64,000 bases of DNA from Nocardioides sp. GY 10113 (lineage in GTDB: Bacteria > Actinomycetota > Actinomycetes > Propionibacteriales > Nocardioidaceae). The first letter of the stretch is position 1, and each line of letters begins with the position of its first letter. Below are positions 1 through 64,000 of the stretch, in pieces. Made by a program: the position numbers and the translations under genes. Where the stretch lies: the NCBI RefSeq assembly GCF_004919105.1, contig NZ_STGK01000002.1, positions 248,001 through 312,000 on the forward strand. Reading direction: 5' to 3'. Below the pieces are notes generated by a model. The model had not been told where the DNA came from. It saw nothing but the letters and a program-made list of their open reading frames with translations, and did no database searches.

Positions 1-645
1 CTGCGCGGCCGAGGTGGTCGAGCAGGCCACCTCCGCCTTGAACACCAGCTCCCCGTCGTCGTACCGCGCGAAGGACATCCCCCGCGAGACCAGCTGCGCC
101 ACCCGCGCCCGGTAGAGGTCCGCGGCGCCGCCCGCCTCCGGCGAGACGCCCACCTCCTCGGTGTACATCGCCACGCAGGCGGGGTAGAGCTGGTCCAGGT
201 CGGTGCGGACCGAGAGGCGCACCGCCGGGTCGGGCTCCACCTCGGGGTCGCGCGCGATCTCCATGTGGCGCTGGTCCCAGCGGATCTCCCGCGGATGCTC
301 CCAGTGCGGAGCCAGCCGCTCCCACAGCGGCCGGACGGCCTCCTGCGGCCCCACGATCGTGGAGACGGTACGTCGGCGGGTCAGCGCGCGGTCGGCGAAC
401 GCCACCGCGGCCTCGGGATCGGCGCCGACCGGCACCAGGTTCGCCGCCACATGGCAGGCGGCGACCAGCTCACCGCCGTCGAAGCGACCCCAGACCTCAC
501 CGCCCAGCCAGCGCGGCTCGAGGTTGGTCGTCCGCGCCCGGTGCAGGGCGAAGACGTTGACCACCGGGTCTCGCTCGGCGAGCTCGACGAAGGCACCCAG
601 GTCCGCGCTGGTCAGCGTGCGGACGCCGTGTCGGGTGATGAGCAC
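1..645 (-). CDS. DUF4081 GNAT-family N-acetyltransferase, 3' end cut off by the window
   Basis: Reading down from a GTG at 645, 215 codons stay open to base 1, so the C-terminus lies outside the window. The protein starts VLITRHGVRTLTSADLGAF and continues through a region rich in R, W and acidic residues (DQRHMEIARDPEVEPDP), which fits the N-terminal DUF4081 domain. The GNAT acyl-CoA domain begins near residue 150 (LDQLYPACVAMYTEEVG). Homologues of this architecture sit beside ispG in mycobacteria (Rv2867c), which supports the call. A TAGGCT hexamer 6 nt before the GTG and the lack of a Shine-Dalgarno suggest leaderless translation. The acetylated substrate cannot be read from the sequence. 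Confidence 0.8.
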   Translation of the reverse strand, partial: MLITRHGVRTLTSADLGAFVELAERDPVVNVFALHRARTTNLEPRWLGGEVWGRFDGGELVAACHVAANLVPVGADPEAAVAFADRALTRRRTVSTIVGPQEAVRPLWERLAPHWEHPREIRWDQRHMEIARDPEVEPDPAVRLSVRTDLDQLYPACVAMYTEEVGVSPEAGGAADLYRARVAQLVSRGMSFARYDDGELVFKAEVACSTTSAAQ

Positions 646-651
646 AAGGCG

Positions 652-657
652 AGCCTA
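652..657 (-). promoter_or_regulatory. -10 TAGGCT of GNAT gene, leaderless
   Basis: On the minus strand TAGGCT lies 6 nt before the GTG start at 645. No Shine-Dalgarno is present, so transcription probably begins at or next to the start codon. The same hexamer and spacing recur at several genes in this window. Confidence 0.45.
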
Positions 658-733
658 CGGTCTCCGGGCCCGATCGCGCCGCAACGCCGTCCGATGGACT
701 CCTCCCGGGGCCTCGGCGACCCCGGATCCAGGG

Positions 734-1891
<1,158 letters not shown>

Positions 1892-1898
1892 GAGCCCC

Positions 1899-1904
1899 AG
1901 GGTA
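1899..1904 (-). promoter_or_regulatory. possible -10 TACCCT before ispG
   Basis: TACCCT on the minus strand ends 7 nt before the ispG ATG, inside the 45-bp gap after rip1. It fits the TANNNT leaderless pattern seen elsewhere in the window, but ispG could equally be read from the dxr-rip1 transcript. Confidence 0.3.
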
Positions 1905-1936
1905 GTCGGGCCCGGTCGGCCATCACGACTTCAGGG

Positions 1937-3307
1937 TCACGACTCCAGGTGCACCGGGACGACCAGGTCGCCGACGATCAGCACCAGGCCGAGCACCAGG
2001 ATCATCGAGGCCACGACGTACGCGACCGGCAGCAGCTTCGCGGCGTCGACGTAGCCCGGGTCGGGGCGGCGGCGCAGCCGGGCGAACCCGCGTCGGGTGC
2101 CCTCCCAGGCGGCGCTGGCGATGTGGCCGCCGTCCAGCGGCAGCAGCGGCACGAAGTTGAACATGCCGATGAAGAAGTTGAAGCCGCCGATCAGCAGCAG
2201 CAGCGACACGATCTTCGACTCCAGGTCGATCTGGGTGTGCGCCGCGGTCTCGCCGGCCAGGCGGCCGCCGCCGACGATGCTCACCGGGCCGGTCGGGTCG
2301 CGCTCCTCGAGTCCGACGATGGCCTGCGCGACGTCCCACACCTTGGCCGGCAGGGTGGCCAGCGACTTCACGACCTCGACGGTCATGGTGCCCATCTGGT
2401 CGATGGTGTAGATCGGGCCGCCGGTGGTCGGGCTGGCCACCGGACGCACGCCGAGGAACCCGACGGGCTCCGGCTCGGTGTCGCCGACCTCCAGGAAGCG
2501 CGGGGTGACCGTGGTCGCGGTCTGCAGGGTGACCTGCTCGCCGTCGCGATCGACCACCACGGTGGCCTGCTTGTCGCCGTTCGCCCGGATCAGGGTCTGG
2601 AGCTGCTTCCAGTCGGTGACCGCGACGCCGTTGAAGGAGACGAACTCGTCACCCACCTCGATCCCGGCCTCGCGGGCCGGCGTCGGGGAGTCGCGCAGCT
2701 CCGCGGCGGTGCAGGGGCGACCGTCCTCGTCCGGAGGCACGAGGCAGGCCTGGACCTCGGCCACCGTGGTCTCCACCGTCGGGTCGCTGGGGTTGCCGAA
2801 GGTGGCGAAGACACCGGCGAAGATCAGGAACGCGATGGCGATGTTGACCGACGGCCCGCCGGCCATCACCACGATCTTCTTCCACGCCGGCATCTTGTAG
2901 AAGAGCCGGTCGGCGTCCTCGGGCTGGATCAGCTCCCACTCCGCCGCTCGGGCGTCGGAGATGAGCTGGGTGAACATCCCGGTGTTGGACTTGCGGACCT
3001 TCACCTGCGTGGACACGTTGCCCGCTGCGTCGCGGACCTCCTCGACCTCGTCGGCCAGCTCCTCGGCGCCGGGCGGCAGCATCCCGATGATCTTCACGTA
3101 GCCGCCGAGCGGGATCGCCTTGACGCCGTACTCGGTCTCACCGACCTGCTTGGACCACACCGTCGGGCCGAATCCGATGAAGTACTGGGTGACCTTGCCG
3201 CCGAACCTCTTGGCCGGGATCAGGTGCCCGAGCTCGTGCAGCCCGATCGACGCCAGAATGGCGAACACGAAGATCAGGACGCCGAGGAGGTAGAGCAGGG
3301 CGGTCAT
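1937..3307 (-). CDS. rip1: site-2 protease, M50 family zinc metalloprotease (Rip1/RseP type)
   Basis: A 456-residue intramembrane protease that would cut anti-sigma factors or other membrane proteins within the bilayer. The zinc motif HELGH lies at residues 24-28 inside the first membrane helix. A central PDZ-like domain (EAGIEVGDEFVSFNG) and the second catalytic segment (FNFVPLLPLDGGH) near the C-terminus follow. I chose the ATG at 3307 because it starts directly in the first hydrophobic helix and has an AAGGA ribosome site; a longer in-frame extension overlaps dxr and is not hydrophobic. It begins 8 nt after the dxr stop, so the two are probably cotranscribed. Confidence 0.93.
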   Translation of the reverse strand: MTALLYLLGVLIFVFAILASIGLHELGHLIPAKRFGGKVTQYFIGFGPTVWSKQVGETEYGVKAIPLGGYVKIIGMLPPGAEELADEVEEVRDAAGNVSTQVKVRKSNTGMFTQLISDARAAEWELIQPEDADRLFYKMPAWKKIVVMAGGPSVNIAIAFLIFAGVFATFGNPSDPTVETTVAEVQACLVPPDEDGRPCTAAELRDSPTPAREAGIEVGDEFVSFNGVAVTDWKQLQTLIRANGDKQATVVVDRDGEQVTLQTATTVTPRFLEVGDTEPEPVGFLGVRPVASPTTGGPIYTIDQMGTMTVEVVKSLATLPAKVWDVAQAIVGLEERDPTGPVSIVGGGRLAGETAAHTQIDLESKIVSLLLLIGGFNFFIGMFNFVPLLPLDGGHIASAAWEGTRRGFARLRRRPDPGYVDAAKLLPVAYVVASMILVLGLVLIVGDLVVPVHLES

Positions 3308-3315
3308 CTGTTCCT

Positions 3316-4416
3316 TCAGGTCGTGCGAGCGGTCGGCTCGATGTGGCGTGCGGCCTCCTCGCGCGCCCACGCGTCGGCCGCGAGGACGTCGTCGATGGTG
3401 AGGCCGTCCTCCGAGGGTACGTCGTGCGCGGCGACGACGCTCGCCACCACGTCGACGATGCCGGTGAACGGCAGGGCGCCGCGCCGGAACGCGTCCACGG
3501 CGACCTCGTTCGCGGCGTTGTAGACCGCCGGCGCCGTGGCGCCGCGCGCGCCCGCCTCGCGGGCCAGGGCGACCGCCGGGAACGCCTCGTCGTCGAGGGG
3601 GAAGAACTCCCAGGTCTCGGCACGGGTCCAGTCCACGGCTGGCGCCGCGTCGGGCACCCGGTCCGGCCAGGCCAGGCCGAGCGCGATCGGGATGAGCATG
3701 GTCGGCGGGCTGGCCTGGACCAGCGTGGAGCCGTCGACGAACTCCACCATCGAGTGCACCACGCTGGTCGGGTGCACGACGACCTCGATCCGGTCGTACG
3801 GGATGCCGAAGAGCAGGTGCGCCTCGATCACCTCCAGGCCCTTGTTGACCAGGGTCGCGGAGTTGATGGTGATCACCGGTCCCATGTCCCAGGTCGGGTG
3901 CGCCATCGCCTGCTCGGGCGTGACCGCCTCGAGGTCGGCGCGGGTGCGACCGCGGAACGGGCCGCCGCTCGCGGTCAGCACCAGGCGGCGTACCTCCTCA
4001 GGGGCGCCGCCGCGCAGGCACTGCGCCAGCGCGGAGTGCTCGGAGTCGACCGGCACGATCTGGCCCGGCTTCGCGCGCTCCAGCACGAGCGGACCGCCCA
4101 TCACCAGCGACTCCTTGTTCGCCAGCGCGAGCGTCCGGCCGGCGTCGAGCGCGGCCAGCGTGGGGCGCAGTCCGACCGCGCCGGTGATGCCGTTGAGGAC
4201 CACGTCGCAGGGGCGGGCCGCGGCCTCGACGCTGGCCTCCTCCCCCAGACCGTGGAAGGCGGGCCGGAACTCGGCCACCTGCTGCTCGAAGAGCCCGGGG
4301 TTGCTGCCGCCGGCGGTCAGACCGACCACGCGGAACCGGTCTGGGTTGGCACGCACCAGGTCCAGCGCCTGGGTGCCGATCGAGCCGGTGGAGCCCAGGA
4401 TGACGACGTCTCTCAC
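3316..4416 (-). CDS. dxr: 1-deoxy-D-xylulose 5-phosphate reductoisomerase
   Basis: This enzyme converts DXP to MEP with NADPH, the first committed step of the MEP pathway. The 366-residue protein begins with the dinucleotide motif GSTGSIG (residues 8-14). It carries [17 protein letters not shown] and the substrate-loop region [12 protein letters not shown]. The GTG start at 4416 is preceded by AGAGGA 8 nt upstream. It is the first gene of a dxr-rip1-ispG group. The C-terminus is slightly shorter than in some homologues but ends with the normal helical domain ([11 protein letters not shown]). Confidence 0.96.
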
Positions 4417-4428
4417 GGCGCCATCCTC

Positions 4429-4842
4429 TCAGCCGCCCGCGGGCCGACCGCCACCGGCGATGAAGTCGGCGGCGAGCCGCTTCGGGGCCCGGTCCAGCCA
4501 CGCCTCCACGATCATCTCCTCGAGCTCGTCCAGCTCGATCGCGGCCAACCGCACCAGCACCGCCGGGTAGCCGTCCAGGTGCGGGATCGTGAAGTAGACG
4601 TCGGGCCGCCCCTCGACCAGCGCCTGCTTCTCGCCGACGTCCGGCACCCGGATCCCGGCGATCTCCCCCTCGGGGACCTCCCGGCCGAGGGCGTCCAGGT
4701 CGGCGCGGTCCTTCGTGCCCAGCGGGCGCTCCCAGACGAAGCCCTTCTCCCTGACCCGGAACATCTGGTTGCCCCACGAGGTCTTCTCGTCGGTCTCCGG
4801 CAGGGCCAGCGCCAGCCGCCGTACGTCCTCGAGGGTCGCCAT
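4429..4842 (-). CDS. MmcQ/YjbR-family protein
   Basis: A 137-residue protein matching the YjbR/CyaY-like fold family: ALPETDEKTSWGNQMFRVREKGF, then PDVYFTIPHLDGYPAVLVRL, and an acidic C-terminal helix DELEEMIVEAW ending in LAADF. These are hallmarks of the family, some of whose members have been linked to DNA binding; the molecular role is not established. The start at 4842 has TAGGCT 7 nt upstream and no Shine-Dalgarno, which suggests a leaderless message. It ends 12 bp before the dxr start, so its transcript may continue into dxr-rip1-ispG. Confidence 0.82.
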   Translation of the reverse strand: MATLEDVRRLALALPETDEKTSWGNQMFRVREKGFVWERPLGTKDRADLDALGREVPEGEIAGIRVPDVGEKQALVEGRPDVYFTIPHLDGYPAVLVRLAAIELDELEEMIVEAWLDRAPKRLAADFIAGGGRPAGG

Positions 4843-4849
4843 GCGAGCG

Positions 4850-4855
4850 AGCCTA
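4850..4855 (-). promoter_or_regulatory. -10 TAGGCT of the YjbR-like gene, leaderless
   Basis: TAGGCT on the minus strand lies 7 nt before the ATG at 4842, with no Shine-Dalgarno between. It is the probable promoter for this gene and perhaps for the dxr-rip1-ispG genes after it. Confidence 0.45.
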
Positions 4856-4882
4856 CGGCGGGCCGGCGCGGGTCGGGCGGGT

Positions 4883-5041
4883 CGGCGCGGGTCGTGTGCC
4901 TGAGACAGCGCGATACCGCTGCGTGGGGCACACGACTCGAACCAGAGCCGGCTCGGCGTGGGTCGTGTGCCTGAGACCCCCGTATTCCGACGCCTCAGGC
5001 ACACGAGGCATTCCGGGCTCTCAGGCACACGACCCGCGCCG
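4883..5041. repeat. nested inverted-repeat cluster built on GTCGTGTGCCTGAG
   Basis: The gap between the YjbR-like gene and meaB is filled by repeats of one motif. Bases 4883-4905 and 5019-5041 are perfect 23-bp inverted arms. Inside them, 4891-4900 pairs with 4926-4935 (10 bp), and 4963-4975 (TCGTGTGCCTGAG) pairs with 4994-5006 (13 bp). The motif therefore occurs twice forward and, with one partial copy, three times reversed within 160 bp. I noticed no further copy in the window by eye. It looks like a non-coding repetitive element, REP- or MITE-like, and could also fold in RNA and end meaB transcription. Confidence 0.8.
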
Positions 5042-5068
5042 CCGACACAGGGAACGTCCGCGGCGGCC

Positions 5069-6016
5069 TCAGAGCAGGGTGTCGGCCGCGCCGTACGGGT
5101 CCAGACGCCCCGCGGCCACGTCGGCGGCCAGCGCATCGAGGCGATGGCCCTCACCGAGGTCGCCCCAACGCGCACGCATCGCGGTCAGCGCGATCGCCTC
5201 GACCTCGTCGCGCGCCCGGCGGGTACGACGCCGCGCGAGCGTGCCGTCCTCGGCAGACCGAGCGTGGTGCTCGTCGAGCGCGTCGACCACCGCGGCCACG
5301 CCGTCGCCCTGGGTGGCCACCAGGCTCAGCACCGGCGGGCGCCAGGCACCGGGCAGCCGCTCGGCGTGGGAGAGCATCGAGCGCAGGTCGCGCCGTACCT
5401 TGTCGGCGCCGTCGCGGTCGGCCTTGTTGACCACGTAGACGTCGCCGATCTCCAGCAGGCCGGCCTTCGCGGCCTGGATGCCGTCGCCCATGCCGGGGGC
5501 CAGCAGCACTGCGGTGGAGTCGGCCAGGCGGGCGATCTCCACCTCGCTCTGGCCGACGCCCACGGTCTCGACCAGGATCACGTCGAACCCGGCGGCATCG
5601 AGCACCCGCAGTGCCTGCGGGGTGGCGACGGTGAGTCCGCCGAGGTGGCCTCGCGCGGCCGTCGACCGGATGAACACGCCCGGGTCGGTGGCGTGCTCGG
5701 ACATCCGGATCCGGTCCCCCAGCAGCGCCCCGCCGGAGAACGGAGAGGACGGGTCGACGGCGAGCACGCCGACACGGCGGCCGCGCCGACGGTACTCGCC
5801 GATCAGCGCGCTGGTCGTGGTCGACTTGCCCACGCCCGGCGCGCCGGTCAGGCCGACCACCTGGGCGCCGCCGACATGCGGCGCCAGCGCGGCCATCGCC
5901 TCCCGCAGCAGCGGGGAGGCGTCCTCGACCAGCGAGATGAGACGACCGATCGCCCGAGCCTGCCCCTGGCAGGCCCGGGCGACCAGGTCGTCTATCGCGT
6001 CAGTTCGACGGGACAC
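5069..6016 (-). CDS. meaB: methylmalonyl-CoA mutase-associated GTPase MeaB
   Basis: A 315-residue G3E P-loop GTPase that acts as a chaperone for B12-dependent acyl-CoA mutases, protecting and reloading the cobalamin cofactor. The P-loop is GAPGVGKST at 58-66, followed by the family signature [22 protein letters not shown] and ETVGVGQSE. The [11 protein letters not shown] segment matches the base-recognition NKxD motif. Its start overlaps the end of the thiolase gene by 17 bp, so the two are translationally coupled. A client mutase, MeaA, is encoded 15 kb away in this window. The same epimerase-thiolase-meaB order is seen in other actinomycetes. Confidence 0.95.
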
Positions 6017-7199
6017 GCACGATCAGGGCGTCGCCCTGGCCACCGCCGCCGCAGAGCGCGGCAGCACCGGTGCCGCCACCGCGGCGCTTGAGCTCGAGCG
6101 CGAGGTGCAGCACGACCCGGGCGCCGGACATGCCGACCGGGTGGCCGAGCGCGATCGCGCCGCCGTTGACGTTGATCTTCTCCTCGGGGATGCCCAGCGC
6201 GCGGGCGGACTCGATGCCGACCGCGGCGAACGCCTCGTTGAACTCGACCAGGTCGAGGTCGGCGGGCGTGATGCCCTCCTTGGCGCAGGCCTTCGCGGTG
6301 GCGTTGGCCGGCTGCAGCTGAAGGCTGCTGTCCGGGCCGGCGACCATGCCGTGGGCGCCGATCTCGGCCAGCCACTCCAGCCCCAGCTCCTCGGCCTTCG
6401 CCTTGCTCATCACGACCACGGCGCAGGCGCCGTCGGAGATCTGGGAGGCCGAGCCGGCGGTGATGGTGCCGGACTTGGAGAACGCCGGGGGGAGCTTGCC
6501 CAGCGACTCGGCGGTGGTGTCGCCGCGCACGCCCTCGTCGATGGAGACCACGATCGGCTCGCCCCGGCGCTGCGGGATGGTGACCGGCACGACCTCCTCG
6601 TCGAAGATGCCGTTCTTCCAGGCCGCGGCCGCCTTCTGGTGCGAGGCGGCGGCGAACTCGTCCTGCTCCTCGCGGCTGAGCTGGGTGCCCTCGGCGTTGA
6701 TCTGCTCGGTCAGGCCGCCCATCGCCTGCTGGGTCGCCTGGTCGTAGAGCGCGTCGTAGGCCATCGAGTCGACGAGCTTCACGTCGCCGAACTTGAAGCC
6801 CTCGCGGGACTTCGGCAGGAGGTGCGGGGCGTTGGTCATCGACTCCATACCGCCGGCGACGATGATCTCGGCCTCGCCGGCGCGGATCATCTGGTCGGCG
6901 GTGGCGATCGAGTTGAGACCCGAGAGGCACACCTTGTTGATGGTGATCGAGGGCAGGCTCAGCGGCAGGCCCGCGGCGATGCCAGCGGTCCGGGCCGGGT
7001 TCTGGCCGGCGCCGGCGAGGATGACCTGGCCCATGATCAGGTAGTCGACCTGGTCGCCGCTGACCCCAGCCTTCTCCAGCGCACCCTTGATCGCTACGCC
7101 GCCGAGCTCCGCGGCCGACAGGGACTTCAGACCGCCGAGCAGGCGGCCGATCGGGGTACGCGCGCCGGCGACGATGACGCTCGGGTTGGACTGGGACAT
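6000..7199 (-). CDS. acetyl-CoA C-acetyltransferase (thiolase)
   Basis: A 399-residue thiolase that condenses or cleaves acetoacetyl-CoA. The nucleophilic cysteine is Cys91 in [11 protein letters not shown]; the residue after it is Leu where Gly or Ala is common. The C-terminal catalytic His and Cys lie in [16 protein letters not shown] and [11 protein letters not shown]. The ATG at 7199 has GGAGG 6 nt upstream. It is divergent from the epimerase gene and overlaps meaB. In context it likely supplies acetoacetyl-CoA to the ethylmalonyl-CoA route, although a role in fatty-acid or polyketide degradation is equally possible. The mycobacterial counterpart by position is fadA4. Confidence 0.92.
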
Positions 7200-7365
7200 G
7201 GTGCCTCCGTGAGTTCGTGGACATCTGCGGGGCCGCGTGGGTGGCCCACGCGGGCGGCCCGTCCTCCTCGGCAGACTACTCGCGGGTAGCCAGACCGGTG
7301 GAGGGCGTCCACGCCCTAACCGCGTGAGGCGCTCATCACACTCCCCTACCTGCAGAATAGTGCGC

Positions 7366-7815
7366 ATGAGTCTGACCCAGGATCTGCCCGAGCAGCTGTT
7401 CACCGCCATCGACCACGTCGGCATCGCCGTGCCCGACCTGGACGCGGCGATCGCGTTCTACCGCGACACCTTCGGCATGGTCGCCGTGCACGAGGAGACC
7501 AACGAGGAGCAGGGTGTCCGCGAGGCGATGGTCGCCGTCGGCGACTCCGGCTCGTGCATCCAGCTGCTGGCGCCGCTGAACGAGTCCTCCACGATCGCGA
7601 AGTTCCTCGACAAGTCCGGCCCCGGCGTGCAGCAGATGGCCTACCGGGTCACCGACCTCGACCACGTCTCCTCGGTCCTGCGCGAGCGCGGCGTGCGACT
7701 GCTCTACCCCGAGCCCAAGCGGGGCACCGCCAACAGCCGGATCAACTTCGTGCACCCCAAGGACGCCGGTGGCGTGCTGGTGGAGCTCGTCGAGCCCTCG
7801 GCCGACCCGCACTGA
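7366..7815 (+). CDS. mce: methylmalonyl-CoA epimerase
   Basis: A 149-residue vicinal-oxygen-chelate protein with two beta-alpha-beta-beta-beta units. Metal ligands of the family are recognisable: His in [13 protein letters not shown] near 16, the His/Glu region around QQMAYRV, and Glu in [10 protein letters not shown] near the C-terminus. It interconverts (2R)- and (2S)-methylmalonyl-CoA between the carboxylase or Ccr/Ecm route and the mutase. I start at the ATG at 7366, because an upstream extension reads into the divergent promoter region and is not conserved-looking. No Shine-Dalgarno is evident. It diverges from the thiolase-meaB pair with 166 bp between. Confidence 0.93.
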
Positions 7816-7873
7816 CCCGACCGCCGAACAGGTAGAAAGCCCCGGCGCTGACGACCCACTCGCGTCGTGGGTG

Positions 7874-8722
7874 TCACGCCCAGCGGAAGCGGACCTCGTC
7901 GCCGGGGCGGGCCTGGGCCAGCCGGTCGGTGTCGGCGTCGACGACCACCCCGATCACCGGGTAGCCCCCGGTGACCGGGTGGTCGGGCCCGAAGACCACC
8001 GGCCGCCCGTCGGGCGGGATCTGGATGGCGCCCCGCAGCGCACCCTCGCTGGGCAGCTCGCCGCGACCGGCCGCCTCGAACGCGGGACCGGCCAGGCGCA
8101 CGCCGACGCGGTCGCTCTCTGGCGCCACCCGCCACGCGGAGCGCACCAGCGCATCGGCGTCGCGCACCCAGTCCGCCCGCGGCCCCGGCACCACCCGCAG
8201 CACCGGCACTGCGTCGTACGACGCCGGCGGGACGGCGTCGACCAGCATCGTGCCGCCCGGTGCCGGTCCCACGGCGAGCCGGTCCCCGGCCGCGAGCGGC
8301 GCGGGTCCCAGCGCGGACAGGGTGTCCCGCGACGCCGAGCCCAGCACGGGCGCGACCCGGAACCCGCCGCGCACCGCCAGGTAGCTGCGCAGCCCCGACC
8401 CGGGCGTCCCCAGTCGCAGCCGCTGGCCGGGGCGGAGCGCGAGCACCGCCCCGGTCGGCTCCCGCCGGCCGTCGCGGTCGACCTCCACCGGCGCGCCCGT
8501 CACGCTCACCCAGCAGGTGCCCGTGGCCTCGACCTCCAGCCCGCCGAGCACCACCTCCAGCGCCGCGGCCCCGGCGTCGTTGCCGAGCAGCCGGTTCGCC
8601 AGCCCGTACGACGACCGGTCGGCCGCGCCGCTGCGCCCGACGCCGACGCCGGCCAGGCCGACCCGGCCGGCGTCGGTGACCAGGCAGGGCCCACCGACCG
8701 CGCGCACCACCAGCGCACTCAC
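7874..8722 (-). CDS. pxpC: 5-oxoprolinase subunit C (biotin-dependent carboxyltransferase-like, AHS2)
   Basis: A 282-residue allophanate hydrolase subunit 2 family protein. It opens [20 protein letters not shown] and carries the family segments [21 protein letters not shown] and [17 protein letters not shown]. With PxpB it forms the ATP-dependent 5-oxoprolinase that converts 5-oxoproline to glutamate. The GTG start overlaps the pxpB stop as GTGA (4 bp). It is the last gene of the pxpA-pxpB-pxpC operon. An upstream in-frame extension reads through the 12-bp repeat of pxpB and was rejected. Confidence 0.9.
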
Positions 8723-9468
8723 CGGCCCGCCTCCGACCTGACCGAACGACCGCCCGAACGACCGCCCGAACGACCGCCCGAACGACCGCCCGAACGACCC
8801 ACGTCGACGAAGCGCACCACGGCCCCGGGGACCAGCAGCGCGGGCGGCTCCCGGTCGACGTCCCACAGCGCCAGGTCAGTGCGACCGATCAGCTGCCAGC
8901 CACCGGGCGACGAGCGCGGGTACACGCCGCTGAACTCGCCGGCCAGCCCCACCGAGCCGGCCGGCACCGCGGTGCGCGGCGTCCCCCGACGCGGCACGCG
9001 GAGCCGGGCGTCCCCGCCGACGAGGTAGGCGAACCCGGGCGCGAAGCCGCCGAAGGCCACCCGCCAGGCGGTGCCGGTGTGTGCGGCGACCACCGCGTCC
9101 GGGTCGAGACCGGTCAGCCCCGCCACCTCGGCGAGGTCCGCGCCGTCGTACACCACCGGGATCTCGACCTCGGTCCGCGCCGCCGCGACCGCTGCCCCAC
9201 CAGGAGGCGGCGCGTCGGGGCCGGGCGCCCGATCCGCGCCCGCGACCACCTCCGACACCAGGGCCCGCAGCCGCTCGAGGTCGACGCCGGGCCGGGCGAC
9301 GAGCAGCACCGTCCGGGCACCCGGCACCACGTCCTCGACGAGCTCGTCGAGGACGCCCGGTCCCCCGCCCGCCGAGCGCAGGGCATCGATGCAGGCGAGC
9401 ACGGCAGCCGTGTCGGCGACCTCGAGCAGCAGCGCCCGGTCGCCGTAGGGAAGGACGCGCGCGCTCAT
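8719..9468 (-). CDS. pxpB: 5-oxoprolinase subunit B (AHS1, KipI-like) with a repetitive tail
   Basis: A 249-residue allophanate hydrolase subunit 1 protein beginning [17 protein letters not shown]. The conserved core is [46 protein letters not shown] and [15 protein letters not shown]. It partners PxpC in 5-oxoproline hydrolysis. The last ~20 residues are a GRSG repeat encoded by a 12-bp tandem array at 8743-8800, absent from the family core. The start overlaps the pxpA stop as ATGA and the end overlaps pxpC, so all three are translationally coupled. Confidence 0.9.
8743..8800. repeat. 12-bp tandem repeat in the 3' end of pxpB
   Basis: CGAACGACCGCC is repeated 4.8 times without error between 8743 and 8800. 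On the minus strand it encodes a Gly-Arg-Ser-Gly tail of PxpB. Because the unit is a multiple of three, copy-number change would keep the frame and lengthen or shorten only the tail. Confidence 0.9.
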
Positions 9469-10232
9469 GCGAACGGCGCCACCGTCAGCCCGGCCTCGGC
9501 CAGCGCCGCGCGGACCGCGGCCGCCAGCGCCGGCGCGCCCGGGGAGTCGCCGTGGATGCACAGGGAGCCGACCTCGCCGGCCTCGACCAGCGCCAGCGCC
9601 TGCTCGGCGACCTCCTCGGGTCGGGTCAGCACGGCACCGGGCTCCGATCGCGGCACCAGCCGGCCGTCGGGGCCGTACGCGCGGTCGGCGAAGCCCTCGG
9701 CGACCACCGGGAGCCCGGCCGCGACGGCGCGCTCGAGGAGGACCGACCCGGGGAAGCCGAGGATCGGGACCCGCCCGAAGTCGAGGACGGCCGCCACCAC
9801 CGCATCGGCCTGCTCGGGGTGGGTGGTCACCGCGTGGTAGAGCGCTCCGTGGGGCTTGAGGTAGGCCACCTTCGCCCCCGCGGCCCGGGCCAGCGCGTCC
9901 AGCGCGCCGAGCTGGTAGAGCACGTCGGCGGCCAGGTCGTCGGGAGAGACGTCGATGAAGCGGCGGCCGAAGCCGGCGAGGTCGCGGTAGCCGACCTGCG
10001 CGCCGATGCTGACGCCCAGCCCCGCGGCCACCGCCACGGTGCGACGCAGGGTCGCCGGATCACCGGCGTGGAACCCGCAGGCCACGTTGGCGCTCGTCAG
10101 ATGGGGCAGCAGGCGCTCGTCGTCGCCGAGCTCCCAGCGCCCGAAGGACTCGCCGACGTCGGCATTGAGGTCGACCGTCCAGATCTCGGACAGTCCGTCC
10201 GCTCCTCGGCCGGCGCCGCTTCGTTCCGTCAC
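9465..10232 (-). CDS. pxpA: 5-oxoprolinase subunit A (LamB/YcsF family)
   Basis: A 255-residue YcsF-family protein, the third component of prokaryotic 5-oxoprolinase. Signatures include [54 protein letters not shown] and [10 protein letters not shown]. It is the first gene of a minus-strand operon with 4-bp overlaps into pxpB and then pxpC. 5-Oxoproline forms spontaneously from glutamine and glutamyl peptides, so the operon is a damage-control and recycling unit. It is divergent from ccr. Confidence 0.93.
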
Positions 10233-10370
10233 CGAACTATGGTGACGTATGCCGCAGCACAGCGCGCAGTGAGACGCCCGTCACGTCCCTTCCACCGGAG
10301 GTTACTGACCGGTATCTTCCGAGGGAGGCTTGACCCCCACAGCCATCCATTCACTAGGGAGACGACGCTC

Positions 10371-11711
10371 GTGCAGCACATCCTCGACGCCATCCTCGCC
10401 GAAGGGACCTCCGCGGAGGACTTCGCCAACCTGGAGCTTCCCGAGTCCTACCGGGCGGTCACCGTCCACAAGGACGAGGTCGACATGTTCGACGGCGTCC
10501 CCTCCAAGGAGAAGGACCCCCGCAAGTCGCTGCACCTGGACGAGGTGGCGCTCCCCGAGCTCGGCCCGGGCGAGGTCATCGTCGGCGTGATGGCGTCCTC
10601 GATCAACTACAACACCGTGTGGACGTCGATCTTCGAGCCGGTCTCCACCTTCGGCTTCCTCGAGCGCTACGGCCGGATCTCACCGCTGACCAAGCGGCAC
10701 GACCTGCCGTACCACATCGTCGGCTCCGACCTCTCCGGCGTGGTGCTGCGCACCGGCCCCGGCGTGACCAAGTGGAAGGCCGGCGACCGCGTCGTCGCGC
10801 ACTGCCTCTCGGTCGAGCTGGAGTCCGCCGACGGTCACAACGACACGATGCTCGACCCCGAGCAGCGGATCTGGGGCTTCGAGACCAACTTCGGCGGCCT
10901 CGCCGAGGTGGCGATGGTCAAGGCCAACCAGCTGATGCCCAAGCCCGAGCACCTGACCTGGGAGGAGGCCGCCTCGCCCGGCCTGGTCAACTGCACGGCG
11001 TACCGGCAGCTGGTCTCCACCAACGGCGGCAACATGAAGCAGGGCGACAACGTCCTGATCTGGGGTGCCTCCGGCGGTCTGGGCGGCTTCGCGACGCAGT
11101 ACGCGCTCAACGGCGGCGCCACCCCGATCTGCGTGGTCTCCAACGAGGAGAAGGCGCAGATCGTGCGCAACATGGGCGCCGAGCTGGTGATCAACCGCTC
11201 CGAGATGGACTTCAAGTTCTGGAACGAGGACGGCACCGAGCAGAACCCGAAGGAGTGGCAGCGCCTGGGCAAGGCGATCCGCGAGCTGACCGGCGGCGAG
11301 GACATCGACATCGTCTTCGAGCACCCGGGCCGCGAGACCTTCGGCGCCAGCGTCTACGTCACCCGCAAGGGCGGCACCATCACCACCTGCGCGTCGACCT
11401 CGGGCTACATGCACGAGTACGACAACCGCTACCTGTGGATGAACCTCAAGAGGATCATCTCCAGCCACTTCGCCAACTACCGCGAGTCGTGGGAGGCCAA
11501 CCGCCTGATCGCGAAGGGCAAGATCCACCCGACCCTGTCGAAGACCTACCGCCTGGAGGAGACCGGCCAGGCCGCCCTCGACGTGCACCACAACAAGCAC
11601 CAGGGCAAGGTCGGCGTCCTGGCACTGGCCCCGACCGAGGGCCTGGGCGTGCTGAACACCGAGCTGCGCGAGCAGCACATCGACAAGATCAACCTGTTCC
11701 GCGGGATCTGA
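10371..11711 (+). CDS. ccr: crotonyl-CoA carboxylase/reductase
   Basis: A 446-residue medium-chain dehydrogenase/reductase superfamily enzyme that reductively carboxylates crotonyl-CoA with NADPH and CO2 to ethylmalonyl-CoA. Visible features are SLHLDEVALPELGPGEVIVG, the NADPH fold WGASGGLGGFATQYALNGG, and the Ccr-type segments YHIVGSDLSGVV and FEHPGRETFGASVYVTRKGG. Its length is typical of Ccr rather than simple enoyl reductases (about 340). The GTG at 10371 has AGGGAG 9 nt upstream. Together with MeaA it defines the ethylmalonyl-CoA pathway or a source of ethylmalonyl-CoA extender units. A strong hairpin follows it. Confidence 0.95.
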   Translation: MQHILDAILAEGTSAEDFANLELPESYRAVTVHKDEVDMFDGVPSKEKDPRKSLHLDEVALPELGPGEVIVGVMASSINYNTVWTSIFEPVSTFGFLERYGRISPLTKRHDLPYHIVGSDLSGVVLRTGPGVTKWKAGDRVVAHCLSVELESADGHNDTMLDPEQRIWGFETNFGGLAEVAMVKANQLMPKPEHLTWEEAASPGLVNCTAYRQLVSTNGGNMKQGDNVLIWGASGGLGGFATQYALNGGATPICVVSNEEKAQIVRNMGAELVINRSEMDFKFWNEDGTEQNPKEWQRLGKAIRELTGGEDIDIVFEHPGRETFGASVYVTRKGGTITTCASTSGYMHEYDNRYLWMNLKRIISSHFANYRESWEANRLIAKGKIHPTLSKTYRLEETGQAALDVHHNKHQGKVGVLALAPTEGLGVLNTELREQHIDKINLFRGI

Positions 11712-11725
11712 TCGACCGATCGACG

Positions 11726-11768
11726 CGTGGCTCCCGGCGCTCCGGCGCTGGGAGCCACGTTACTTTTT
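11726..11768 (+). terminator. rho-independent terminator after ccr
   Basis: CGTGGCTCCC (11726-11735) pairs perfectly with GGGAGCCACG (11750-11759) around an inner GCGC stem, and five Ts lie at 11764-11768. It sits 14 bp after the ccr stop and separates ccr from the coiled-coil gene. Confidence 0.8.
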
Positions 11769-11864
11769 CGCGCAGTTCCGGTACGGCGTATGTGAAGTGC
11801 CGGATCGATCGGGGATCATGGTCCGGTCCCCCCGATCCCCCACAACGCACGGAGACTTCCCCCG

Positions 11865-13112
11865 ATGAGTGACCAGGGTCTGTCCATCTTCGACGAGCCG
11901 GACGACGAGTCCGGCACGGCTTCCAAGGGGCGCACCGCGACCTCCACCGACGACTCCCAGCCGACCCAGGTGATCCCGACCGTCACTCCTGAGTCCCCGA
12001 AGCCCACCTCCGCCCCCGCATCGCCCCCCGCCGCCCGACCCACCGCCGCGAGTCCGGCGCGCCCGGCGCCGCGGGTGCCGCCCGCGGCGGCCGCCAGCAC
12101 CCCCGGCCCCGCGGGGAACCCCGGCGTGCTTCCGGTCGTCCGGCGGGGCGGCTACGACCGCGCCGCCGTGGACGCCCAGATCCGCCAGCTCTCGGCCGAC
12201 AAGGCGACGCTGTCGGAGAAGCTCGGCGCCGCCGAGGGCCGCGCGAAGGGCCTGGAGAAGGAGCTCGAGAAGGCCAAGGCCGACCTGGCTGAGAACGAGA
12301 GCCCCTCGTACGCCGGTCTCGGCGGCCGTGCCAGCGCGATGCTGCGCCTGGCCGAGGAGGAGGCCGCCGAGGTCGCCGCCGCCGCCGAGCGCGACGCTGC
12401 CGAGATCCGCGAGCAGGCCAACCGTGACGCCAAGGCGATCCGCGCCGAGGCGACCCGCGAGGCCGACGACATGCGTGCGGTCCAGCTCCGCGAGCTGGAG
12501 GACAACCGCACCCGCCTGCTCGCCGATGCCGAGCAGGAGCGCGCGCTCGCCAAGAGCGAGGCCGAGGACGTCCTGGCCTCCGCCCGCCGCGAGGCCGATC
12601 AGCTGCGGCTCGCCGCCCAGCAGGAGTCCGGGGAGCTGCGTGCCGCCGCGCAGCGCGAGGTCGAGCAGGCCCGCGCCGCCGCCGACCGCGAGGTTCAGGA
12701 GGCCCGTCGGATGCTGGCCGTGGAGAAGGAGCGCCTCGCCCGCGAGGCCACCGACCACCACAACAGCGCCGTCGCCGAGACCCGCCGCCTGGTCGAGGAG
12801 GCCGAGGCACGGGCGACCGCGGCCGAGGACCGCGCGGCCGACGCCGCCAAGCAGGCCGCGAGCAACCGCGCCGCCGCCCAGAGCGAGTCCGAGGCCCTGC
12901 TCAGCCGCGCCCGCCGCGAGGCCGAGCAGATCGTGGCGTCCGCCCGGACCCAGGCCGAGGCGATCACCGCCAGCGGCGACGCGGAGGCCCAGCGCGAGCT
13001 GGCCAAGACCCGCGCCGAGCTGGACCGGCTCACCAAGCGCCGCGACTCCATCACCGCCCAGCTGGCCTCGCTCGCCGAGCTGGTCGCCGGGTTCGGCGAG
13101 GACGAGAGTTGA
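11865..13112 (+). CDS. DivIVA-motif coiled-coil protein (Scy/FilP-like cytoskeletal family)
   Basis: A 415-residue protein in three parts. Residues 1-95 are acidic then Pro/Ala/Thr-rich and disordered. Residues 96-110 (GYDRAAVDAQIRQLS) match the short motif that begins DivIVA-like coiled coils. Residues ~110-400 form a nearly continuous Ala/Glu/Arg coiled coil with many AEA and REA repeats. This is the design of Streptomyces Scy and FilP, which form polar scaffolds and filaments and whose genes also lie near mce, thiolase and meaB genes. A role in polar growth or cell shape is inference. The GGAGAC ribosome site precedes the ATG, and the stop overlaps the next gene. Confidence 0.75.
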   Translation: MSDQGLSIFDEPDDESGTASKGRTATSTDDSQPTQVIPTVTPESPKPTSAPASPPAARPTAASPARPAPRVPPAAAASTPGPAGNPGVLPVVRRGGYDRAAVDAQIRQLSADKATLSEKLGAAEGRAKGLEKELEKAKADLAENESPSYAGLGGRASAMLRLAEEEAAEVAAAAERDAAEIREQANRDAKAIRAEATREADDMRAVQLRELEDNRTRLLADAEQERALAKSEAEDVLASARREADQLRLAAQQESGELRAAAQREVEQARAAADREVQEARRMLAVEKERLAREATDHHNSAVAETRRLVEEAEARATAAEDRAADAAKQAASNRAAAQSESEALLSRARREAEQIVASARTQAEAITASGDAEAQRELAKTRAELDRLTKRRDSITAQLASLAELVAGFGEDES

Positions 13113-14266
13113 TCGGCGGCCGGCACGGGGACGAACCCTCCGCACCGACCTCCCAGGGGCCCGCCGCGGCCCCGGTGGACGACGCGGCTCCGGCTCCCGT
13201 CCCCGCGCCGGCCCCCTACGGCACGCCGGGCCAGCCCTTCGACCGGCGTTCGCCGTTCTTCATGGGCTTCACCGGCGGCGCCGGCGCCCTGCTGGCCTTC
13301 GTGCTCTTCGGAGCACTGATGAGCATCAGCTCGGTGCTGCTCCTCGTCGTCGTCTCGTTCTTCCTCGCCGCCGGCCTGAACCCGTCGGTGGAGTTCCTGG
13401 AACGTCGCGGGCTGACCCGCTCCTGGGCCTGCAGCGCGGTCACGGTGGCCGCGCTGTCCCTGGTCGCCCTGTTCATGGTCGCGATCGTCCCGGTGATCAC
13501 CGACCAGGTCACGGCGTTGACCCAGAACGTGCCGGGCTGGCTCGAGCAGCTCAACGAGAACGAGCGGATCCAGGCACTCAACGACGAGTACGACATCATC
13601 GACAAGGCGGAGTCGTTCGTCACCGACGGCGACTTCATCTCCGGCCTGTTCGGCGGGGCGCTGGGCTTCGGCCTCAGGATCGTCTCGGCGCTCTTCAACG
13701 CCTTCGTGATCATCGTGCTCACGCTGTACTTCCTGGCCTCCCTGCGCACCACCACCGGCGCGATCTACCTGCTGGCGCCGGCCTCCCGCCGGGACCGGGT
13801 GGCCAAGCTCGGCGACAAGGTGATCCACAACATCGGCGGCTACGTCTCGGGCGCGTTCGTGGTCGCGATGGCCGCCGGCTTCTCCTCGCTGGTCTTCCTC
13901 TGGTTCACCGACGTCCGCGAGTACGCCGTCGCGCTGGCCTTCGTGGTGGCCGTGCTCGACGTGATCCCGATGATCGGCGCCACCCTGGGCGCGGTCATCG
14001 TGACCGCGATCGCGTTCGCCACCGACGTGCACAGCGGCATCGCCTGCATCGTCTTCTACGTCGTCTACCAACAGCTCGAGAACTACGTGATCTATCCGCG
14101 GGTGATGAGCAAGTCGGTGGACCTGCCGGGCGCGGTGATCGTGATCGCGGCACTGGTCGGCGCCGCGCTGCTCGGCGTGATCGGTGCCCTGCTCGCCATC
14201 CCGGCGGCCGCCGCCGTGGTGCTGGTGCTGCGCGAGGTCGTGGTGCGGCGCCAGGACCTGCGCTGA
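13109..14266 (+). CDS. AI-2E family transporter
   Basis: A 385-residue integral membrane protein of the AI-2E exporter/permease family (Pfam AI-2E_transport). After a ~45-residue Pro/Ala-rich cytoplasmic start come about eight membrane segments, including LLLVVVSFFLAAGLNPSVEF, LVALFMVAIVPVITDQV and the family motif VYQQLENYVIYPRVMSKSVDLP near 320. Family members move diverse substrates, including quinolone-like signals or Na+, so the cargo is unknown. The TTG start overlaps the coiled-coil gene stop as TTGA, implying coupled translation of a membrane permease with a cytoskeletal protein. Confidence 0.85.
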   Translation: MIGGRHGDEPSAPTSQGPAAAPVDDAAPAPVPAPAPYGTPGQPFDRRSPFFMGFTGGAGALLAFVLFGALMSISSVLLLVVVSFFLAAGLNPSVEFLERRGLTRSWACSAVTVAALSLVALFMVAIVPVITDQVTALTQNVPGWLEQLNENERIQALNDEYDIIDKAESFVTDGDFISGLFGGALGFGLRIVSALFNAFVIIVLTLYFLASLRTTTGAIYLLAPASRRDRVAKLGDKVIHNIGGYVSGAFVVAMAAGFSSLVFLWFTDVREYAVALAFVVAVLDVIPMIGATLGAVIVTAIAFATDVHSGIACIVFYVVYQQLENYVIYPRVMSKSVDLPGAVIVIAALVGAALLGVIGALLAIPAAAAVVLVLREVVVRRQDLR

Positions 14267-14375
14267 CGCTGCTGCCGGCGCGCCGGCGCCGGACGGCGCA
14301 GGTGCGCGCACACCCGGCGTGAGCCGGCCGGGGCCCTCCCGTGGCCGGCGCTCGCCCGCGCCACCCGCCGACACC

Positions 14376-15377
14376 TCAGACGGTCACCGGCTCCGGCGCG
14401 ACGACTGCCCGCTCCCCCGCCTTGACCAGCACCACGCCGCCCAGGATCAGCAGGCCGCCCAGCAACTGCACCGGACCGGGCAGCTCGGCCAGCAGCAGCC
14501 ACGCCCAGAGCACCGCGAAGACCACCTCGCTGAGCGCGACGAACGAGGCCACCCGGGACCCCAACGCCCGCGCGGCGCCGATGCCGGTGACGTAGGAGAG
14601 CGCGGCGGTCAGCACGCCGAGCAGCAGCACCGGCACCCACCACGACACCGTCGCTCCGGCGTACGACACCGGATCGAGCGAGGCCACCATCGGCAGCGCA
14701 CCGACCAGCCCGAGCAGGCCCAGGGCGAGGCCGCCGACCACCAGGCCACCCGCGGCGAGCGCGAGCGGCGGCAGGCCGTCGGCGTCGTCGGCCGAGATCA
14801 GGAAGTACGCCGCCGCGCCGACCATCGCGGCCAGGGCCCAGGCGATCCCGAGCGGGTCGAGGTCGGCGCCGGAGAAGAGGTCGAGGACGAGCAGCAGGCC
14901 GAGCGCGGCGACCGCAGCGCCGGCGACGGTCAGCCGCCCCGGGCGCTGGCCGTGCCGCGCCCACAGCCAGCCGACCACGGCGACCGGTGCGGCGTACTCG
15001 ATCATCAGCGCCGGCCCGACCTGCAGGTGCTGGACGGCGGAGAAGTAGCAGAACTGCGCGCCCGCCACGGCGAGCAGGCCGTAGCCCACGATCCTGCCCG
15101 CGTTGCGGCGCAGCAGCCCCCAGCGACCGCGCAGCGCCGCCAGCCCGAAGGGCAGCACGACGAGGGCGCCGATCGCGATCCGCAGCCCGACCACGGCACC
15201 CGGGCTCCACCCGGCGCCGAGCAGCGGGCGGGCCAGCGCACCAGAGAGCGCGAACGAGGCGGCCGAGACGAGGGCCAGGCCGAGCCCGCCACTGCGCCGT
15301 CCGCTGTCCCCCCTGCCCGGACCACCGGGTGCGAAGTCTCCCCGCGCCGCGGGAGTGTCATGGGTCATTGCCGCCAT
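14376..15377 (-). CDS. EamA/DMT-family transporter (RhtA-like)
   Basis: A 333-residue protein with two EamA repeats and about ten hydrophobic helices, beginning after residue 30 with LALVSAASFALSGALARPLL and ending LGGLLILGGVVLVKAGE. Such permeases export amino acids or metabolites; RhtA-type members export threonine and homoserine. The substrate is not determined here. The ATG at 15377 (or a second ATG three codons on) has TAGCGT 8 nt upstream and no Shine-Dalgarno. It diverges from the CGNR gene, leaving only 38 bp between the start codons, and converges with the AI-2E gene. Confidence 0.87.
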   Translation of the reverse strand: MAAMTHDTPAARGDFAPGGPGRGDSGRRSGGLGLALVSAASFALSGALARPLLGAGWSPGAVVGLRIAIGALVVLPFGLAALRGRWGLLRRNAGRIVGYGLLAVAGAQFCYFSAVQHLQVGPALMIEYAAPVAVVGWLWARHGQRPGRLTVAGAAVAALGLLLVLDLFSGADLDPLGIAWALAAMVGAAAYFLISADDADGLPPLALAAGGLVVGGLALGLLGLVGALPMVASLDPVSYAGATVSWWVPVLLLGVLTAALSYVTGIGAARALGSRVASFVALSEVVFAVLWAWLLLAELPGPVQLLGGLLILGGVVLVKAGERAVVAPEPVTV

Positions 15378-15385
15378 GGCAGATG

Positions 15386-15391
15386 ACGCTA
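15386..15391 (-). promoter_or_regulatory. -10 TAGCGT of the EamA gene, leaderless
   Basis: TAGCGT on the minus strand lies 8 nt before the ATG at 15377. It is interleaved with the divergent CGNR promoter 13 bp away, so the two genes share one compact regulatory region. Confidence 0.4.
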
Positions 15392-15403
15392 CGCCGGGGC
15401 ATG

Positions 15404-15409
15404 TAACCT
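15404..15409 (+). promoter_or_regulatory. -10 TAACCT of the CGNR gene, leaderless
   Basis: TAACCT lies 6 nt before the GTG at 15416, with no Shine-Dalgarno. A GATGAC-like -35 at about 15382 is weak. Confidence 0.45.
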
Positions 15410-15415
15410 GTCAAA

Positions 15416-15952
15416 GTGGCTTTCGCTCATGACACCCAGGTCGCGCTCCAGGCCGCGGCAGCGCTCGCCAACAGCGCCGAGACACCCGAGACGCTCACCA
15501 CCGTCGCCGACCTCGACCGGTTCTACGCCGAGTTCGACTACACCGGCCGTCACGACCGCGACGCCGCGGAGCTCGCCGCGGTGCAGGCGGTGCGCGCCGA
15601 CCTGAGGCGCCTGCTGCTCGCGGACCGCGACGACGCCGCCGAGCTGGTCAACGCGATGCTCGCCGAGCACCGCGCGCTGCCCCAGCTGGTCCGCCACGAG
15701 CCCGAGGACTGGCACATCCACGCCGTCGCCCCCGACCGCCCCCTGGCCGAGCGGATCGTCGTGGAGACCGCGATGGCGATGATCGACGTGATCCGGGCCG
15801 ACGAGATGTCCCGGCTGGGCACCTGCGCCGACGACGAGTGCGCCGGGGTCGTCGTGGACCTCTCCCGCAACCGGTCGCGCCGGTTCTGCTCGACCACGTG
15901 TGGCAACCGCAACGCCGTCGCCGCCTACCGGGCCCGCCTGGCCGACGACTGA
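15416..15952 (+). CDS. CGNR zinc-finger (ABATE-type) regulator
   Basis: A 178-residue protein with the C-terminal CGNR zinc finger: two cysteines in GTCADDECAG, then RRFCSTTCGNRNAVAAYR. The N-terminal ~130 residues match the putative stress-responsive regulator domain found with this finger. CGNR proteins are common in actinomycetes and presumed DNA-binding regulators; their targets are mostly unknown. It is divergent from the EamA transporter gene with overlapping promoter space, so the transporter is a reasonable candidate target. Start GTG at 15416, probably leaderless. Confidence 0.85.
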   Translation: MAFAHDTQVALQAAAALANSAETPETLTTVADLDRFYAEFDYTGRHDRDAAELAAVQAVRADLRRLLLADRDDAAELVNAMLAEHRALPQLVRHEPEDWHIHAVAPDRPLAERIVVETAMAMIDVIRADEMSRLGTCADDECAGVVVDLSRNRSRRFCSTTCGNRNAVAAYRARLADD

Positions 15953-16007
15953 GGAGACCGGGCGCCGACGGCCGCGGTGTCCGCGCCGAACCGGTCGCCG
16001 GGCGGCA

Positions 16008-16793
16008 TCAGTCCCGGGCGAACCGTCGTACGGCCTCGGTGAAGATCTCCGGCTGCTCGGAGTGCACCCAGTGCCCGGCGTCCTTGATCACCAGGCGCCG
16101 GTTGTTCGGGAACCAGCGGTCCATCGCGGGCTCGTACTCCTCGGTCACGTACGACGATCGTCCGCCGGCGACCCACAGCACCGGACCCCCGAACGGGGCG
16201 ACGCCGTCGAGCCGGTCCTCGGGCCAGTCCGCGATCGCCGGCAGGTCCCGCTCCAGCAACGGCAGGTTGGCCTGCCACCGCCAGCCCTCGCCGGCCGCGT
16301 CGCGCCGCAGGTTCTGCAGCAGGAAGGCACGCACCGCCGGGTCGGGTGCCACCGGGGCCAGGAGCTCCTCCGCCTCCGCACGGCTGCCGAGGGTGGACAG
16401 GTCGATCGCGTTGAGAGCGTGCGGGTAGCGGGCCAGTCCGCCGGGCGTCTCGGCGTAGCGCACCGGCGACATGTCCGAGACCACCAGGCGGCGCACCAGG
16501 TCGGGACGGGTGAGCGCGAGCAGCATGGCGACCTTGCCGCCCATCGAGTGGCCGACCACGGTGGCCGACCCGTCGGTCGGGACCACCTCTGCGACCCGCC
16601 GGGCCACCTCGAGGTAGTCGAAGCGCTCGGTCCACGCGGAGCGGCCGTGGTCCGGCAGGTCCACCATCACGATCCGGTGCTCGTCGGCCAGCGCCTTGCC
16701 GACGCTCTGCCAGTTGCGGCCCTGACCGAAGAGGCCGTGCAGGAAGACGATCGGTGAGCCCTGCGCGCCGAGGGTGAGGGTGTGCAGCGCCAC
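16008..16793 (-). CDS. alpha/beta hydrolase (YbfF-like)
   Basis: A 261-residue alpha/beta-fold hydrolase. It has the oxyanion region VFLHGLFGQGRNW, the nucleophile elbow GHSMGGKVAM and the catalytic His near the end in DAGHWVHSEQPEIF. It resembles YbfF-type esterases of unknown physiological substrate. The GTG at 16793 gives a protein starting directly in the first beta strand (VALHTLTLGAQGSP). Longer in-frame readings run into the promoter of the divergent secreted-protein gene and are low-complexity. Confidence 0.85.
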   Translation of the reverse strand: MALHTLTLGAQGSPIVFLHGLFGQGRNWQSVGKALADEHRIVMVDLPDHGRSAWTERFDYLEVARRVAEVVPTDGSATVVGHSMGGKVAMLLALTRPDLVRRLVVSDMSPVRYAETPGGLARYPHALNAIDLSTLGSRAEAEELLAPVAPDPAVRAFLLQNLRRDAAGEGWRWQANLPLLERDLPAIADWPEDRLDGVAPFGGPVLWVAGGRSSYVTEEYEPAMDRWFPNNRRLVIKDAGHWVHSEQPEIFTEAVRRFARD

Positions 16794-16977
16794 GCACCCA
16801 GTCTCCCAGACGCGGCGGCCCCGGACGTGGCGGCCCCGCACGCGGCGGGCCGGCAGCTCCCGCACGCCGAGGGGTTGCCCTCCGCCCTCAGCGCGCGCAC
16901 ACTCCGAAGTCCCCCGCCCGAGCCGGTTCACCGACGCACCCGCCGGAGGATCGGACGCGCCTCCCCCGAGGAGTGTC

Positions 16978-17505
16978 ATGCCCCGTCTCCGCCGCCCGCT
17001 CCGCGTGGTCGCCGCGCTCACCCTCCTCGGCACCGCGCTGGCGCTGGCCTCGCCCGCCGGGCCCGCCACCGCCGACGTGGCGACAGCCCCGGCGACAGCC
17101 CGGGAGACGGCGGCGGCGGCCGCGGCGACGACGAGCACGGAGCTCCCGCTCCGCCCGCTCACCGCCCGGGCGGGGTGCCGGCGCACCTGCTTCGGCGCGA
17201 TCTCGGTCAACCCGAGGACGGGCATCGCCTACGAGGTGCACAACACCACCACCCGGGCCGCGGCGGTCAAGCGGGCCCAGCGCACCTGCCGGACGAAGTC
17301 GGCGGAAGGCCGCTGCTTCAAGGTCGTGTGGGTGAGGAACGGCTGCGCAGCGGTGGCCGCCCGGGTCCAGCGCGAGGAGGTCGTCGAGTGGGCCGGCCGG
17401 GCGGCGCGGACCGAGCGGGGCGCCGTACGGCAGGCCAAGCGGGCGGTGCGCGGCCCGGGCACCGTGCGGAAGTGGATCGCCTTCTGCACCGCGGTCCGCC
17501 GCTAG
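16978..17505 (+). CDS. secreted DUF4189-type protein
   Basis: A 175-residue protein with an Arg-rich start, a hydrophobic core (VVAALTLLGTALALASPAGPA) and an Ala-rich cleavage region near 33-45: a Sec signal peptide. The mature part has four or more cysteines (GCRRTCFGAIS, RTCRTKS, GRCFKV, NGCAAV) and repeated Ala-Arg turns, matching the small DUF4189 family of exported proteins. Function is unknown. AGGAG lies 6 nt before the ATG. It diverges from the hydrolase gene and is followed by a perfect hairpin. Confidence 0.75.
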   Translation: MPRLRRPLRVVAALTLLGTALALASPAGPATADVATAPATARETAAAAAATTSTELPLRPLTARAGCRRTCFGAISVNPRTGIAYEVHNTTTRAAAVKRAQRTCRTKSAEGRCFKVVWVRNGCAAVAARVQREEVVEWAGRAARTERGAVRQAKRAVRGPGTVRKWIAFCTAVRR

Positions 17506-17536
17506 CCGCACCCGGCCAGGACGACCCCAGGAACGA

Positions 17537-17568
17537 CGATGGGCGCCGGTGCGGTCCGGCGCCCATCG
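17537..17568. terminator. perfect 13-bp hairpin between converging genes
   Basis: CGATGGGCGCCGG (17537-17549) and its exact complement (17556-17568) are separated by 6 nt. The hairpin lies between the DUF4189 stop and the end of the convergent dehydrogenase gene, so it probably ends transcripts from both sides. No T-run follows on either strand. Confidence 0.6.
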
Positions 17569-17610
17569 AGGTCCCACGGTGGAGCGAGCACGCGGCTACG
17601 CCCCGGCTGC

Positions 17611-18774
17611 TCAGTACCGGTGGAAACCGACCTTGGTCTTGCGGCCCAGCTCTCCGGCCGCGACCTTCGCCTCCAGCATGGCCGCGGGAGCGAAGCCGGG
17701 CTCCTTGAACTCGGCGTACAGCTCCTTCTGGATCGCCAGGGAGACGTCGTTGCCGACGACGTCCAGCAGCTCGAAGGGACCCATCGGGAAGCCCGCGGTC
17801 TCCTTGATCGCGGCGTCGATCGTCGCCAGCTCGACGCCGCTCTCGGCGAGCAGCACCGCGTCGTTGAGGTAGGGGAAGAGCAGGCAGTTCACGATGAAGC
17901 CGGACCGGTCCCCGCAGGAGACGGCGACCTTGCGGACCTTGGCGCACAGCGCCTTGACGGTCTCGTCGACCTCGGCCGAGGTGGCGGGCGTGGTGACCAC
18001 CTCGACCAGCTTCATCACCGGCGCCGGGTTGAAGAAGTGCATGCCGATCACGTCGGCCGGGCGGTCGGTGGCCGCGCCGAGCTGGGTGATCGAGAGCGAG
18101 GACGTGGTGGTGGCCAGGATCGCGCCCTGCTTGCAGATGCCGTCCAGGTCGCGGAAGAGGTCCAGCTTGACGTCGAGGTCCTCGGCGATGGCCTCGACCA
18201 CGATGTCCACGTCGGCCAGCGCCTCGCGCGCGGTGGCACCGGTGATCCGACCGAGGACGGCGACCTTGTCCTCCTCGGTCGACTTGCCCTTCTCGATCGC
18301 GCGGTCGAGGTTCTTGGTCACGTAGCGCGTGACGCCGGCCAGCTTCTCCTCGCTGCGGCCGACCACGACCACCTCGTAGCCGCTCTGCGCGAAGACCTGG
18401 GCGATGCCCGACGCCATCGTGCCGGTGCCGACGACGCCGACGGAGGCGATCTCGCGCTTGAGCTCGGGCGCCTCGGCGCCGGCACCCGCGCCGAGCTCGG
18501 CGAAGGTGCCACCCTCGGCGGCGAGCCGCTCGAGCAGCTCCGCCGGCTGGTGCAGGTGGTCACCGGTCTCGGCGTACCGCTTCGCCAGGCGGTCGCGGAC
18601 GGTGCCGGCACCGAGCTCGTCGATCAGCGTGAGCGGCCCCTGGGCGTAGCCGCAGCCGAAGACCATGCCGGCCTCGATGTCGGCCACGGAGGCGTAGGAC
18701 GCCTCGTACATGCGCACCGCGTGGTTCAGGTACGGGAGAACCAGCGTGTCGAAGATCTCGTGGGGGGAGGTCAT
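17611..18774 (-). CDS. 3-hydroxyacyl-CoA (3-hydroxybutyryl-CoA) dehydrogenase with an extra N-terminal 3HCDH_C-like domain
   Basis: A 387-residue dehydrogenase. Residues ~8-95 (FDTLVLPYLNHAVRMYEA, GPLTLIDELG) look like the C-terminal 3HCDH domain. Then comes the NAD-binding Rossmann domain starting SVGVVGTGTMASG near 115, with the signature HFFNPAPVMKLVEVV. A second 3HCDH domain follows (RSGFIVNCLLFPYLNDAV, GFPMGPFELLDVVG). So a dimerisation-type domain is duplicated and placed in front. It would reduce acetoacetyl-CoA to 3-hydroxybutyryl-CoA, feeding Ccr. ATG at 18774 is preferred; an in-frame GTG at 18798 would add 8 residues. Neither has a clear Shine-Dalgarno. Confidence 0.88.
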   Translation of the reverse strand: MTSPHEIFDTLVLPYLNHAVRMYEASYASVADIEAGMVFGCGYAQGPLTLIDELGAGTVRDRLAKRYAETGDHLHQPAELLERLAAEGGTFAELGAGAGAEAPELKREIASVGVVGTGTMASGIAQVFAQSGYEVVVVGRSEEKLAGVTRYVTKNLDRAIEKGKSTEEDKVAVLGRITGATAREALADVDIVVEAIAEDLDVKLDLFRDLDGICKQGAILATTTSSLSITQLGAATDRPADVIGMHFFNPAPVMKLVEVVTTPATSAEVDETVKALCAKVRKVAVSCGDRSGFIVNCLLFPYLNDAVLLAESGVELATIDAAIKETAGFPMGPFELLDVVGNDVSLAIQKELYAEFKEPGFAPAAMLEAKVAAGELGRKTKVGFHRY

Positions 18775-18882
18775 GCGCGGCAGTGTGTCACTCCCCACAG
18801 CGCTTGGCTACCAGTGAGTAACCATTCGAGACGCACGTCACGCCCGACCGGACGCGGTCGTCGCCCCGGACCTGCCAACAGG

Positions 18883-18888
18883 TAGCCT
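18883..18888 (+). promoter_or_regulatory. -10 TAGCCT of nucS, leaderless
   Basis: TAGCCT lies 8 nt before the GTG at 18897, with no Shine-Dalgarno between them. Confidence 0.4.
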
Positions 18889-18896
18889 CGGGCGCT

Positions 18897-19586
18897 GTGA
18901 GAATCGTCGTCGCGCGCTGCCAGGTGGACTATGCCGGAAGGCTCACCGCCCACCTCCCGATGGCCACCCGGGTCCTCATGATCAAGGCCGACGGCTCGGT
19001 GCTGGTGCACTCCGACGGCGGCTCGTACAAGCCGCTCAACTGGATGTCGCCGCCGTGCACCGTGCGCGAGGGCACGACCGAGGACGGCGCCGTCGAGTGG
19101 ACGGTGACGGCGAAGGCGACCAAGAACCAGGCGCCTGACACGCTGCGGATCCTGATCGAGGAGATCCACCACGACAGCTCCCACGACCTCGGCATCGACC
19201 CCGGCCTGCAGAAGGACGGCGTCGAGAAGCACCTGCAGGAGCTGCTGGCCGACCACCCGGGCAGCCTGCTGCCCGGACTCAGCCTGGTCCGGCGCGAGTT
19301 CCCGACCGCCATCGGGCCGGTCGACCTGATGTGCCGCGACGCCGACGGCGTGAGCGTGGCGGTCGAGGTCAAGCGGCGCGGCGAGATCGACGGCGTCGAG
19401 CAGCTGACCCGCTACCTGGAGCTGCTCAACCGCGACCCCCTGCTGGCACCCGTGCGCGGCATCTTCGCCGCACAGGAGATCAAGCCCCAGGCACGGGTGC
19501 TGGCCGGCGACCGCGGGATCACCTGCGCGGTCGTCGACTACGACGCCCTGCGCGGGCTCGACGACCCCACCGACCGGCTCTTCTGA
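18897..19586 (+). CDS. nucS: mismatch-specific endonuclease NucS (EndoMS)
   Basis: A 229-residue nuclease of the RecB-like fold that replaces MutSL in actinobacteria and some archaea, cutting both strands at G-T, G-G and T-T mismatches. The N-terminal DNA-binding half starts [21 protein letters not shown] and has [12 protein letters not shown]. The catalytic half shows GPVDLMCRD (Asp), AVEVKRRG (Glu and Lys) and [13 protein letters not shown]. The short acidic/hydrophobic end DPTDRLF resembles the beta-clamp-interacting tail region of the family. Its presence predicts that mutS and mutL are absent from this genome. Confidence 0.95.
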
Positions 19587-19609
19587 GCCGGTCCCACCCG
19601 GAGCACGCC

Positions 19610-20188
19610 GTGGCCACGATCTTCCACCTCGCGCTGGCCTCCGACTGGGCCGCCGCCCGGCAGACCGGCTCGTACGCCGTCTCCACCCGCGGGCGCACGC
19701 TGGCCGAGGAGGGCTTCATCCACGCCAGCCGCGGCGACCAGTGGCAGGCCGTGCGGGCGGCGTTCTACGCCGACGTCACCGAGCCGCTGCTGCTGCTCCG
19801 GATCGACACCGAGCTGCTCGGCGTACCGGTGGTGGAGGAGGCGCCCGCCCCCGGCGCGGTCGAGACCTTCCCGCACATCTACGGCGCACTCCCGACGACC
19901 GCGGTGACCGCGGTGATCCCGCTCGATGCCACGACGGTGGGCGAGCAGGAATCCCCGTCCGTGGGCGCGCCCGCACCGGCCGCCGCGGGCGCACCGGGCT
20001 TCACCGCGGTCTACTTCCGCGAGATGTTCGCCAACGCCGCACTGGTGCTGCTCGTGCTGGCCATCGGATTCGCCGGCATCCTGGCCGGCGCAGCGGTCGG
20101 CGGCGAGGCCGGCCCGGGCGTCGGCGGGCTCCTCGGCACCGCGCTCGGCCTGGCGCTGGCGACGGTGCTCTACCGCCGCCGGGGCTGA
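19610..20188 (+). CDS. DUF952 protein with a C-terminal membrane domain
   Basis: A 192-residue protein. Residues 1-110 are a DUF952 domain (IFHLALASDWAAA, GFIHASRGDQW, LLLLRIDTELL, FPHIYGALP). After an Ala/Pro linker there are two hydrophobic helices (ALVLLVLAIGFAGILAGAAVGG and a Gly-rich partner) and an Arg-rich tail. DUF952 resembles ADP-ribose-type binding folds but has no assigned role. The membrane extension is not part of the standard domain. It starts with GTG at 19610, 24 bp after nucS with a GGAG site, so it is probably cotranscribed with nucS. Confidence 0.75.
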   Translation: MATIFHLALASDWAAARQTGSYAVSTRGRTLAEEGFIHASRGDQWQAVRAAFYADVTEPLLLLRIDTELLGVPVVEEAPAPGAVETFPHIYGALPTTAVTAVIPLDATTVGEQESPSVGAPAPAAAGAPGFTAVYFREMFANAALVLLVLAIGFAGILAGAAVGGEAGPGVGGLLGTALGLALATVLYRRRG

Positions 20189-20228
20189 CCCGGTCGCCCC
20201 GGGCCAGCCCCCGCCGACATCCGACGGA

Positions 20229-20753
20229 TCAGGCGCCGGCCACCGGCGGCGCGGTCGGGTCCGCGCCCTCGGCCCCGGCCTCGCGCACCACCCAGTCCTC
20301 GATCGCGTTCAGGTCGTCCTTGCTGCGGGTGACCACCGCGAGCAGGTCGCTCATCGTGGCGACCTCCTCGACCTGCTCCTTGATGAACCACTGCATGAAC
20401 TGCTCGGAGGCGTAGTCGTGCTCCTCGCGGGTGATCCGGATCAGGCCGTTGATCTGGTCGGTGACCGACTTCTCCTGCGCCAGCGCCAGCTCGATCGGCT
20501 CGACCACGTCCGCGAAGTCCGACCGCGGCGCCGGGAGGGCCGGGATCTGCACGGCCGCGTCGGTGTCCAGCAGGTACTGCACCATCATCATGGCGTGCTC
20601 GCGCTCCTCGAGCGCCTGGCCGTAGAAGAACGAGGCCATCTGGGGCATCGTCAGCGCGTCGTAGTAGACCGCGCAGGCCAGGTACTGGTTGTGGGCGGCG
20701 AGCTCGTTGCCGATCTGGACGTTGAGCTGGTCGGTGAAGCGCGTTGCTGCCAT
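20229..20753 (-). CDS. ferritin (non-haem)
   Basis: A 174-residue ferritin that oxidises and stores iron. Diiron-centre residues lie in QIGNELAAHNQYLA (Glu), ALEEREHAMMMVQYL (Glu and His) and ALAQEKSVTDQIN (Glu). A charged helix (EEHDYASEQFMQWFIKEQVEE) follows. The C-terminal extension is Ala/Pro-rich, as in actinobacterial BfrB. The ATG at 20753 has TAGGCT 6 nt upstream, so it is probably leaderless. A weak IdeR-box-like sequence lies about 45 bp upstream. The neighbouring small cysteine-rich gene has a better box, which suggests a shared iron response. Confidence 0.93.
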   Translation of the reverse strand: MAATRFTDQLNVQIGNELAAHNQYLACAVYYDALTMPQMASFFYGQALEEREHAMMMVQYLLDTDAAVQIPALPAPRSDFADVVEPIELALAQEKSVTDQINGLIRITREEHDYASEQFMQWFIKEQVEEVATMSDLLAVVTRSKDDLNAIEDWVVREAGAEGADPTAPPVAGA

Positions 20754-20759
20754 GGCGCC

Positions 20760-20765
20760 AGCCTA
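20760..20765 (-). promoter_or_regulatory. -10 TAGGCT of ferritin, leaderless
   Basis: TAGGCT on the minus strand lies 6 nt before the ferritin ATG at 20753, and no Shine-Dalgarno is present. Confidence 0.5.
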
Positions 20766-20789
20766 GTGGCGCCCGACCGCCTCCGCCTC

Positions 20790-20808
20790 GCAGGCAAGGC
20801 TGTGCTCA
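20790..20808. promoter_or_regulatory. weak IdeR/DtxR-box-like site upstream of ferritin
   Basis: The 19 bases match the consensus TWAGGTWAGSCTWACCTWA at 12 positions, including AGG and AGGCT. The site is centred about 46 bp before the ferritin start, where an activator would bind. The match alone is marginal; the nearby stronger box makes it worth noting. Confidence 0.25.
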
Positions 20809-20839
20809 GCTGTTCGAAAAAGCCGCCGAGACCGGGGGC

Positions 20840-21037
20840 TCAGGCCGCCTTGGCCAGCTTCTTCTTCGTGACCTTCTTGCCGTCGAGGCGGACCAGCTCA
20901 CGCTTCTTGACGGTGTACCCCTCCGGCAGGGTGCCCTCCTTGAGCATGCGGATCGGGCAACGTCCGCAGCGCGACTTCTTCACGCAGCACTTGGTCTTCG
21001 GAATCCGGGCCTTGCCCGCCTTCTTCCCCTTGCCCAT
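20840..21037 (-). CDS. small basic cysteine-rich protein, function unknown
   Basis: A 65-residue protein with about one third Lys/Arg. Residues 16-29 hold four cysteines, TKCCVKKSRCGRCPIRML, a possible metal-binding knuckle (CC-x5-C-x2-C). The tail VKKRELVRLDGKKVTKKKLAKA is strongly basic. I do not recognise a named family. The ATG at 21037 has TACCGT 6 nt upstream (leaderless). A 14/19 match to the IdeR box at 21058-21076 covers the -35 position, so expression is probably iron-controlled. It lies 86 bp upstream of ferritin on the same strand. A nucleic-acid- or metal-binding role in iron metabolism is a guess. Confidence 0.75.
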   Translation of the reverse strand: MGKGKKAGKARIPKTKCCVKKSRCGRCPIRMLKEGTLPEGYTVKKRELVRLDGKKVTKKKLAKAA

Positions 21038-21043
21038 GCCACG

Positions 21044-21049
21044 ACGGTA
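21044..21049 (-). promoter_or_regulatory. -10 TACCGT of the small cysteine-rich gene, leaderless
   Basis: TACCGT on the minus strand lies 6 nt before the ATG at 21037. The IdeR-like box begins 9 bp further upstream, overlapping the expected -35. Confidence 0.45.
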
Positions 21050-21057
21050 ACACGAGG

Positions 21058-21076
21058 ATAGGCGAGCCTTACCTCT
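21058..21076. promoter_or_regulatory. IdeR/DtxR-type iron box
   Basis: The right half AGCCTTACCT is an exact match to the consensus half-site and the left half keeps AGG; in total 14 of 19 positions agree with TWAGGTWAGSCTWACCTWA. It spans about -21 to -39 from the putative leaderless start of the small cysteine-rich gene, where a bound repressor would block RNA polymerase. It is also about 60-80 bp upstream of the divergent ArsC-like gene. Confidence 0.5.
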
Positions 21077-21125
21077 GTCGCCCCGGTCGACGGAACGCCC
21101 GCGCTCCCCCGCGCCCCGGGCGCCC

Positions 21126-21131
21126 TAGGGT
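21126..21131 (+). promoter_or_regulatory. -10 TAGGGT of the ArsC-like gene, leaderless
   Basis: TAGGGT lies 6 nt before the GTG at 21138, with no Shine-Dalgarno. Confidence 0.4.
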
Positions 21132-21137
21132 GGCGCG

Positions 21138-21497
21138 GTGATCGAGATCTGGCTCAACCCCGCCTGCTCCAAGTGCCGCACCGCCGTGAGCGAGCTCGAC
21201 GCGGCCGGCAGCGACTACGTCGTACGCCGCTACCTGGACGAGCCGCCGACGGTCGCCGACCTCGCCGACGTGCTCGCCCGACTCGGGCTGGAGCCCTGGG
21301 AGATCGCCCGTACCGCCGACGCCCGCACGCTCGGGGTGACGCTCCCGCCGAAGGCGAGCGGGCACCGCGACGAGTGGCTGCGCCTGATGGCCGACCAGCC
21401 GCGCCTGATCCAGCGCCCGATCCTGACGGCCTCCGACGGCACCACGGTCGTCGGCCGCGACGCCGAGTCGCTGGCCCGCGTCATCGCGGCCGGCTGA
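21138..21497 (+). CDS. ArsC/Spx-family thioredoxin-fold protein
   Basis: A 119-residue protein with the ArsC-type active-site loop NPACSKCRTAV (Cys10 and Cys13), the VVRRYLDEPPTVADL helix and the PRLIQRPIL segment that supplies the cis-Pro and Arg of the family. A CxxC rather than CxxS/T motif suggests a glutaredoxin-like reductase activity, but arsenate reduction cannot be excluded. No ars genes are nearby. It is divergent from the iron-box gene and converges on meaA. Confidence 0.85.
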   Translation: MIEIWLNPACSKCRTAVSELDAAGSDYVVRRYLDEPPTVADLADVLARLGLEPWEIARTADARTLGVTLPPKASGHRDEWLRLMADQPRLIQRPILTASDGTTVVGRDAESLARVIAAG

Positions 21498-21520
21498 CCG
21501 CCCTACGGCCGCGCTCGGCG

Positions 21521-23554
21521 TCAGTCCAGGCCGTTGGCCGCGCGGATCACGTCCACGATGCCGCCCATGATCTCGGTGAGCCCGAAGTCCTTGGGGGTGT
21601 AGACCGCGGCCACGCCGAGCTCGACCAGGCGCTTGCCGTCGGAGTCGGGGATGATCCCGCCGACGATGACCGGCACGTCACTCATGCCCTGGGCGCGGAG
21701 CCCGTCGAGCACCGCGGGCACCAGCTCCATGTGCGAGCCGGAGAGGATCGAGAGGCCGACGCAGTGCACGTCCTCGGCCACGGCGGCGGCGACGATCTGC
21801 TCCGGTGTGAGCCGGATGCCCTGGTAGATCACCTCGAAGCCGGCGTCGCGGGCACGCACCGCGACCTGCTCCGCGCCGTTGGAGTGGCCGTCGAGCCCCG
21901 GCTTGCCGACCAGCAGCCGCAGCCGACCGCCCAGCTCCTCGCCGGTGGTCCTGACCCGCTCGCGGACCGTGGTCAGCTCCGCGCCCGCCTCGGCGACGCC
22001 GACCGCACCGCTGACGCCGGTCGGCGCTCGGAACTCCCCGAACACGCCGCGCAGCGTGGCCGCCCACTCGCCCGTGGTGGCGCCCGCGCGGGCCGCGACC
22101 AGCGTCGCGGTCATCAGGTTGGCGCCGGACTTGGCATCCGCGGCCAGCCGCTCCAGCGCGGCGTCCACCGCGGACTGGTCGCGCTGGGCCTTCCAGGCCT
22201 CCACGGAGGCCAGGGCCGCCTTCTCCGCCTCCGGGTCGGCGACCATGATCGCCGAGTCCAGGTCGGCGGTCAGCGGGCTCTGCTCGGTGGTCTCGAACCT
22301 GTTCACGCCGACGATGACCTCCTCGCCGGCCTCGATCCGGGCGCGCCGAGCGGCGTGGGAGGAGACCAGCTCCTGCTTCATGTAGCCGGAGTCGACCGCG
22401 GCGATCGCGCCGCCCATGGCCTGCACGCGGTCGATCTCGGCCTTCGCGCCGGCGACCAGCTCGGCGACCTTGGCCTCGATGACGTGCGAGCCGTCGAAGA
22501 TGTCGTCGTACTCGAGCAGGTCGGACTCGAACGCGAGGACCTGCTGCAGCCGCAGGGACCACTGCTGGTCCCAGGGTCGCGGAAGCCCGAGCGCCTCGTT
22601 CCAGGCGGGCAGCTGGACCGCGCGGGCGCGAGCGCTCTTGGAGAGCGTCACGCCGAGCATCTCCAGCACGATCCGCTGGACGTTGTTCTCGGGCTGGGCC
22701 TCGGTGAGGCCGAGGCTGTTCACCTGCACGCCGTACCGGAACCGACGCATCTTCGGGTCCTGCACGCCGTAGCGCTCACGGGTGATCTCGTCCCAGAGCT
22801 CGACGAAGGCGCGCATCTTGCACGTCTCCTCGACGAACCGGACGCCGGCGTTGACGAAGAAGGAGATCCGGCCGACGACCTTCTCGAAGTCCTCCTCGCT
22901 GACCTGGCCAGCGTTCTTCACCGTGTCCAGGACGGCGATCGCGGTGCACAGCGCGTAGGCGAGCTCCTGGGTCGGCGTGGCGCCCGCCTCCTGCAGGTGG
23001 TAGCTGCAGATGTTGATCGGGTTCCACTTGGGGATGTTGTTGACCGTGTAGGCGATCATGTCCGCGGTCAGCCGCAGCGAGTGCTCCGGGCCGAAGACGT
23101 AGGTACCCCGCGACAGGTACTCCTTGATGATGTCGTTCTGGGTGGTGCCGGCCAGCTGCGCGGCGACCTCCTCCGGCGTCGCGTCGGGGTTCTGCTCCTC
23201 GGCGACCACCTGGTACATCGCCAGCAGCCACATCGCGGTCGCGTTGATCGTCATCGACGTGTTCATGTCGGTGAGCGGGATGTCGGCGAAGAGCTTGCGC
23301 ATCTCGCCCAGGTGCGGCACCGGAACGCCGACCTTGCCGACCTCGCCGCGGGAGAGAGCGCTGTCCGGGTCGTAGCCGGTCTGCGTCGGCAGGTCGAAGG
23401 CGACCGAGAGGCCCGTCTGCCCCTTGGCGAGGTTGCTCCGGTAGAGCGCGTTGGACGCCTCTGCGGTCGAGTGACCGGCGTAGGTCCGCATCACCCAGGG
23501 GCGATCCTTGGGGTGGTTGACCTGGCCGTCGGCGGACGCGGGAGTGGTGCTCAT
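21521..23554 (-). CDS. meaA: B12-dependent acyl-CoA mutase MeaA (ethylmalonyl-CoA mutase type)
   Basis: A 677-residue single-chain mutase. Residues ~20-520 form the acyl-CoA-binding barrel (RPWVMRTYAGHSTAEASNAL, GLSVAFDLPTQTGYDPD, MNTSMTINATAMWLLAMY). Residues ~535-670 form the cobalamin domain with the DxHxxG motif GLDGHSNGAEQ and LSILSGSH. The start RPWVMRTYAGHST is characteristic of MeaA/Ecm rather than methylmalonyl-CoA mutase large subunits. It would convert ethylmalonyl-CoA to methylsuccinyl-CoA after Ccr. MeaB is its probable chaperone. The ATG has TAGGCT 6 nt upstream with a TTACCA-like -35 at 18 nt spacing. No cobalamin riboswitch fits in the 79-bp gap. Confidence 0.93.
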   Translation of the reverse strand: MSTTPASADGQVNHPKDRPWVMRTYAGHSTAEASNALYRSNLAKGQTGLSVAFDLPTQTGYDPDSALSRGEVGKVGVPVPHLGEMRKLFADIPLTDMNTSMTINATAMWLLAMYQVVAEEQNPDATPEEVAAQLAGTTQNDIIKEYLSRGTYVFGPEHSLRLTADMIAYTVNNIPKWNPINICSYHLQEAGATPTQELAYALCTAIAVLDTVKNAGQVSEEDFEKVVGRISFFVNAGVRFVEETCKMRAFVELWDEITRERYGVQDPKMRRFRYGVQVNSLGLTEAQPENNVQRIVLEMLGVTLSKSARARAVQLPAWNEALGLPRPWDQQWSLRLQQVLAFESDLLEYDDIFDGSHVIEAKVAELVAGAKAEIDRVQAMGGAIAAVDSGYMKQELVSSHAARRARIEAGEEVIVGVNRFETTEQSPLTADLDSAIMVADPEAEKAALASVEAWKAQRDQSAVDAALERLAADAKSGANLMTATLVAARAGATTGEWAATLRGVFGEFRAPTGVSGAVGVAEAGAELTTVRERVRTTGEELGGRLRLLVGKPGLDGHSNGAEQVAVRARDAGFEVIYQGIRLTPEQIVAAAVAEDVHCVGLSILSGSHMELVPAVLDGLRAQGMSDVPVIVGGIIPDSDGKRLVELGVAAVYTPKDFGLTEIMGGIVDVIRAANGLD

Positions 23555-23560
23555 GTGCGC

Positions 23561-23566
23561 AGCCTA
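23561..23566 (-). promoter_or_regulatory. -10 TAGGCT of meaA, leaderless
   Basis: TAGGCT lies 6 nt before the meaA ATG on the minus strand. TTACCA, 18 nt further upstream, is a 4/6 match to the -35 consensus. Confidence 0.5.
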
Positions 23567-23633
23567 GGACGATTCGATACTCGCTGGTAACACCGTCCGG
23601 TGTGGGATGTCCAACGCCGACGGACGGCCCGGA

Positions 23634-23951
23634 TCAGACCGCGATGTCCCCGCGCTCCAGCTCGACCACCCGGATCAGGTGCGTCAGGTGCAGCATCCGC
23701 AGCACCTGCGGGGAGGTGCCGCGCAGGACGATCCGGTCGCCGCGGCCGACCGCGCGGCGGCTCGCGGCGCCGAGCACCCGCAGCGCCGTGAGGTCGACCG
23801 AGGCGACGTCGTGCAGGTCGATCACGATCCTGCCGTCGTGGCGCCGCAGGTGGTCGTAGATGGCCGCGCGCACCGAGTCGGTGGATCGCACGTCGAGGTC
23901 ACCCCGCAGAATCAGGGTCGCGCCGTCGGAGGTGATGTCGACCGTGCTCAC
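23634..23951 (-). CDS. STAS-domain protein (anti-sigma-factor antagonist-like)
   Basis: A 105-residue single STAS domain: VDITSDGATLILRGDLDVRS, then RIVIDLHDVASVDLTALRVLG and a C-terminal helix. In SpoIIAA/RsbV proteins the phosphorylated serine follows an Asp in DSSG; here the equivalent stretch is DLTAL, so Thr55 replaces Ser and the glycine is lost. No kinase or sigma gene is adjacent. The GTG at 23951 has AAGGA upstream. It may act as an orphan partner-switch protein, or may be non-phosphorylatable. Confidence 0.8.
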   Translation of the reverse strand: MSTVDITSDGATLILRGDLDVRSTDSVRAAIYDHLRRHDGRIVIDLHDVASVDLTALRVLGAASRRAVGRGDRIVLRGTSPQVLRMLHLTHLIRVVELERGDIAV

Positions 23952-24161
23952 AGACAGTTCCTTCCCGTGCCCACGCCATCCCGAGGGTGTGGGCTTCCTC
24001 ACCAACACTGACGCCGTGAGGGCCCGCATGGTTGCACGGCGCACAAGAAAATCCGGCGTGTCGCCCGGATGCCGTGTCCACCTCTCGGGGGCGAGATTCA
24101 GCGGGTGAGGCGCCGGGCGAACGCATGGCGGACCCCGACCGGGCCGACATCCGCGGCCACC

Positions 24162-24167
24162 TAGGCT
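24162..24167 (+). promoter_or_regulatory. -10 TAGGCT of the adenosyltransferase gene, leaderless
   Basis: TAGGCT lies 6 nt before the ATG at 24174, without a Shine-Dalgarno. The 222-bp gap to the divergent STAS gene holds no other clear signal. Confidence 0.45.
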
Positions 24168-24173
24168 GGCACC

Positions 24174-24767
24174 ATGGTGAACCTGACCCGGATCTACACG
24201 CGCACCGGCGACGCGGGCGAGACCCGCCTCGGCGACATGAGCGTGACCAGCAAGACCGATCCGCGGCTCGCCGCCTACGCCGACGTCGACGAGGCGAACG
24301 CGCAGATCGGCGTCGCACTCGCCACCGGCGAGCTCGACCCCGAGGTCAGCGCCGTGCTTCTGCACGTCCAGAACGACCTCTTCGACGTCGGGGCCGACCT
24401 GTGCACCCCGGTCGTGGCCGAGCCCGAGTTCCCGCCGCTGCGCATCGAGCAGGAGTACGTCGACCGGCTCGAGGCGTGGTGCGACAGGTTCAACGAGGAC
24501 CTCCCGAACCTCCGCTCGTTCATCCTCAACGGCGGCACGCCGGCCGCAGCCCAGCTGCACGTCGCACGGACCGTCGTACGCCGCGCCGAGCGGGCCGCGT
24601 GGGCCGCGCACGAGGTGCACGCCGCGACCATGAACCCGCTCGCGATCACCTACCTGAACCGCCTCTCGGACCTGGTCTTCATCCTCGCCCGGTACGCCAA
24701 CCGCGCCCGGGGTGACGTGCTCTGGGTGCCCGGCGGGGAGCGCACCGCCGACCAGGGCGCGAGCTGA
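24174..24767 (+). CDS. PduO-type cob(I)alamin adenosyltransferase
   Basis: A 197-residue PduO/MMAB-type enzyme that attaches adenosyl from ATP to cob(I)alamin, making the cofactor MeaA needs. The N-terminal ATP motif is YTRTGDAGETRLGD; the conserved helices are AYADVDEANAQIGVA, FILNGGTPAAAQLHVART and VVRRAERAAW, followed by NRLSDLVFILARYAN. Length is standard. It sits near meaA, meaB and epimerase genes, consistent with cofactor supply to the mutase. The mycobacterial homologue Rv1314c also lies close to the atp operon. Confidence 0.93.
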   Translation: MVNLTRIYTRTGDAGETRLGDMSVTSKTDPRLAAYADVDEANAQIGVALATGELDPEVSAVLLHVQNDLFDVGADLCTPVVAEPEFPPLRIEQEYVDRLEAWCDRFNEDLPNLRSFILNGGTPAAAQLHVARTVVRRAERAAWAAHEVHAATMNPLAITYLNRLSDLVFILARYANRARGDVLWVPGGERTADQGAS

Positions 24768-24876
24768 CCGCCGCTCGCCCGTGCCGCCCCTGCGGTGCGG
24801 GCGACCCAGCGGGGGGGCGGCGGCGGGTCCGCCGCGGCTCGGCGATGACGGAGCCTCGTGCCACGATGGCGCTGCG

Positions 24877-27800
24877 ATGAACATCCTGGCCGGCCTCACC
24901 GACGAGTTCCTCACCGAGCACTTCGCTCCCGAGACGCTCGACCGCGCCCAGGGATACGTCGACCAGGTCGCCGACGTGGAGCTCAGCTCGCTGAGCCAGG
25001 GCTCGGTGACCGCCACCGCGCTGGTCCCGGGCACCCGCCCCGAGCCGTACCAGGTGCAGATGCACGCGGAGGTCGGCGCGGCCGGCGGCCGCGGCTGGCT
25101 CTTCACGGTCTGCACGTGCCCGGTGCGCTCGCTGTGCAAGCACGGCGCCGCGCTCGCGCTCCGGCTGCGCCGCGGCTTCGTCGGCCAGTCCCAGGACGCG
25201 CCCTGGCAGCGCACGCTGGCCCGGCTGGCCGAGGAGCTGGAGCGGCAGGCCCCCGGGGCGGGCGGCGAGATCCCGCTGGCGCTGGAGTTCTCCCTCGACC
25301 GGCGCCGCGGCCTGGGCTCGGGCGGCCGGGCGGTCCGCCTGCGCCCGATGCGGCCCGGCAGCCGGCAGCCGTGGGTGCGGACCGGCGCGGACTGGCCCGA
25401 CATCCCGCACGCCGTCGCCGCACGCCAGCACCCGGCCGACCAGGGCGCCGCGGTGGCCGCGCTGCAGACCCTGCTCCAGGCCCACCGGCCCGGCGGCGGC
25501 GCGGGTCTCCCGCCGGCGCTGGAGGACTTCGGCCCCACCGCGCACCGGCTGCTCCGGGAGGCGGTCGCCGCCGGTGTCACGCTGCTGCCCGGCGCCGGGC
25601 TCACCGGTGTCGCCCTGGCCGCCGACCCGGTCACGCTGGTCGCCGACGTGACCGCCGCCGAGAAGGGCAGCGCGGTGGAGCTGACGCTCGCCGTCGACGA
25701 CGGCGAGCGCCGGTGGCGCGGCGACGCGGTGCTCCCCCTGGGGCACCCGGCCACGCTGGTGGGGCTCCTCGCCGACGGCACCCTGACCCTGGCCGAGGCG
25801 GCCGCCCCCATCCCGCCGGCCGCCCGGCACCTGGTCGAGGGCGACCCGATCACCGTCCCTGCCGGTGACCTCGACGACCTCCAGGACCGGCTGCGCGGGC
25901 TGGTCCGGCTGCTCGCCGTCCGCTCCCCCGACGGCGCGGTCCCCGTCCCCGAGCCGCTGCGCCCGGTGCTCGTGCTCACCGTCTCGTGGCACAGCTCGAC
26001 CCACGCCTCCCTCACCTGGCAGTGGCAGTACGCCGACGGCCCGGCGGCGCTGCGCTGCGACCTGCGCAGCACCGACACCCTGGGCGGTGTCCGGGACCCG
26101 GCGGCGGAGGCCGCCGTGCTGGCCGGGGTGCCCGACAGGCTGCGCGAGCGGACCGAGATCCTGGACGGCGACGCGCTCGCCTTCGGCCTGCACGATCTGC
26201 CCTTCCTCTGGGACCTGGACGACGTCGTGGTGGTCGAGCAGGAGCGTCCCGACTTCCGCGAGGCCACCGGCGACCCGACCATCTCCTTCGACGTGGTCGC
26301 ACCCGAGCCCCGGGAGGACGCCGACGGGGCGTCCGCGGCGGAGACCGACTGGCTCGACCTCGCCGTGGTGGTCCGGGTCGAGGGCGAGGCCGTCCCGCTG
26401 CCCGACGTGATCGCGGCGCTGACGCTCGGTCGCGAGCACCTGGTGCTGCCCAGCGGGCTCTTCATCACCACCGACCGGCCCGAGTTCGCCCGCCTCCGCG
26501 ACGTGGTCGCGGCCGCCGCGGAGCTGCGCGAGCCCGACGGCGACCGGATCGCGGTCGGGCGCCACGACCTGGGTCTGTGGGCCGAGCTGGCCGACACCGG
26601 CGTGGTCGCCAGCGAGGCCGCCGAATGGGTGCGCCGCGCCCGCGCCCTGCGCGACCTGGTCGAGATCCCCCGCCCCGAGCCGTCCGGTCTGAGCACCACG
26701 CTGCGCTCCTACCAGCGCGAGGGCTTCTGGTGGCTCGCCTTCCTGTGGGAGCACGGGTTGGGCGGGATCCTGGCCGACGACATGGGTCTGGGCAAGACGC
26801 TGCAGGTGCTCTCGCTGATCGCGCACGCCCGCGAGCGGGCGCCCAAGGACCCGCCGTTCCTGGTCGTGGCGCCGACCAGCGTGGTGACGGCCTGGGCCGG
26901 CGAGGCCGCCCGGCACGCCCCGCACCTGCGCGTGGCGGTCGCGGGCCGTCGTACCGACGACGTCGCGGGGCTCGCCGCCGATGCCGACGTCGTGGTGACC
27001 ACCTACACGCTGCTGCGCCTGGCCGAGGAGGAGTACGCCGCGGTCGGCTGGAGCGCGCTCGTGCTGGACGAGGCCCAGCAGGTGAAGAACCACCAGTCGA
27101 AGACGTACGCCGCGGCGCGCGCCATCGACGCGCCCTTCCGGCTCGCGGTGACCGGCACCCCGTTCGAGAACCGGCTGATGGAGCTGTGGGCGCTGCTCTC
27201 GATCACGGTCCCGGGCCTCTACCCGTGGCCGCGGGAGTTCCAGAACCACGTGGTGCGGCCGATCGAGCGTGCCGGCGACGACGGGGCGCTGGACCGCTTC
27301 CGGCGGCGGATCAAGCCCTTCCTGCTGCGCCGTACCAAGGAGCTGGTCGCCCAGGACCTGCCCCCCAAGCAGGAGCAGGTGCTCGAGGTCGACCTCTCCG
27401 ACCGGCACCGCAGGGTCTACGACGCGCACCTGGCCAAGGAGCGCCAGCGGCTGCTGGGCCTGCTGGACGACTTCGACCGCAACCGCGTGGCGATCTTCTC
27501 GGCGCTCACCAACCTGCGGATGCTGGCGCTGGACCCCGCACTGGTCGACGACGAGCAGGAGGGCGTCGGCTCCGCGAAGACCGAGGTGCTGCTCGAGCAC
27601 CTGGCCGAGATCACCGCCGAGGGCCACCGCGCGCTGGTGTTCAGCCAGTTCACCTCGTACCTGCGCCGCGTGCAGGAGGGACTGGCCGACGTCGGCATCC
27701 GCACGGCCTACCTCGACGGCTCGACCCGGGACCGCGGTGCGGTGATCGACCGCTTCCGCAACGGCGACGCGGATGTCTTCCTGATCTCCCTCAAGGCCGG

Positions 27801-28077
27801 CGGCGTCGGCCTGACCCTGACCGAGGCCGACTACGTGTTCGTCCTCGACCCGTGGTGGAACCCGGCGGCCGAGGCGCAGGCCGTCGACCGCGCCCACCGG
27901 ATCGGCCAGACCAACCGGGTCCACGTCTACCGGATGGTCGCCACCGACACGGTCGAGGAGAAGGTGATGGAGCTCAAGGCGCGCAAGGCCGAGCTCTTCG
28001 CCCAGGTGATCGACGGCGAGGGCGCGATGACCACGGCGCTCAGCGCCGAGGACATCCGCTCCCTGTTCACCGACTGA
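24877..28077 (+). CDS. SWIM-domain SNF2-family helicase/ATPase
   Basis: A 1066-residue protein. The N-terminal SWIM zinc finger (CTCPVRSLCKHG, Cys79, Cys81, Cys87, His89) probably binds DNA or protein. A long middle region is of the SNF2-associated N-terminal type. The C-terminal half has the SNF2 motor: Walker A DDMGLGKTLQ, DEAQ box VLDEAQQVKN, TGTPFENRLMELW, and motifs V-VI (SLKAGGVGLTLTEAD, DRAHRIGQTNRV). It likely remodels protein-DNA complexes; its cellular target is unknown. Start ATG at 24877 follows a GC-rich stretch with no clear ribosome site. It converges with the DUF2550 gene. Confidence 0.92.
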   Translation: MNILAGLTDEFLTEHFAPETLDRAQGYVDQVADVELSSLSQGSVTATALVPGTRPEPYQVQMHAEVGAAGGRGWLFTVCTCPVRSLCKHGAALALRLRRGFVGQSQDAPWQRTLARLAEELERQAPGAGGEIPLALEFSLDRRRGLGSGGRAVRLRPMRPGSRQPWVRTGADWPDIPHAVAARQHPADQGAAVAALQTLLQAHRPGGGAGLPPALEDFGPTAHRLLREAVAAGVTLLPGAGLTGVALAADPVTLVADVTAAEKGSAVELTLAVDDGERRWRGDAVLPLGHPATLVGLLADGTLTLAEAAAPIPPAARHLVEGDPITVPAGDLDDLQDRLRGLVRLLAVRSPDGAVPVPEPLRPVLVLTVSWHSSTHASLTWQWQYADGPAALRCDLRSTDTLGGVRDPAAEAAVLAGVPDRLRERTEILDGDALAFGLHDLPFLWDLDDVVVVEQERPDFREATGDPTISFDVVAPEPREDADGASAAETDWLDLAVVVRVEGEAVPLPDVIAALTLGREHLVLPSGLFITTDRPEFARLRDVVAAAAELREPDGDRIAVGRHDLGLWAELADTGVVASEAAEWVRRARALRDLVEIPRPEPSGLSTTLRSYQREGFWWLAFLWEHGLGGILADDMGLGKTLQVLSLIAHARERAPKDPPFLVVAPTSVVTAWAGEAARHAPHLRVAVAGRRTDDVAGLAADADVVVTTYTLLRLAEEEYAAVGWSALVLDEAQQVKNHQSKTYAAARAIDAPFRLAVTGTPFENRLMELWALLSITVPGLYPWPREFQNHVVRPIERAGDDGALDRFRRRIKPFLLRRTKELVAQDLPPKQEQVLEVDLSDRHRRVYDAHLAKERQRLLGLLDDFDRNRVAIFSALTNLRMLALDPALVDDEQEGVGSAKTEVLLEHLAEITAEGHRALVFSQFTSYLRRVQEGLADVGIRTAYLDGSTRDRGAVIDRFRNGDADVFLISLKAGGVGLTLTEADYVFVLDPWWNPAAEAQAVDRAHRIGQTNRVHVYRMVATDTVEEKVMELKARKAELFAQVIDGEGAMTTALSAEDIRSLFTD

Positions 28078-28103
28078 ACCCCCCACGGGTGTCGGCCGGC
28101 GGG

Positions 28104-28547
28104 CTACTTCTTGTTCCAGTCGGTGCCCGGCGGGCGCGCCTCGAGCCAGGCCTGGAAGCCCGTCAGCGACGAGGCGCTCATCGCCAGCTCGACCGGCCCC
28201 CGCGGCGAGCTGCACTCGATCACAAGGTGGTCGGGGAAGAGCGCGTTGCTCTCCGTGTCCGCGGCGGTCCGCTGATCGACGTAGGAGAGCTCAGAGCGCG
28301 CCCAGGAGGCACGCGGGCGCGGCGAGAGGCTGAAGATCCGGAACCACTCCAGCCGCTCGCCGGAGTAACGGCCGAGCCCCAGCACCCAGCCCCGCCCGGG
28401 GCGGCCCATCCGGAGCCGATGGCTCAGCTCGAACGTGCCGCCGTTGCGGGCAAGGAGACGGCGCCGGACGATCAGCCCGGCGCCGTATCCAAGAGCCAGG
28501 AGCAGCACGACACCCGCGGTGTCGACGAGCCACTCCCACCAGTGCAT
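28104..28547 (-). CDS. DUF2550 membrane-anchored protein
   Basis: A 147-residue protein with one N-terminal membrane helix (VDTAGVVLLLALGYGAGLIV), a basic stop-transfer RRRLLARN, and a cytoplasmic domain (GRYSGERLEWFRIFSL, VIECSSPRGPVELAMS, GFQAWLEARPPG). DUF2550 lies directly after atpC in many actinobacteria (Rv1312 in M. tuberculosis), as here with a 3-bp gap. Its role is unknown. Conserved linkage suggests cotranscription with the ATP synthase genes. Confidence 0.88.
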   Translation of the reverse strand: MHWWEWLVDTAGVVLLLALGYGAGLIVRRRLLARNGGTFELSHRLRMGRPGRGWVLGLGRYSGERLEWFRIFSLSPRPRASWARSELSYVDQRTAADTESNALFPDHLVIECSSPRGPVELAMSASSLTGFQAWLEARPPGTDWNKK

Positions 28548-28550
28548 TGC

Positions 28551-28961
28551 CTAGGAGACTCGCTCCGCAGCGCGCAGACGAACCTCGGCGTGACGGATCT
28601 CCTGCTCGGCCTCGTCCCGCGACTGCAGCAGGTGCTCGCGCGCCTGCTCCAGGTCGGCCTTGACGGCGTCGACGTGGATCTCCTCGCCCAGCTCGACCAC
28701 TTCCGACAGCACGGAGACGCGGTCGTTGGCGACCGAGATGAAGCCACCGGACACGGCAGCGACGACGACGTCGTCGGTGCCGGCGACCTGGATCTCCACG
28801 ACCGCCTGGGACATGAGGGAGAGCAGCGGCGCGTGCCCACGCAGCACGCCGATGTCACCCTCCGTCGTGCGCGCGATGACCATCGCGGCCTCGCCGGACC
28901 ACACGGTCCGGTCCGCCGCGACGAGCTCGACGTGCAGCGTGCCCTCAGTCGTGACCGCCAT
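28551..28961 (-). CDS. atpC: F1Fo ATP synthase epsilon subunit
   Basis: A 136-residue protein with the beta-sandwich (TLHVELVAADRTVWSGEA, GDIGVLRGHAPLLSLM, SGGFISVANDRVSVL) and a short C-terminal helical hairpin rich in Glu, Gln and Arg. It links the gamma stalk to the c-ring and can inhibit ATP hydrolysis. The ATG at 28961 is one base past the atpD stop. Confidence 0.95.
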   Translation of the reverse strand: MAVTTEGTLHVELVAADRTVWSGEAAMVIARTTEGDIGVLRGHAPLLSLMSQAVVEIQVAGTDDVVVAAVSGGFISVANDRVSVLSEVVELGEEIHVDAVKADLEQAREHLLQSRDEAEQEIRHAEVRLRAAERVS

Positions 28962-28962
28962 G

Positions 28963-31372
<2,410 letters not shown>

Positions 31373-31374
31373 TG

Positions 31375-33012
31375 TCAGCCCCGCTTCTGCTTGACGATCT
31401 GCTCCTGCTCGAGCTCCTCGTCACCCAGCGCCTCGGCCGCGGCCTCGTGGCCGACCTTGATCGAGCCGCCCTCGGAGGTCTCGAACTGGTCCAGGAACGA
31501 GTCGTAGGCGGCGGCCAGGCCGTCCTCGACCTCGAACTTGAGCGACTCGCGGATGGCGGCGAGCAGGCCCTCGTGCGAGCGACGCAGGTACTCGAGGAAC
31601 TCACCCTCGAAGCGCAGCACGTCACCGGTGGGGACCTTGTCCAGGCGACCCGAGGTGCCGAGCCACAGGGAGACGGTCATCTCCTCGACCGGGTACGGGG
31701 AGTACGCCGGCTGCTTGAGCAGCGCCATCAGCTTCTGACCGCGGTCCAGCTGCTGACGCGACGCGGCGTCGAGGTCGGAGGCGAACATCGCGAACGCCTC
31801 CATCGCGCGGAACTGCGCGAGGTCGACCTTGAGCGAGCCGGTGACGGCCTTCATCGCCTTGGTCATCGCGGCGCCACCCACACGGGAGACGGAGATACCC
31901 ACGTCGATCGCCGGGCGCTGGTTGGCCGCGAACAGGTCCGACTGCAGGAAGATCTGACCGTCGGTGATCGAGATGACGTTGGTCGGGATGAACGCCGAGA
32001 CGTCGTTGGCCTTGGTCTCGATGATCGGCAGACCGGTCATCGAGCCGGCGCCGAGCTCGTCGGAGAGCTTCGCGCAACGCTCCAGCAGGCGGGAGTGCAG
32101 GTAGAAGACGTCACCCGGGTACGCCTCGCGGCCCGGCGGGCGGCGCAGCAGCAGCGACACGGCACGGTAGGCCTCGGCCTGCTTGGTCAGGTCGTCGAAG
32201 ACGATCAGGACGTGCTTGCCGTCGTACATCCACTGCTGGCCGATGGCCGAGCCGGTGTACGGCGCCAGGTACTTGAAGCCGGCGCTGTCGGAGGCGGGGG
32301 CGGCGACGATGGTGGTGTACTCCAGCGCGCCGGCCTCCTCGAGGGCACCACGCACGGAGGCGATGGTCGAGCCCTTCTGGCCGATGGCGACGTAGATGCA
32401 GCGCACCTGCTTCGACGGGTCGCCCGACTCCCAGTTCTGCTTCTGGTTGATGATCGTGTCGATCGCGACCGTGGTCTTGCCGGTGGCGCGGTCGCCGATG
32501 ATCAGCTGACGCTGGCCACGGCCGATCGGGGTCATCGCGTCGATCGCCTTGATGCCGGTGGCGAGCGGCTCGTGGACCGACTTGCGCTGCATCACGCCCG
32601 GAGCCTGGAGCTCCAGGGCGCGGCGGCCGGTGGTCTCGATCTCGCCGAGGCCGTCGATCGGGGCGCCGAGCGGGTCGACGACGCGACCCAGGTAGCCGTC
32701 GCCGACCGGGACCGAGAGGATCTCGCCGGTCCGGCGGACCGACTGGCCCTCCTCGATCTTGTCGAAGTCACCGAGGATGACGACGCCGATCTCGCGGTCC
32801 TCGAGGTTCAGCGCGATGCCGAGGGTGCCGTCCTCGAACTCCAGGAGCTCGTTGGCCATCGCCGAGGGCAGACCGCCGACGCGGGCGATGCCGTCACCGG
32901 CGGAGGCCACGGTGCCGACCTCTTCCTTGCTGGCGGCGGCGGGCTGGTAGTCCGCGACGTACTTGGCGAGCGCGTCGCGAATCTCGTCGGGACGGATGGA
33001 GAGTTCCGTCAT
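31375..33012 (-). CDS. atpA: F1Fo ATP synthase alpha subunit
   Basis: The 545-residue non-catalytic nucleotide-binding subunit. P-loop GDRATGKT lies in [17 protein letters not shown] near residue 170. Other signatures are [30 protein letters not shown]-type sequence ([17 protein letters not shown]) and [18 protein letters not shown]. The C-terminal extension beyond residue 510 is acidic ([19 protein letters not shown]), as in other actinobacteria. Confidence 0.98.
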
Positions 33013-33075
33013 CTCAGTGCCTTCTCTCTTGTTCTGAGGGTCTTGAAGTCAGTTGGGGGTCGGCGCGTGCGCCGG

Positions 33076-33878
33076 TCAGCCCGCGATCTTGCGGCGGGCG
33101 TCCTCGAGACGGCTGCTGATCGTGCCGTCGATCACGTCGTCACCGATCTCGACCCGGATTCCGCCGACGAGGGCGGGGTCGACCACGACGTTGAGGTGCA
33201 CCGGGCGGTCGTACTGGCGGGACAGGGCCCCGACCAGACGCTGCTCGGCGTCCGCGGAGAGCTCGCGCGCGACGTAGACCGTCGCCACCCGCTCCCCCAG
33301 CACGTCGGCGGCCGTCTTCTCGTAGTCCTCGAGAGCGGCGGTGACCGTGCGGTAGCTGCCGCCCAGCGCCTGCTTGGTCAGCGCGACCGTCGCGGGCAGC
33401 GCCTTGCCACCGACCAGGTCGTCGACGAGCGACTCCTTGTCGGCGGTCGGACGCGTCGGGTCGGACAGGGCGTTGCGCAGCTCGGCGTGGGCGTTGACCG
33501 CCTGACGCACGGTGAACAGCTCGGCGACCAGGCGGTCACCCTCACCGCCCACCGAGCGCACTGCGGCGACCACGCTGAGGTGCTCCAGCGCGTCGGCCAG
33601 GTCGCGGGTACGCGTCCAGCGGCGCGCGACCGCGGTGGCCAGGAGGTCGAGCGCAGTCGCGTCGACCTTGCCACCGAAGACCTCCCGGACGAGGCCCGTG
33701 CGGGCCTGCTCCGGGGTGGTCTGGTCGGTGACGAACCGGCGCAGGGCGCCCTCCGCCCGCAGGCTCTGGGCCAGCGAGAAGAGGTCGCCGGCGGCGGCAC
33801 CGGCCGTGGCCTCGGCCACCCCACCGAGCTGGTCGGTGAGGGCGGCCGCGGCCTCGGCGGAAGCACCCCGGAACTGCA

Positions 33879-33879
<1 letters not shown>
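33076..33879 (-). CDS. atpH: F1Fo ATP synthase delta subunit
   Basis: The 267-residue peripheral-stalk subunit joining F1 to subunit b. It starts MQFRGASAEAAAALTDQLGG and ends with the delta signature NVVVDPALVGGIRVEIGDDVIDGTISSRL. Its length matches the enlarged delta of actinobacteria. The start overlaps the atpF stop by one base (TGATG). Confidence 0.95.
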
Positions 33880-34466
<587 letters not shown>

Positions 34467-34498
34467 CTAGGAACGGACGTCGTCGGAGACGACGAGCG

Positions 34499-35588
<1,090 letters not shown>

Positions 35589-35597
35589 CAGGTCTCC

Positions 35598-35885
35598 TTA
35601 TTCCGTGTCCTGCGAGTGTGTGTCTGTGGGGTGTGCTGGCGGCGTGCCGGGTTCCTCGATCTTGAACCGTTGGGCCGTCATGTAGATGCCGAGCCCGGCT
35701 CCGATCAAGATGCCCACCGCAACCAGGAGGTGCGTGCCGAGCCAGCGATCGGCGAGCCAGCCCAGGAACCCGTAGAACGCGACCCCGGCCACGATGTAGC
35801 CGAACGCGTGCCACGGATCGCCCTTCGGCGACTCTTGGGGCTGACTCATTCCGCGTCGGAGGATATCAGTCGCTGGTGCGGTCAC
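35598..35885 (-). CDS. AtpZ/AtpI-family small membrane protein
   Basis: A 95-residue protein with two hydrophobic helices (AFGYIVAGVAFYGFLGWLADRW and LVAVGILIGAGLGIYMTAQRF), matching the AtpZ/AtpI family that assists Fo assembly or ion uptake. The GTG at 35885 overlaps the stop of the upstream gene as GTGA; an alternative ATG at 35849 has no ribosome site and gives 83 residues. A polar Pro/Thr tail ends the protein. Confidence 0.82.
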   Translation of the reverse strand: MTAPATDILRRGMSQPQESPKGDPWHAFGYIVAGVAFYGFLGWLADRWLGTHLLVAVGILIGAGLGIYMTAQRFKIEEPGTPPAHPTDTHSQDTE

Positions 35886-36337
35886 TTGCCACCACCCTCG
35901 ACGTTGGCCTGGTCACGACGGACCATGCCCTCCGGGACCTGCTCGAAGGCGGGGATCCGGGCGTTGGCGGCGGCGACGAGGTGGACCGAGGTCCAGACCA
36001 GGACGCCGACGATGATGGCCCCGCCGAGCCAGCCGCGGTCGAGGGTCCCCTCGAGCAGGCCGGACCGGTTGAGCGCCACGAAGAACAGCGCCATCACCAC
36101 CACCTGGAAGGTGTAGGTGACCATGGCGAAGAGCAGCGAGGCGGCAGGCATCACCCGGGCCACCAGCTGCACGGCGGCGGCACCGAGGCCGAACACCGCG
36201 ACCGCGACGAGGGTGCCGACGAGCGCGCCGCTCGCTGCGGCGGAGCCGCCGAGCGACGCGGCGACCACGACCAGGACGCCTCCGCTCGCCAGAACGGCGA
36301 GGGCTGCACTCCGGAGCGGAGCTGCGGTCGTCATCAT
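35882..36337 (-). CDS. ATP synthase I-like membrane protein
   Basis: A 151-residue protein with four hydrophobic helices (ALAVLASGGVLVVVAASLGG, VGTLVAVAVFGLGAAAVQLV, MPAASLLFAMVTYTFQVVVMALFFVAL, GGAIIVGVLVWTSVHLVAAANAR). This is the subunit-I-like protein that opens actinobacterial atp operons (Rv1303 position). It probably helps c-ring or Mg2+ handling during assembly. It overlaps the AtpZ-like gene by 4 bp. Confidence 0.82.
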   Translation of the reverse strand: MMTTAAPLRSAALAVLASGGVLVVVAASLGGSAAASGALVGTLVAVAVFGLGAAAVQLVARVMPAASLLFAMVTYTFQVVVMALFFVALNRSGLLEGTLDRGWLGGAIIVGVLVWTSVHLVAAANARIPAFEQVPEGMVRRDQANVEGGGK

Positions 36338-36405
36338 CGGCGGCCGTCCTCATCGACGTCAGAGGGGGTTCGTGCGAGCCCCCAGAGAGTTCGTGAAAGT
36401 TATCA

Positions 36406-37608
36406 CTAAGTCCCGAGGGCTTCCGAATCGGGGCCTGCCGGCACCGATTCTGGTGACTGCCCCGGATCCGTTCCGAGGTCAGCCGTGGACGCCAGCGGCG
36501 CGTGCGCCGCGGGCAGCAGGAAGGTCAGCCCGACCGTCACGCCGGTCGCGCAGAGGATGCCCACCGCGACCCACATGCCGGTGAACAGGCTGGCCAGCAC
36601 GGTGGCGAAGGCGATCAGCCCGGCCCACAGCCACATGATCACCACCGCCCGGCGGTGGGAGTGCCCGATCTCCAGCAGGCGGTGGTGCAGGTGCTGCTTG
36701 TCGGGGGCGAACGGCGACCGACCGGCCCGGGTCCGGCGTACCACCGCCAGGACCAGGTCGGCCAGCGGCACGATCAGGATCAGGATCGGCAGCGCCACCG
36801 GCAGCAGCACCGGGAGCAGGCTGGTCCGAGCGCCGTCCGCGCCGGCGGCCAGGTCGCCCGGGGCGAACTGCGTGGTCACGGTGATCGCCGTGGCCGAGAG
36901 CACGAGGCCGAGCAGCATCGACCCGCTGTCCCCCATGAACAGCCGGGCCGGGTGGAAGTTGTGGGCGATGAACCCGGCGCAGGCACCGGCCAGCGCCGCC
37001 GAGAGCAGCGCGCCGGTGGCCGCCCGCGGCACGTCGTTGAGCACCGTCAGCGCGTAGCTGAACAGGAAGAACGCCAGCGCGCTGATCCCGATCACGCCGG
37101 CCGCGAGACCGTCGAGGCCGTCGATGAAGTTCACGGCGTTGACCGTGGTCAGCACGATCAACGCGGTCAGTAGCGCACCCTGCGCCGGGTCGAGGGAGAA
37201 GACCCGGCCGTCCGACATGTAGAACCAACGGAACTGGATGCCGGAGTAGACCAGGAAGCCCACCGCGAGCACCTGCCCACCGAACTTCGTGAGCGCGTCC
37301 AGGTCGAAGATGTCGTCGACGACCCCGACGCAGCAGACCATGGCGCCGGCGATCAGCACCGACCGGGCGTCGTCGAAGACGAACGGGCCGCTGAGACTGA
37401 GGAACGGCAGCCCCTGCGCGACCAGGTACGCCGCGAAGAGCCCGCCCAGCATCGCGATCCCGCCGAGGTAGGGAATCGGCTCGGCGTGGACGTCACGATC
37501 GCGCACCTTGGCCACCGCGCCGGTGCGCACGGCGACCTCGCGGGCGACCACGGTGAGCAGGTACGTGACGGCCGCGGCGACCAGGAAGACCAGCAGGTAC
37601 TCCCGCAC
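36406..37608 (-). CDS. MraY/WecA-family undecaprenyl-phosphate sugar-1-phosphate transferase
   Basis: A 400-residue polytopic membrane enzyme. The substrate aspartates are visible in GVVDDIFDLDALTKFGGQ and NFIDGLDGLAAG, and the HIHH-like loop is KQHLHHRLLEIGHS near 310. These place it with WecA/TagO/Rfe transferases, which load GlcNAc-1-P onto decaprenyl phosphate for cell-wall linkers. The equivalent gene (rfe, Rv1302) sits before the atp operon in mycobacteria. GTG at 37608 starts 6 bp after the upstream stop. A variable Pro/Asp tail ends it. Confidence 0.93.
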   Translation of the reverse strand: MREYLLVFLVAAAVTYLLTVVAREVAVRTGAVAKVRDRDVHAEPIPYLGGIAMLGGLFAAYLVAQGLPFLSLSGPFVFDDARSVLIAGAMVCCVGVVDDIFDLDALTKFGGQVLAVGFLVYSGIQFRWFYMSDGRVFSLDPAQGALLTALIVLTTVNAVNFIDGLDGLAAGVIGISALAFFLFSYALTVLNDVPRAATGALLSAALAGACAGFIAHNFHPARLFMGDSGSMLLGLVLSATAITVTTQFAPGDLAAGADGARTSLLPVLLPVALPILILIVPLADLVLAVVRRTRAGRSPFAPDKQHLHHRLLEIGHSHRRAVVIMWLWAGLIAFATVLASLFTGMWVAVGILCATGVTVGLTFLLPAAHAPLASTADLGTDPGQSPESVPAGPDSEALGT

Positions 37609-37614
37609 CGGGTC

Positions 37615-38352
37615 TCACTCCCCGCCGGGAGAGGTGGGCGTCGGCTCGCCCTCGGGGGCGTCCGCGGGTCCCCCGGCGGGCTCCTGCTCGGTCTCCACCG
37701 TCAGCTCGTACGGCGCCAGAGCGGCGTCGAGCTCGGCCACGGAGATCGCGCCCAGCCGGAGCAGCCGCGGTCGCTCCCCCGTCGCGTCGACGATGGTGGA
37801 GGGGATGGCGCCCGGCGAGTCGCCGGCGTCGATCACGATCGCCACGGACTCGCCCAGCATCTCGATCGCCGCATCGGCGGAGGTGGCCGCGTCCATGCCG
37901 GTGAGGTTGGCCGAGCTGACGGCGAGCGGCCCGGTCCGGTCCAGCAGCTCGCGGGCCACCTCGTGGTCGGGCATCCGGACCGCCACCGTGCCCCGGGTCT
38001 CCCCCAGGTCCCACTGCAGCGAGGGCTGCTGGTGGCAGACCACGGTCAGCGGGCCCGGCCAGAAGGCGTCCACCAGGCCGCGCACGTAGCCGGGCACCCG
38101 GGTCGCCAGCGCGTCCAGGGTGGTCGCGGAGCCCACCAGGACCGGAGGGGGCATGTCGCGCCCGCGGCCCTTGGCGGCCAGCAGCCGCGCCACCGCGTCG
38201 GCGTCGAAGGCGTCGGCGCCGACCCCGTAGACGGTGTCGGTCGGCAGGACCACCAGTCGGCCCCGCTGGATCGCGTAGCTCGCGGAGGTGAGGGCCGCCT
38301 CGCGCTCCTCCTCGGAGCCGGCCGGCATGCGCTGCGCTGTCACGGGGCCCAT
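37615..38352 (-). CDS. L-threonylcarbamoyladenylate synthase (Sua5/YrdC family)
   Basis: A 245-residue protein making threonylcarbamoyl-AMP for t6A37 of ANN-decoding tRNAs. The YrdC domain shows RGRLVVLPTDTVYGVGADAF, LLAAKGRGRDMPPPVLV, WPGPLTVVC, VAVRMPDHEVA and SSANLTGMDAA. The C-terminal 40 residues are Pro/Glu-rich and not part of the fold. Start is the ATG at 38352, 4 bp after prmC; a GTG at 38343 with GAGAGG 9 nt upstream is an equally plausible start. Confidence 0.93.
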   Translation of the reverse strand: MGPVTAQRMPAGSEEEREAALTSASYAIQRGRLVVLPTDTVYGVGADAFDADAVARLLAAKGRGRDMPPPVLVGSATTLDALATRVPGYVRGLVDAFWPGPLTVVCHQQPSLQWDLGETRGTVAVRMPDHEVARELLDRTGPLAVSSANLTGMDAATSADAAIEMLGESVAIVIDAGDSPGAIPSTIVDATGERPRLLRLGAISVAELDAALAPYELTVETEQEPAGGPADAPEGEPTPTSPGGE

Positions 38353-38356
38353 CCTC

Positions 38357-39229
38357 TCATCGTCCGGCCCGGCGAGCGGTCAGGTACCGCGGCCGGTCCG
38401 CCAGGTCGCGGTGGTCGCGGACCTCCTCCCACCGCCCCGCGGCCGCGAAGACCGCCGGCGCCGCCTCGCCCTGGACGTCGGCGTGCTCGACCCCGATCAC
38501 GCCGCCGGGGCGCAGCAGGGCCGCGCCGCGGACGGCGAGCACGCGGATCGCGTCCAGCCCGTCCTGGCCGGAGAAGAGCGCCAGGTGCGGGTCGTGGTCG
38601 CGGGCCTCCACCGCCACCGACTCCCACGCCTCCAGGGGCACGTACGGCGGGTTGCTGACCACCACGTCCACGGTGCCCAGCAGGTCCTCGAAGGCATCGG
38701 CCAGGTCGCCGTGGCGCAGGTCGACGCCGGTGCCGGACAGGTTGCGGCGCGCCCAGTCCAGGGCGTCCTCGGAGAGCTCCACGGCATGCACCTGCGCCTC
38801 GGGCACCTCGTCGACGAGGCTGCGCGCGATCGCACCCGAGCCGGTGCACAGATCCACCACCACCGGGGTGCGCCCGTGGGCGAGGACCTCGCGCGCGGAC
38901 TCGATCGCCCAGCCGGCGAGCAGCTCGGTCTCCGGGCGCGGGGTGAACACCCCGGGCCCGACGGCCAGCTCCACGTGCCGGAACGCCGCGGTACCGGTGA
39001 GGTGCTGCAGCGGCTCCCGCGCGGCGCGGCGATCGACGAGGCCGTCGTACCTCTCGGCCGGTCCGTCGGCGACCTCGGGGACGAGCACGAGGTTGCCCCG
39101 GGTCGTGCCCAGGACGTGGGCGAGCAGCTCGGCTGCGTCGTGCTCCGGGCTGGCCACCCCGGCCTCGCGCAGGCGAGCCGCGGCGGCGCGCTGCAGGTCG
39201 ACGGGCCGGCGACCGACGGACCGGGACAC
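38357..39229 (-). CDS. prmC: peptide chain release factor N5-glutamine methyltransferase
   Basis: A 290-residue SAM-dependent methylase that modifies the Gln of the GGQ motif in release factors. The catalytic NPPY lies in VVVSNPPYVPLEAW, SAM-binding in VVDLCTGSGAIARSL, and the N-terminal helical domain in EHDAAELLAHVLG. The GTG start follows the prfA stop with no gap (TGAGTG), so substrate and modifier are coupled. Confidence 0.95.
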   Translation of the reverse strand: MSRSVGRRPVDLQRAAAARLREAGVASPEHDAAELLAHVLGTTRGNLVLVPEVADGPAERYDGLVDRRAAREPLQHLTGTAAFRHVELAVGPGVFTPRPETELLAGWAIESAREVLAHGRTPVVVDLCTGSGAIARSLVDEVPEAQVHAVELSEDALDWARRNLSGTGVDLRHGDLADAFEDLLGTVDVVVSNPPYVPLEAWESVAVEARDHDPHLALFSGQDGLDAIRVLAVRGAALLRPGGVIGVEHADVQGEAAPAVFAAAGRWEEVRDHRDLADRPRYLTARRAGR

Positions 39230-40303
39230 TCAGTCCTCCAGGGCGGCCAGGCGCGCGGCCAGGTCGGCCTCCACGCAGGAGTCCAGGAGCGGCTGGACGT
39301 CGCCGTCGAGCACCTGGTCGAGGTTGTAGGCCTTGTAGCCGGTGCGGTGGTCCGAGATCCGGTTCTCCGGGAAGTTGTAGGTGCGGATCCGCTCCGAGCG
39401 GTCCACCGTGCGGACCTGGCTGCGCCGGGCGTCGCTGGCCTCGGCGTCCGCGGCGTCCTGCGCGGCCTGGAGCAGCCGGGCGCGCAGGATCCGCAGCGCC
39501 TGCTCCTTGTTCTGCAGCTGGGACTTCTCGTTCTGGCAGCTGACCACGATCCCCGTCGGCAGGTGGGTGATCCGCACCGCGGAGTCGGTGGTGTTCACGC
39601 TCTGGCCGCCCGGGCCGCTGCTGCGGAAGACGTCGATGCGCAGGTCGTTGTCGTGGATCTCGACGTCGACCTGCTCGGCCTCCGGCATCACCAGGACACC
39701 CGCCGCGCTGGTGTGGATCCGGCCCTGGGACTCCGTGACGGGCACCCGCTGGACGCGGTGCACGCCGCCCTCGAACTTGAGCAGCCCGTACGGCGCCTGG
39801 CCGGGCTCCTGGGCGCCGGCCGCCTTCACCGCCACCGTGACGGACTTGTAGCCGCCCAGGTCGGACGGGGTGGCGTCGAGGACCTCGACCTTCCAGCCGC
39901 GGCGCTCGGCGTACCGGCTGTACATGCGCAGCAGGTCGCCGGCGAAGAGCGCGCTCTCCTCGCCGCCCTCGCCCGACTTCACCTCGAGCAGCGCGTCCTT
40001 GTCGTCGGCCTCGTCGCGGGGCACCAGCAGGCGGCGCAGCCGCTCGGCGGTCTCCTCGCGCTGGGCCAGCAGGTCGTCGACCTCGTCGGCGAACGAGGGG
40101 TCGTCGGCGGCCAGCTCGCGCGCCGCCTCGGCGTCCTCCCCCAGCCGGGTCCACTCCCGCCAGGTGCCGATGATCGCGCTGAGCTCGGAGTAGCGGCGGT
40201 TGAGCGTGCGCGCCAGCCGCGCGTCCGCGTGGGTCTCGGGGAGGGCGAGGCGGCCCTCGAGGTCGGCGTGCTCGGCGAGCATGCCCTCGACTGCTTCGAA
40301 CAC
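39230..40303 (-). CDS. prfA: peptide chain release factor 1
   Basis: A 357-residue class-I release factor. The tripeptide PVT (188-190, in [16 protein letters not shown]) marks RF1, which reads UAA and UAG. The GGQ motif is at 232-234 in [16 protein letters not shown]. The GTG start at 40303 has AGGAG 5 nt upstream; an in-frame upstream reading crosses two strong hairpins and is not coding. Those hairpins form the leader between rpmE and prfA. Confidence 0.96.
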
Positions 40304-40320
40304 TGATGCTCCTGTGGGGT

Positions 40321-40348
40321 AGGAATCACCGGTGGACCGGTGATTCCT
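40321..40348. repeat. perfect 13-bp hairpin in the prfA leader
   Basis: AGGAATCACCGGT (40321-40333) and its exact complement (40336-40348) are separated by two bases. It lies 17 bp upstream of the prfA start codon and next to the ribosome site, so folding could affect prfA translation or end rpmE read-through. Confidence 0.8.
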
Positions 40349-40381
40349 GCGCCGGTCATCCGTGGGACGGGTGACCGGTGC
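40349..40381. repeat. 15-bp near-perfect hairpin adjoining the first
   Basis: Bases 40349-40363 pair with 40367-40381 around a GGG loop, with two G-T pairs only. It abuts the previous hairpin and shares the CCGGTCA/TGACCGG core. Two back-to-back stems of this strength in one leader are unusual. Confidence 0.75.
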
Positions 40382-40425
40382 GAGAAACCCCCCGCCGGTG
40401 TGACGGGAGTGGCTGGATACAACGA

Positions 40426-40461
40426 AGCGCCGGCCCCGCCCCGAGGGGCAGGACCGGCGCT
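40426..40461 (-). terminator. hairpin terminator after rpmE
   Basis: AGCGCCGG (40426-40433) pairs with CCGGCGCT (40454-40461), with an inner GCCCC/GGGGC stem. It begins about 10 bp after the rpmE stop on the minus strand. Only scattered Ts follow, so termination may be partial. Confidence 0.55.
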
Positions 40462-40470
40462 CGAGGGCAG

Positions 40471-40689
40471 CTACTTCTTGGCAGCGGCCTTGCCGTACTT
40501 GGCCTCGAACTTCGCGACGCGACCGCCGGTGTCGAGGATCTTCTGCTTGCCCGTGTAGAACGGGTGGCACTGCGAGCACACGTCGGCGTGGATGCTGCCG
40601 GACGTCGCGGTGCTGCGGGTGGTGAACGAGGCGCCGCAGGTGCAGGTCACGGCGGTCACCACGTAGTCCGGGTGGATGTCCTTCTTCAT
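40471..40689 (-). CDS. rpmE: 50S ribosomal protein bL31, zinc-binding type
   Basis: A 72-residue bL31. It starts [10 protein letters not shown] and has zinc ligands Cys16, Cys18 (VTCTCGASF), Cys38 and Cys41 ([13 protein letters not shown]), so it is the C+ form that can be exchanged for a zinc-free paralogue under zinc limitation. The basic Ala/Lys tail is typical. It lies between rho and prfA as in other actinobacteria. Confidence 0.97.
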
Positions 40690-40825
40690 GCTGTCCTCAC
40701 AGGGGTTCGAGGGTCCCGGGTCGTCCGCGCGGGATGCGGGACGTGAACCGGAGCCAACGACAGATTCTACGCGGCGCGTGGGGACCGGCCCAATCGCCGG
40801 CCCCCACGCACGCCGTGGCCGATCG

Positions 40826-42643
40826 TCAGGCGCCCGTGCGCTGGACCTGCGTGAGCAGCTCGATGTTGTTGCGCGTGGCGCCGACGCGCTCCAGCAGCGA
40901 CTCCAGCGCCTGCTCGCCGTCGAGGTCCGAGAGCGAGCGGCGCAGGCGCTCGACGATCGCCGACTCCTCGGCACCGAGCAGCAGCTCCTCGCGCAAGGTG
41001 CCGGAGGCGTTCGGGTCGATGGCCGGCGAGAGCCGACGCGCGGCCCGCCCGCCCAGCAACCGGATCTCGGAGTTCGCCGTGCCGGCGAGCTCCTCGAGGA
41101 TCAGCGCGTCCGTGCTCGACGCCGTCTCCACCGCGGCCGTGGCCAGGATGGTCAGCGAGCCGCCGTGCTCGATGGCGCGCGCCGCGCCGAAGAACCGCTT
41201 CGCAGGGTACGCCGCGGCGGCGTCCAGGCCTCCGGAGAGCGCCCGACCGCCGGCCAGCGTCTGGTTGTGGGCGCGGACCAGGCGGGTCAACCCGTCCATC
41301 AGCAGCACGACGTCGTGCCCGAGCTCGACCAGCCGCTTCGCGCGCTCGACGGCCAGCTCCGCGATCGCCGCGTGGTCGGCGGCCGGGTGGTCGAAGGGGC
41401 TCGCGATCACCTCGCCGCGGACGGATCGCCGGAACTCGGTGACCTCCTCGGGGCGCTCGTCGACCAGCACCACCATCAGGTGGCACTCGGGGTTGTTGGC
41501 GCTGACGGAGGCGGCGACGGACATCAGCAGGCTGCTCGTGGCGGCCCGCGCCGGCGCCAGCACCAGCCCGCGCTGGCCCTTGCCGACCGGGGCGACCAGG
41601 TCCAGCACCCGGCCGGTCGGGTCCTCGGCGCCGGTCTCCAGCCGCAGTCGCTCGGTCGGGTAGACGGGGGTCAGCTGCTCGAACTCGGCGCGGCTCTTGG
41701 CCAGGTCCGGGTCGGCGCCGTTGACGGTGTCGACCCGCACCATCGGGTTGAACTTCTCCCGGCGCTCGCCCTCACGGGGCTGGCGCACCTGGCCGGCGAC
41801 GGCGTCGCCGCGACGCAGGCCGTACTTGCGCACGAGCGACAGCGACAGGTAGACGTCCTCGGCCCCGGCCAGGTAGCCGGAGGTGCGCACGAACGCGTAG
41901 TTGTCCAGCACGTCGAGGATGCCGGCGGCCGGCACCAGGACGTCGTCCTCGCGGACCTCGGTGTCCGGCTCGCTGCGACCGCTGCGGCTGCTGCGGTCGC
42001 GCCCACGCCGCCGGCGGTTGCGGCGGCTGCCGCCGTCCTCGCCGTCGTCGTCGTGGTCACCGTGGTCCTGGTCGGCCTGCGGCGCGGACTGCTTGTCCGC
42101 CTGCGGCCTGGTCGAGGCGGCGCGGGCCTGCTGCTTGTCGCCCTGGCCCTGCTTCTCGCCCTGGCCCTGCTTCTCGCCCTGGCCCTGCTTCTCGCCCTGG
42201 CCCTGCTTGTCGGCGGACCGCTGGTCGCCCGAGCGCTGCCGGCGCCGGCTGGTCACCTGCGGAGCACCGTCGGCCTGCGCAGCCTCCGGCTTCTCGCCGG
42301 CCTTCTCGCCAGCCTTCTCGCCGGCCTTCTCGCCGGCCTTCTCGCCGGCCTGCGCCGGCGCCGCGTCAGCGGCCTTCTCGGGTGCCTTCTCGGCGCCCTT
42401 CTCGGCGGCCTTGGCGGCCGTCTTCTTCGCCGGCACGTCTCGGCGCGGCGAGCCGGTCTGCTGGGACTGGGCGGACTTGATCGCCTCGATCAGCTGGGCC
42501 TTCTTCATCCCGCTGGCTCCGGCGATGCCCATGCCGCCCGCCATCGCCTTGAGGTCGGCGAGCAGCATCGAGTTGAGCCCACCGCGCCTCTTGGCGGGCG
42601 CCGCGCCCTCGGGCGCCGTGGCGGGTTCGTTGGTCTCTGTCAC
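40826..42643 (-). CDS. rho: transcription termination factor Rho with a degenerate ATPase site
   Basis: A 605-residue Rho. Residues 15-65 are the Rho N-domain and 66-230 a long repetitive charged insert. Residues ~235-300 are the RNA-binding cold-shock-like domain ([20 protein letters not shown]) and 340-605 the motor domain. [32 protein letters not shown] and [10 protein letters not shown] are kept. The P-loop is not: E. coli APPKAGKT becomes APARAATS (364-371), losing both lysines and the glycine. The arginine finger in GTRKEELL becomes Leu550 in [14 protein letters not shown] becomes DGLTRL. The frame is intact and the locus is the normal rho position. GTG at 42643 has AAGGA 8 nt upstream. 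Confidence 0.9.
42134..42205. repeat. 18-bp tandem repeat, four copies, in rho
   Basis: CTTCTCGCCCTGGCCCTG occurs four times (first copy with one change) and encodes a Gln-Gly-Gln-Gly-Glu-Lys repeat in the Rho insert. Copy-number change would keep the reading frame. Confidence 0.92.
42290..42349. repeat. 12-bp tandem repeat, five copies, in rho
   Basis: CTTCTCGCCGGC is repeated five times with one substitution and encodes an Ala-Gly-Glu-Lys repeat in the Rho insert, upstream of the 18-bp array in coding order. Confidence 0.92.
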
Positions 42644-42820
42644 GTGAGGTCCTTCCCACGTATCGCAGCCACCGCGCGCGGCGCGAGCCGCCGGTGGCGT
42701 CTGGTCGGAAATCCCGGGGCATGGCCACGGGCTGCCGGCGTCGATCAGCGAGCAGGCGGCCGGACCGGCCACGGGTACGCGCCAGGTCGGAGAGCCCGCT
42801 GGCGCGCTGTCAATGTACAC

Positions 42821-42848
42821 CAGGCCGCGCCCTCCGGGGCGCAGCCTG
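42821..42848 (-). terminator. hairpin after thrB
   Basis: CAGGCCGCGCCC (42821-42832) pairs with GGGCGCAGCCTG (42837-42848) at 11 of 12 positions around TCCG. It starts 7 bp after the thrB stop on the minus strand and probably separates the threonine genes from rho. There is no U-tract. Confidence 0.55.
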
Positions 42849-42855
42849 GGCCAGG

Positions 42856-43764
42856 TCAGTCGGCGATCGCGCCGCGCGGGTCGACGGCCAGCACGTGCGC
42901 CTGCCACCCGGCCGGACAGCGCCGTACCAGCGCCTCGGCCTCCGCGGCGCGGCCGGCGTCGGCGAACGCCAGCACGGTCGGGCCCGCGCCGGAGACCACC
43001 GCCGGCACACCGTCGGCACGCAGCTGCGAGACCAGCGCCAGGCTGTCCGGCATCGCCGGGCGCCGGTACTCCTGGTGCAGCCGGTCCTCGGTGGCCCGCA
43101 GCAGCTCGGCCGGGCTGCTGGCCAGCGCCGCCACCAGCAGGGCCGCCCGCCCGGCGTTGCGCGCCGCGTCCGCGTGCGGCACCTCGGCCGGCAGCAGCGC
43201 GCGCGCCGCCTCGGTCGAGACCGGCTGCGGCGGCACGAAGACCACGGCGCCGATCCGCGGGTCGACCGAGCCAGGTACCGCGTAGAACGCGCCGTCGGGG
43301 TCCTGGCCGGAGATCACGAAGCCGCCGTACATCGCCGGCGCCACGTTGTCGGGGTGTCCCTCGATCTGCGCCGCCAGGTCGAGCAGGGCGGCGTCGTCCA
43401 GCAGCAGCCGGCCACCGGCGACCAGCTCACGCCCCAGCCACACCCCGGCCACGATCGCGGCCGAGGAGGAGCCGAGGCCCCGGGCGTGCGGGATCACGTT
43501 GTGGCAGACCAGGCGCAGCCCCGGCGGGGTGAGCCCGAGCCGGTCGAAGACGGCCCGCATCGAGCGCACCACGAGGTGGGAGTCGTCCAGCGGGACGGTG
43601 TCGGCCCCGACACCGTGGACCTCGACCACCAGCCCGGCGGCGATCACCTCCGCCTCGAGCCGGTCCCGCAGGTCCAGCGCGAGGCCGAGGGTGTCGAAGC
43701 CGGGGCCGAGGTTGGCCGAGGTCGCCGGCACGGAGACCCGGACGGGTCCCTCCACGAAGGTCAT
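42856..43764 (-). CDS. thrB: homoserine kinase
   Basis: A 302-residue GHMP kinase that phosphorylates homoserine, the step before threonine synthase. The N-terminal VPATSANLGPGFDTLGLAL and the phosphate loop PHARGLGSSSAAIVAG are diagnostic; the C-terminal third GHMP motif is AVVSGAGPTVLAF. It begins 4 bp after thrC, completing hom-thrC-thrB. Confidence 0.97.
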   Translation of the reverse strand: MTFVEGPVRVSVPATSANLGPGFDTLGLALDLRDRLEAEVIAAGLVVEVHGVGADTVPLDDSHLVVRSMRAVFDRLGLTPPGLRLVCHNVIPHARGLGSSSAAIVAGVWLGRELVAGGRLLLDDAALLDLAAQIEGHPDNVAPAMYGGFVISGQDPDGAFYAVPGSVDPRIGAVVFVPPQPVSTEAARALLPAEVPHADAARNAGRAALLVAALASSPAELLRATEDRLHQEYRRPAMPDSLALVSQLRADGVPAVVSGAGPTVLAFADAGRAAEAEALVRRCPAGWQAHVLAVDPRGAIAD

Positions 43765-43768
43765 CGGC

Positions 43769-44845
43769 TCAGAGCCCGGCGGCGGCCGCGGCCGCGTCCA
43801 CGTCGGCGTCGACGACGATGGTCGGCAGCTCCAGGCCCTCCAGCGCGGTCGCGATGTCCTTCAGGCCGTGACCCGTCACCGTCAGCGCCAGGGTCGCACC
43901 GCGGTAGGACTCCCCCGCCGCGAGCTCGGCCAGCAGGCCGGCCACGCTGGCCGCGGAGCCGGGCTCCACGAAGACGCCGTCGCGACGCGCCAGCTCCTTC
44001 TGCGCGGCCAGGATCTGGTCGTCGGAGACGGCGGCGAACCGGCCGCCGGACTCCTCGCGCGCCGCCTCGGCGAGCTTCCAGGAGGCGGGGTTGCCGATCC
44101 GGATCGCGGTGGCCTTGGTCTCCGGCTCCGGGAACGGCTCGCCGGTCACCAGCGGCGCGGCACCCTCGGCCTGGAACCCCCGCATCACCGGGCGCTTGGT
44201 CGAGTGCCCGGCGGCGGCGTACTGCGTGTAGCCGAGCCAGTACGCCGCGATGTTGCCGGCGTTGCCGACCGGGAGCAGGTGGAAGTCCGGGGCGTCGCCG
44301 AGGAAGTCGACGATCTCGAACGCCGCCGTCTTCTGGCCCTCCAGCCGGATCGGGTTGACCGAGTTGACCAGCGCGACCGGGTACTTGTCGGCCATCTCGC
44401 GGGCCATGTTCAGGCAGTCGTCGAAGTTGCCGCGCACCTGGATCACCTGGGAGCCGTGCAGGACGGCCTGGGCCATCTTGCCGGCGGCGATCTTGCCCTC
44501 GGGCACCAGCACGATGGGCGTCACGCCGGCCTTGGCGGCGTAGGCGGCCATCGAGGCCGAGGTGTTGCCGGTGGAGGCGCAGACGGTCGCCTTCGCGCCC
44601 TCGTGGACCGCGACCGAGAGCGCGGTGGTCATCCCCCGGTCCTTGAAGGAGCCGGTGGGGTTGTTGCCCTCGACCTTGAGCCACACGTCGGCGCCGGTGA
44701 GGCCGGAGAGCCAGCCGGAGTGCACCAGCGGGGTGCCGCCCTCGCGCAGCGTGACCGCGGGAGTGTCCTCGGGGATGTCCAGCAGGTGCCGGTACTCCTC
44801 GATCACGCCACGCCACTGGTGGGCGGTCGCCGTCCTCATGCTCAC
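43769..44845 (-). CDS. thrC: threonine synthase
   Basis: A 358-residue PLP enzyme of fold type II forming threonine from O-phosphohomoserine. The PLP lysine is Lys68 in [12 protein letters not shown], the phosphate loop is [13 protein letters not shown], and the end is VTGHGLKD. The short actinobacterial/archaeal class fits its length. The GTG at 44845 overlaps the hom stop as GTGA; an in-frame ATG two codons on is the alternative. Confidence 0.96.
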
Positions 44846-46182
44846 TCCTCGGCTCCTTCGACCCGCATCACCGAGGTGACCTCGCGGACGATGTCCATGG
44901 TCCGCAGCTGCTCGACCGTCGCCGAGAGCTGTGCGTCGGTGGCCTCGTGGGAGACGACCACCAGCTGCGCGTCGTCGTCGCGCCCCTCCTGCCGCACCGT
45001 CTGGATGGAGACGTCGTGCTCGGCGAAGGCGTGCGCCACCGTGGCCAGCACGCCGGCGCGGTCGTCCACGTCGATCGCGACGTGGTAGCGGGTGCGGGTC
45101 TGCCCCATCGACAGCACGGCCCGGTCGGCGTACGCCGACTCGCCGGCGCCGCGGGTCCCGGCGAGGTAGTTGCGCGCCACCGTGACCAGGTCGCCGAGGA
45201 CCGCGCTCGCCGTCGGCGAGCCGCCGGCGCCGGGGCCGTAGAACATCAGCTGGCCGGCGGCCTCGGACTCCACGAACACCGCGTTGTAGGCCTCGCGGAC
45301 GCTGGCCAGCGGGTGCGAGCGGGGGATCATCGCCGGGTGCACGCGCACCGAGACGGCCTCCTCGCCGGCCTCGTCGGTGCCGAGCTCAGCGATCGCCAGC
45401 AGCTTGACCACGCTGCCCATCTCGCGGGCGGAGCGGACGTCGCCGGCGGTGACGTCGGTGATCCCCTCGCGGTGCACGTCGGCTGCGGTCACCCGGGAGT
45501 GGAACGCCAGGCTGGCCAGGATGGCCGCCTTCGCGGCCGCGTCGAAGCCCTCGACGTCGGCGGTCGGGTCGGCCTCGGCGTAGCCGAGCGCCTGGGCCTC
45601 CTCCAGCGCCTCCTCGAAGCCGCTGCCGGCGGTGTCCATCTTGTCCAGGATGAAGTTCGTGGTGCCGTTGACGATGCCCAGCACGCGGGTCACGCGGTCA
45701 CCGGCCAGCGACTCACGCAGCGGTCGCAGGATCGGGATCGCGCCGGCCACGGCCGCCTCGTAGTAGAGGTCGCGGCCGGCCTTCTCGGCAGCCTCGAACA
45801 ACGTGGGCCCGTCCTCGGCGAGCAGCGCCTTGTTGGCGGTGACCACCGAGGCACCGCTCTCCAGCGCCGCCAGGATCAGGCCGCGCGCCGGCTCGATCCC
45901 ACCGATCACCTCGACCACCAGGTCGATGTCGCCACGGGTCACCAGGCCCAGCGCGTCGGTGGTCAGCAGCCCCTCGGGCACCTCGACCTCGCGCTCGGCC
46001 TCGAGCCGTCGTACCGCGACGCCGGCGAGCTCCACGGGCGCTCCCACCCGTGCCGCCAGGTCGGCGGCCTGCTCCCCCAGCAGCCGGATCACCTGCGACC
46101 CCACCGAGCCGCAGCCCAGCACCGCCACCTTCAGCGGCCGGATCTCCAGCCGCTTGTCTCCCTCACTCAATTCAGCCCACAT
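44842..46182 (-). CDS. hom: homoserine dehydrogenase with ACT domain
   Basis: A 446-residue NAD(P)-dependent enzyme. The Rossmann motif is [13 protein letters not shown], the catalytic domain has [20 protein letters not shown] and [11 protein letters not shown], and residues ~355-440 form an ACT domain ([27 protein letters not shown]) that usually gives feedback inhibition by threonine. It overlaps the lysA 3' end by 11 bp and thrC by 4 bp. Confidence 0.97.
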
Positions 46183-47563
46183 CCGTCGCCAACAGGTCGT
46201 CCTCAGTCTCCCGCCTCACGACCACACGCGCGACACCGTCCCGAACCGCGATCACCGGCGGCCGCAGCGCGTGGTTGTAGTTCGAGGCCATCGAGCGGCA
46301 GTACGCACCGGTCGCGGGCACCGCGAGCAGGTCGCCCGGCGCCACGTCGGCCGGCAGGAACTCGTCGCGGACCACGATGTCGCCCGCCTCGCAGTGCTGG
46401 CCGACCACCCGGGCCAGCAGCGCCGGCGCGTCGGAGTCGCGCCCGGCCAGGGTCGCGGAGTAGTCGGCGTCGTAGAGCGCGGTGCGGATGTTGTCGCTCA
46501 TCCCGCCGTCGACGCTGACGTAGGTGCGCACCGCGCCCGCGTCCAGGGTGACCGGCTTGACCGTGCCCACGGTGTAGACCGTGCACATCGACGGTCCGAC
46601 GATGGCCCGGCCGGGCTCGATCGAGAACCTCGGCTCGTCGACGCCCAGCGCCCGGCACTCGTGGGCGACGATCGCACGCATCGCCTCGGCCAGCGCCTTG
46701 GGCGTGGAGGGGTCGTCCTGGGTCGTGTAGGCGATGCCGAAGCCGCCGCCCAGGTCCATCTCCGGCATCGTCACGCCCAGCTCGTCGCGGACCCGGGCGT
46801 GCAGCCCGAGCACCCGGCGGGCGGCGACCTCGAAGCCGGAGGCGTCGAAGATCTGGCTGCCGATGTGGGAGTGCAGGCCGAGCAGCTCGATCCCCGGCGC
46901 GGCCGAGAGGCGGCGTACCGCCTCGAAGGCGTCGCCCGAGGTGATGGAGAGACCGAACTTCTGGTCCTCGTGCGCGGTGGCGATGTACTCGTGGGTGTGC
47001 GCCTCGACGCCCGCGGTGACCCGGACCATGACGCGAGCGGTCAGCCCGGTGTCACGGGTGATCATCTCCAGCCGCTCGATCTCGGTCACCGAGTCGACGA
47101 TGATCCGGCCCAGGCCGATCGCGACCGCGCGCCGCAGCTCCTTGATCGACTTGTTGTTGCCGTGATAGCCGATCTTCGCCGGGTCGACGCCGGCACGCAG
47201 CGCCACCGTCAGCTCGCCGGCCGAGCAGACGTCGAGGAAGAGACCCTCCTGGTCGACCCAGCGCGCCACCTCGGTGCACAGGAAGGCCTTGCCGGCGTAG
47301 TAGACGTCCCAGCCGGCGAAGGCGTCCCGGAACGCCGACGCCCGGGTCCGGAAGTCCTCCTCGTCCAGCACGAAGGCGGGCGTGTTGTGCTCGGCGACCA
47401 GGTCGGCGACCGCCAGGCCACCGATCACCAGGTCACCGTCGCGCTTGTGGGCGGTGCTCGACCACAGCTGCGGCACCAGGGCGTTGACGTCGGCGGGTGC
47501 GCTCAGCCAGGCGGGCCCGCGCAGGGCTCCGGGCGCGTGCGCCCAGCCGGCCTCGTGGGTCAT
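46172..47563 (-). CDS. lysA: diaminopimelate decarboxylase
   Basis: A 463-residue PLP enzyme of the alanine-racemase fold that makes lysine from meso-DAP. The PLP lysine is Lys92 in VYYAGKAFLC. Other motifs are GYHGNNKSIKELRRA, LGLHSHIGSQIFDASGF, MDLGGGFGIAY and VVGQHCEAGD. A GGGAG ribosome site precedes the ATG. It is 16 bp downstream of argS, with hom overlapping its end. Confidence 0.97.
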   Translation of the reverse strand: MTHEAGWAHAPGALRGPAWLSAPADVNALVPQLWSSTAHKRDGDLVIGGLAVADLVAEHNTPAFVLDEEDFRTRASAFRDAFAGWDVYYAGKAFLCTEVARWVDQEGLFLDVCSAGELTVALRAGVDPAKIGYHGNNKSIKELRRAVAIGLGRIIVDSVTEIERLEMITRDTGLTARVMVRVTAGVEAHTHEYIATAHEDQKFGLSITSGDAFEAVRRLSAAPGIELLGLHSHIGSQIFDASGFEVAARRVLGLHARVRDELGVTMPEMDLGGGFGIAYTTQDDPSTPKALAEAMRAIVAHECRALGVDEPRFSIEPGRAIVGPSMCTVYTVGTVKPVTLDAGAVRTYVSVDGGMSDNIRTALYDADYSATLAGRDSDAPALLARVVGQHCEAGDIVVRDEFLPADVAPGDLLAVPATGAYCRSMASNYNHALRPPVIAVRDGVARVVVRRETEDDLLATDVG

Positions 47564-47579
47564 CTGCTCTCCCCCGCGC

Positions 47580-49247
47580 TCACATGCGCTCGGGCGCGGT
47601 GACGCCGAGCAGGTCGAGGCCGTTGGCGATCACGGTCTGCACGGCGACCACCAGCACCAGCCGGGCCAGGTTCTCCGGGCCGACGGGCTCGTCGCCCTGC
47701 GGCAGCATCCGGCACTCCTTGGTGTCGTACCACTTGTTGAACACCGAGGCGGTGTCCTCCAGGTAGCGGGCGATGCGGTGCGGCTCGCGCAGCTCCGCAG
47801 CGCTGGCCACGACCCGCGGGAACTCCGCCAGGGCGCGCAGCAGCTCGCCGTCGCGCTCGTGGCCGAGCAGCGAGGGGTCGAACTCCTCGGGGAGCGCCAT
47901 GCCCAGGTCGCGGGCGTTCTCGACCATCCGGCAGGTGCGCGCGTGGGCGTACTGCACGTAGTAGACCGGGTTGTCGTTGGAGGCCTTGGTGATCTCGGCG
48001 ACGTCCAGGGTCAGCGGCGAGTCGGCCGGGTAGCGCGCCAGGGAGTACCGCAGCGCGTCCACGCCGATCTCCTCGGCCAGCTCGTTGAGCGTGACGATCG
48101 TGCCCGCGCGCTTGGAGAGCTTCAGCTCCGCGCCGTCGCGGTAGATCTTCACCAGCTGGCCGATCAGCACGTCCAGGGTCTGCTCCGGGTCGTCGCCGAC
48201 GCAGGAGGCCATCGCCTTGAGCCGGCCGACGTAGCCGTGGTGGTCCGCGCCGAGCAGGTAGATGCAGTGGTCGTAGCCGCGCGTGCGCTTGTTCAGGTAG
48301 TACGCCGTGTCCGAGGCGAAGTAGGTCAGCTCGCCATCGGACTTGATCAGCACCCGGTCCTTGTCGTCGCCGAAGTCGGTGGTGCGCATCCACAGCGCGC
48401 CGCCGTCCTCGAAGACGTGGCCGAGCTCCTTGAGGCGGGCCAGGGTCTCGGGCACCGACCCCGAGTCGTGCAGGGACAGCTCGGAGAACCACACGTCGAA
48501 GTGCGTGTTGAACATCGCCAACTGGTCCTGCTGCTCCTTCAGCTGCAGCTCGTAGCCCTTGGCGCGGACCGCGGCGAGGCGCTCGTCGGCAGGCAGCTCG
48601 AAGATGCCGGGGCTGGCCTCCCCGACGGCCTTGGCCAGGTCGTCGATGTAACCGCCGGCGTACCCGCTCTCGGGGGTCGGCTCACCGAGGGCGGCGGCGA
48701 TGATCGAGCTCGCGAAGTTGTTCATCTGGACGCCGCGGTCGTTGATGTAGAACTCGCGGGTCACCTCGGCACCGGCGGCCGCCAGCACCCGGCCGATGGC
48801 GTCGCCGAGCACGGCCCAGCGGGTGTGGCCGAGGTGCAGCGGGCCGGTCGGGTTGGCGGAGATGAACTCGACGTTGATCTTCTGCCCGGCCAGGGTGTCG
48901 GTGTGGCCGTACGCCGCCCCGGCGGCCACGATCTCGCCGGCCAGGCGGCCCTGGGCGCCGGCCTCCACCGAGATGTTGAGGAAGCCCGGGCCGGCGATCT
49001 CGACGCCGGCGATGCCGTCGGCCTCGCCCAGCCGGGCGGCGATCAGCTCGCCGAGCGCGCGCGGGTTGGTGCCGGCCTTCTTGGCCAGCTGCAGCGCGAC
49101 GTTGGTGGCGTAGTCGCCGTGCCCCTTCTGCCGGGGTCGCTCCACCGTCACGCTGGTCGGGAGGCCGTCGGGCAGGGTGAGCGCACCCTCCGCGACAAGC
49201 GCCTCGAGAGTGCCGACGATCGTGGTGGAGAGCTGCTCTGGGGTCAC
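47580..49247 (-). CDS. argS: arginyl-tRNA synthetase
   Basis: A 555-residue class-I synthetase. The N-terminal Add-1 domain contains VERPRQKGHGDYATNVAL. The HIGH motif is HLGH in NPTGPLHLGHTRWAV, and the KMSKS-like loop is ELKLSKRAGTIVTL. The C-terminal DALR anticodon domain ends VIANGLDLLGVTAPERM. It heads the long minus-strand block. A TAGGCT 6 nt before the GTG suggests leaderless expression. A tRNA-Arg lies just beyond on the other strand. Confidence 0.97.
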   Translation of the reverse strand: MTPEQLSTTIVGTLEALVAEGALTLPDGLPTSVTVERPRQKGHGDYATNVALQLAKKAGTNPRALGELIAARLGEADGIAGVEIAGPGFLNISVEAGAQGRLAGEIVAAGAAYGHTDTLAGQKINVEFISANPTGPLHLGHTRWAVLGDAIGRVLAAAGAEVTREFYINDRGVQMNNFASSIIAAALGEPTPESGYAGGYIDDLAKAVGEASPGIFELPADERLAAVRAKGYELQLKEQQDQLAMFNTHFDVWFSELSLHDSGSVPETLARLKELGHVFEDGGALWMRTTDFGDDKDRVLIKSDGELTYFASDTAYYLNKRTRGYDHCIYLLGADHHGYVGRLKAMASCVGDDPEQTLDVLIGQLVKIYRDGAELKLSKRAGTIVTLNELAEEIGVDALRYSLARYPADSPLTLDVAEITKASNDNPVYYVQYAHARTCRMVENARDLGMALPEEFDPSLLGHERDGELLRALAEFPRVVASAAELREPHRIARYLEDTASVFNKWYDTKECRMLPQGDEPVGPENLARLVLVVAVQTVIANGLDLLGVTAPERM

Positions 49248-49253
49248 CCCGCC

Positions 49254-49259
49254 AGCCTA
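49254..49259 (-). promoter_or_regulatory. -10 TAGGCT of argS, leaderless
   Basis: TAGGCT on the minus strand lies 6 nt before the GTG at 49247. It would drive argS and perhaps lysA-hom-thrCB. Confidence 0.5.
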
Positions 49260-49333
49260 TCGGCGCGTGCCGGTTTCTCTCGCACCGAGATGGCCCTGTA
49301 GTGTTCGGCGCGCGCCGCTGAGGTGGCGCGGAT

Positions 49334-49406
49334 GCCTCCGTAGCTCAGGGGATAGAGCACTGGTTTCCGGTACCAGGTGTCGCAGGTTCGAATCCTGCCG
49401 GAGGCG
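49334..49406 (+). tRNA. tRNA-Arg (anticodon CCG)
   Basis: A 73-nt cloverleaf. The acceptor arm GCCTCCG pairs with CGGAGGC, the D-arm GCTC..GAGC encloses AGGGGATA, the anticodon arm CTGGT/ACCAG encloses TTCCGGT (anticodon CCG), and the T-arm contains GGTTCGAATCC. The discriminator is G and CCA is not encoded. A TAGTGT hexamer at 49299-49304 is a candidate -10 about 30 bp upstream. Confidence 0.97.
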
Positions 49407-49431
49407 CATCGGGAGGTCGTACGACCTCGCC

Positions 49432-49476
49432 GAGGAGCCGGATCCACGACCACGTGGGTCCGGCTCCCTCGTTTTT
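49432..49476 (+). terminator. rho-independent terminator after tRNA-Arg
   Basis: Bases 49432-49448 and 49453-49470 form a 17-bp stem with one bulge and one mismatch, followed by five Ts at 49472-49476. A perfect 16-bp palindrome (49413-49428) lies between it and the tRNA. Confidence 0.85.
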
Positions 49477-49515
49477 CGGCGCTGGCCCGGCACCGGCCGG
49501 CACTGGCCGGCGCCG

Positions 49516-49983
49516 TCAGGAGTGCTCGAGGGTGATGGTGACGCCGTCCCCGGTCAACGTGAGCACCGTGCCGTCGAGCGTGGCGGCCACCCCCGCGTCC
49601 AGCAGCTCCACCAGCCACGCGTCCTGGGCGGCGAGGTCGTCCGGGCATCCCCTCATGGTCGAGGCCGGCTCCGCGGTCCACCGCAGCGTCCCGTCCTCGA
49701 CCTCGTAGTCGCCGAACAGCGTGTTGCAGCCGGCGACCACCGACATCGACCCGGCCTTGAAGGAGATCGACACCCGGGTCCTCGGCACCAGCTCGTGCCC
49801 CTCGACCGAGGTGGACTGGTAGATGCTGCCGTCGAGCTCGTCCACGCTCACCGCCCCCGGCGACCCCTCGCTCGGGCTGGCGGACGCCGTGTCGGTGGCC
49901 TCCTCCGACTCCCCGTCGCCACATCCTCCGAGCAGCAGCGCCGCGAGCAGCACCGCCACCGGGCCGATCGGTGCTCCCCGCAT
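49516..49983 (-). CDS. META-domain lipoprotein
   Basis: A 155-residue protein. The signal peptide ends in a lipobox LLLGGC (Cys21), then a Ser/Glu/Ala linker to residue ~45, then a META (HslJ-like) domain with SVVAGCNTLFGDYEV, ASTMRGCPDDL and VLTLTGDGVTITLE. Such domains occur in surface lipoproteins of unclear role, some linked to stress or antibiotic tolerance. GGAGG lies 7 nt before the ATG. It converges on the tRNA-Arg terminator. Confidence 0.82.
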   Translation of the reverse strand: MRGAPIGPVAVLLAALLLGGCGDGESEEATDTASASPSEGSPGAVSVDELDGSIYQSTSVEGHELVPRTRVSISFKAGSMSVVAGCNTLFGDYEVEDGTLRWTAEPASTMRGCPDDLAAQDAWLVELLDAGVAATLDGTVLTLTGDGVTITLEHS

Positions 49984-50125
49984 GTGCCCACCTCCAGGAC
50001 GGGGCTTCGCGCCCCGTCCGTGATCATCGCCCACCGCGACGCCTGACGGAAGGGCCGGGCGACATCGCGGGTGGCTGTGGCAGGGTGAGCCACCACCGCC
50101 TCGGCGACCGGGAGGACTGATCGCG

Positions 50126-50779
50126 TTGGATCGGGCGTACTGGGAGAACCACGCCGCGGCGTTCGCGGTGCTCGGCCGGCTGCACCGCGAGCCGCCGTCG
50201 GACGAGGCGCTGGCCTCGATCACCGGCCTGCTCGACGAGTGGCCGCTTCCCGGCACGCCGGGTGCGGCCGCCGGGCTCGACCGGCTGCGGCGCTCCCGCG
50301 ACGCCGGCGAGGACGCCGCCGCGGTCCGCGCCGACCACGACCGCCTGTACGGCGTCTCGGCCGTCGCCCTGGTCGCACCGTACGAGTCCGTGCACCGCGG
50401 GCAGGACCGCCTGGTCTTCGACACCGCCACGCTCCAGGTGCGCGAGTCCTACCGGGCGATCGGGCTCCAGGCGCCGCGGCTGAACCTCGAGCCGGACGAC
50501 CACATCGGGCTGGAGTTCGACTTCGTGGCGCAGGCCGTCCTGCGGGCGATCGGATCCCCCGACGACGCGGTCGCCGAGGCGGCGCTCGAGCCGGCGCGGG
50601 CGTTCCTCGTCGAGCACCTGCTGCCGTGGGCGCCGGCGATGCTCGTCCGGGCCGCGACCACGGCCCGGACCGACTTCATGGCCGGCATAGCGCTGCTCTC
50701 CTCGGGAGCGTTGGACTCCGCCCGCGCCGCCTTCGGGCTGCCCGCGGAGGACGCCACCGGGAGCGCCGCGGACCGCTGA
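50126..50779 (+). CDS. TorD/DmsD-family redox-enzyme chaperone (first copy)
   Basis: A 217-residue all-helical protein. The TorD signature is recognisable: HDRLYGVSAVALVAPYESVHRG, then DDHIGLEFDFVAQAV and FLVEHLLPWAPAML. TorD-family chaperones hold molybdoenzyme apoproteins, guard the Tat signal and help cofactor insertion; the client should be the DmsA-like protein encoded next. The TTG at 50126 has GGGAGGAC upstream. It opens the respiratory cluster, 113 bp before the catalytic gene. Confidence 0.8.
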   Translation: MDRAYWENHAAAFAVLGRLHREPPSDEALASITGLLDEWPLPGTPGAAAGLDRLRRSRDAGEDAAAVRADHDRLYGVSAVALVAPYESVHRGQDRLVFDTATLQVRESYRAIGLQAPRLNLEPDDHIGLEFDFVAQAVLRAIGSPDDAVAEAALEPARAFLVEHLLPWAPAMLVRAATTARTDFMAGIALLSSGALDSARAAFGLPAEDATGSAADR

Positions 50780-50892
50780 CCCTCGGTGCCCGACCGCTCG
50801 CCGACCCGGGCGCCGGGGGTCTGGTCACCGCCGACGGGCGGTGATACACAGGTGGGGCGATTGGTGGCTCGTCCTACTCGGAGGAACGTCCC

Positions 50893-53469
50893 ATGTCGAT
50901 CAACCACACCGATGCCCCGGACGATGCCGCGAGCGGGACCGACCGGCGTACCTTCCTGAAGTGGTCCGCAGCCGTCGGCGGCACCGCGGCCCTGGTGCCG
51001 GTGGTCACCGAGCTCGGGATGCCCGGGTCGGGCCCGGCCGCGGCCGCGGCGGGCTCGGCCGAGGAGGCGACCTTCGTCTGGTCGGCGTGCACCGTGAACT
51101 GCGGCTCGCGCTGTCCCGTGCGGCTGCAGGTGGAGGACGGCACCATCGTCCGGGTGCTGCCGGACAACACCGGCACCAACGAGATCGGCAGCCAGCAGGT
51201 CCGCGCGTGCGTGCGCGGCCGCTCCATCCGGCACCGGATCTACAACCCGGACCGGCTGAAGAAGCCGATGAAGCGCAAGCCGGGCACGAAGCGCGGCGAC
51301 GAGGAGTGGGAGACGATCTCCTGGGACCAGGCGCTCGACGAGATCGCCGAGAAGATGAAGGACATCAAGGCCCGGTTCGGCAACGAGGCGTTCTACATCA
51401 ACTACGGCACCGGGACCCTCGGCTCGGTGATGGCGAAGTCCTGGCCGCCCGACAAGAGCCCGTTCGCCCGGCTGATGAACACCTGGGGCGGCTACCTGGA
51501 CCACTACGCGGACTACTCGACGACCGAGATCACGGCCGCCTACCCCTACTTCTACGGCACCTGGGTCGACGGGAACACCTTCGACGACGTCAAGAACTCC
51601 GAGCTCCAGGTGATGTTCGGCAACAACCCGCTGGAGACCCGGATGTCCGGCGGCGGCCAGCTTCTGGTCTCCCAGCAGACCAAGGTCGAGCACGGCGTGA
51701 AGACGATCATCGTCGACCCCCGCTACTCCGAGACCGCGGCGCTGCTGGGCGACGAGTGGGTCCCGCTGCGGCCCGGCACCGACGCAGCCCTGGTCGCCGG
51801 CCTGCTCCACGTGATGGTCACCGAGGACCTCCACGACCAGGAGTTCCTCGACAAGTACTGCGTCGGCTTCGACGAGAAGACCCTGCCCGAGGGCGCGCCC
51901 AAGAACTCCTCCTACCGCGCCTATCTCGAGGGCAAGGGTCCCGACACCACCGAGAAGACGCCGGAGTGGGCGGCCGACATCACCGGCGTCCCGGCGAGCC
52001 GGATCCGCCAGCTCGCCCGGGAGATCGCCGGCGCCAAGCCGTGCGCGATCACCCAGGGCTGGGGTCCGCAGCGCCACGCCAACGGCGAGAACTCGGCGCG
52101 GGCGATCTTCCTGCTGGCCGCCGCCACCGGCAACGTCGGCGTACCGGGCGGCGGGACGGGGGCCCGCGAGGGAGCCCAGTACCTCTCCATCGCCGAGCCG
52201 TTCGGCAGCGAGCTGATCAATCCCTCGGAGAAGATCATCTCGGTCTTCGGCTGGCTCGACGCCATCCAGTACGGCGAGCAGCTGGACACGTTCAACGCCG
52301 GCGTGCTGAGGAAGCCCGGCCCCGGGATCCGCGACGGTGAGGTGCCGGTCGACGAGCAGGGCAACGCGACCAACATCCGCCTCGAGGTGCCGATCAAGAT
52401 GGTCTGGCAGTACTCGGGCAACTCGATCGTCAACCAGACCGGCGACAACAACGCCTCGATCAAGATCCTCCAGGACGACACGATGTGCGAGCTGATCGTC
52501 GTCTGCGACATCCAGTACACGGTCTCCGCGCGGTACGCCGACTACATCCTGCCCGGGACCTCCACGGCCGAGGAGGACGACATCCACCCCGGCGAGAACG
52601 GCGGCCCGATGGCGTACGGGATCATCTCCAGCCAGGCGATCGAGCCGCTCTACGAGTGCCGGACCGTGTTCGACATCTGCACCGACCTGGCCGACCGCCT
52701 CGGCACCAAGGAGAAGTTCACCGGCGGCAAGACCCGCGAGGAGTGGCTGCGCGAGGCGATCAAGCAGAGCCGCGAGATCGATCCGGAGCTCCCCGACTAC
52801 GACGAGTGGAAGGCGATGGGCATCTACCGTCGCGACATGGGTCCGGCGGTCTCCCTGGCCGACTTCCGCAAGAACCCGAAGGCGAACCCCCTGCCCACCC
52901 CGTCGGGGAAGATCGAGATCTACTCCGACCGACTGGCGGCGATGGCCGAGAAGTGGCAGTTCGGCGTCTTCCACGAGGAGAAGGCGGGCGACCGCCTGGT
53001 CCCCCTCCCCGAGTACGTCGAGACCTGGGAGGGTCCGCTGGAGACACGCGCCTCCGAGGAGTACCCGTTCCAGGTGATCGGCCACCACTTCAAGGGCCGC
53101 ACGCACTCCTCCTACGGCAACGTCGACTGGCTCAAGGCGGCGCACCACCAGACCGCGTGGATCAACACCCTCGATGCCGCGGACCGCGGGATCGACAACG
53201 GCGACCAGGTCTTCGTCTACAACGACCGGGGCACGATCAAGCTCGAGGCCCGCGTCACCGAACGGGTGATGCCGGGCGTGATCTCGGTGCCGCAGGGTGC
53301 CTGGTTCGACCCCAAGGGCGCCGACGAGGTGGAGCCACCGGACGGCGCCAACCCGGACCATCCGGTCGACGTCGGCGGCAACACCAACACGCTGACGTCC
53401 CTGCACCCCTCGGCGCTGGCCAAGGGCAACGCGGCGCACACCGTCGCCGCGAACGTCGTCAAGGCATGA
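50893..53469 (+). CDS. DmsA-like molybdopterin oxidoreductase, Tat-exported
   Basis: An 858-residue molybdo-bis-PGD enzyme of the DMSO reductase family. The Tat signal has twin Arg18-Arg19 (DRRTFLKW) and a hydrophobic Ala/Val stretch to ~53. Cys66, Cys70, Cys74 and Cys106 bind one [4Fe-4S] cluster. Ser209 in ADYSTTEI aligns with the DmsA Mo-ligand region, and FGNNPLETRMSGGG, QGWGPQRHANGE and DYILPGTSTAEEDD are DmsA-like. It would reduce an S- or N-oxide or a similar acceptor outside the membrane. GGAGG precedes the ATG. The substrate is not certain. Confidence 0.88.
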   Translation: MSINHTDAPDDAASGTDRRTFLKWSAAVGGTAALVPVVTELGMPGSGPAAAAAGSAEEATFVWSACTVNCGSRCPVRLQVEDGTIVRVLPDNTGTNEIGSQQVRACVRGRSIRHRIYNPDRLKKPMKRKPGTKRGDEEWETISWDQALDEIAEKMKDIKARFGNEAFYINYGTGTLGSVMAKSWPPDKSPFARLMNTWGGYLDHYADYSTTEITAAYPYFYGTWVDGNTFDDVKNSELQVMFGNNPLETRMSGGGQLLVSQQTKVEHGVKTIIVDPRYSETAALLGDEWVPLRPGTDAALVAGLLHVMVTEDLHDQEFLDKYCVGFDEKTLPEGAPKNSSYRAYLEGKGPDTTEKTPEWAADITGVPASRIRQLAREIAGAKPCAITQGWGPQRHANGENSARAIFLLAAATGNVGVPGGGTGAREGAQYLSIAEPFGSELINPSEKIISVFGWLDAIQYGEQLDTFNAGVLRKPGPGIRDGEVPVDEQGNATNIRLEVPIKMVWQYSGNSIVNQTGDNNASIKILQDDTMCELIVVCDIQYTVSARYADYILPGTSTAEEDDIHPGENGGPMAYGIISSQAIEPLYECRTVFDICTDLADRLGTKEKFTGGKTREEWLREAIKQSREIDPELPDYDEWKAMGIYRRDMGPAVSLADFRKNPKANPLPTPSGKIEIYSDRLAAMAEKWQFGVFHEEKAGDRLVPLPEYVETWEGPLETRASEEYPFQVIGHHFKGRTHSSYGNVDWLKAAHHQTAWINTLDAADRGIDNGDQVFVYNDRGTIKLEARVTERVMPGVISVPQGAWFDPKGADEVEPPDGANPDHPVDVGGNTNTLTSLHPSALAKGNAAHTVAANVVKA

Positions 53470-53501
53470 CCGGCATCGCCTGATCGTCCGAGGAGCCAGA
53501 G

Positions 53502-54218
53502 ATGACCGAGACACCGACCCCCTCCCCGTCGCCGACGAGCCCCAACGAGTCCGTCAGCGGGACCGGGACCATCACCAGGACCGACAACCAGACCGAGGCG
53601 GGCGCCGACTACGGCTTCTACTTCGACCAGTCCCTGTGCACCGGCTGCAAGGCCTGCGGCATCGCGTGCAACGACAAGCACGACCTTCCCGAAGGCGTCA
53701 TGTGGCGACGCGTGGTCGAGTACTCCGGCGGCTCCTGGATGCTCTCCGACGACAACACCGTCACCCAGGACGTCTTCACGTACTACACCTCGATCGCCTG
53801 CAACCACTGCGAGGACCCGATCTGCGTCGAGGTGTGCCCCACCACGGCGATGACCAAGCGCGAGGACGGGACGGTGTACGTCGACGACGACAAGTGCGTC
53901 GGCTGCCGGTACTGCGAGTGGGCGTGCCCCTACAGCGCCCCGCAGTTCAACGCCGAGATCGGGCACATGACCAAGTGCGACCTGTGCTTCGACTACCGCT
54001 CCGAGGGGCTGACCCCGGCCTGCGTCGCCGCCTGCCCGTCCCGGGCGCTCGACTGGGGACCGATCGCCGACCTCCGGGATCAGTACGGCGACCAGAGTGG
54101 TCTGGCGCCGTTGCCCGACCCGAGCCTCACCGATCCACACCTGGTGATCACGCCGCACCGCGACTCCGAGCCGTGGGACCACGCGTCGGGCCACATCGCC
54201 AACCCCGACGAGATCTGA
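53502..54218 (+). CDS. DmsB-like iron-sulfur electron-transfer subunit
   Basis: A 238-residue ferredoxin with four [4Fe-4S] clusters: Cys46/49/52/56, Cys100/103/108/112, Cys132/135/138/142 and Cys159/162/174/178. All sixteen cysteines are present. It passes electrons from the membrane anchor to the DmsA-like subunit. The first 30 residues are a Ser/Thr/Pro-rich extension with no signal peptide, so it presumably travels with the Tat-exported partner. It lies 32 bp after the catalytic gene. Confidence 0.92.
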   Translation: MTETPTPSPSPTSPNESVSGTGTITRTDNQTEAGADYGFYFDQSLCTGCKACGIACNDKHDLPEGVMWRRVVEYSGGSWMLSDDNTVTQDVFTYYTSIACNHCEDPICVEVCPTTAMTKREDGTVYVDDDKCVGCRYCEWACPYSAPQFNAEIGHMTKCDLCFDYRSEGLTPACVAACPSRALDWGPIADLRDQYGDQSGLAPLPDPSLTDPHLVITPHRDSEPWDHASGHIANPDEI

Positions 54219-54230
54219 GGAGGAGCTCAG

Positions 54231-55319
54231 ATGAGCCTGCACGACCTCCCGATGGTGCTGTTCACGGTCTTCACACAGATGGCCGTCGGCACCTTCCTCG
54301 CGCTCGGCGTGGTGTTCCTGGCCACCCTCGGCAAGCCGAAGCCCGACCGGGTGATCGACCCGGTGCTCTACGCGATCGGCCCGGCCCTGGTCTTCGGCCT
54401 GGCGGTCTCGACCCTGCACATGCACGACATCACCCACACCCTCAACGTGATCCGCCACTGGAACTCCTCGTGGCTGACCAGGGAGATCCTCTTCGGCGTC
54501 GCCTTCGCCGGCGTGGGGTTCCTGTTCGCGCTGCTGGCCTGGTTCCAGATCGGCAGCCGGACGATGCGGCAGGTGGTGGCGTTCGTCGCCGCGCTGCTCG
54601 GGATCGGGCTGGTCTGGGCTCAGTCGATGGTCTACTACTCGCTGCGCACCGTGCCCGCCTGGCGCACGTGGGAGGTGCCCTTCTTCTTCTTCGCCACCAC
54701 GGTGCTCCTCGGGGCGCTGGCGGTGGGCGCGGCGATCATGGTGACCACCGTCGTCCGCGCCTGGCATGCATCCCGGGCCGCCGACGCGGACGGCACGGGC
54801 GGCGCTGCCCCGGAGGCCGGGCCAGCGACCGGCGCCGACCCGGGGACCGAGACCAGTGCCACCGGCTCCGGCGGCGGCGCGGACGCCGGCGGCACCAAGG
54901 GCGGGATCGCGGTCCAGACCCGCGCCCGCGTCGCCGAGATCAACGCCCCCACCACCGAGGAGGAGTGGCAGCTGACCGTACGCATCCTCCGGGCGATCGC
55001 GGCCGTCGGCGCCGCGACGGCCGTGGCGATCCTCGTGGTCTACCCGGTCTACCTGGCCGACCTGGGCCGGGGCGACGCGGCGGCGCAGGCCACGCTCGAT
55101 GAGATGACCGACGGCCCGATGCTGTGGATCCGCCTGGTCCTGCTCGGCCTCACCGCGGTCGTCCTCGGCGTCTTCGTCTACCGGATGGCCGAGACCACGC
55201 CCCTGGCGCAGGCCCGCTCCCTGGCCCTGCTGGTCCTGCTCTGCTTCGCGATGGCGCTGGCCAGCGAGCTGCTGGGCCGCACGCTGCACTACACGACCCA
55301 GATCCGGGTCGGGATCTGA
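54231..55319 (+). CDS. DmsC-like membrane anchor subunit
   Basis: A 362-residue membrane protein with eight predicted helices (about 7-31, 44-65, 88-108, 113-135, 150-175, 248-273, 297-317, 329-348), as in DmsC, which oxidises menaquinol. Family features include LHDLPMVLFTVFTQMAVG, STLHMHDITHTLNVIRHWNSSWLTRE and ASELLGRTLHY. Residues ~180-235 are an unusual Ala/Gly/Thr-rich linker between helices 5 and 6. It starts 12 bp after the DmsB gene with GAGGAG upstream. Confidence 0.9.
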   Translation: MSLHDLPMVLFTVFTQMAVGTFLALGVVFLATLGKPKPDRVIDPVLYAIGPALVFGLAVSTLHMHDITHTLNVIRHWNSSWLTREILFGVAFAGVGFLFALLAWFQIGSRTMRQVVAFVAALLGIGLVWAQSMVYYSLRTVPAWRTWEVPFFFFATTVLLGALAVGAAIMVTTVVRAWHASRAADADGTGGAAPEAGPATGADPGTETSATGSGGGADAGGTKGGIAVQTRARVAEINAPTTEEEWQLTVRILRAIAAVGAATAVAILVVYPVYLADLGRGDAAAQATLDEMTDGPMLWIRLVLLGLTAVVLGVFVYRMAETTPLAQARSLALLVLLCFAMALASELLGRTLHYTTQIRVGI

Positions 55320-55324
55320 CGCGA

Positions 55325-55948
55325 GTGGATACCGGCGCCGGCGTCGCGGCCGCGGGCTTCGCGGTCGCGCGACTCCTGATCACGCCGCCCGACGACGCGT
55401 TCCTGGGTCGGCTCGCCGACCCGACCGGCCGGCAGTCCTGGCCGATCCGCGACCCGGCCACGATGCTCGGCCTGCGTACCCTCGCCGAGCCGTTCGGGCT
55501 GGCCGAGGTCCGCGCCGACTGGGCCCGGCTCTTCGAGCCCGGGGCCGACCCGGTCCCGCTCCGCGAGTCCGAGTGGGTCGACCTCCCCGGCGGCGCGGAC
55601 CAGCTCGTGACCGCCCTCGAGCAGCGCTACGCGGCCGCCGGCGTGCGACGCGCGCACGTCGGCGCGTGCCCGGCCGATCACATCTCCCGGGAGCTGATGT
55701 ACCTCGCGCACCTCGCCGCGCGGCTCGAGCGAGACCCCCGGCCAGTCGGGCAGCGGGGCGGTCCGCGGCCGGAGGACGAGATCCTCGACTTCGCCACCAC
55801 CCACCTCGACCGGTTCGCCGGCGACGCCCTGGAGGCGATCCGGGCGCGCGCCACCACACCGCCGATGCGGGCGCTCCCCGACCTCGCGGTCGGCGTGCTG
55901 GACTCGATGGCGGCGCTCGTCGCGACCTCCGCCGCCGGGGGCCGGTGA
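55325..55948 (+). CDS. TorD-family-like chaperone (second copy)
   Basis: A 207-residue helical protein. The segments RADWARLFEPGADPVPLRESEW, CPADHISRELMYLAHLAARLE and LDFATTHLDRFAGDALEAI follow the TorD pattern (entry loop, PDHI helix, HL-W/F helix). Its sequence differs clearly from the copy at 50126, so it is not a recent duplication. One may serve the DmsA-like subunit and the other the adaptor or iron-sulfur subunit; that is inference. The GTG at 55325 is 5 bp after the anchor gene. Confidence 0.68.
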   Translation: MDTGAGVAAAGFAVARLLITPPDDAFLGRLADPTGRQSWPIRDPATMLGLRTLAEPFGLAEVRADWARLFEPGADPVPLRESEWVDLPGGADQLVTALEQRYAAAGVRRAHVGACPADHISRELMYLAHLAARLERDPRPVGQRGGPRPEDEILDFATTHLDRFAGDALEAIRARATTPPMRALPDLAVGVLDSMAALVATSAAGGR

Positions 55949-55951
55949 GGC

Positions 55952-56983
55952 GTGCCCGCCGACCAGACCGCCGACCAGACCGCCGACCAGCCCTCCGAGC
56001 AGACCGACCGGGGCCGGGAGCTGGCCCGGTGGGTCCTGGCCACCGGCGCGCCGGAGGCGGCGGTCCTGGCCTGCGTCCACGCCGCCGACACGCGCGTCCC
56101 GGTCGGAGCGGTCTGCGTGTTGCTGCCGGGGTGCCTGGACTCCGTGGACGTCGGCCTGCCGGCGCAGCTGCTGGCCTGCGGCGTCCGCGAGGTGCGGGTG
56201 ACACCGTGCCCGCAGCACCCGGCCCGCGCGGCCGCGCGCGCAGCCCAGTGGGCGAGGGTCCTCGACGGCGTGACCCACGGGTCCACCGGGCGGCCGCGAC
56301 GGGCGCGGCGCAGCGGGCCGACGTTCAGCCTCGCCGACGGGCGAGCCAGCGATCGGCCGACGGTCTCGCGCAGGCGGCTGCTCGGACTGGGACGGGCCGC
56401 GCAGCCGCCGTTCGACCTCACGCTGGACGAGGCCGGGCGGGGCCTCGCCGCCCTCGCAGTGCTGCGCCGCGAGGGCAGGGCACGACCACTGCCGGACGCG
56501 ACACCCCCAGCGCCCGTCCCGGCGCCGCCGGTCCCCGAGCGAGCCGGCGGGGCCGGGTCTGCCGCTCCGGGCGAGCCGGTGGCGGAGCGGGAGTCGGCCG
56601 TCGCGGCGCGGCTGGTCGCGACCGGCTGCATCGCGTGCGGGGTCTGCGTGCAGGCGTGCCCGCACGACGCGCTCCGGCTGACCGACCTGGAGGGATCCTC
56701 CGTGCTGCGCCACCGTCCCGCGGACTGCCGCGGCGAGCAGGAGTGTGTCCGGCTGTGCCCGGAGAGCGCCCTGGCCGACGCCGGCGGGCTCTCGCTGCTC
56801 GACCTCGCTGATGCCTCGGGGGTCGTGCTGGCCCGGGTCGAGACCAACGCCTGCACCCGCTGCGGCGCCCGGCACCCGGCCGACGAGGGCCCGCTGTGCT
56901 CGCCCTGCGCCTACCGCCGGGCGAACCCGTTCGGTTCCGTGGTCCGCACCGGTCGACGCTCGGGCGGGCAGTCACCCGGCTGA
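55952..56983 (+). CDS. ferredoxin-like adaptor with [4Fe-4S] motif and zinc-ribbon, unrecognised architecture
   Basis: A 343-residue protein. Residues 1-18 are an ADQT repeat. Residues 22-110 (VCVLLPGCLDSVDVGLPAQL, CGVREVRVTPCP) resemble the cysteine-containing delta domain of viologen-reducing hydrogenases. After a basic Pro/Ala linker, Cys226/229/232/236 form a standard [4Fe-4S] site. A second site is degenerate (Cys259, Cys265, Cys269), and Cys301/304/316/319 make a zinc-ribbon-like motif. No signal peptide is seen. Position at the end of the DmsABC-like cluster suggests an electron-transfer or maturation role. I do not recognise the combined family. Confidence 0.7.
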   Translation: MPADQTADQTADQPSEQTDRGRELARWVLATGAPEAAVLACVHAADTRVPVGAVCVLLPGCLDSVDVGLPAQLLACGVREVRVTPCPQHPARAAARAAQWARVLDGVTHGSTGRPRRARRSGPTFSLADGRASDRPTVSRRRLLGLGRAAQPPFDLTLDEAGRGLAALAVLRREGRARPLPDATPPAPVPAPPVPERAGGAGSAAPGEPVAERESAVAARLVATGCIACGVCVQACPHDALRLTDLEGSSVLRHRPADCRGEQECVRLCPESALADAGGLSLLDLADASGVVLARVETNACTRCGARHPADEGPLCSPCAYRRANPFGSVVRTGRRSGGQSPG

Positions 56984-57007
56984 CGCGATGGCCGGCGTCG
57001 GGTCGGG

Positions 57008-57718
57008 TCAGCAGCTGTCGAGCATCTCCCGCAGCGCCCGCACCTCGCTCGCGTCCGCGGCGAGGCCCCAGCGGTACTTCGTCGTCACCCAGCGCACTGC
57101 GTACTCGCACTGGTAGGTCTGCCGCGGCCGCCAGGAGGCCGGGTCGTCGTCGCCCTTCGCGGCGTTCGTCGGGCCGTCCACGGCGAGCAGCACGCCCAGG
57201 TCGTTGGCGTAGGCCTCGCGCCGGTCGGCGGACCAGGCGGCCGCACCGGAGCGCCAGGCCTCCGCGAGCGGGACCACGTGGTCGATCTGGATCGCCTGGG
57301 CCTGACGCAGGTCCTTGAGGTCGTCGAGGACCAGCGTGGCACCGGTGTAGGGGTCGATCCACGTGCCGGCCAGGACGTCGTGGTCGCAGGAGCCCTGCGG
57401 GGCGACGGTGGTCGTGCCGCGCACGGCATCGCGGACCAGCACGTCGTCGCGCTGGTTGCACCCGTTGCCGTCGAGGTCGGCCCAGGCCCGCCCGAACGCC
57501 TCGCGCCGGTAGTCCGGCAGCTCGCGCGGGTGTCGGTCGACCCGGCCGAGCCCGTCGAGGTGCGCCGCGGCCTCGGTGCGGGTCGCGGCCGGCACCGGCG
57601 TCGTCGCGGATCCCGGCGTCCCCGGCTCCGAGGTCGAGCAGCCGCCGGCGTACGTCGTCAGGGCCACCCCCGCGCCCGCCGCGACCAGGATCACCCGCAC
57701 AGCCCTCTGCCACCCCAC
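57008..57718 (-). CDS. secreted HNH-family endonuclease (DUF1524-like)
   Basis: A 236-residue protein with a hydrophobic start ([21 protein letters not shown]) that ends in a possible lipobox AGGC. The catalytic region is [14 protein letters not shown] (the DH of the HNH motif) with [12 protein letters not shown] downstream and a final Cys pair (YQCEYA, DSC). Similar proteins are widespread secreted nucleases of actinomycetes, perhaps for nutrient DNA. The GTG at 57718 is 41 bp from the divergent rnhA start. Export as lipoprotein or soluble protein is unresolved. Confidence 0.82.
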
Positions 57719-57747
57719 GGGCCGACCCTCGCACGAGGGCCCGCCAC

Positions 57748-57753
57748 TACTAT
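57748..57753 (+). promoter_or_regulatory. -10 TACTAT of rnhA, leaderless
   Basis: TACTAT lies 6 nt before the GTG at 57760. The 41-bp gap to the divergent nuclease gene leaves little room for a separate leader. Confidence 0.45.
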
Positions 57754-57759
57754 CCGCAG

Positions 57760-58245
57760 GTGCCTGTTTCGCCCGCAGAACCCCCCGCCGACTCCCCCGC
57801 CGACGACCTCGCCGTGACGGTCTACACCGACGGCGCCTGCCTCGGGAACCCCGGCCCCGGGGGCTGGGGCGCCGTCCTGACGTACGGCGCCCACGAGCGG
57901 GAGCTGTACGGCGGCGAGCCGGACACCACGAACAACCGGATGGAGCTGATGGCCGCCATCCAGGCATTGGAGACGCTGAACCGACCCTCGCGGGTCGTGC
58001 TGTTCACCGACAGCAGCTACGTCCGCAACGGGATCCTGTCGTGGGTGGCGAAGTGGAAGGCGAACGGCTGGCGCACCGCATCGAAGCAGCCGGTCAAGAA
58101 CGAGGACCTGTGGCGCCGGCTGGACGAGGCGGCGGCGCGGCACGACGTGACCTGGAACTGGGTCAAGGGCCACGCGGGCGACCCGGGCAACGAGCGGGCC
58201 GACGAGCTCGCCGGCCGCGGCGCGCGCGAGGTCGCCGGGAGCTGA
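57760..58245 (+). CDS. rnhA: ribonuclease HI
   Basis: A 161-residue RNase HI that degrades the RNA of RNA-DNA hybrids. The catalytic set is complete: Asp24 (VYTDGAC), Glu62 (NNRMELMAA), Asp84 (FTDSSYV), His138 and Asp148 ([16 protein letters not shown]). The basic protrusion region [16 protein letters not shown] is present. It has a 17-residue Pro/Ala-rich N-terminal extension and probably leaderless expression. Confidence 0.96.
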
Positions 58246-58284
58246 TCCCCCGGCGCGCTCGACGTCAGGCGTCGGCGCCGTGCC

Positions 58285-59199
58285 TCAGCAGCGGCTGATC
58301 ACCGCGTCCTTGCGCGCGTCGTCGCCGTAGCGGCGGGCCTCGGCGGTGTTGGGCAGCACCACGCTGGCGCCGCCGACGTTGCCGATGCTGCCTCCGAGGA
58401 CGCAGCCGGTGATCTTGGTCGGGTCGACCTGGGCGACGGCCTGGCCCAGCTTGAACAGCTCGGTCGGTCCGAGGTCGGTCTCGAGGTGCTGCAGCACGCT
58501 CATCACACCGCCCTCGACGAATCCGGGCTCGGACGCCCGGTCGGCGACCTTCTGCTGGATGCCTCGCAGGACCCGCTGCTGGTTCGCGGAGCGGTCGAAG
58601 TCGCCGCCGGGCAGCGACTTGCGGATCCGGCCGAAGGCGGTCGAGCCGTGGCCGTTGAGGCGCAGCTTGCCGGCCTGGAAGCCCTGGGGCCACAGGTACG
58701 GGTCGGAGAAGTAGCGCGGGTTCTCCACGGTGATCCCGCCGATGTCGTTGACCATGTCGCGCAGGCCCCAGAACGTGGTGACCATGACGTAGTCCGGCTG
58801 GATCCCGATCAGGTTGCCGACGGCCTGGCCGAGCAGGTCGGGGCCGCCGAAGTAGAGCGCGGCGTTGATCCGGTTGGACCCGACGCCGGGGATCGAGACC
58901 CAGCTGTCCCGGGGGATGCCGATCGAGGTGGCCGCGCCGGTCGCGGTGTTCATGCCGACCAGCTGGAGGGCGTCGCCGCGGGTACGCAGCGGGTTCTCCC
59001 CCTGCCGCGCGTCGGCCCCGACCGCCAGGATCCACACGATGTCGGGATCGACGTCGACCGCCTCGGCGCGCTCGATCTTGACCAGGGAGAAGCGGGTGGG
59101 CGCGGGGGCCGCGTCCGGGACCAGCACCACCGTCAGCGCGAGCACTGCGGCCAGCGCCGCCGTCTTGAGCAGCCGCAGCCGCATCGGTCCCCGCATCAT
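58285..59199 (-). CDS. LytR-CpsA-Psr (LCP) family protein
   Basis: A 304-residue protein with an N-terminal membrane anchor (LLKTAALAAVLALTVVLVPDA) and an LCP domain: GADARQGENPLRTRGDALQLV, SIGIPRDSWVSIPG, NRINAALYFGGP, DIGGITVENPRYF and the Arg pair in FGRIRKSLPGGDFDRSANQQRVL. LCP enzymes transfer lipid-linked glycans to the cell wall. The ATG at 59199 overlaps the upstream lipoprotein stop as ATGA. Confidence 0.93.
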   Translation of the reverse strand: MMRGPMRLRLLKTAALAAVLALTVVLVPDAAPAPTRFSLVKIERAEAVDVDPDIVWILAVGADARQGENPLRTRGDALQLVGMNTATGAATSIGIPRDSWVSIPGVGSNRINAALYFGGPDLLGQAVGNLIGIQPDYVMVTTFWGLRDMVNDIGGITVENPRYFSDPYLWPQGFQAGKLRLNGHGSTAFGRIRKSLPGGDFDRSANQQRVLRGIQQKVADRASEPGFVEGGVMSVLQHLETDLGPTELFKLGQAVAQVDPTKITGCVLGGSIGNVGGASVVLPNTAEARRYGDDARKDAVISRC

Positions 59200-59828
59200 G
59201 CGTCCCCTCCGGCCTTGCTCTGGTCGGCCCGGTCGGTCTTGTCGGCGGGCGCGAACGAGCCCCGCTCCACCGTGAAGCCGAACACCTTCCACCCCTTCTT
59301 GACCGGGCTCAGCATCAGCCGCCCGACCACCTTCTCCTGCCGCTTCGCGCCCTCGCGCTGGAGCACCACGCGGAACCGCGCGGTCGCGGCGGCGACCTCG
59401 CCGCCCGGGGCGAGCACGTCGACCTTCACCACGGCCGGGCGGACCTCGACGCCATCGGCCGAGGCGAGCGCGGCGTTGGTCAGCAGCGCTCGCTGGCGCT
59501 TCGCCGACGCGGCGGCCTGCGGGGTGAAGTCGGCGAACGCGGTGCCGAGGTCCACGGCCGATCCGGTCTCGACGTAGGCCGCCTCCATCCAGTCGGCGAC
59601 CACCTCCCGCACGTCGCGCAGGACCTCGCGGCGGTCGGACCGACCCAGGCGGCCCGTGACGTTGCCCACATCCGCGCGTACCGAGAACGGCGTCGGCTCG
59701 GCCGTCACGGGCGTCGGGGTGGTCTGCGCCGCGGGCGCCGCGTCGTCCGAGCAGGCGGCTGTGAGCGGCATCAACGCGGCGATCACAGCGGCGGCGGCGG
59801 ACGTCGTACGGCGTGGGGATCGGGACAT
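59196..59828 (-). CDS. lipoprotein of unknown function upstream of the LCP gene
   Basis: A 210-residue protein with an Arg-rich start, a hydrophobic stretch and a lipobox LTAAC (Cys26), then a Thr/Pro linker and a folded domain (RREVLRDVREVVADWMEAAYV, VVKVDVLAPGGEVAAATARFRVVL, KKGWKVFGFTVERG). The alpha-plus-beta pattern resembles NTF2/Mce-associated-type accessory domains, but I cannot name the family. GGAGG precedes the ATG. Its 4-bp overlap with the LCP gene suggests a shared cell-envelope task. Confidence 0.8.
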   Translation of the reverse strand: MSRSPRRTTSAAAAVIAALMPLTAACSDDAAPAAQTTPTPVTAEPTPFSVRADVGNVTGRLGRSDRREVLRDVREVVADWMEAAYVETGSAVDLGTAFADFTPQAAASAKRQRALLTNAALASADGVEVRPAVVKVDVLAPGGEVAAATARFRVVLQREGAKRQEKVVGRLMLSPVKKGWKVFGFTVERGSFAPADKTDRADQSKAGGDA

Positions 59829-59902
59829 GGGGACACCTCCTGCAGCGGCAGACTCTCTCACCTCCGGCGACACAGTGCCGCAACGGGGACCTCGCCTGCG
59901 GC

Positions 59903-59927
59903 ATTTAATAGGTCATAGGACTAGCCT
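59903..59927. promoter_or_regulatory. AT-rich divergent promoter region before kgd
   Basis: The stretch ATTTAATAGGTCATAGG and the following TAGCCT (59922-59927) form the only AT-rich island in the 192-bp gap between the lipoprotein gene and kgd. Several TANNNT hexamers occur on both strands; I cannot choose one. A kgd leader of about 90 nt would result. Confidence 0.3.
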
Positions 59928-60020
59928 TGGTTGCCGACACCGCGTGGCGTCCCAAGGGAGGGGCGCACTTGGTCGGGGGTCAAGCCACGGGTCAGTTCAT
60001 CGGAAGAGGCGAAGCACGTC

Positions 60021-63000
60021 GTGACGCAGTCGTCAGACCAGCAGTCCACCACCACCTCCCAGGGCTCGGTCGAGCCCGCGGGCGGCGACTTCGGAGCCAA
60101 CGAGTGGCTCGTCGAGGAGATGCGGGCGCGGTTCGACGCCGACCCCAGCAGCGTCGACGAGGCCTGGGCCCGCTACTTCGGATCCAAGCCGGCCGGCACC
60201 GCCGCCTCGAACGGCACGAACGGCGCCGCCACGCCCGCCAAGCCCGCTGCCCAGCCGGCCGCGACGGCTGCCCCGACCACCCCCAAGCCCGCCGCCAAGC
60301 CCGCCGCCGCGGCGCCCGCCGCGCCCGCCGCCAAGCCGGTTCCCAAGGCGACCCCGGCACCCCAGGTGAGCCCCGCCTCGGCGACCACCCCCAGCCCGGC
60401 GTCCCGGCCGACCCCCAAGGAGTCGCCGCGCCCCGCGCCGGTCGCCGCGACCGACGAGCCCAAGGTGACCGTCCTGCGCGGCATCCCGGCCGCCACCGCG
60501 AAGAACATGGACGTCTCGCTCAGCGTGCCCACGGCGACCTCGGTCCGTGAGATCCCGGTCAAGCTGCTGTGGGACAACCGCATCGTCATCAACAGCCACC
60601 TGGCCCGCGCCCGCGGCGGCAAGGTCTCGTTCACCCACATCATCGGCTACGCCCTGATCCGTGCACTGCGGTCGATGCCGGAGATGAACAACTCGTTCGC
60701 CGAGGTCGACGGCAAGCCCGCGATGGTGACCCCGGCGCACGTGAACCTCGGCCTGGCCATCGACCAGAAGAAGCCCGACGGCACCCGCCAGCTCGTCGCC
60801 CCCTCGATCAAGGGCTGCGAGACCATGGACTTCGCGGCCTTCTGGACCGCCTACGAGGACATGATCCGCAAGGCGCGCGACAACAAGCTGACGATGGAGG
60901 ACTACTCCGGGACGACCGTCAGCCTGACCAACGTCGGCGGCCTCGGCACGGTCCACTCGGTGCCCCGCCTGATGGCCGGCCAGGCCGCGATCATCGGCGT
61001 CGGCGCGATGGAGTACCCCGCCGCCTGGCAGGGCGCCTCGGAGGAGGCGATCGCCAAGAACGGCATCAGCAAGGTGATGACGATCACCTCGACCTACGAC
61101 CACCGCGTCATCCAGGGCGCGCAGTCGGGCGAGTTCCTCAAGCGGGTCCACCTGCTCCTGCTCGGCGAGGACGGCTTCTACGACGAGATCTTCCGCTCGC
61201 TGCGGATCCCCTACGAGCCGATCCGCTGGAACGCCGACATCGCGACGTCCCACGACGACGAGATCGACAAGCAGGCGCGGATCCTCGAGCTGATCCACGC
61301 CTACCGGGTCCGCGGCCACCTGATGGCCGACACCGACCCGCTGGAGTACAAGCAGCGCAGCCACCCCGACCTGCGGATCGAGTCCCACGGCCTGACCCTG
61401 TGGGACCTGGAGCGGGAGTTCCCGACCGGCTCGTTCGGCGGCGCCCACCGCCGCTTCATGAAGCTGCGCCACATCCTCGGCATCCTGCGCGACTCCTACT
61501 GCCGCACCACCGGCATCGAGTACATGCACATCATGGATCCCGAGCAGCGCCAGTGGATCCAGGAGCGGGTCGAGCAGCCGCACACCAAGCTGCCCCGCGA
61601 GGAGCAGCTCCGGATCCTGCTGAAGCTCAACCAGGCCGAGGCGTTCGAGACCTTCCTCCAGACGAAGTTCGTCGGCCAGAAGCGGTTCTCCCTCGAGGGC
61701 GGCGAGACCACGATCCCGGTCGTGGACGAGATCGCCGAGGCAGCGGCCAACGCCGGCCTCGACGAGGTCGCGATCGGCATGGCCCACCGCGGCCGCCTGA
61801 ACGTGCTGGCCAACATCGTCGGCAAGTCCTACAACCAGATCTTCCGCGAGTTCGAGGGCAACATCGACCCGCGCACGGTGCAGGGCTCCGGCGACGTGAA
61901 GTACCACCTCGGCGCCGAGGGTGAGTTCGTCGCCGAGACCGGCGAGACCATCAAGGTCTCGGTCGCCGCGAACCCGTCCCACCTGGAGACCGTCGACCCG
62001 GTCCTCGAGGGCATCGCCCGCGCCAAGCAGGACGTGCTCAACCAGGGCGAGGCGTTCCCGGTCCTCCCGCTGCTGCTGCACGGCGACGCCGCGTTCGCCG
62101 GCCAGGGCGTGGTCGCCGAGACGCTGAACCTCTCCCAGCTGCGCGGCTACCGCACCGGCGGCACGATCCACCTGGTCATCAACAACCAGGTCGGCTTCAC
62201 CACCTCGCCGGGCTCCTCGCGCTCCTCGCTCTACGCGACCGACGTGGCCCGGATGGTGCAGGCGCCGATCTTCCACGTCAACGGCGACGACCCGGAGGCG
62301 TGCATCCGCGTGGCCCGCCTCGCGTTCGAGTACCGCCAGGCGTTCCACAAGGACGTCGTCATCGATCTGGTCTGCTACCGCCGTCGCGGCCACAACGAGG
62401 GTGACGACCCGTCGTACACCCAGCCGCTGATGTACGACCTGATCGAGCAGAAGCGCTCCGTGCGCAAGCTCTACACCGAGTCCCTGATCGGTCGTGGCGA
62501 CATCACGATCGAGGAGGCCGAGCAGGTCCTGCGCGACTACCAGCAGCAGCTGGAGCGGGTCTTCACCGAGGTCCGCGAGGCCAGCACGGCCCCGTCGGAG
62601 TGGACCACCGTGCCCGAGTACCCGGAGAAGCCGGCCGGCGAGACCGAGACCGCCATCTCCCACGAGGTGCTCAAGCGGATCGCGGACTCCTACGTCACCC
62701 CGCCGGACGGGTTCACCGTCCACCCGAAGGTGATGCCGCAGCTCCAGCGCCGCGCCGCCGCCATCCTCGACGGCCCGATCGACTGGGGCACCGGCGAGAT
62801 CCTCGCGTTCGGTGCGCTGCTGATGGATGGCCGGCCGGTCCGCCTGGCCGGCCAGGACAGCCGCCGCGGCACCTTCGTGCAGCGGTTCGCGACCATCATC
62901 GACCGGGTCAACGCCGACGAGTGGACCCCGCTGTCCAACCTCTCGGACGACCAGGCGAAGTTCTTCGTCTACGACAGCCTGCTCTCGGAGTACGCCGCGC

Positions 63001-63797
63001 TCGGGTTCGAGTACGGGTACTCGGTGGCACGCCCCGATGCGCTCGTCCTCTGGGAGGCGCAGTTCGGTGACTTCGTCAACGGCGCGCAGACCGTGATCGA
63101 CGAGTACATCAGCTCGGGCAAGACCAAGTGGGGCCAGGACTCCGGCGTCGTGCTGCTGCTGCCGCACGGCTACGAGGGCCAGGGACCGGACCACTCCTCG
63201 GCCCGGATCGAGCGGTTCATGACGCTCTGCGCCGACGAGGCGTTCGTCGTCGCCCAGCCCTCCACGCCGGCCTCGCACTTCCACCTGCTGCGCCGCCACT
63301 CGCTCGGCAACGAGCACAAGCCGCTGATCATCTTCACCCCGAAGTCGATGCTCAAGCGCAAGGAGGCGGCGTCCCAGCCGTCCGACTTCACCGAGGGCAC
63401 GTTCCAGCCGCTGATCGGCGACAGCACCGCGGACCCGGCCAAGGTCGAGACGCTGCTGCTCTGCTCGGGCCGGATCACCTGGGACCTGATGGTCGAGCGC
63501 GGCAAGCGCGACAACGGCGAGAAGTTCGCGATCGCCCGCGTCGAGCAGCTCTACCCGGAGCCTGCCGCCGAGCTGGCCGCCGAGATCGCCAAGTACCCGA
63601 ACCTGAAGAGCGTCCGCTGGGTGCAGGACGAGCCGCGGAACATGGGCCCGTGGCCCTACTACGGCCTCAACGTGTTCCCGAAGCTCGGCGCCCAGGTCGA
63701 CGTGGTCAGCCGGCCCGCCTCCTCCTCCCCCTCCGTCGGCGCGCACAAGCGCCACCTGGAGGAGCAGAAGGGGCTGCTCGGCGAGGCCTTCGCCTGA
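60021..63797 (+). CDS. kgd: multifunctional 2-oxoglutarate dehydrogenase E1/E2 (Kgd/OdhA type)
   Basis: A 1258-residue fusion of an E2 succinyltransferase-like domain and a thiamine-dependent E1. Residues 20-55 are the N-terminal E1 segment ([14 protein letters not shown]), 60-145 an Ala/Pro/Lys linker, and 150-385 the acyltransferase domain with catalytic His361 ([15 protein letters not shown]). From ~400 on is the E1 with [33 protein letters not shown] and [10 protein letters not shown]. No lipoyl domain is present, so lipoyl comes from the separate pyruvate dehydrogenase E2, as in corynebacteria and mycobacteria. GTG at 60021 is preferred; its ribosome site is weak. Confidence 0.95.
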
Positions 63798-63821
63798 GCG
63801 TCGGCGACTGAGGAGGTTCGG

Positions 63822-63998
63822 ATGTACTTCACCGATCGCGGGATCGAGGAGCTCGAGAAGCGCCGGGGTGACGACGAGGTCACCCTGGCCTGGCTCGCCG
63901 AGAGGCTCCAGGAGTTCACCGACACCCACCCGGAGTTCGAGACCGCGGTGGAGCGGTTCGCGACCTGGCTGGCTCGGCTGGACGACCCGGAGGACTGA
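63822..63998 (+). CDS. DUF6104 small protein
   Basis: A 58-residue acidic helical protein, MYFTDRGIEELEKRRGDDE through ERFATWLARLDD. This small family follows kgd in many actinomycetes, and the 24-bp gap with GAGGA upstream suggests cotranscription. The function is unknown; a regulatory partner of Kgd is possible only by context. It is too short for many gene finders but complete, ending 2 bases before the window edge. Confidence 0.85.
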   Translation: MYFTDRGIEELEKRRGDDEVTLAWLAERLQEFTDTHPEFETAVERFATWLARLDDPED

Positions 63999-64000
63999 GC

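What the first reader, a model, noticed from the sequence alone, without database searches (positions are those of the whole stretch)
55952..56983. Unrecognised fusion: hydrogenase-delta-like domain, one good and one broken [4Fe-4S] site, and a zinc ribbon
The order of domains does not match a family I know. The second cluster has only three cysteines with odd spacing (Cys259, 265, 269), and a Cys4 ribbon follows. It may be a new electron-transfer or assembly protein for molybdoenzymes.
Basis: partly seen in the sequence, partly recalled or inferred. Interest (0 to 1): 0.55.

Follow-up and report, generated by a model that had tools for sequence, protein, structure and literature searches.

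The report
Iron-sulphur helper for DMSO reductase
This gene makes an iron-sulphur protein, related to the little-studied arsenite-oxidase companion ArxB2, that probably helps a bacterium build a molybdenum respiratory enzyme before it is sent out of the cell; it is real and conserved and its make-up is unusual, but it is not a new kind of system.

Summary
ORF 55952-56983 is intact and follows dmsABC and a TorD-type chaperone gene. It has a FlpD/MvhD-like N-terminal domain (modest evidence), a conserved Arg-Arg, one full CxxCxxCxxxCP motif, a second motif with Cys259/265/269, and a Cys4 site. The second motif is not oddly spaced: it is the canonical motif with its second Cys replaced by Glu262; 19 of 37 family rows have a non-Cys there (14 Glu, 2 Asp, 3 other). 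Six other rows lack that Cys in the first motif; none lacks both. No curated family covers the protein, but its profile aligns colinearly over 255 columns with ArxB2-like proteins of arsenite-oxidase and other molybdoenzyme operons (hhalign 99.8%); its branch lacks their N-terminal ferredoxin pair. In its order 16 of 391 genomes carry it at E<=1e-12, all among the 23 with dmsC. In four Trueperella/Arcanobacterium genomes it lies beside tat genes, away from dmsABC. Best explanation: a cytoplasmic, NapF-like ferredoxin that helps load Fe-S clusters into DmsA/DmsB before Tat export (inferred, about 0.6). A published remark that arxB2 appears arx-specific does not hold for the wider family.

The parts
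55952..56983 (+). FeS protein gene (343 aa): FlpD-like domain, Arg-Arg motif, two ferredoxin motifs, Cys4 site
56009..56281 (+). N-terminal FlpD/MvhD-like domain, residues about 20-110; conserved Cys41, Cys61, Cys86
   Evidence: Cys at these places in 30, 31 and 30 of 37 rows
56366..56389 (+). internal SRRRLLGL motif, residues 139-146; Arg140 and Arg141 in 37 of 37 rows
56627..56659 (+). intact cluster motif 1, C226-x2-C229-x2-C232-x3-C236
56726..56758 (+). cluster motif 2, C259-x2-E262-x2-C265-x3-C269 (Glu in place of the second Cys)
56852..56908 (+). Cys4 metal site C301/C304/C316/C319 (zinc ribbon or rubredoxin-like); the model matches HycF over 218-332
50893..53469 (+). dmsA, catalytic molybdoenzyme subunit with Tat signal
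   Evidence: TIGR02166 1011.9 bits, cut-off 777.7; PF10518 24.2 bits, cut-off 22.7
53502..54218 (+). dmsB, four-cluster subunit with 16 Cys
   Evidence: TIGR02951 252 bits, cut-off 214.1
54231..55319 (+). dmsC, membrane anchor
   Evidence: PF04976 81.2 bits, cut-off 22.3
55319..55948 (+). TorD/DmsD-type chaperone gene 2 (start codon not resolved)
   Evidence: PF02613 45 bits, cut-off 22.2
50126..50779 (+). TorD/DmsD-type chaperone gene 1, upstream of dmsA
   Evidence: PF02613 83.8 bits, cut-off 22.2

Best explanation
A cytoplasmic maturation ferredoxin for the DMSO-reductase-type enzyme of the same operon. It probably works like NapF does for NapA: it binds the unfinished DmsA/DmsB in the cytoplasm, supplies Fe-S clusters or the electrons needed to form them, and hands over to the TorD-type chaperone for molybdenum-cofactor insertion and Tat export. 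The intact [4Fe-4S] site would be the stable electron relay; the Glu-substituted site would hold an easily converted [3Fe-4S]/[4Fe-4S] cluster suited to transfer or sensing; the FlpD-like domain and the Cys4 site would be docking or redox connectors. Shown here: conserved anatomy, kinship with ArxB2-like proteins, linkage to dms and tat genes, no obvious signal or membrane segment by sequence and hydropathy. Inferred: the cluster types, the partner and every mechanistic step.
For: (1) Linkage: 15 of 15 fetched loci of order members with the gene also hold dmsA, and 13 of 15 a TorD gene. In the order 16 of 391 genomes have it at E<=1e-12, all 16 among the 23 with DmsC (Fisher p 2e-23, related genomes not being independent); of the other 7, three have a weaker or broken copy near dmsC. 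(2) In 4 of 4 Trueperella/Arcanobacterium genomes it lies beside tatA, tatC and a tatB-like gene (TorD seen in 2 of 4), while DmsC lies on another contig (3) or about 580 kb away (1). (3) All 10 genomes I chose for a copy count have one copy at E<=1e-8; 4 of them have two or more DmsC, as expected of a shared helper rather than a subunit. (4) DmsA has a Tat signal; the FeS protein shows none by eye and no membrane segment by hydropathy (no signal-peptide program was run), so it should act inside. (5) DmsB already has 16 Cys for four clusters. (6) Precedent: PMC10609526 (passages) reports that NapF was required for in vitro Fe-S reconstitution of R. sphaeroides NapA, read as a role before Tat export, and that DmsA needs Fe-S before Moco.
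Against: No experiment on this protein was found; PMC6549141 calls the role of arxB2 unclear and found it missing in four bacterial arx genomes (passages), and only arxB2, not arxABC, rose with arsenite in Thioalkalivibrio jannaschii (PMC6620896, passages). The precedent is mixed: NapF is not always present and matters only marginally in E. coli and Wolinella (PMC10609526); deleting HydN and YsaA lowers FDH-H activity but not H2 production (PMC6004506, abstract). FlpD/MvhD domains are known as electron connectors, which also fits an electron-transfer role. 4 of 23 DmsC-bearing genomes show only generic ferredoxin matches, so the gene is not needed everywhere. NapF membership is not shown: TIGR00402 gives 24.3 bits against a cut-off of 102.2. 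Operon linkage alone also fits a hitch-hiking subunit.
Confidence: 0.6

Rival explanations
1. An electron-transfer partner: either a subunit that leaves the cell with DmsAB, or a cytoplasmic connector that passes electrons between a soluble donor and the reductase, with the FlpD-like domain as the plug, as MvhD connects Fdh or Mvh with Hdr.
For: MvhD is an electron connector, and its homologue ElpC binds a conserved [2Fe-2S] cluster (PMC12350162, passages); top VIA rows are MvhD-type chains; the ferredoxin half plus Cys4 site matches HycF, a relay subunit (Z 10.4); PMC6683785 lists ArxB2 among the structural components (passages).
Against: DmsA has a Tat signal and the operon already has DmsB (16 Cys) and DmsC; the gene is unlinked from dmsC but beside tat genes in 4 of 4 Trueperella/Arcanobacterium genomes; one copy with two or more DmsC in 4 of 10 chosen genomes.
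Confidence: 0.22
2. A redox sensor or export checkpoint: cluster or Cys4-metal state controls binding to the reductase or to TorD/Tat, as proposed for the HycF metal ion near FdhF.
For: HycF has a Cys-quartet metal site next to FdhF, proposed to regulate its docking (PMC9474812, passages); the model match to HycF spans that region; tat linkage; a 7Fe ferredoxin can carry a reactive [3Fe-4S] cluster (Desulfovibrio africanus Fd III, PMC13111528, passages).
Against: The spacing differs (CxxC-x11-CxxC here, against CxxC-x34-CPxC in HycF); no direct evidence for sensing.
Confidence: 0.12
3. A decaying remnant of a larger polyferredoxin (lost N-terminal ferredoxin pair, one site breaking).
For: Actinobacterial rows lack the N-terminal ferredoxin pair of the distant relatives; seven rows besides the L026 fragment lack at least one of Cys41, 61, 86; G199 has a copy with stop codons; L026 has a shifted N-terminus.
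Against: Open frame with GC3 0.92; the other motif Cys and the ribbon Cys in 36-37 of 37 rows; both second-Cys positions lost in 0 of 37 rows.
Confidence: 0.03

Closest known systems
ArxB2 of arx (anaerobic arsenite oxidase) operons
   Same: Colinear FlpD-like domain, Arg-Arg, two ferredoxin motifs and Cys4 site (hhalign 99.8%, 255 columns, against nine ArxB2-like proteins); sits with a molybdoenzyme, further subunits and a TorD gene; two of the nine (L086, L087) neighbour molybdoenzymes with the GRGWG motif that PMC6549141 gives for ArxA.
   Different: The ArxB2-like proteins carry an additional N-terminal ferredoxin pair; the enzyme here is DmsA-type, not ArxA; here motif 2, not motif 1, lacks the second Cys.
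NapF (E. coli and relatives)
   Same: Cytoplasmic ferredoxin-type helper of a Tat-exported molybdoenzyme (PMC10609526); hhalign with E. coli NapF 81.8% over residues 223-307 (ferredoxin motifs included); an SRR near the start of E. coli NapF.
   Different: NapF has four cluster motifs and no FlpD-like domain; the hit here is far below the NapF cut-off (24.3 against 102.2 bits).
HycF of formate hydrogenlyase
   Same: Ferredoxin pair followed by a Cys-quartet metal site; best fold match (7z0t_F, Z 10.4, rmsd 4.8, 105 aligned).
   Different: Complex-I-type relay subunit with two [4Fe-4S] clusters; different Cys4 spacing; no FlpD-like domain in its 180 residues (size; domain content recalled).
FlpD/MvhD (hydrogenase delta)
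   Same: N-terminal domain fold by the top four VIA rows; a Cys after the second strand lines up with one of FlpD in the profile comparison.
   Different: No Pfam FlpD hit in the window protein; 13-16% identity in the structural alignments; Z only 5.6-6.0.

Membership tests
ArxB2-like proteins | Colinear FlpD-like domain, Arg-Arg, ferredoxin pair, Cys4 | tested here: met
   hhalign A2 against A4: 99.8%, 255 columns; N-terminal part alone 89.9% over 52 columns
ArxB2-like proteins | Additional N-terminal ferredoxin pair | tested here: not met
   Present in the nine distant rows (partly degenerate in L088), absent in the window
ArxB2 proper | Encoded with ArxA (GRGWG) and arxXSR | tested here: not met
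   The neighbour is DmsA-type: TIGR02166 above cut-off. arxXSR is often but not always present in arx clusters (PMC6549141) and was not searched for here
NapF | Score over TIGR00402 cut-off; four cluster motifs | tested here: not met
   24.3 against 102.2 bits; two motifs only
FlpD/MvhD (PF02662) | Sequence match over the curated cut-off | tested here: not met
   No hit at E<=1 in the window protein; L064 19.4 bits, cut-off 22.3
FlpD/MvhD (PF02662) | Same fold | tested here: inconclusive
   VIA Z 5.6-6.0, four top rows all MvhD-type, next row (COMT) 5.4; none among the 50 rows Foldseek showed
HycF | Score over NCBIfam cut-off | tested here: not met
   NF009053 23.1 against 204 bits
HycF | Ferredoxin pair plus Cys quartet | tested here: met
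dmsABC operon | DmsA, DmsB, DmsC over curated cut-offs | tested here: met
Fe-S protein with [4Fe-4S] plus [3Fe-4S] or Glu-ligated cluster | Cluster content | not testable with these tools
   Needs EPR/Moessbauer and metal analysis

The most novel reading that the evidence does not exclude
A previously unrecognised, widespread class of molybdoenzyme maturation factor: the conserved internal Arg-Arg (SRRxLLGL-like) segment imitates a Tat leader and is bound by TorD/DmsD or TatBC, so that the protein, once its acid-substituted labile cluster has been given to DmsA/DmsB, releases the chaperone from the real leader and licenses export. ArxB2, whose role is unknown, would do the same for arsenite oxidase.
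Probability: 0.1. Interest if true: 0.72.

Novelty: new variant of a known kind. Interest (0 to 1): 0.42.

Why it matters
[quoted passage not shown] Here the same architecture is found with DMSO-reductase operons in Actinobacteria, with other TorD-linked molybdoenzymes in Proteobacteria and Nitrospirota, beside a DmsC-like gene in a Chloroflexota contig, and next to tat genes in some Actinomycetaceae. If the reading is right, this turns an arsenic-specific curiosity into a general accessory protein with a testable role in loading and exporting molybdoenzymes, and gives a natural series of Cys-to-Glu/Asp/His/Ser changes at one cluster position.

Tried and rejected
The single-protein scan of genome contigs found nothing. 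The A2 scan returned an error because no stretch was conserved enough; a closer subset, A3 (7 of the 15 rows), was used instead and found 36 loci. L003 was not pursued; L004 reads as HdrA-like (name from recall). Weak copies L089-L091 are not in the 37-row table. L026 has a shifted N-terminus and entered as a fragment; start codons of all relatives are my choice.

Plasmid tblastn with the window protein gave no match; with two distant relatives it gave the ArxB2-like rows. Sequence searches against solved structures returned chiefly ferredoxin-type proteins. Foldseek with the N-terminal domain alone gave no match at E<=0.001 and no MvhD among the 50 rows shown; VIA-align put MvhD first but at weak Z. 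I first thought the NapF profile began at the Arg-Arg motif; the coordinates (L062 243-354, RR at 207-208) do not support that and I dropped it. Rejected: an internal Tat signal for export of a truncated form, because no strongly hydrophobic stretch follows the Arg-Arg. The tree kept the two second-Cys columns, so its counts lean slightly towards grouping by that trait, and it holds very long branches (L087, L088, L084, L064).

Full report
Observation. The ORF 55952-56983 is real and intact. It follows dmsA, dmsB, dmsC and a TorD-type gene on the same strand; a second TorD-type gene precedes dmsA. Over curated cut-offs Pfam finds only generic ferredoxin models in it and NCBIfam, among the 25 rows shown, nothing.

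Relatives. Within the window's genome there is one copy at E<=0.001. Of 58 same-genus genomes none has it, so the gene is patchy and may have been acquired. In the order, 16 of 391 genomes match at E<=1e-12 and all 16 are among the 23 with a DmsC gene; none of the 368 genomes without DmsC matches at that level. Of the 7 DmsC genomes without a strong match, three (G134, G196, G199) have a weak or broken copy near dmsC and four show only generic ferredoxin cross-matches. Of 15 order-member loci fetched with flanks, 15 hold dmsA and 13 a TorD gene; the two without are L032, a 3.6-kb contig, and L034. A scan of named genomes added Trueperella, Arcanobacterium, Arachnia, Tessaracoccus, Gleimia, Flaviflexus, Cellulomonas timonensis and Pengzhenrongella, and distant relatives in Anaerolinea, Nitrospirae, a gammaproteobacterium and Filomicrobium.

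The wider family. Plasmid records gave five more distant relatives, each with a TorD gene in the fetched stretch; four of five have an annotated molybdopterin oxidoreductase there, and the fifth an NrfD anchor with an unlisted gap. Two of them (Sulfuricella pSCD, Cereibacter pORIO3) lie in arx-type operons: PhnD-like protein, histidine kinase and regulator, then the FeS gene, then a molybdoenzyme with the GRGWG motif, which PMC6549141 describes as an ArxA mark; that paper also speaks of ArxA of S. denitrificans skB26 (passages). It names the extra ferredoxin gene arxB2, says it appears arx-specific (no homologues described for AIO or ARR) and that its role is unclear. The identity of L086 and L087 with arxB2 is my inference from gene order. 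The actinobacterial profile aligns with the nine distant proteins over 255 columns (99.8%). Because ferredoxin motifs could drive this, the N-terminal part was compared alone: 89.9%, E 1.7e-6 for a single comparison, 52 columns. The distant rows have an additional N-terminal ferredoxin pair which the window's branch lacks.

The N-terminal domain. AlphaFold gives a confident small alpha/beta domain (mean pLDDT 84.9). Foldseek shows no clear match. VIA-align ranks four MvhD-type chains first (Z 5.6-6.0; names checked), just above methyltransferases (5.4), so the match is suggestive only. A distant relative has a sub-threshold FlpD hit, and the distant group matches FlpD at 91.9%, the mixed group 22.1% and the actinobacterial group 2.5%. 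The FlpD assignment is therefore transitive. MvhD is an electron connector, and its homologue ElpC binds a conserved [2Fe-2S] cluster (PMC12350162, passages).

The 'broken' site. In 37 rows motif 2 lacks only its second Cys in 19 rows (14 Glu, 2 Asp, 1 His, 1 Asn, 1 Ser); motif 1 lacks its second Cys in six rows (Ser, Ala, Gln, Asp, His, and L087, which has lost more of the motif); twelve rows have both; none lacks both second Cys. On a tree of the C-terminal half the 19 rows form one side of a branch (support 94/87, just under the program's mark for strong support; 93% of 200 bootstrap trees), while the six need at least two changes. So the Glu-type site looks like an old, kept trait of one actinobacterial branch, and loss of the same position happened separately in the other motif. 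From general knowledge of ferredoxins (recalled), an acid at this place is a known way to make a [3Fe-4S]/[4Fe-4S] interconverting site; the D. africanus Fd III example, a 7Fe ferredoxin with a stable and a reactive cluster, is described in PMC13111528 (passages), though the passages do not state the ligand.

The C-terminal half. The model's best fold match is HycF (7z0t_F, Z 10.4, rmsd 4.8, 105 residues, model 218-332), whose Cys quartet holds a metal ion near FdhF (PMC9474812, passages). The Cys4 spacing differs.

Function. Four facts point to assembly. First, linkage to TorD and dmsABC. Second, in 4 of 4 Trueperella/Arcanobacterium genomes the gene is beside tatA, tatC and a tatB-like gene, with TorD seen in 2 of 4, and not near dmsABC. 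TatC and TatA pass the Pfam cut-off in the two loci scanned (L047, L048), the tatB-like protein does not (none, and 19.4 against 21 bits); L049 and L050 rest on tblastn with the L047 proteins. Third, one copy in each of 10 genomes that I chose, of which 4 have two or more DmsC. Fourth, no obvious signal or membrane segment (highest 19-residue hydropathy 1.83, against 2.42 in DmsC), while DmsA has a Tat signal and DmsB 16 Cys. NapF is the working precedent: cytoplasmic, four cluster motifs, required for in vitro Fe-S reconstitution of R. sphaeroides NapA; and DmsA needs Fe-S before Moco. The same review says that NapF is not always present and has marginal effects in E. coli and Wolinella (PMC10609526, passages). 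HydN and YsaA are ferredoxin-like proteins needed for full dye-linked FDH-H activity, though not for H2 production (PMC6004506, abstract). Hypothetical ferredoxins in TorD-linked fdh operons were noted before (PMC4464133, passages). I therefore favour a NapF-like maturation role at about 0.6, with electron transfer as the main rival.

Literature check. Searches for ArxB2, for DMSO-reductase ferredoxins in Actinobacteria and for Tat-linked versions listed no paper that, from title, start of abstract or the passages read, describes this actinobacterial protein or links ArxB2 to dms operons. The lists were capped (15 of 20, 10 of 105, 6 of 6, 10 of 91, 6 of 6 papers) and only open-licence papers were searched. 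PMC4177395 reports DMSO reductase in some Actinomycetaceae, without such a protein in the passages seen.

Verdict. A conserved, TorD-linked FeS protein of the ArxB2-like group in a truncated, Glu-site form: a new variant of a known but uncharacterised kind.

Noticed in passing
window 50126-50779 and 55319-55948: Two different TorD/DmsD-type chaperone genes bracket one dmsABC operon; L028 shows a similar pair.
   Followed up: partly
window 49334-49407: A tRNA-Arg (ccg) lies just upstream of the operon, and none of 58 same-genus genomes has the FeS gene, so the operon may be an acquired insertion near a tRNA; ends were not mapped.
   Followed up: no
L047-L050, around 5600-8850: tatA, tatC and a tatB-like gene beside the FeS gene (and TorD in L047, L049) in Trueperella and Arcanobacterium.
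   Followed up: partly
G199:C2:671624-672372: A copy with in-frame stops beside dmsC, apparently broken.
   Followed up: no
L034, L058, L060, L061, L063: Two dmsA genes (whole or cut by the locus end) close together with one FeS gene in the locus; two dmsB genes in L034 and L058.
   Followed up: partly
window 55952-56010: The first 18 or so residues are a TADQ-type repeat not seen in the aligned homologues; the GTG start may be too early.
   Followed up: no
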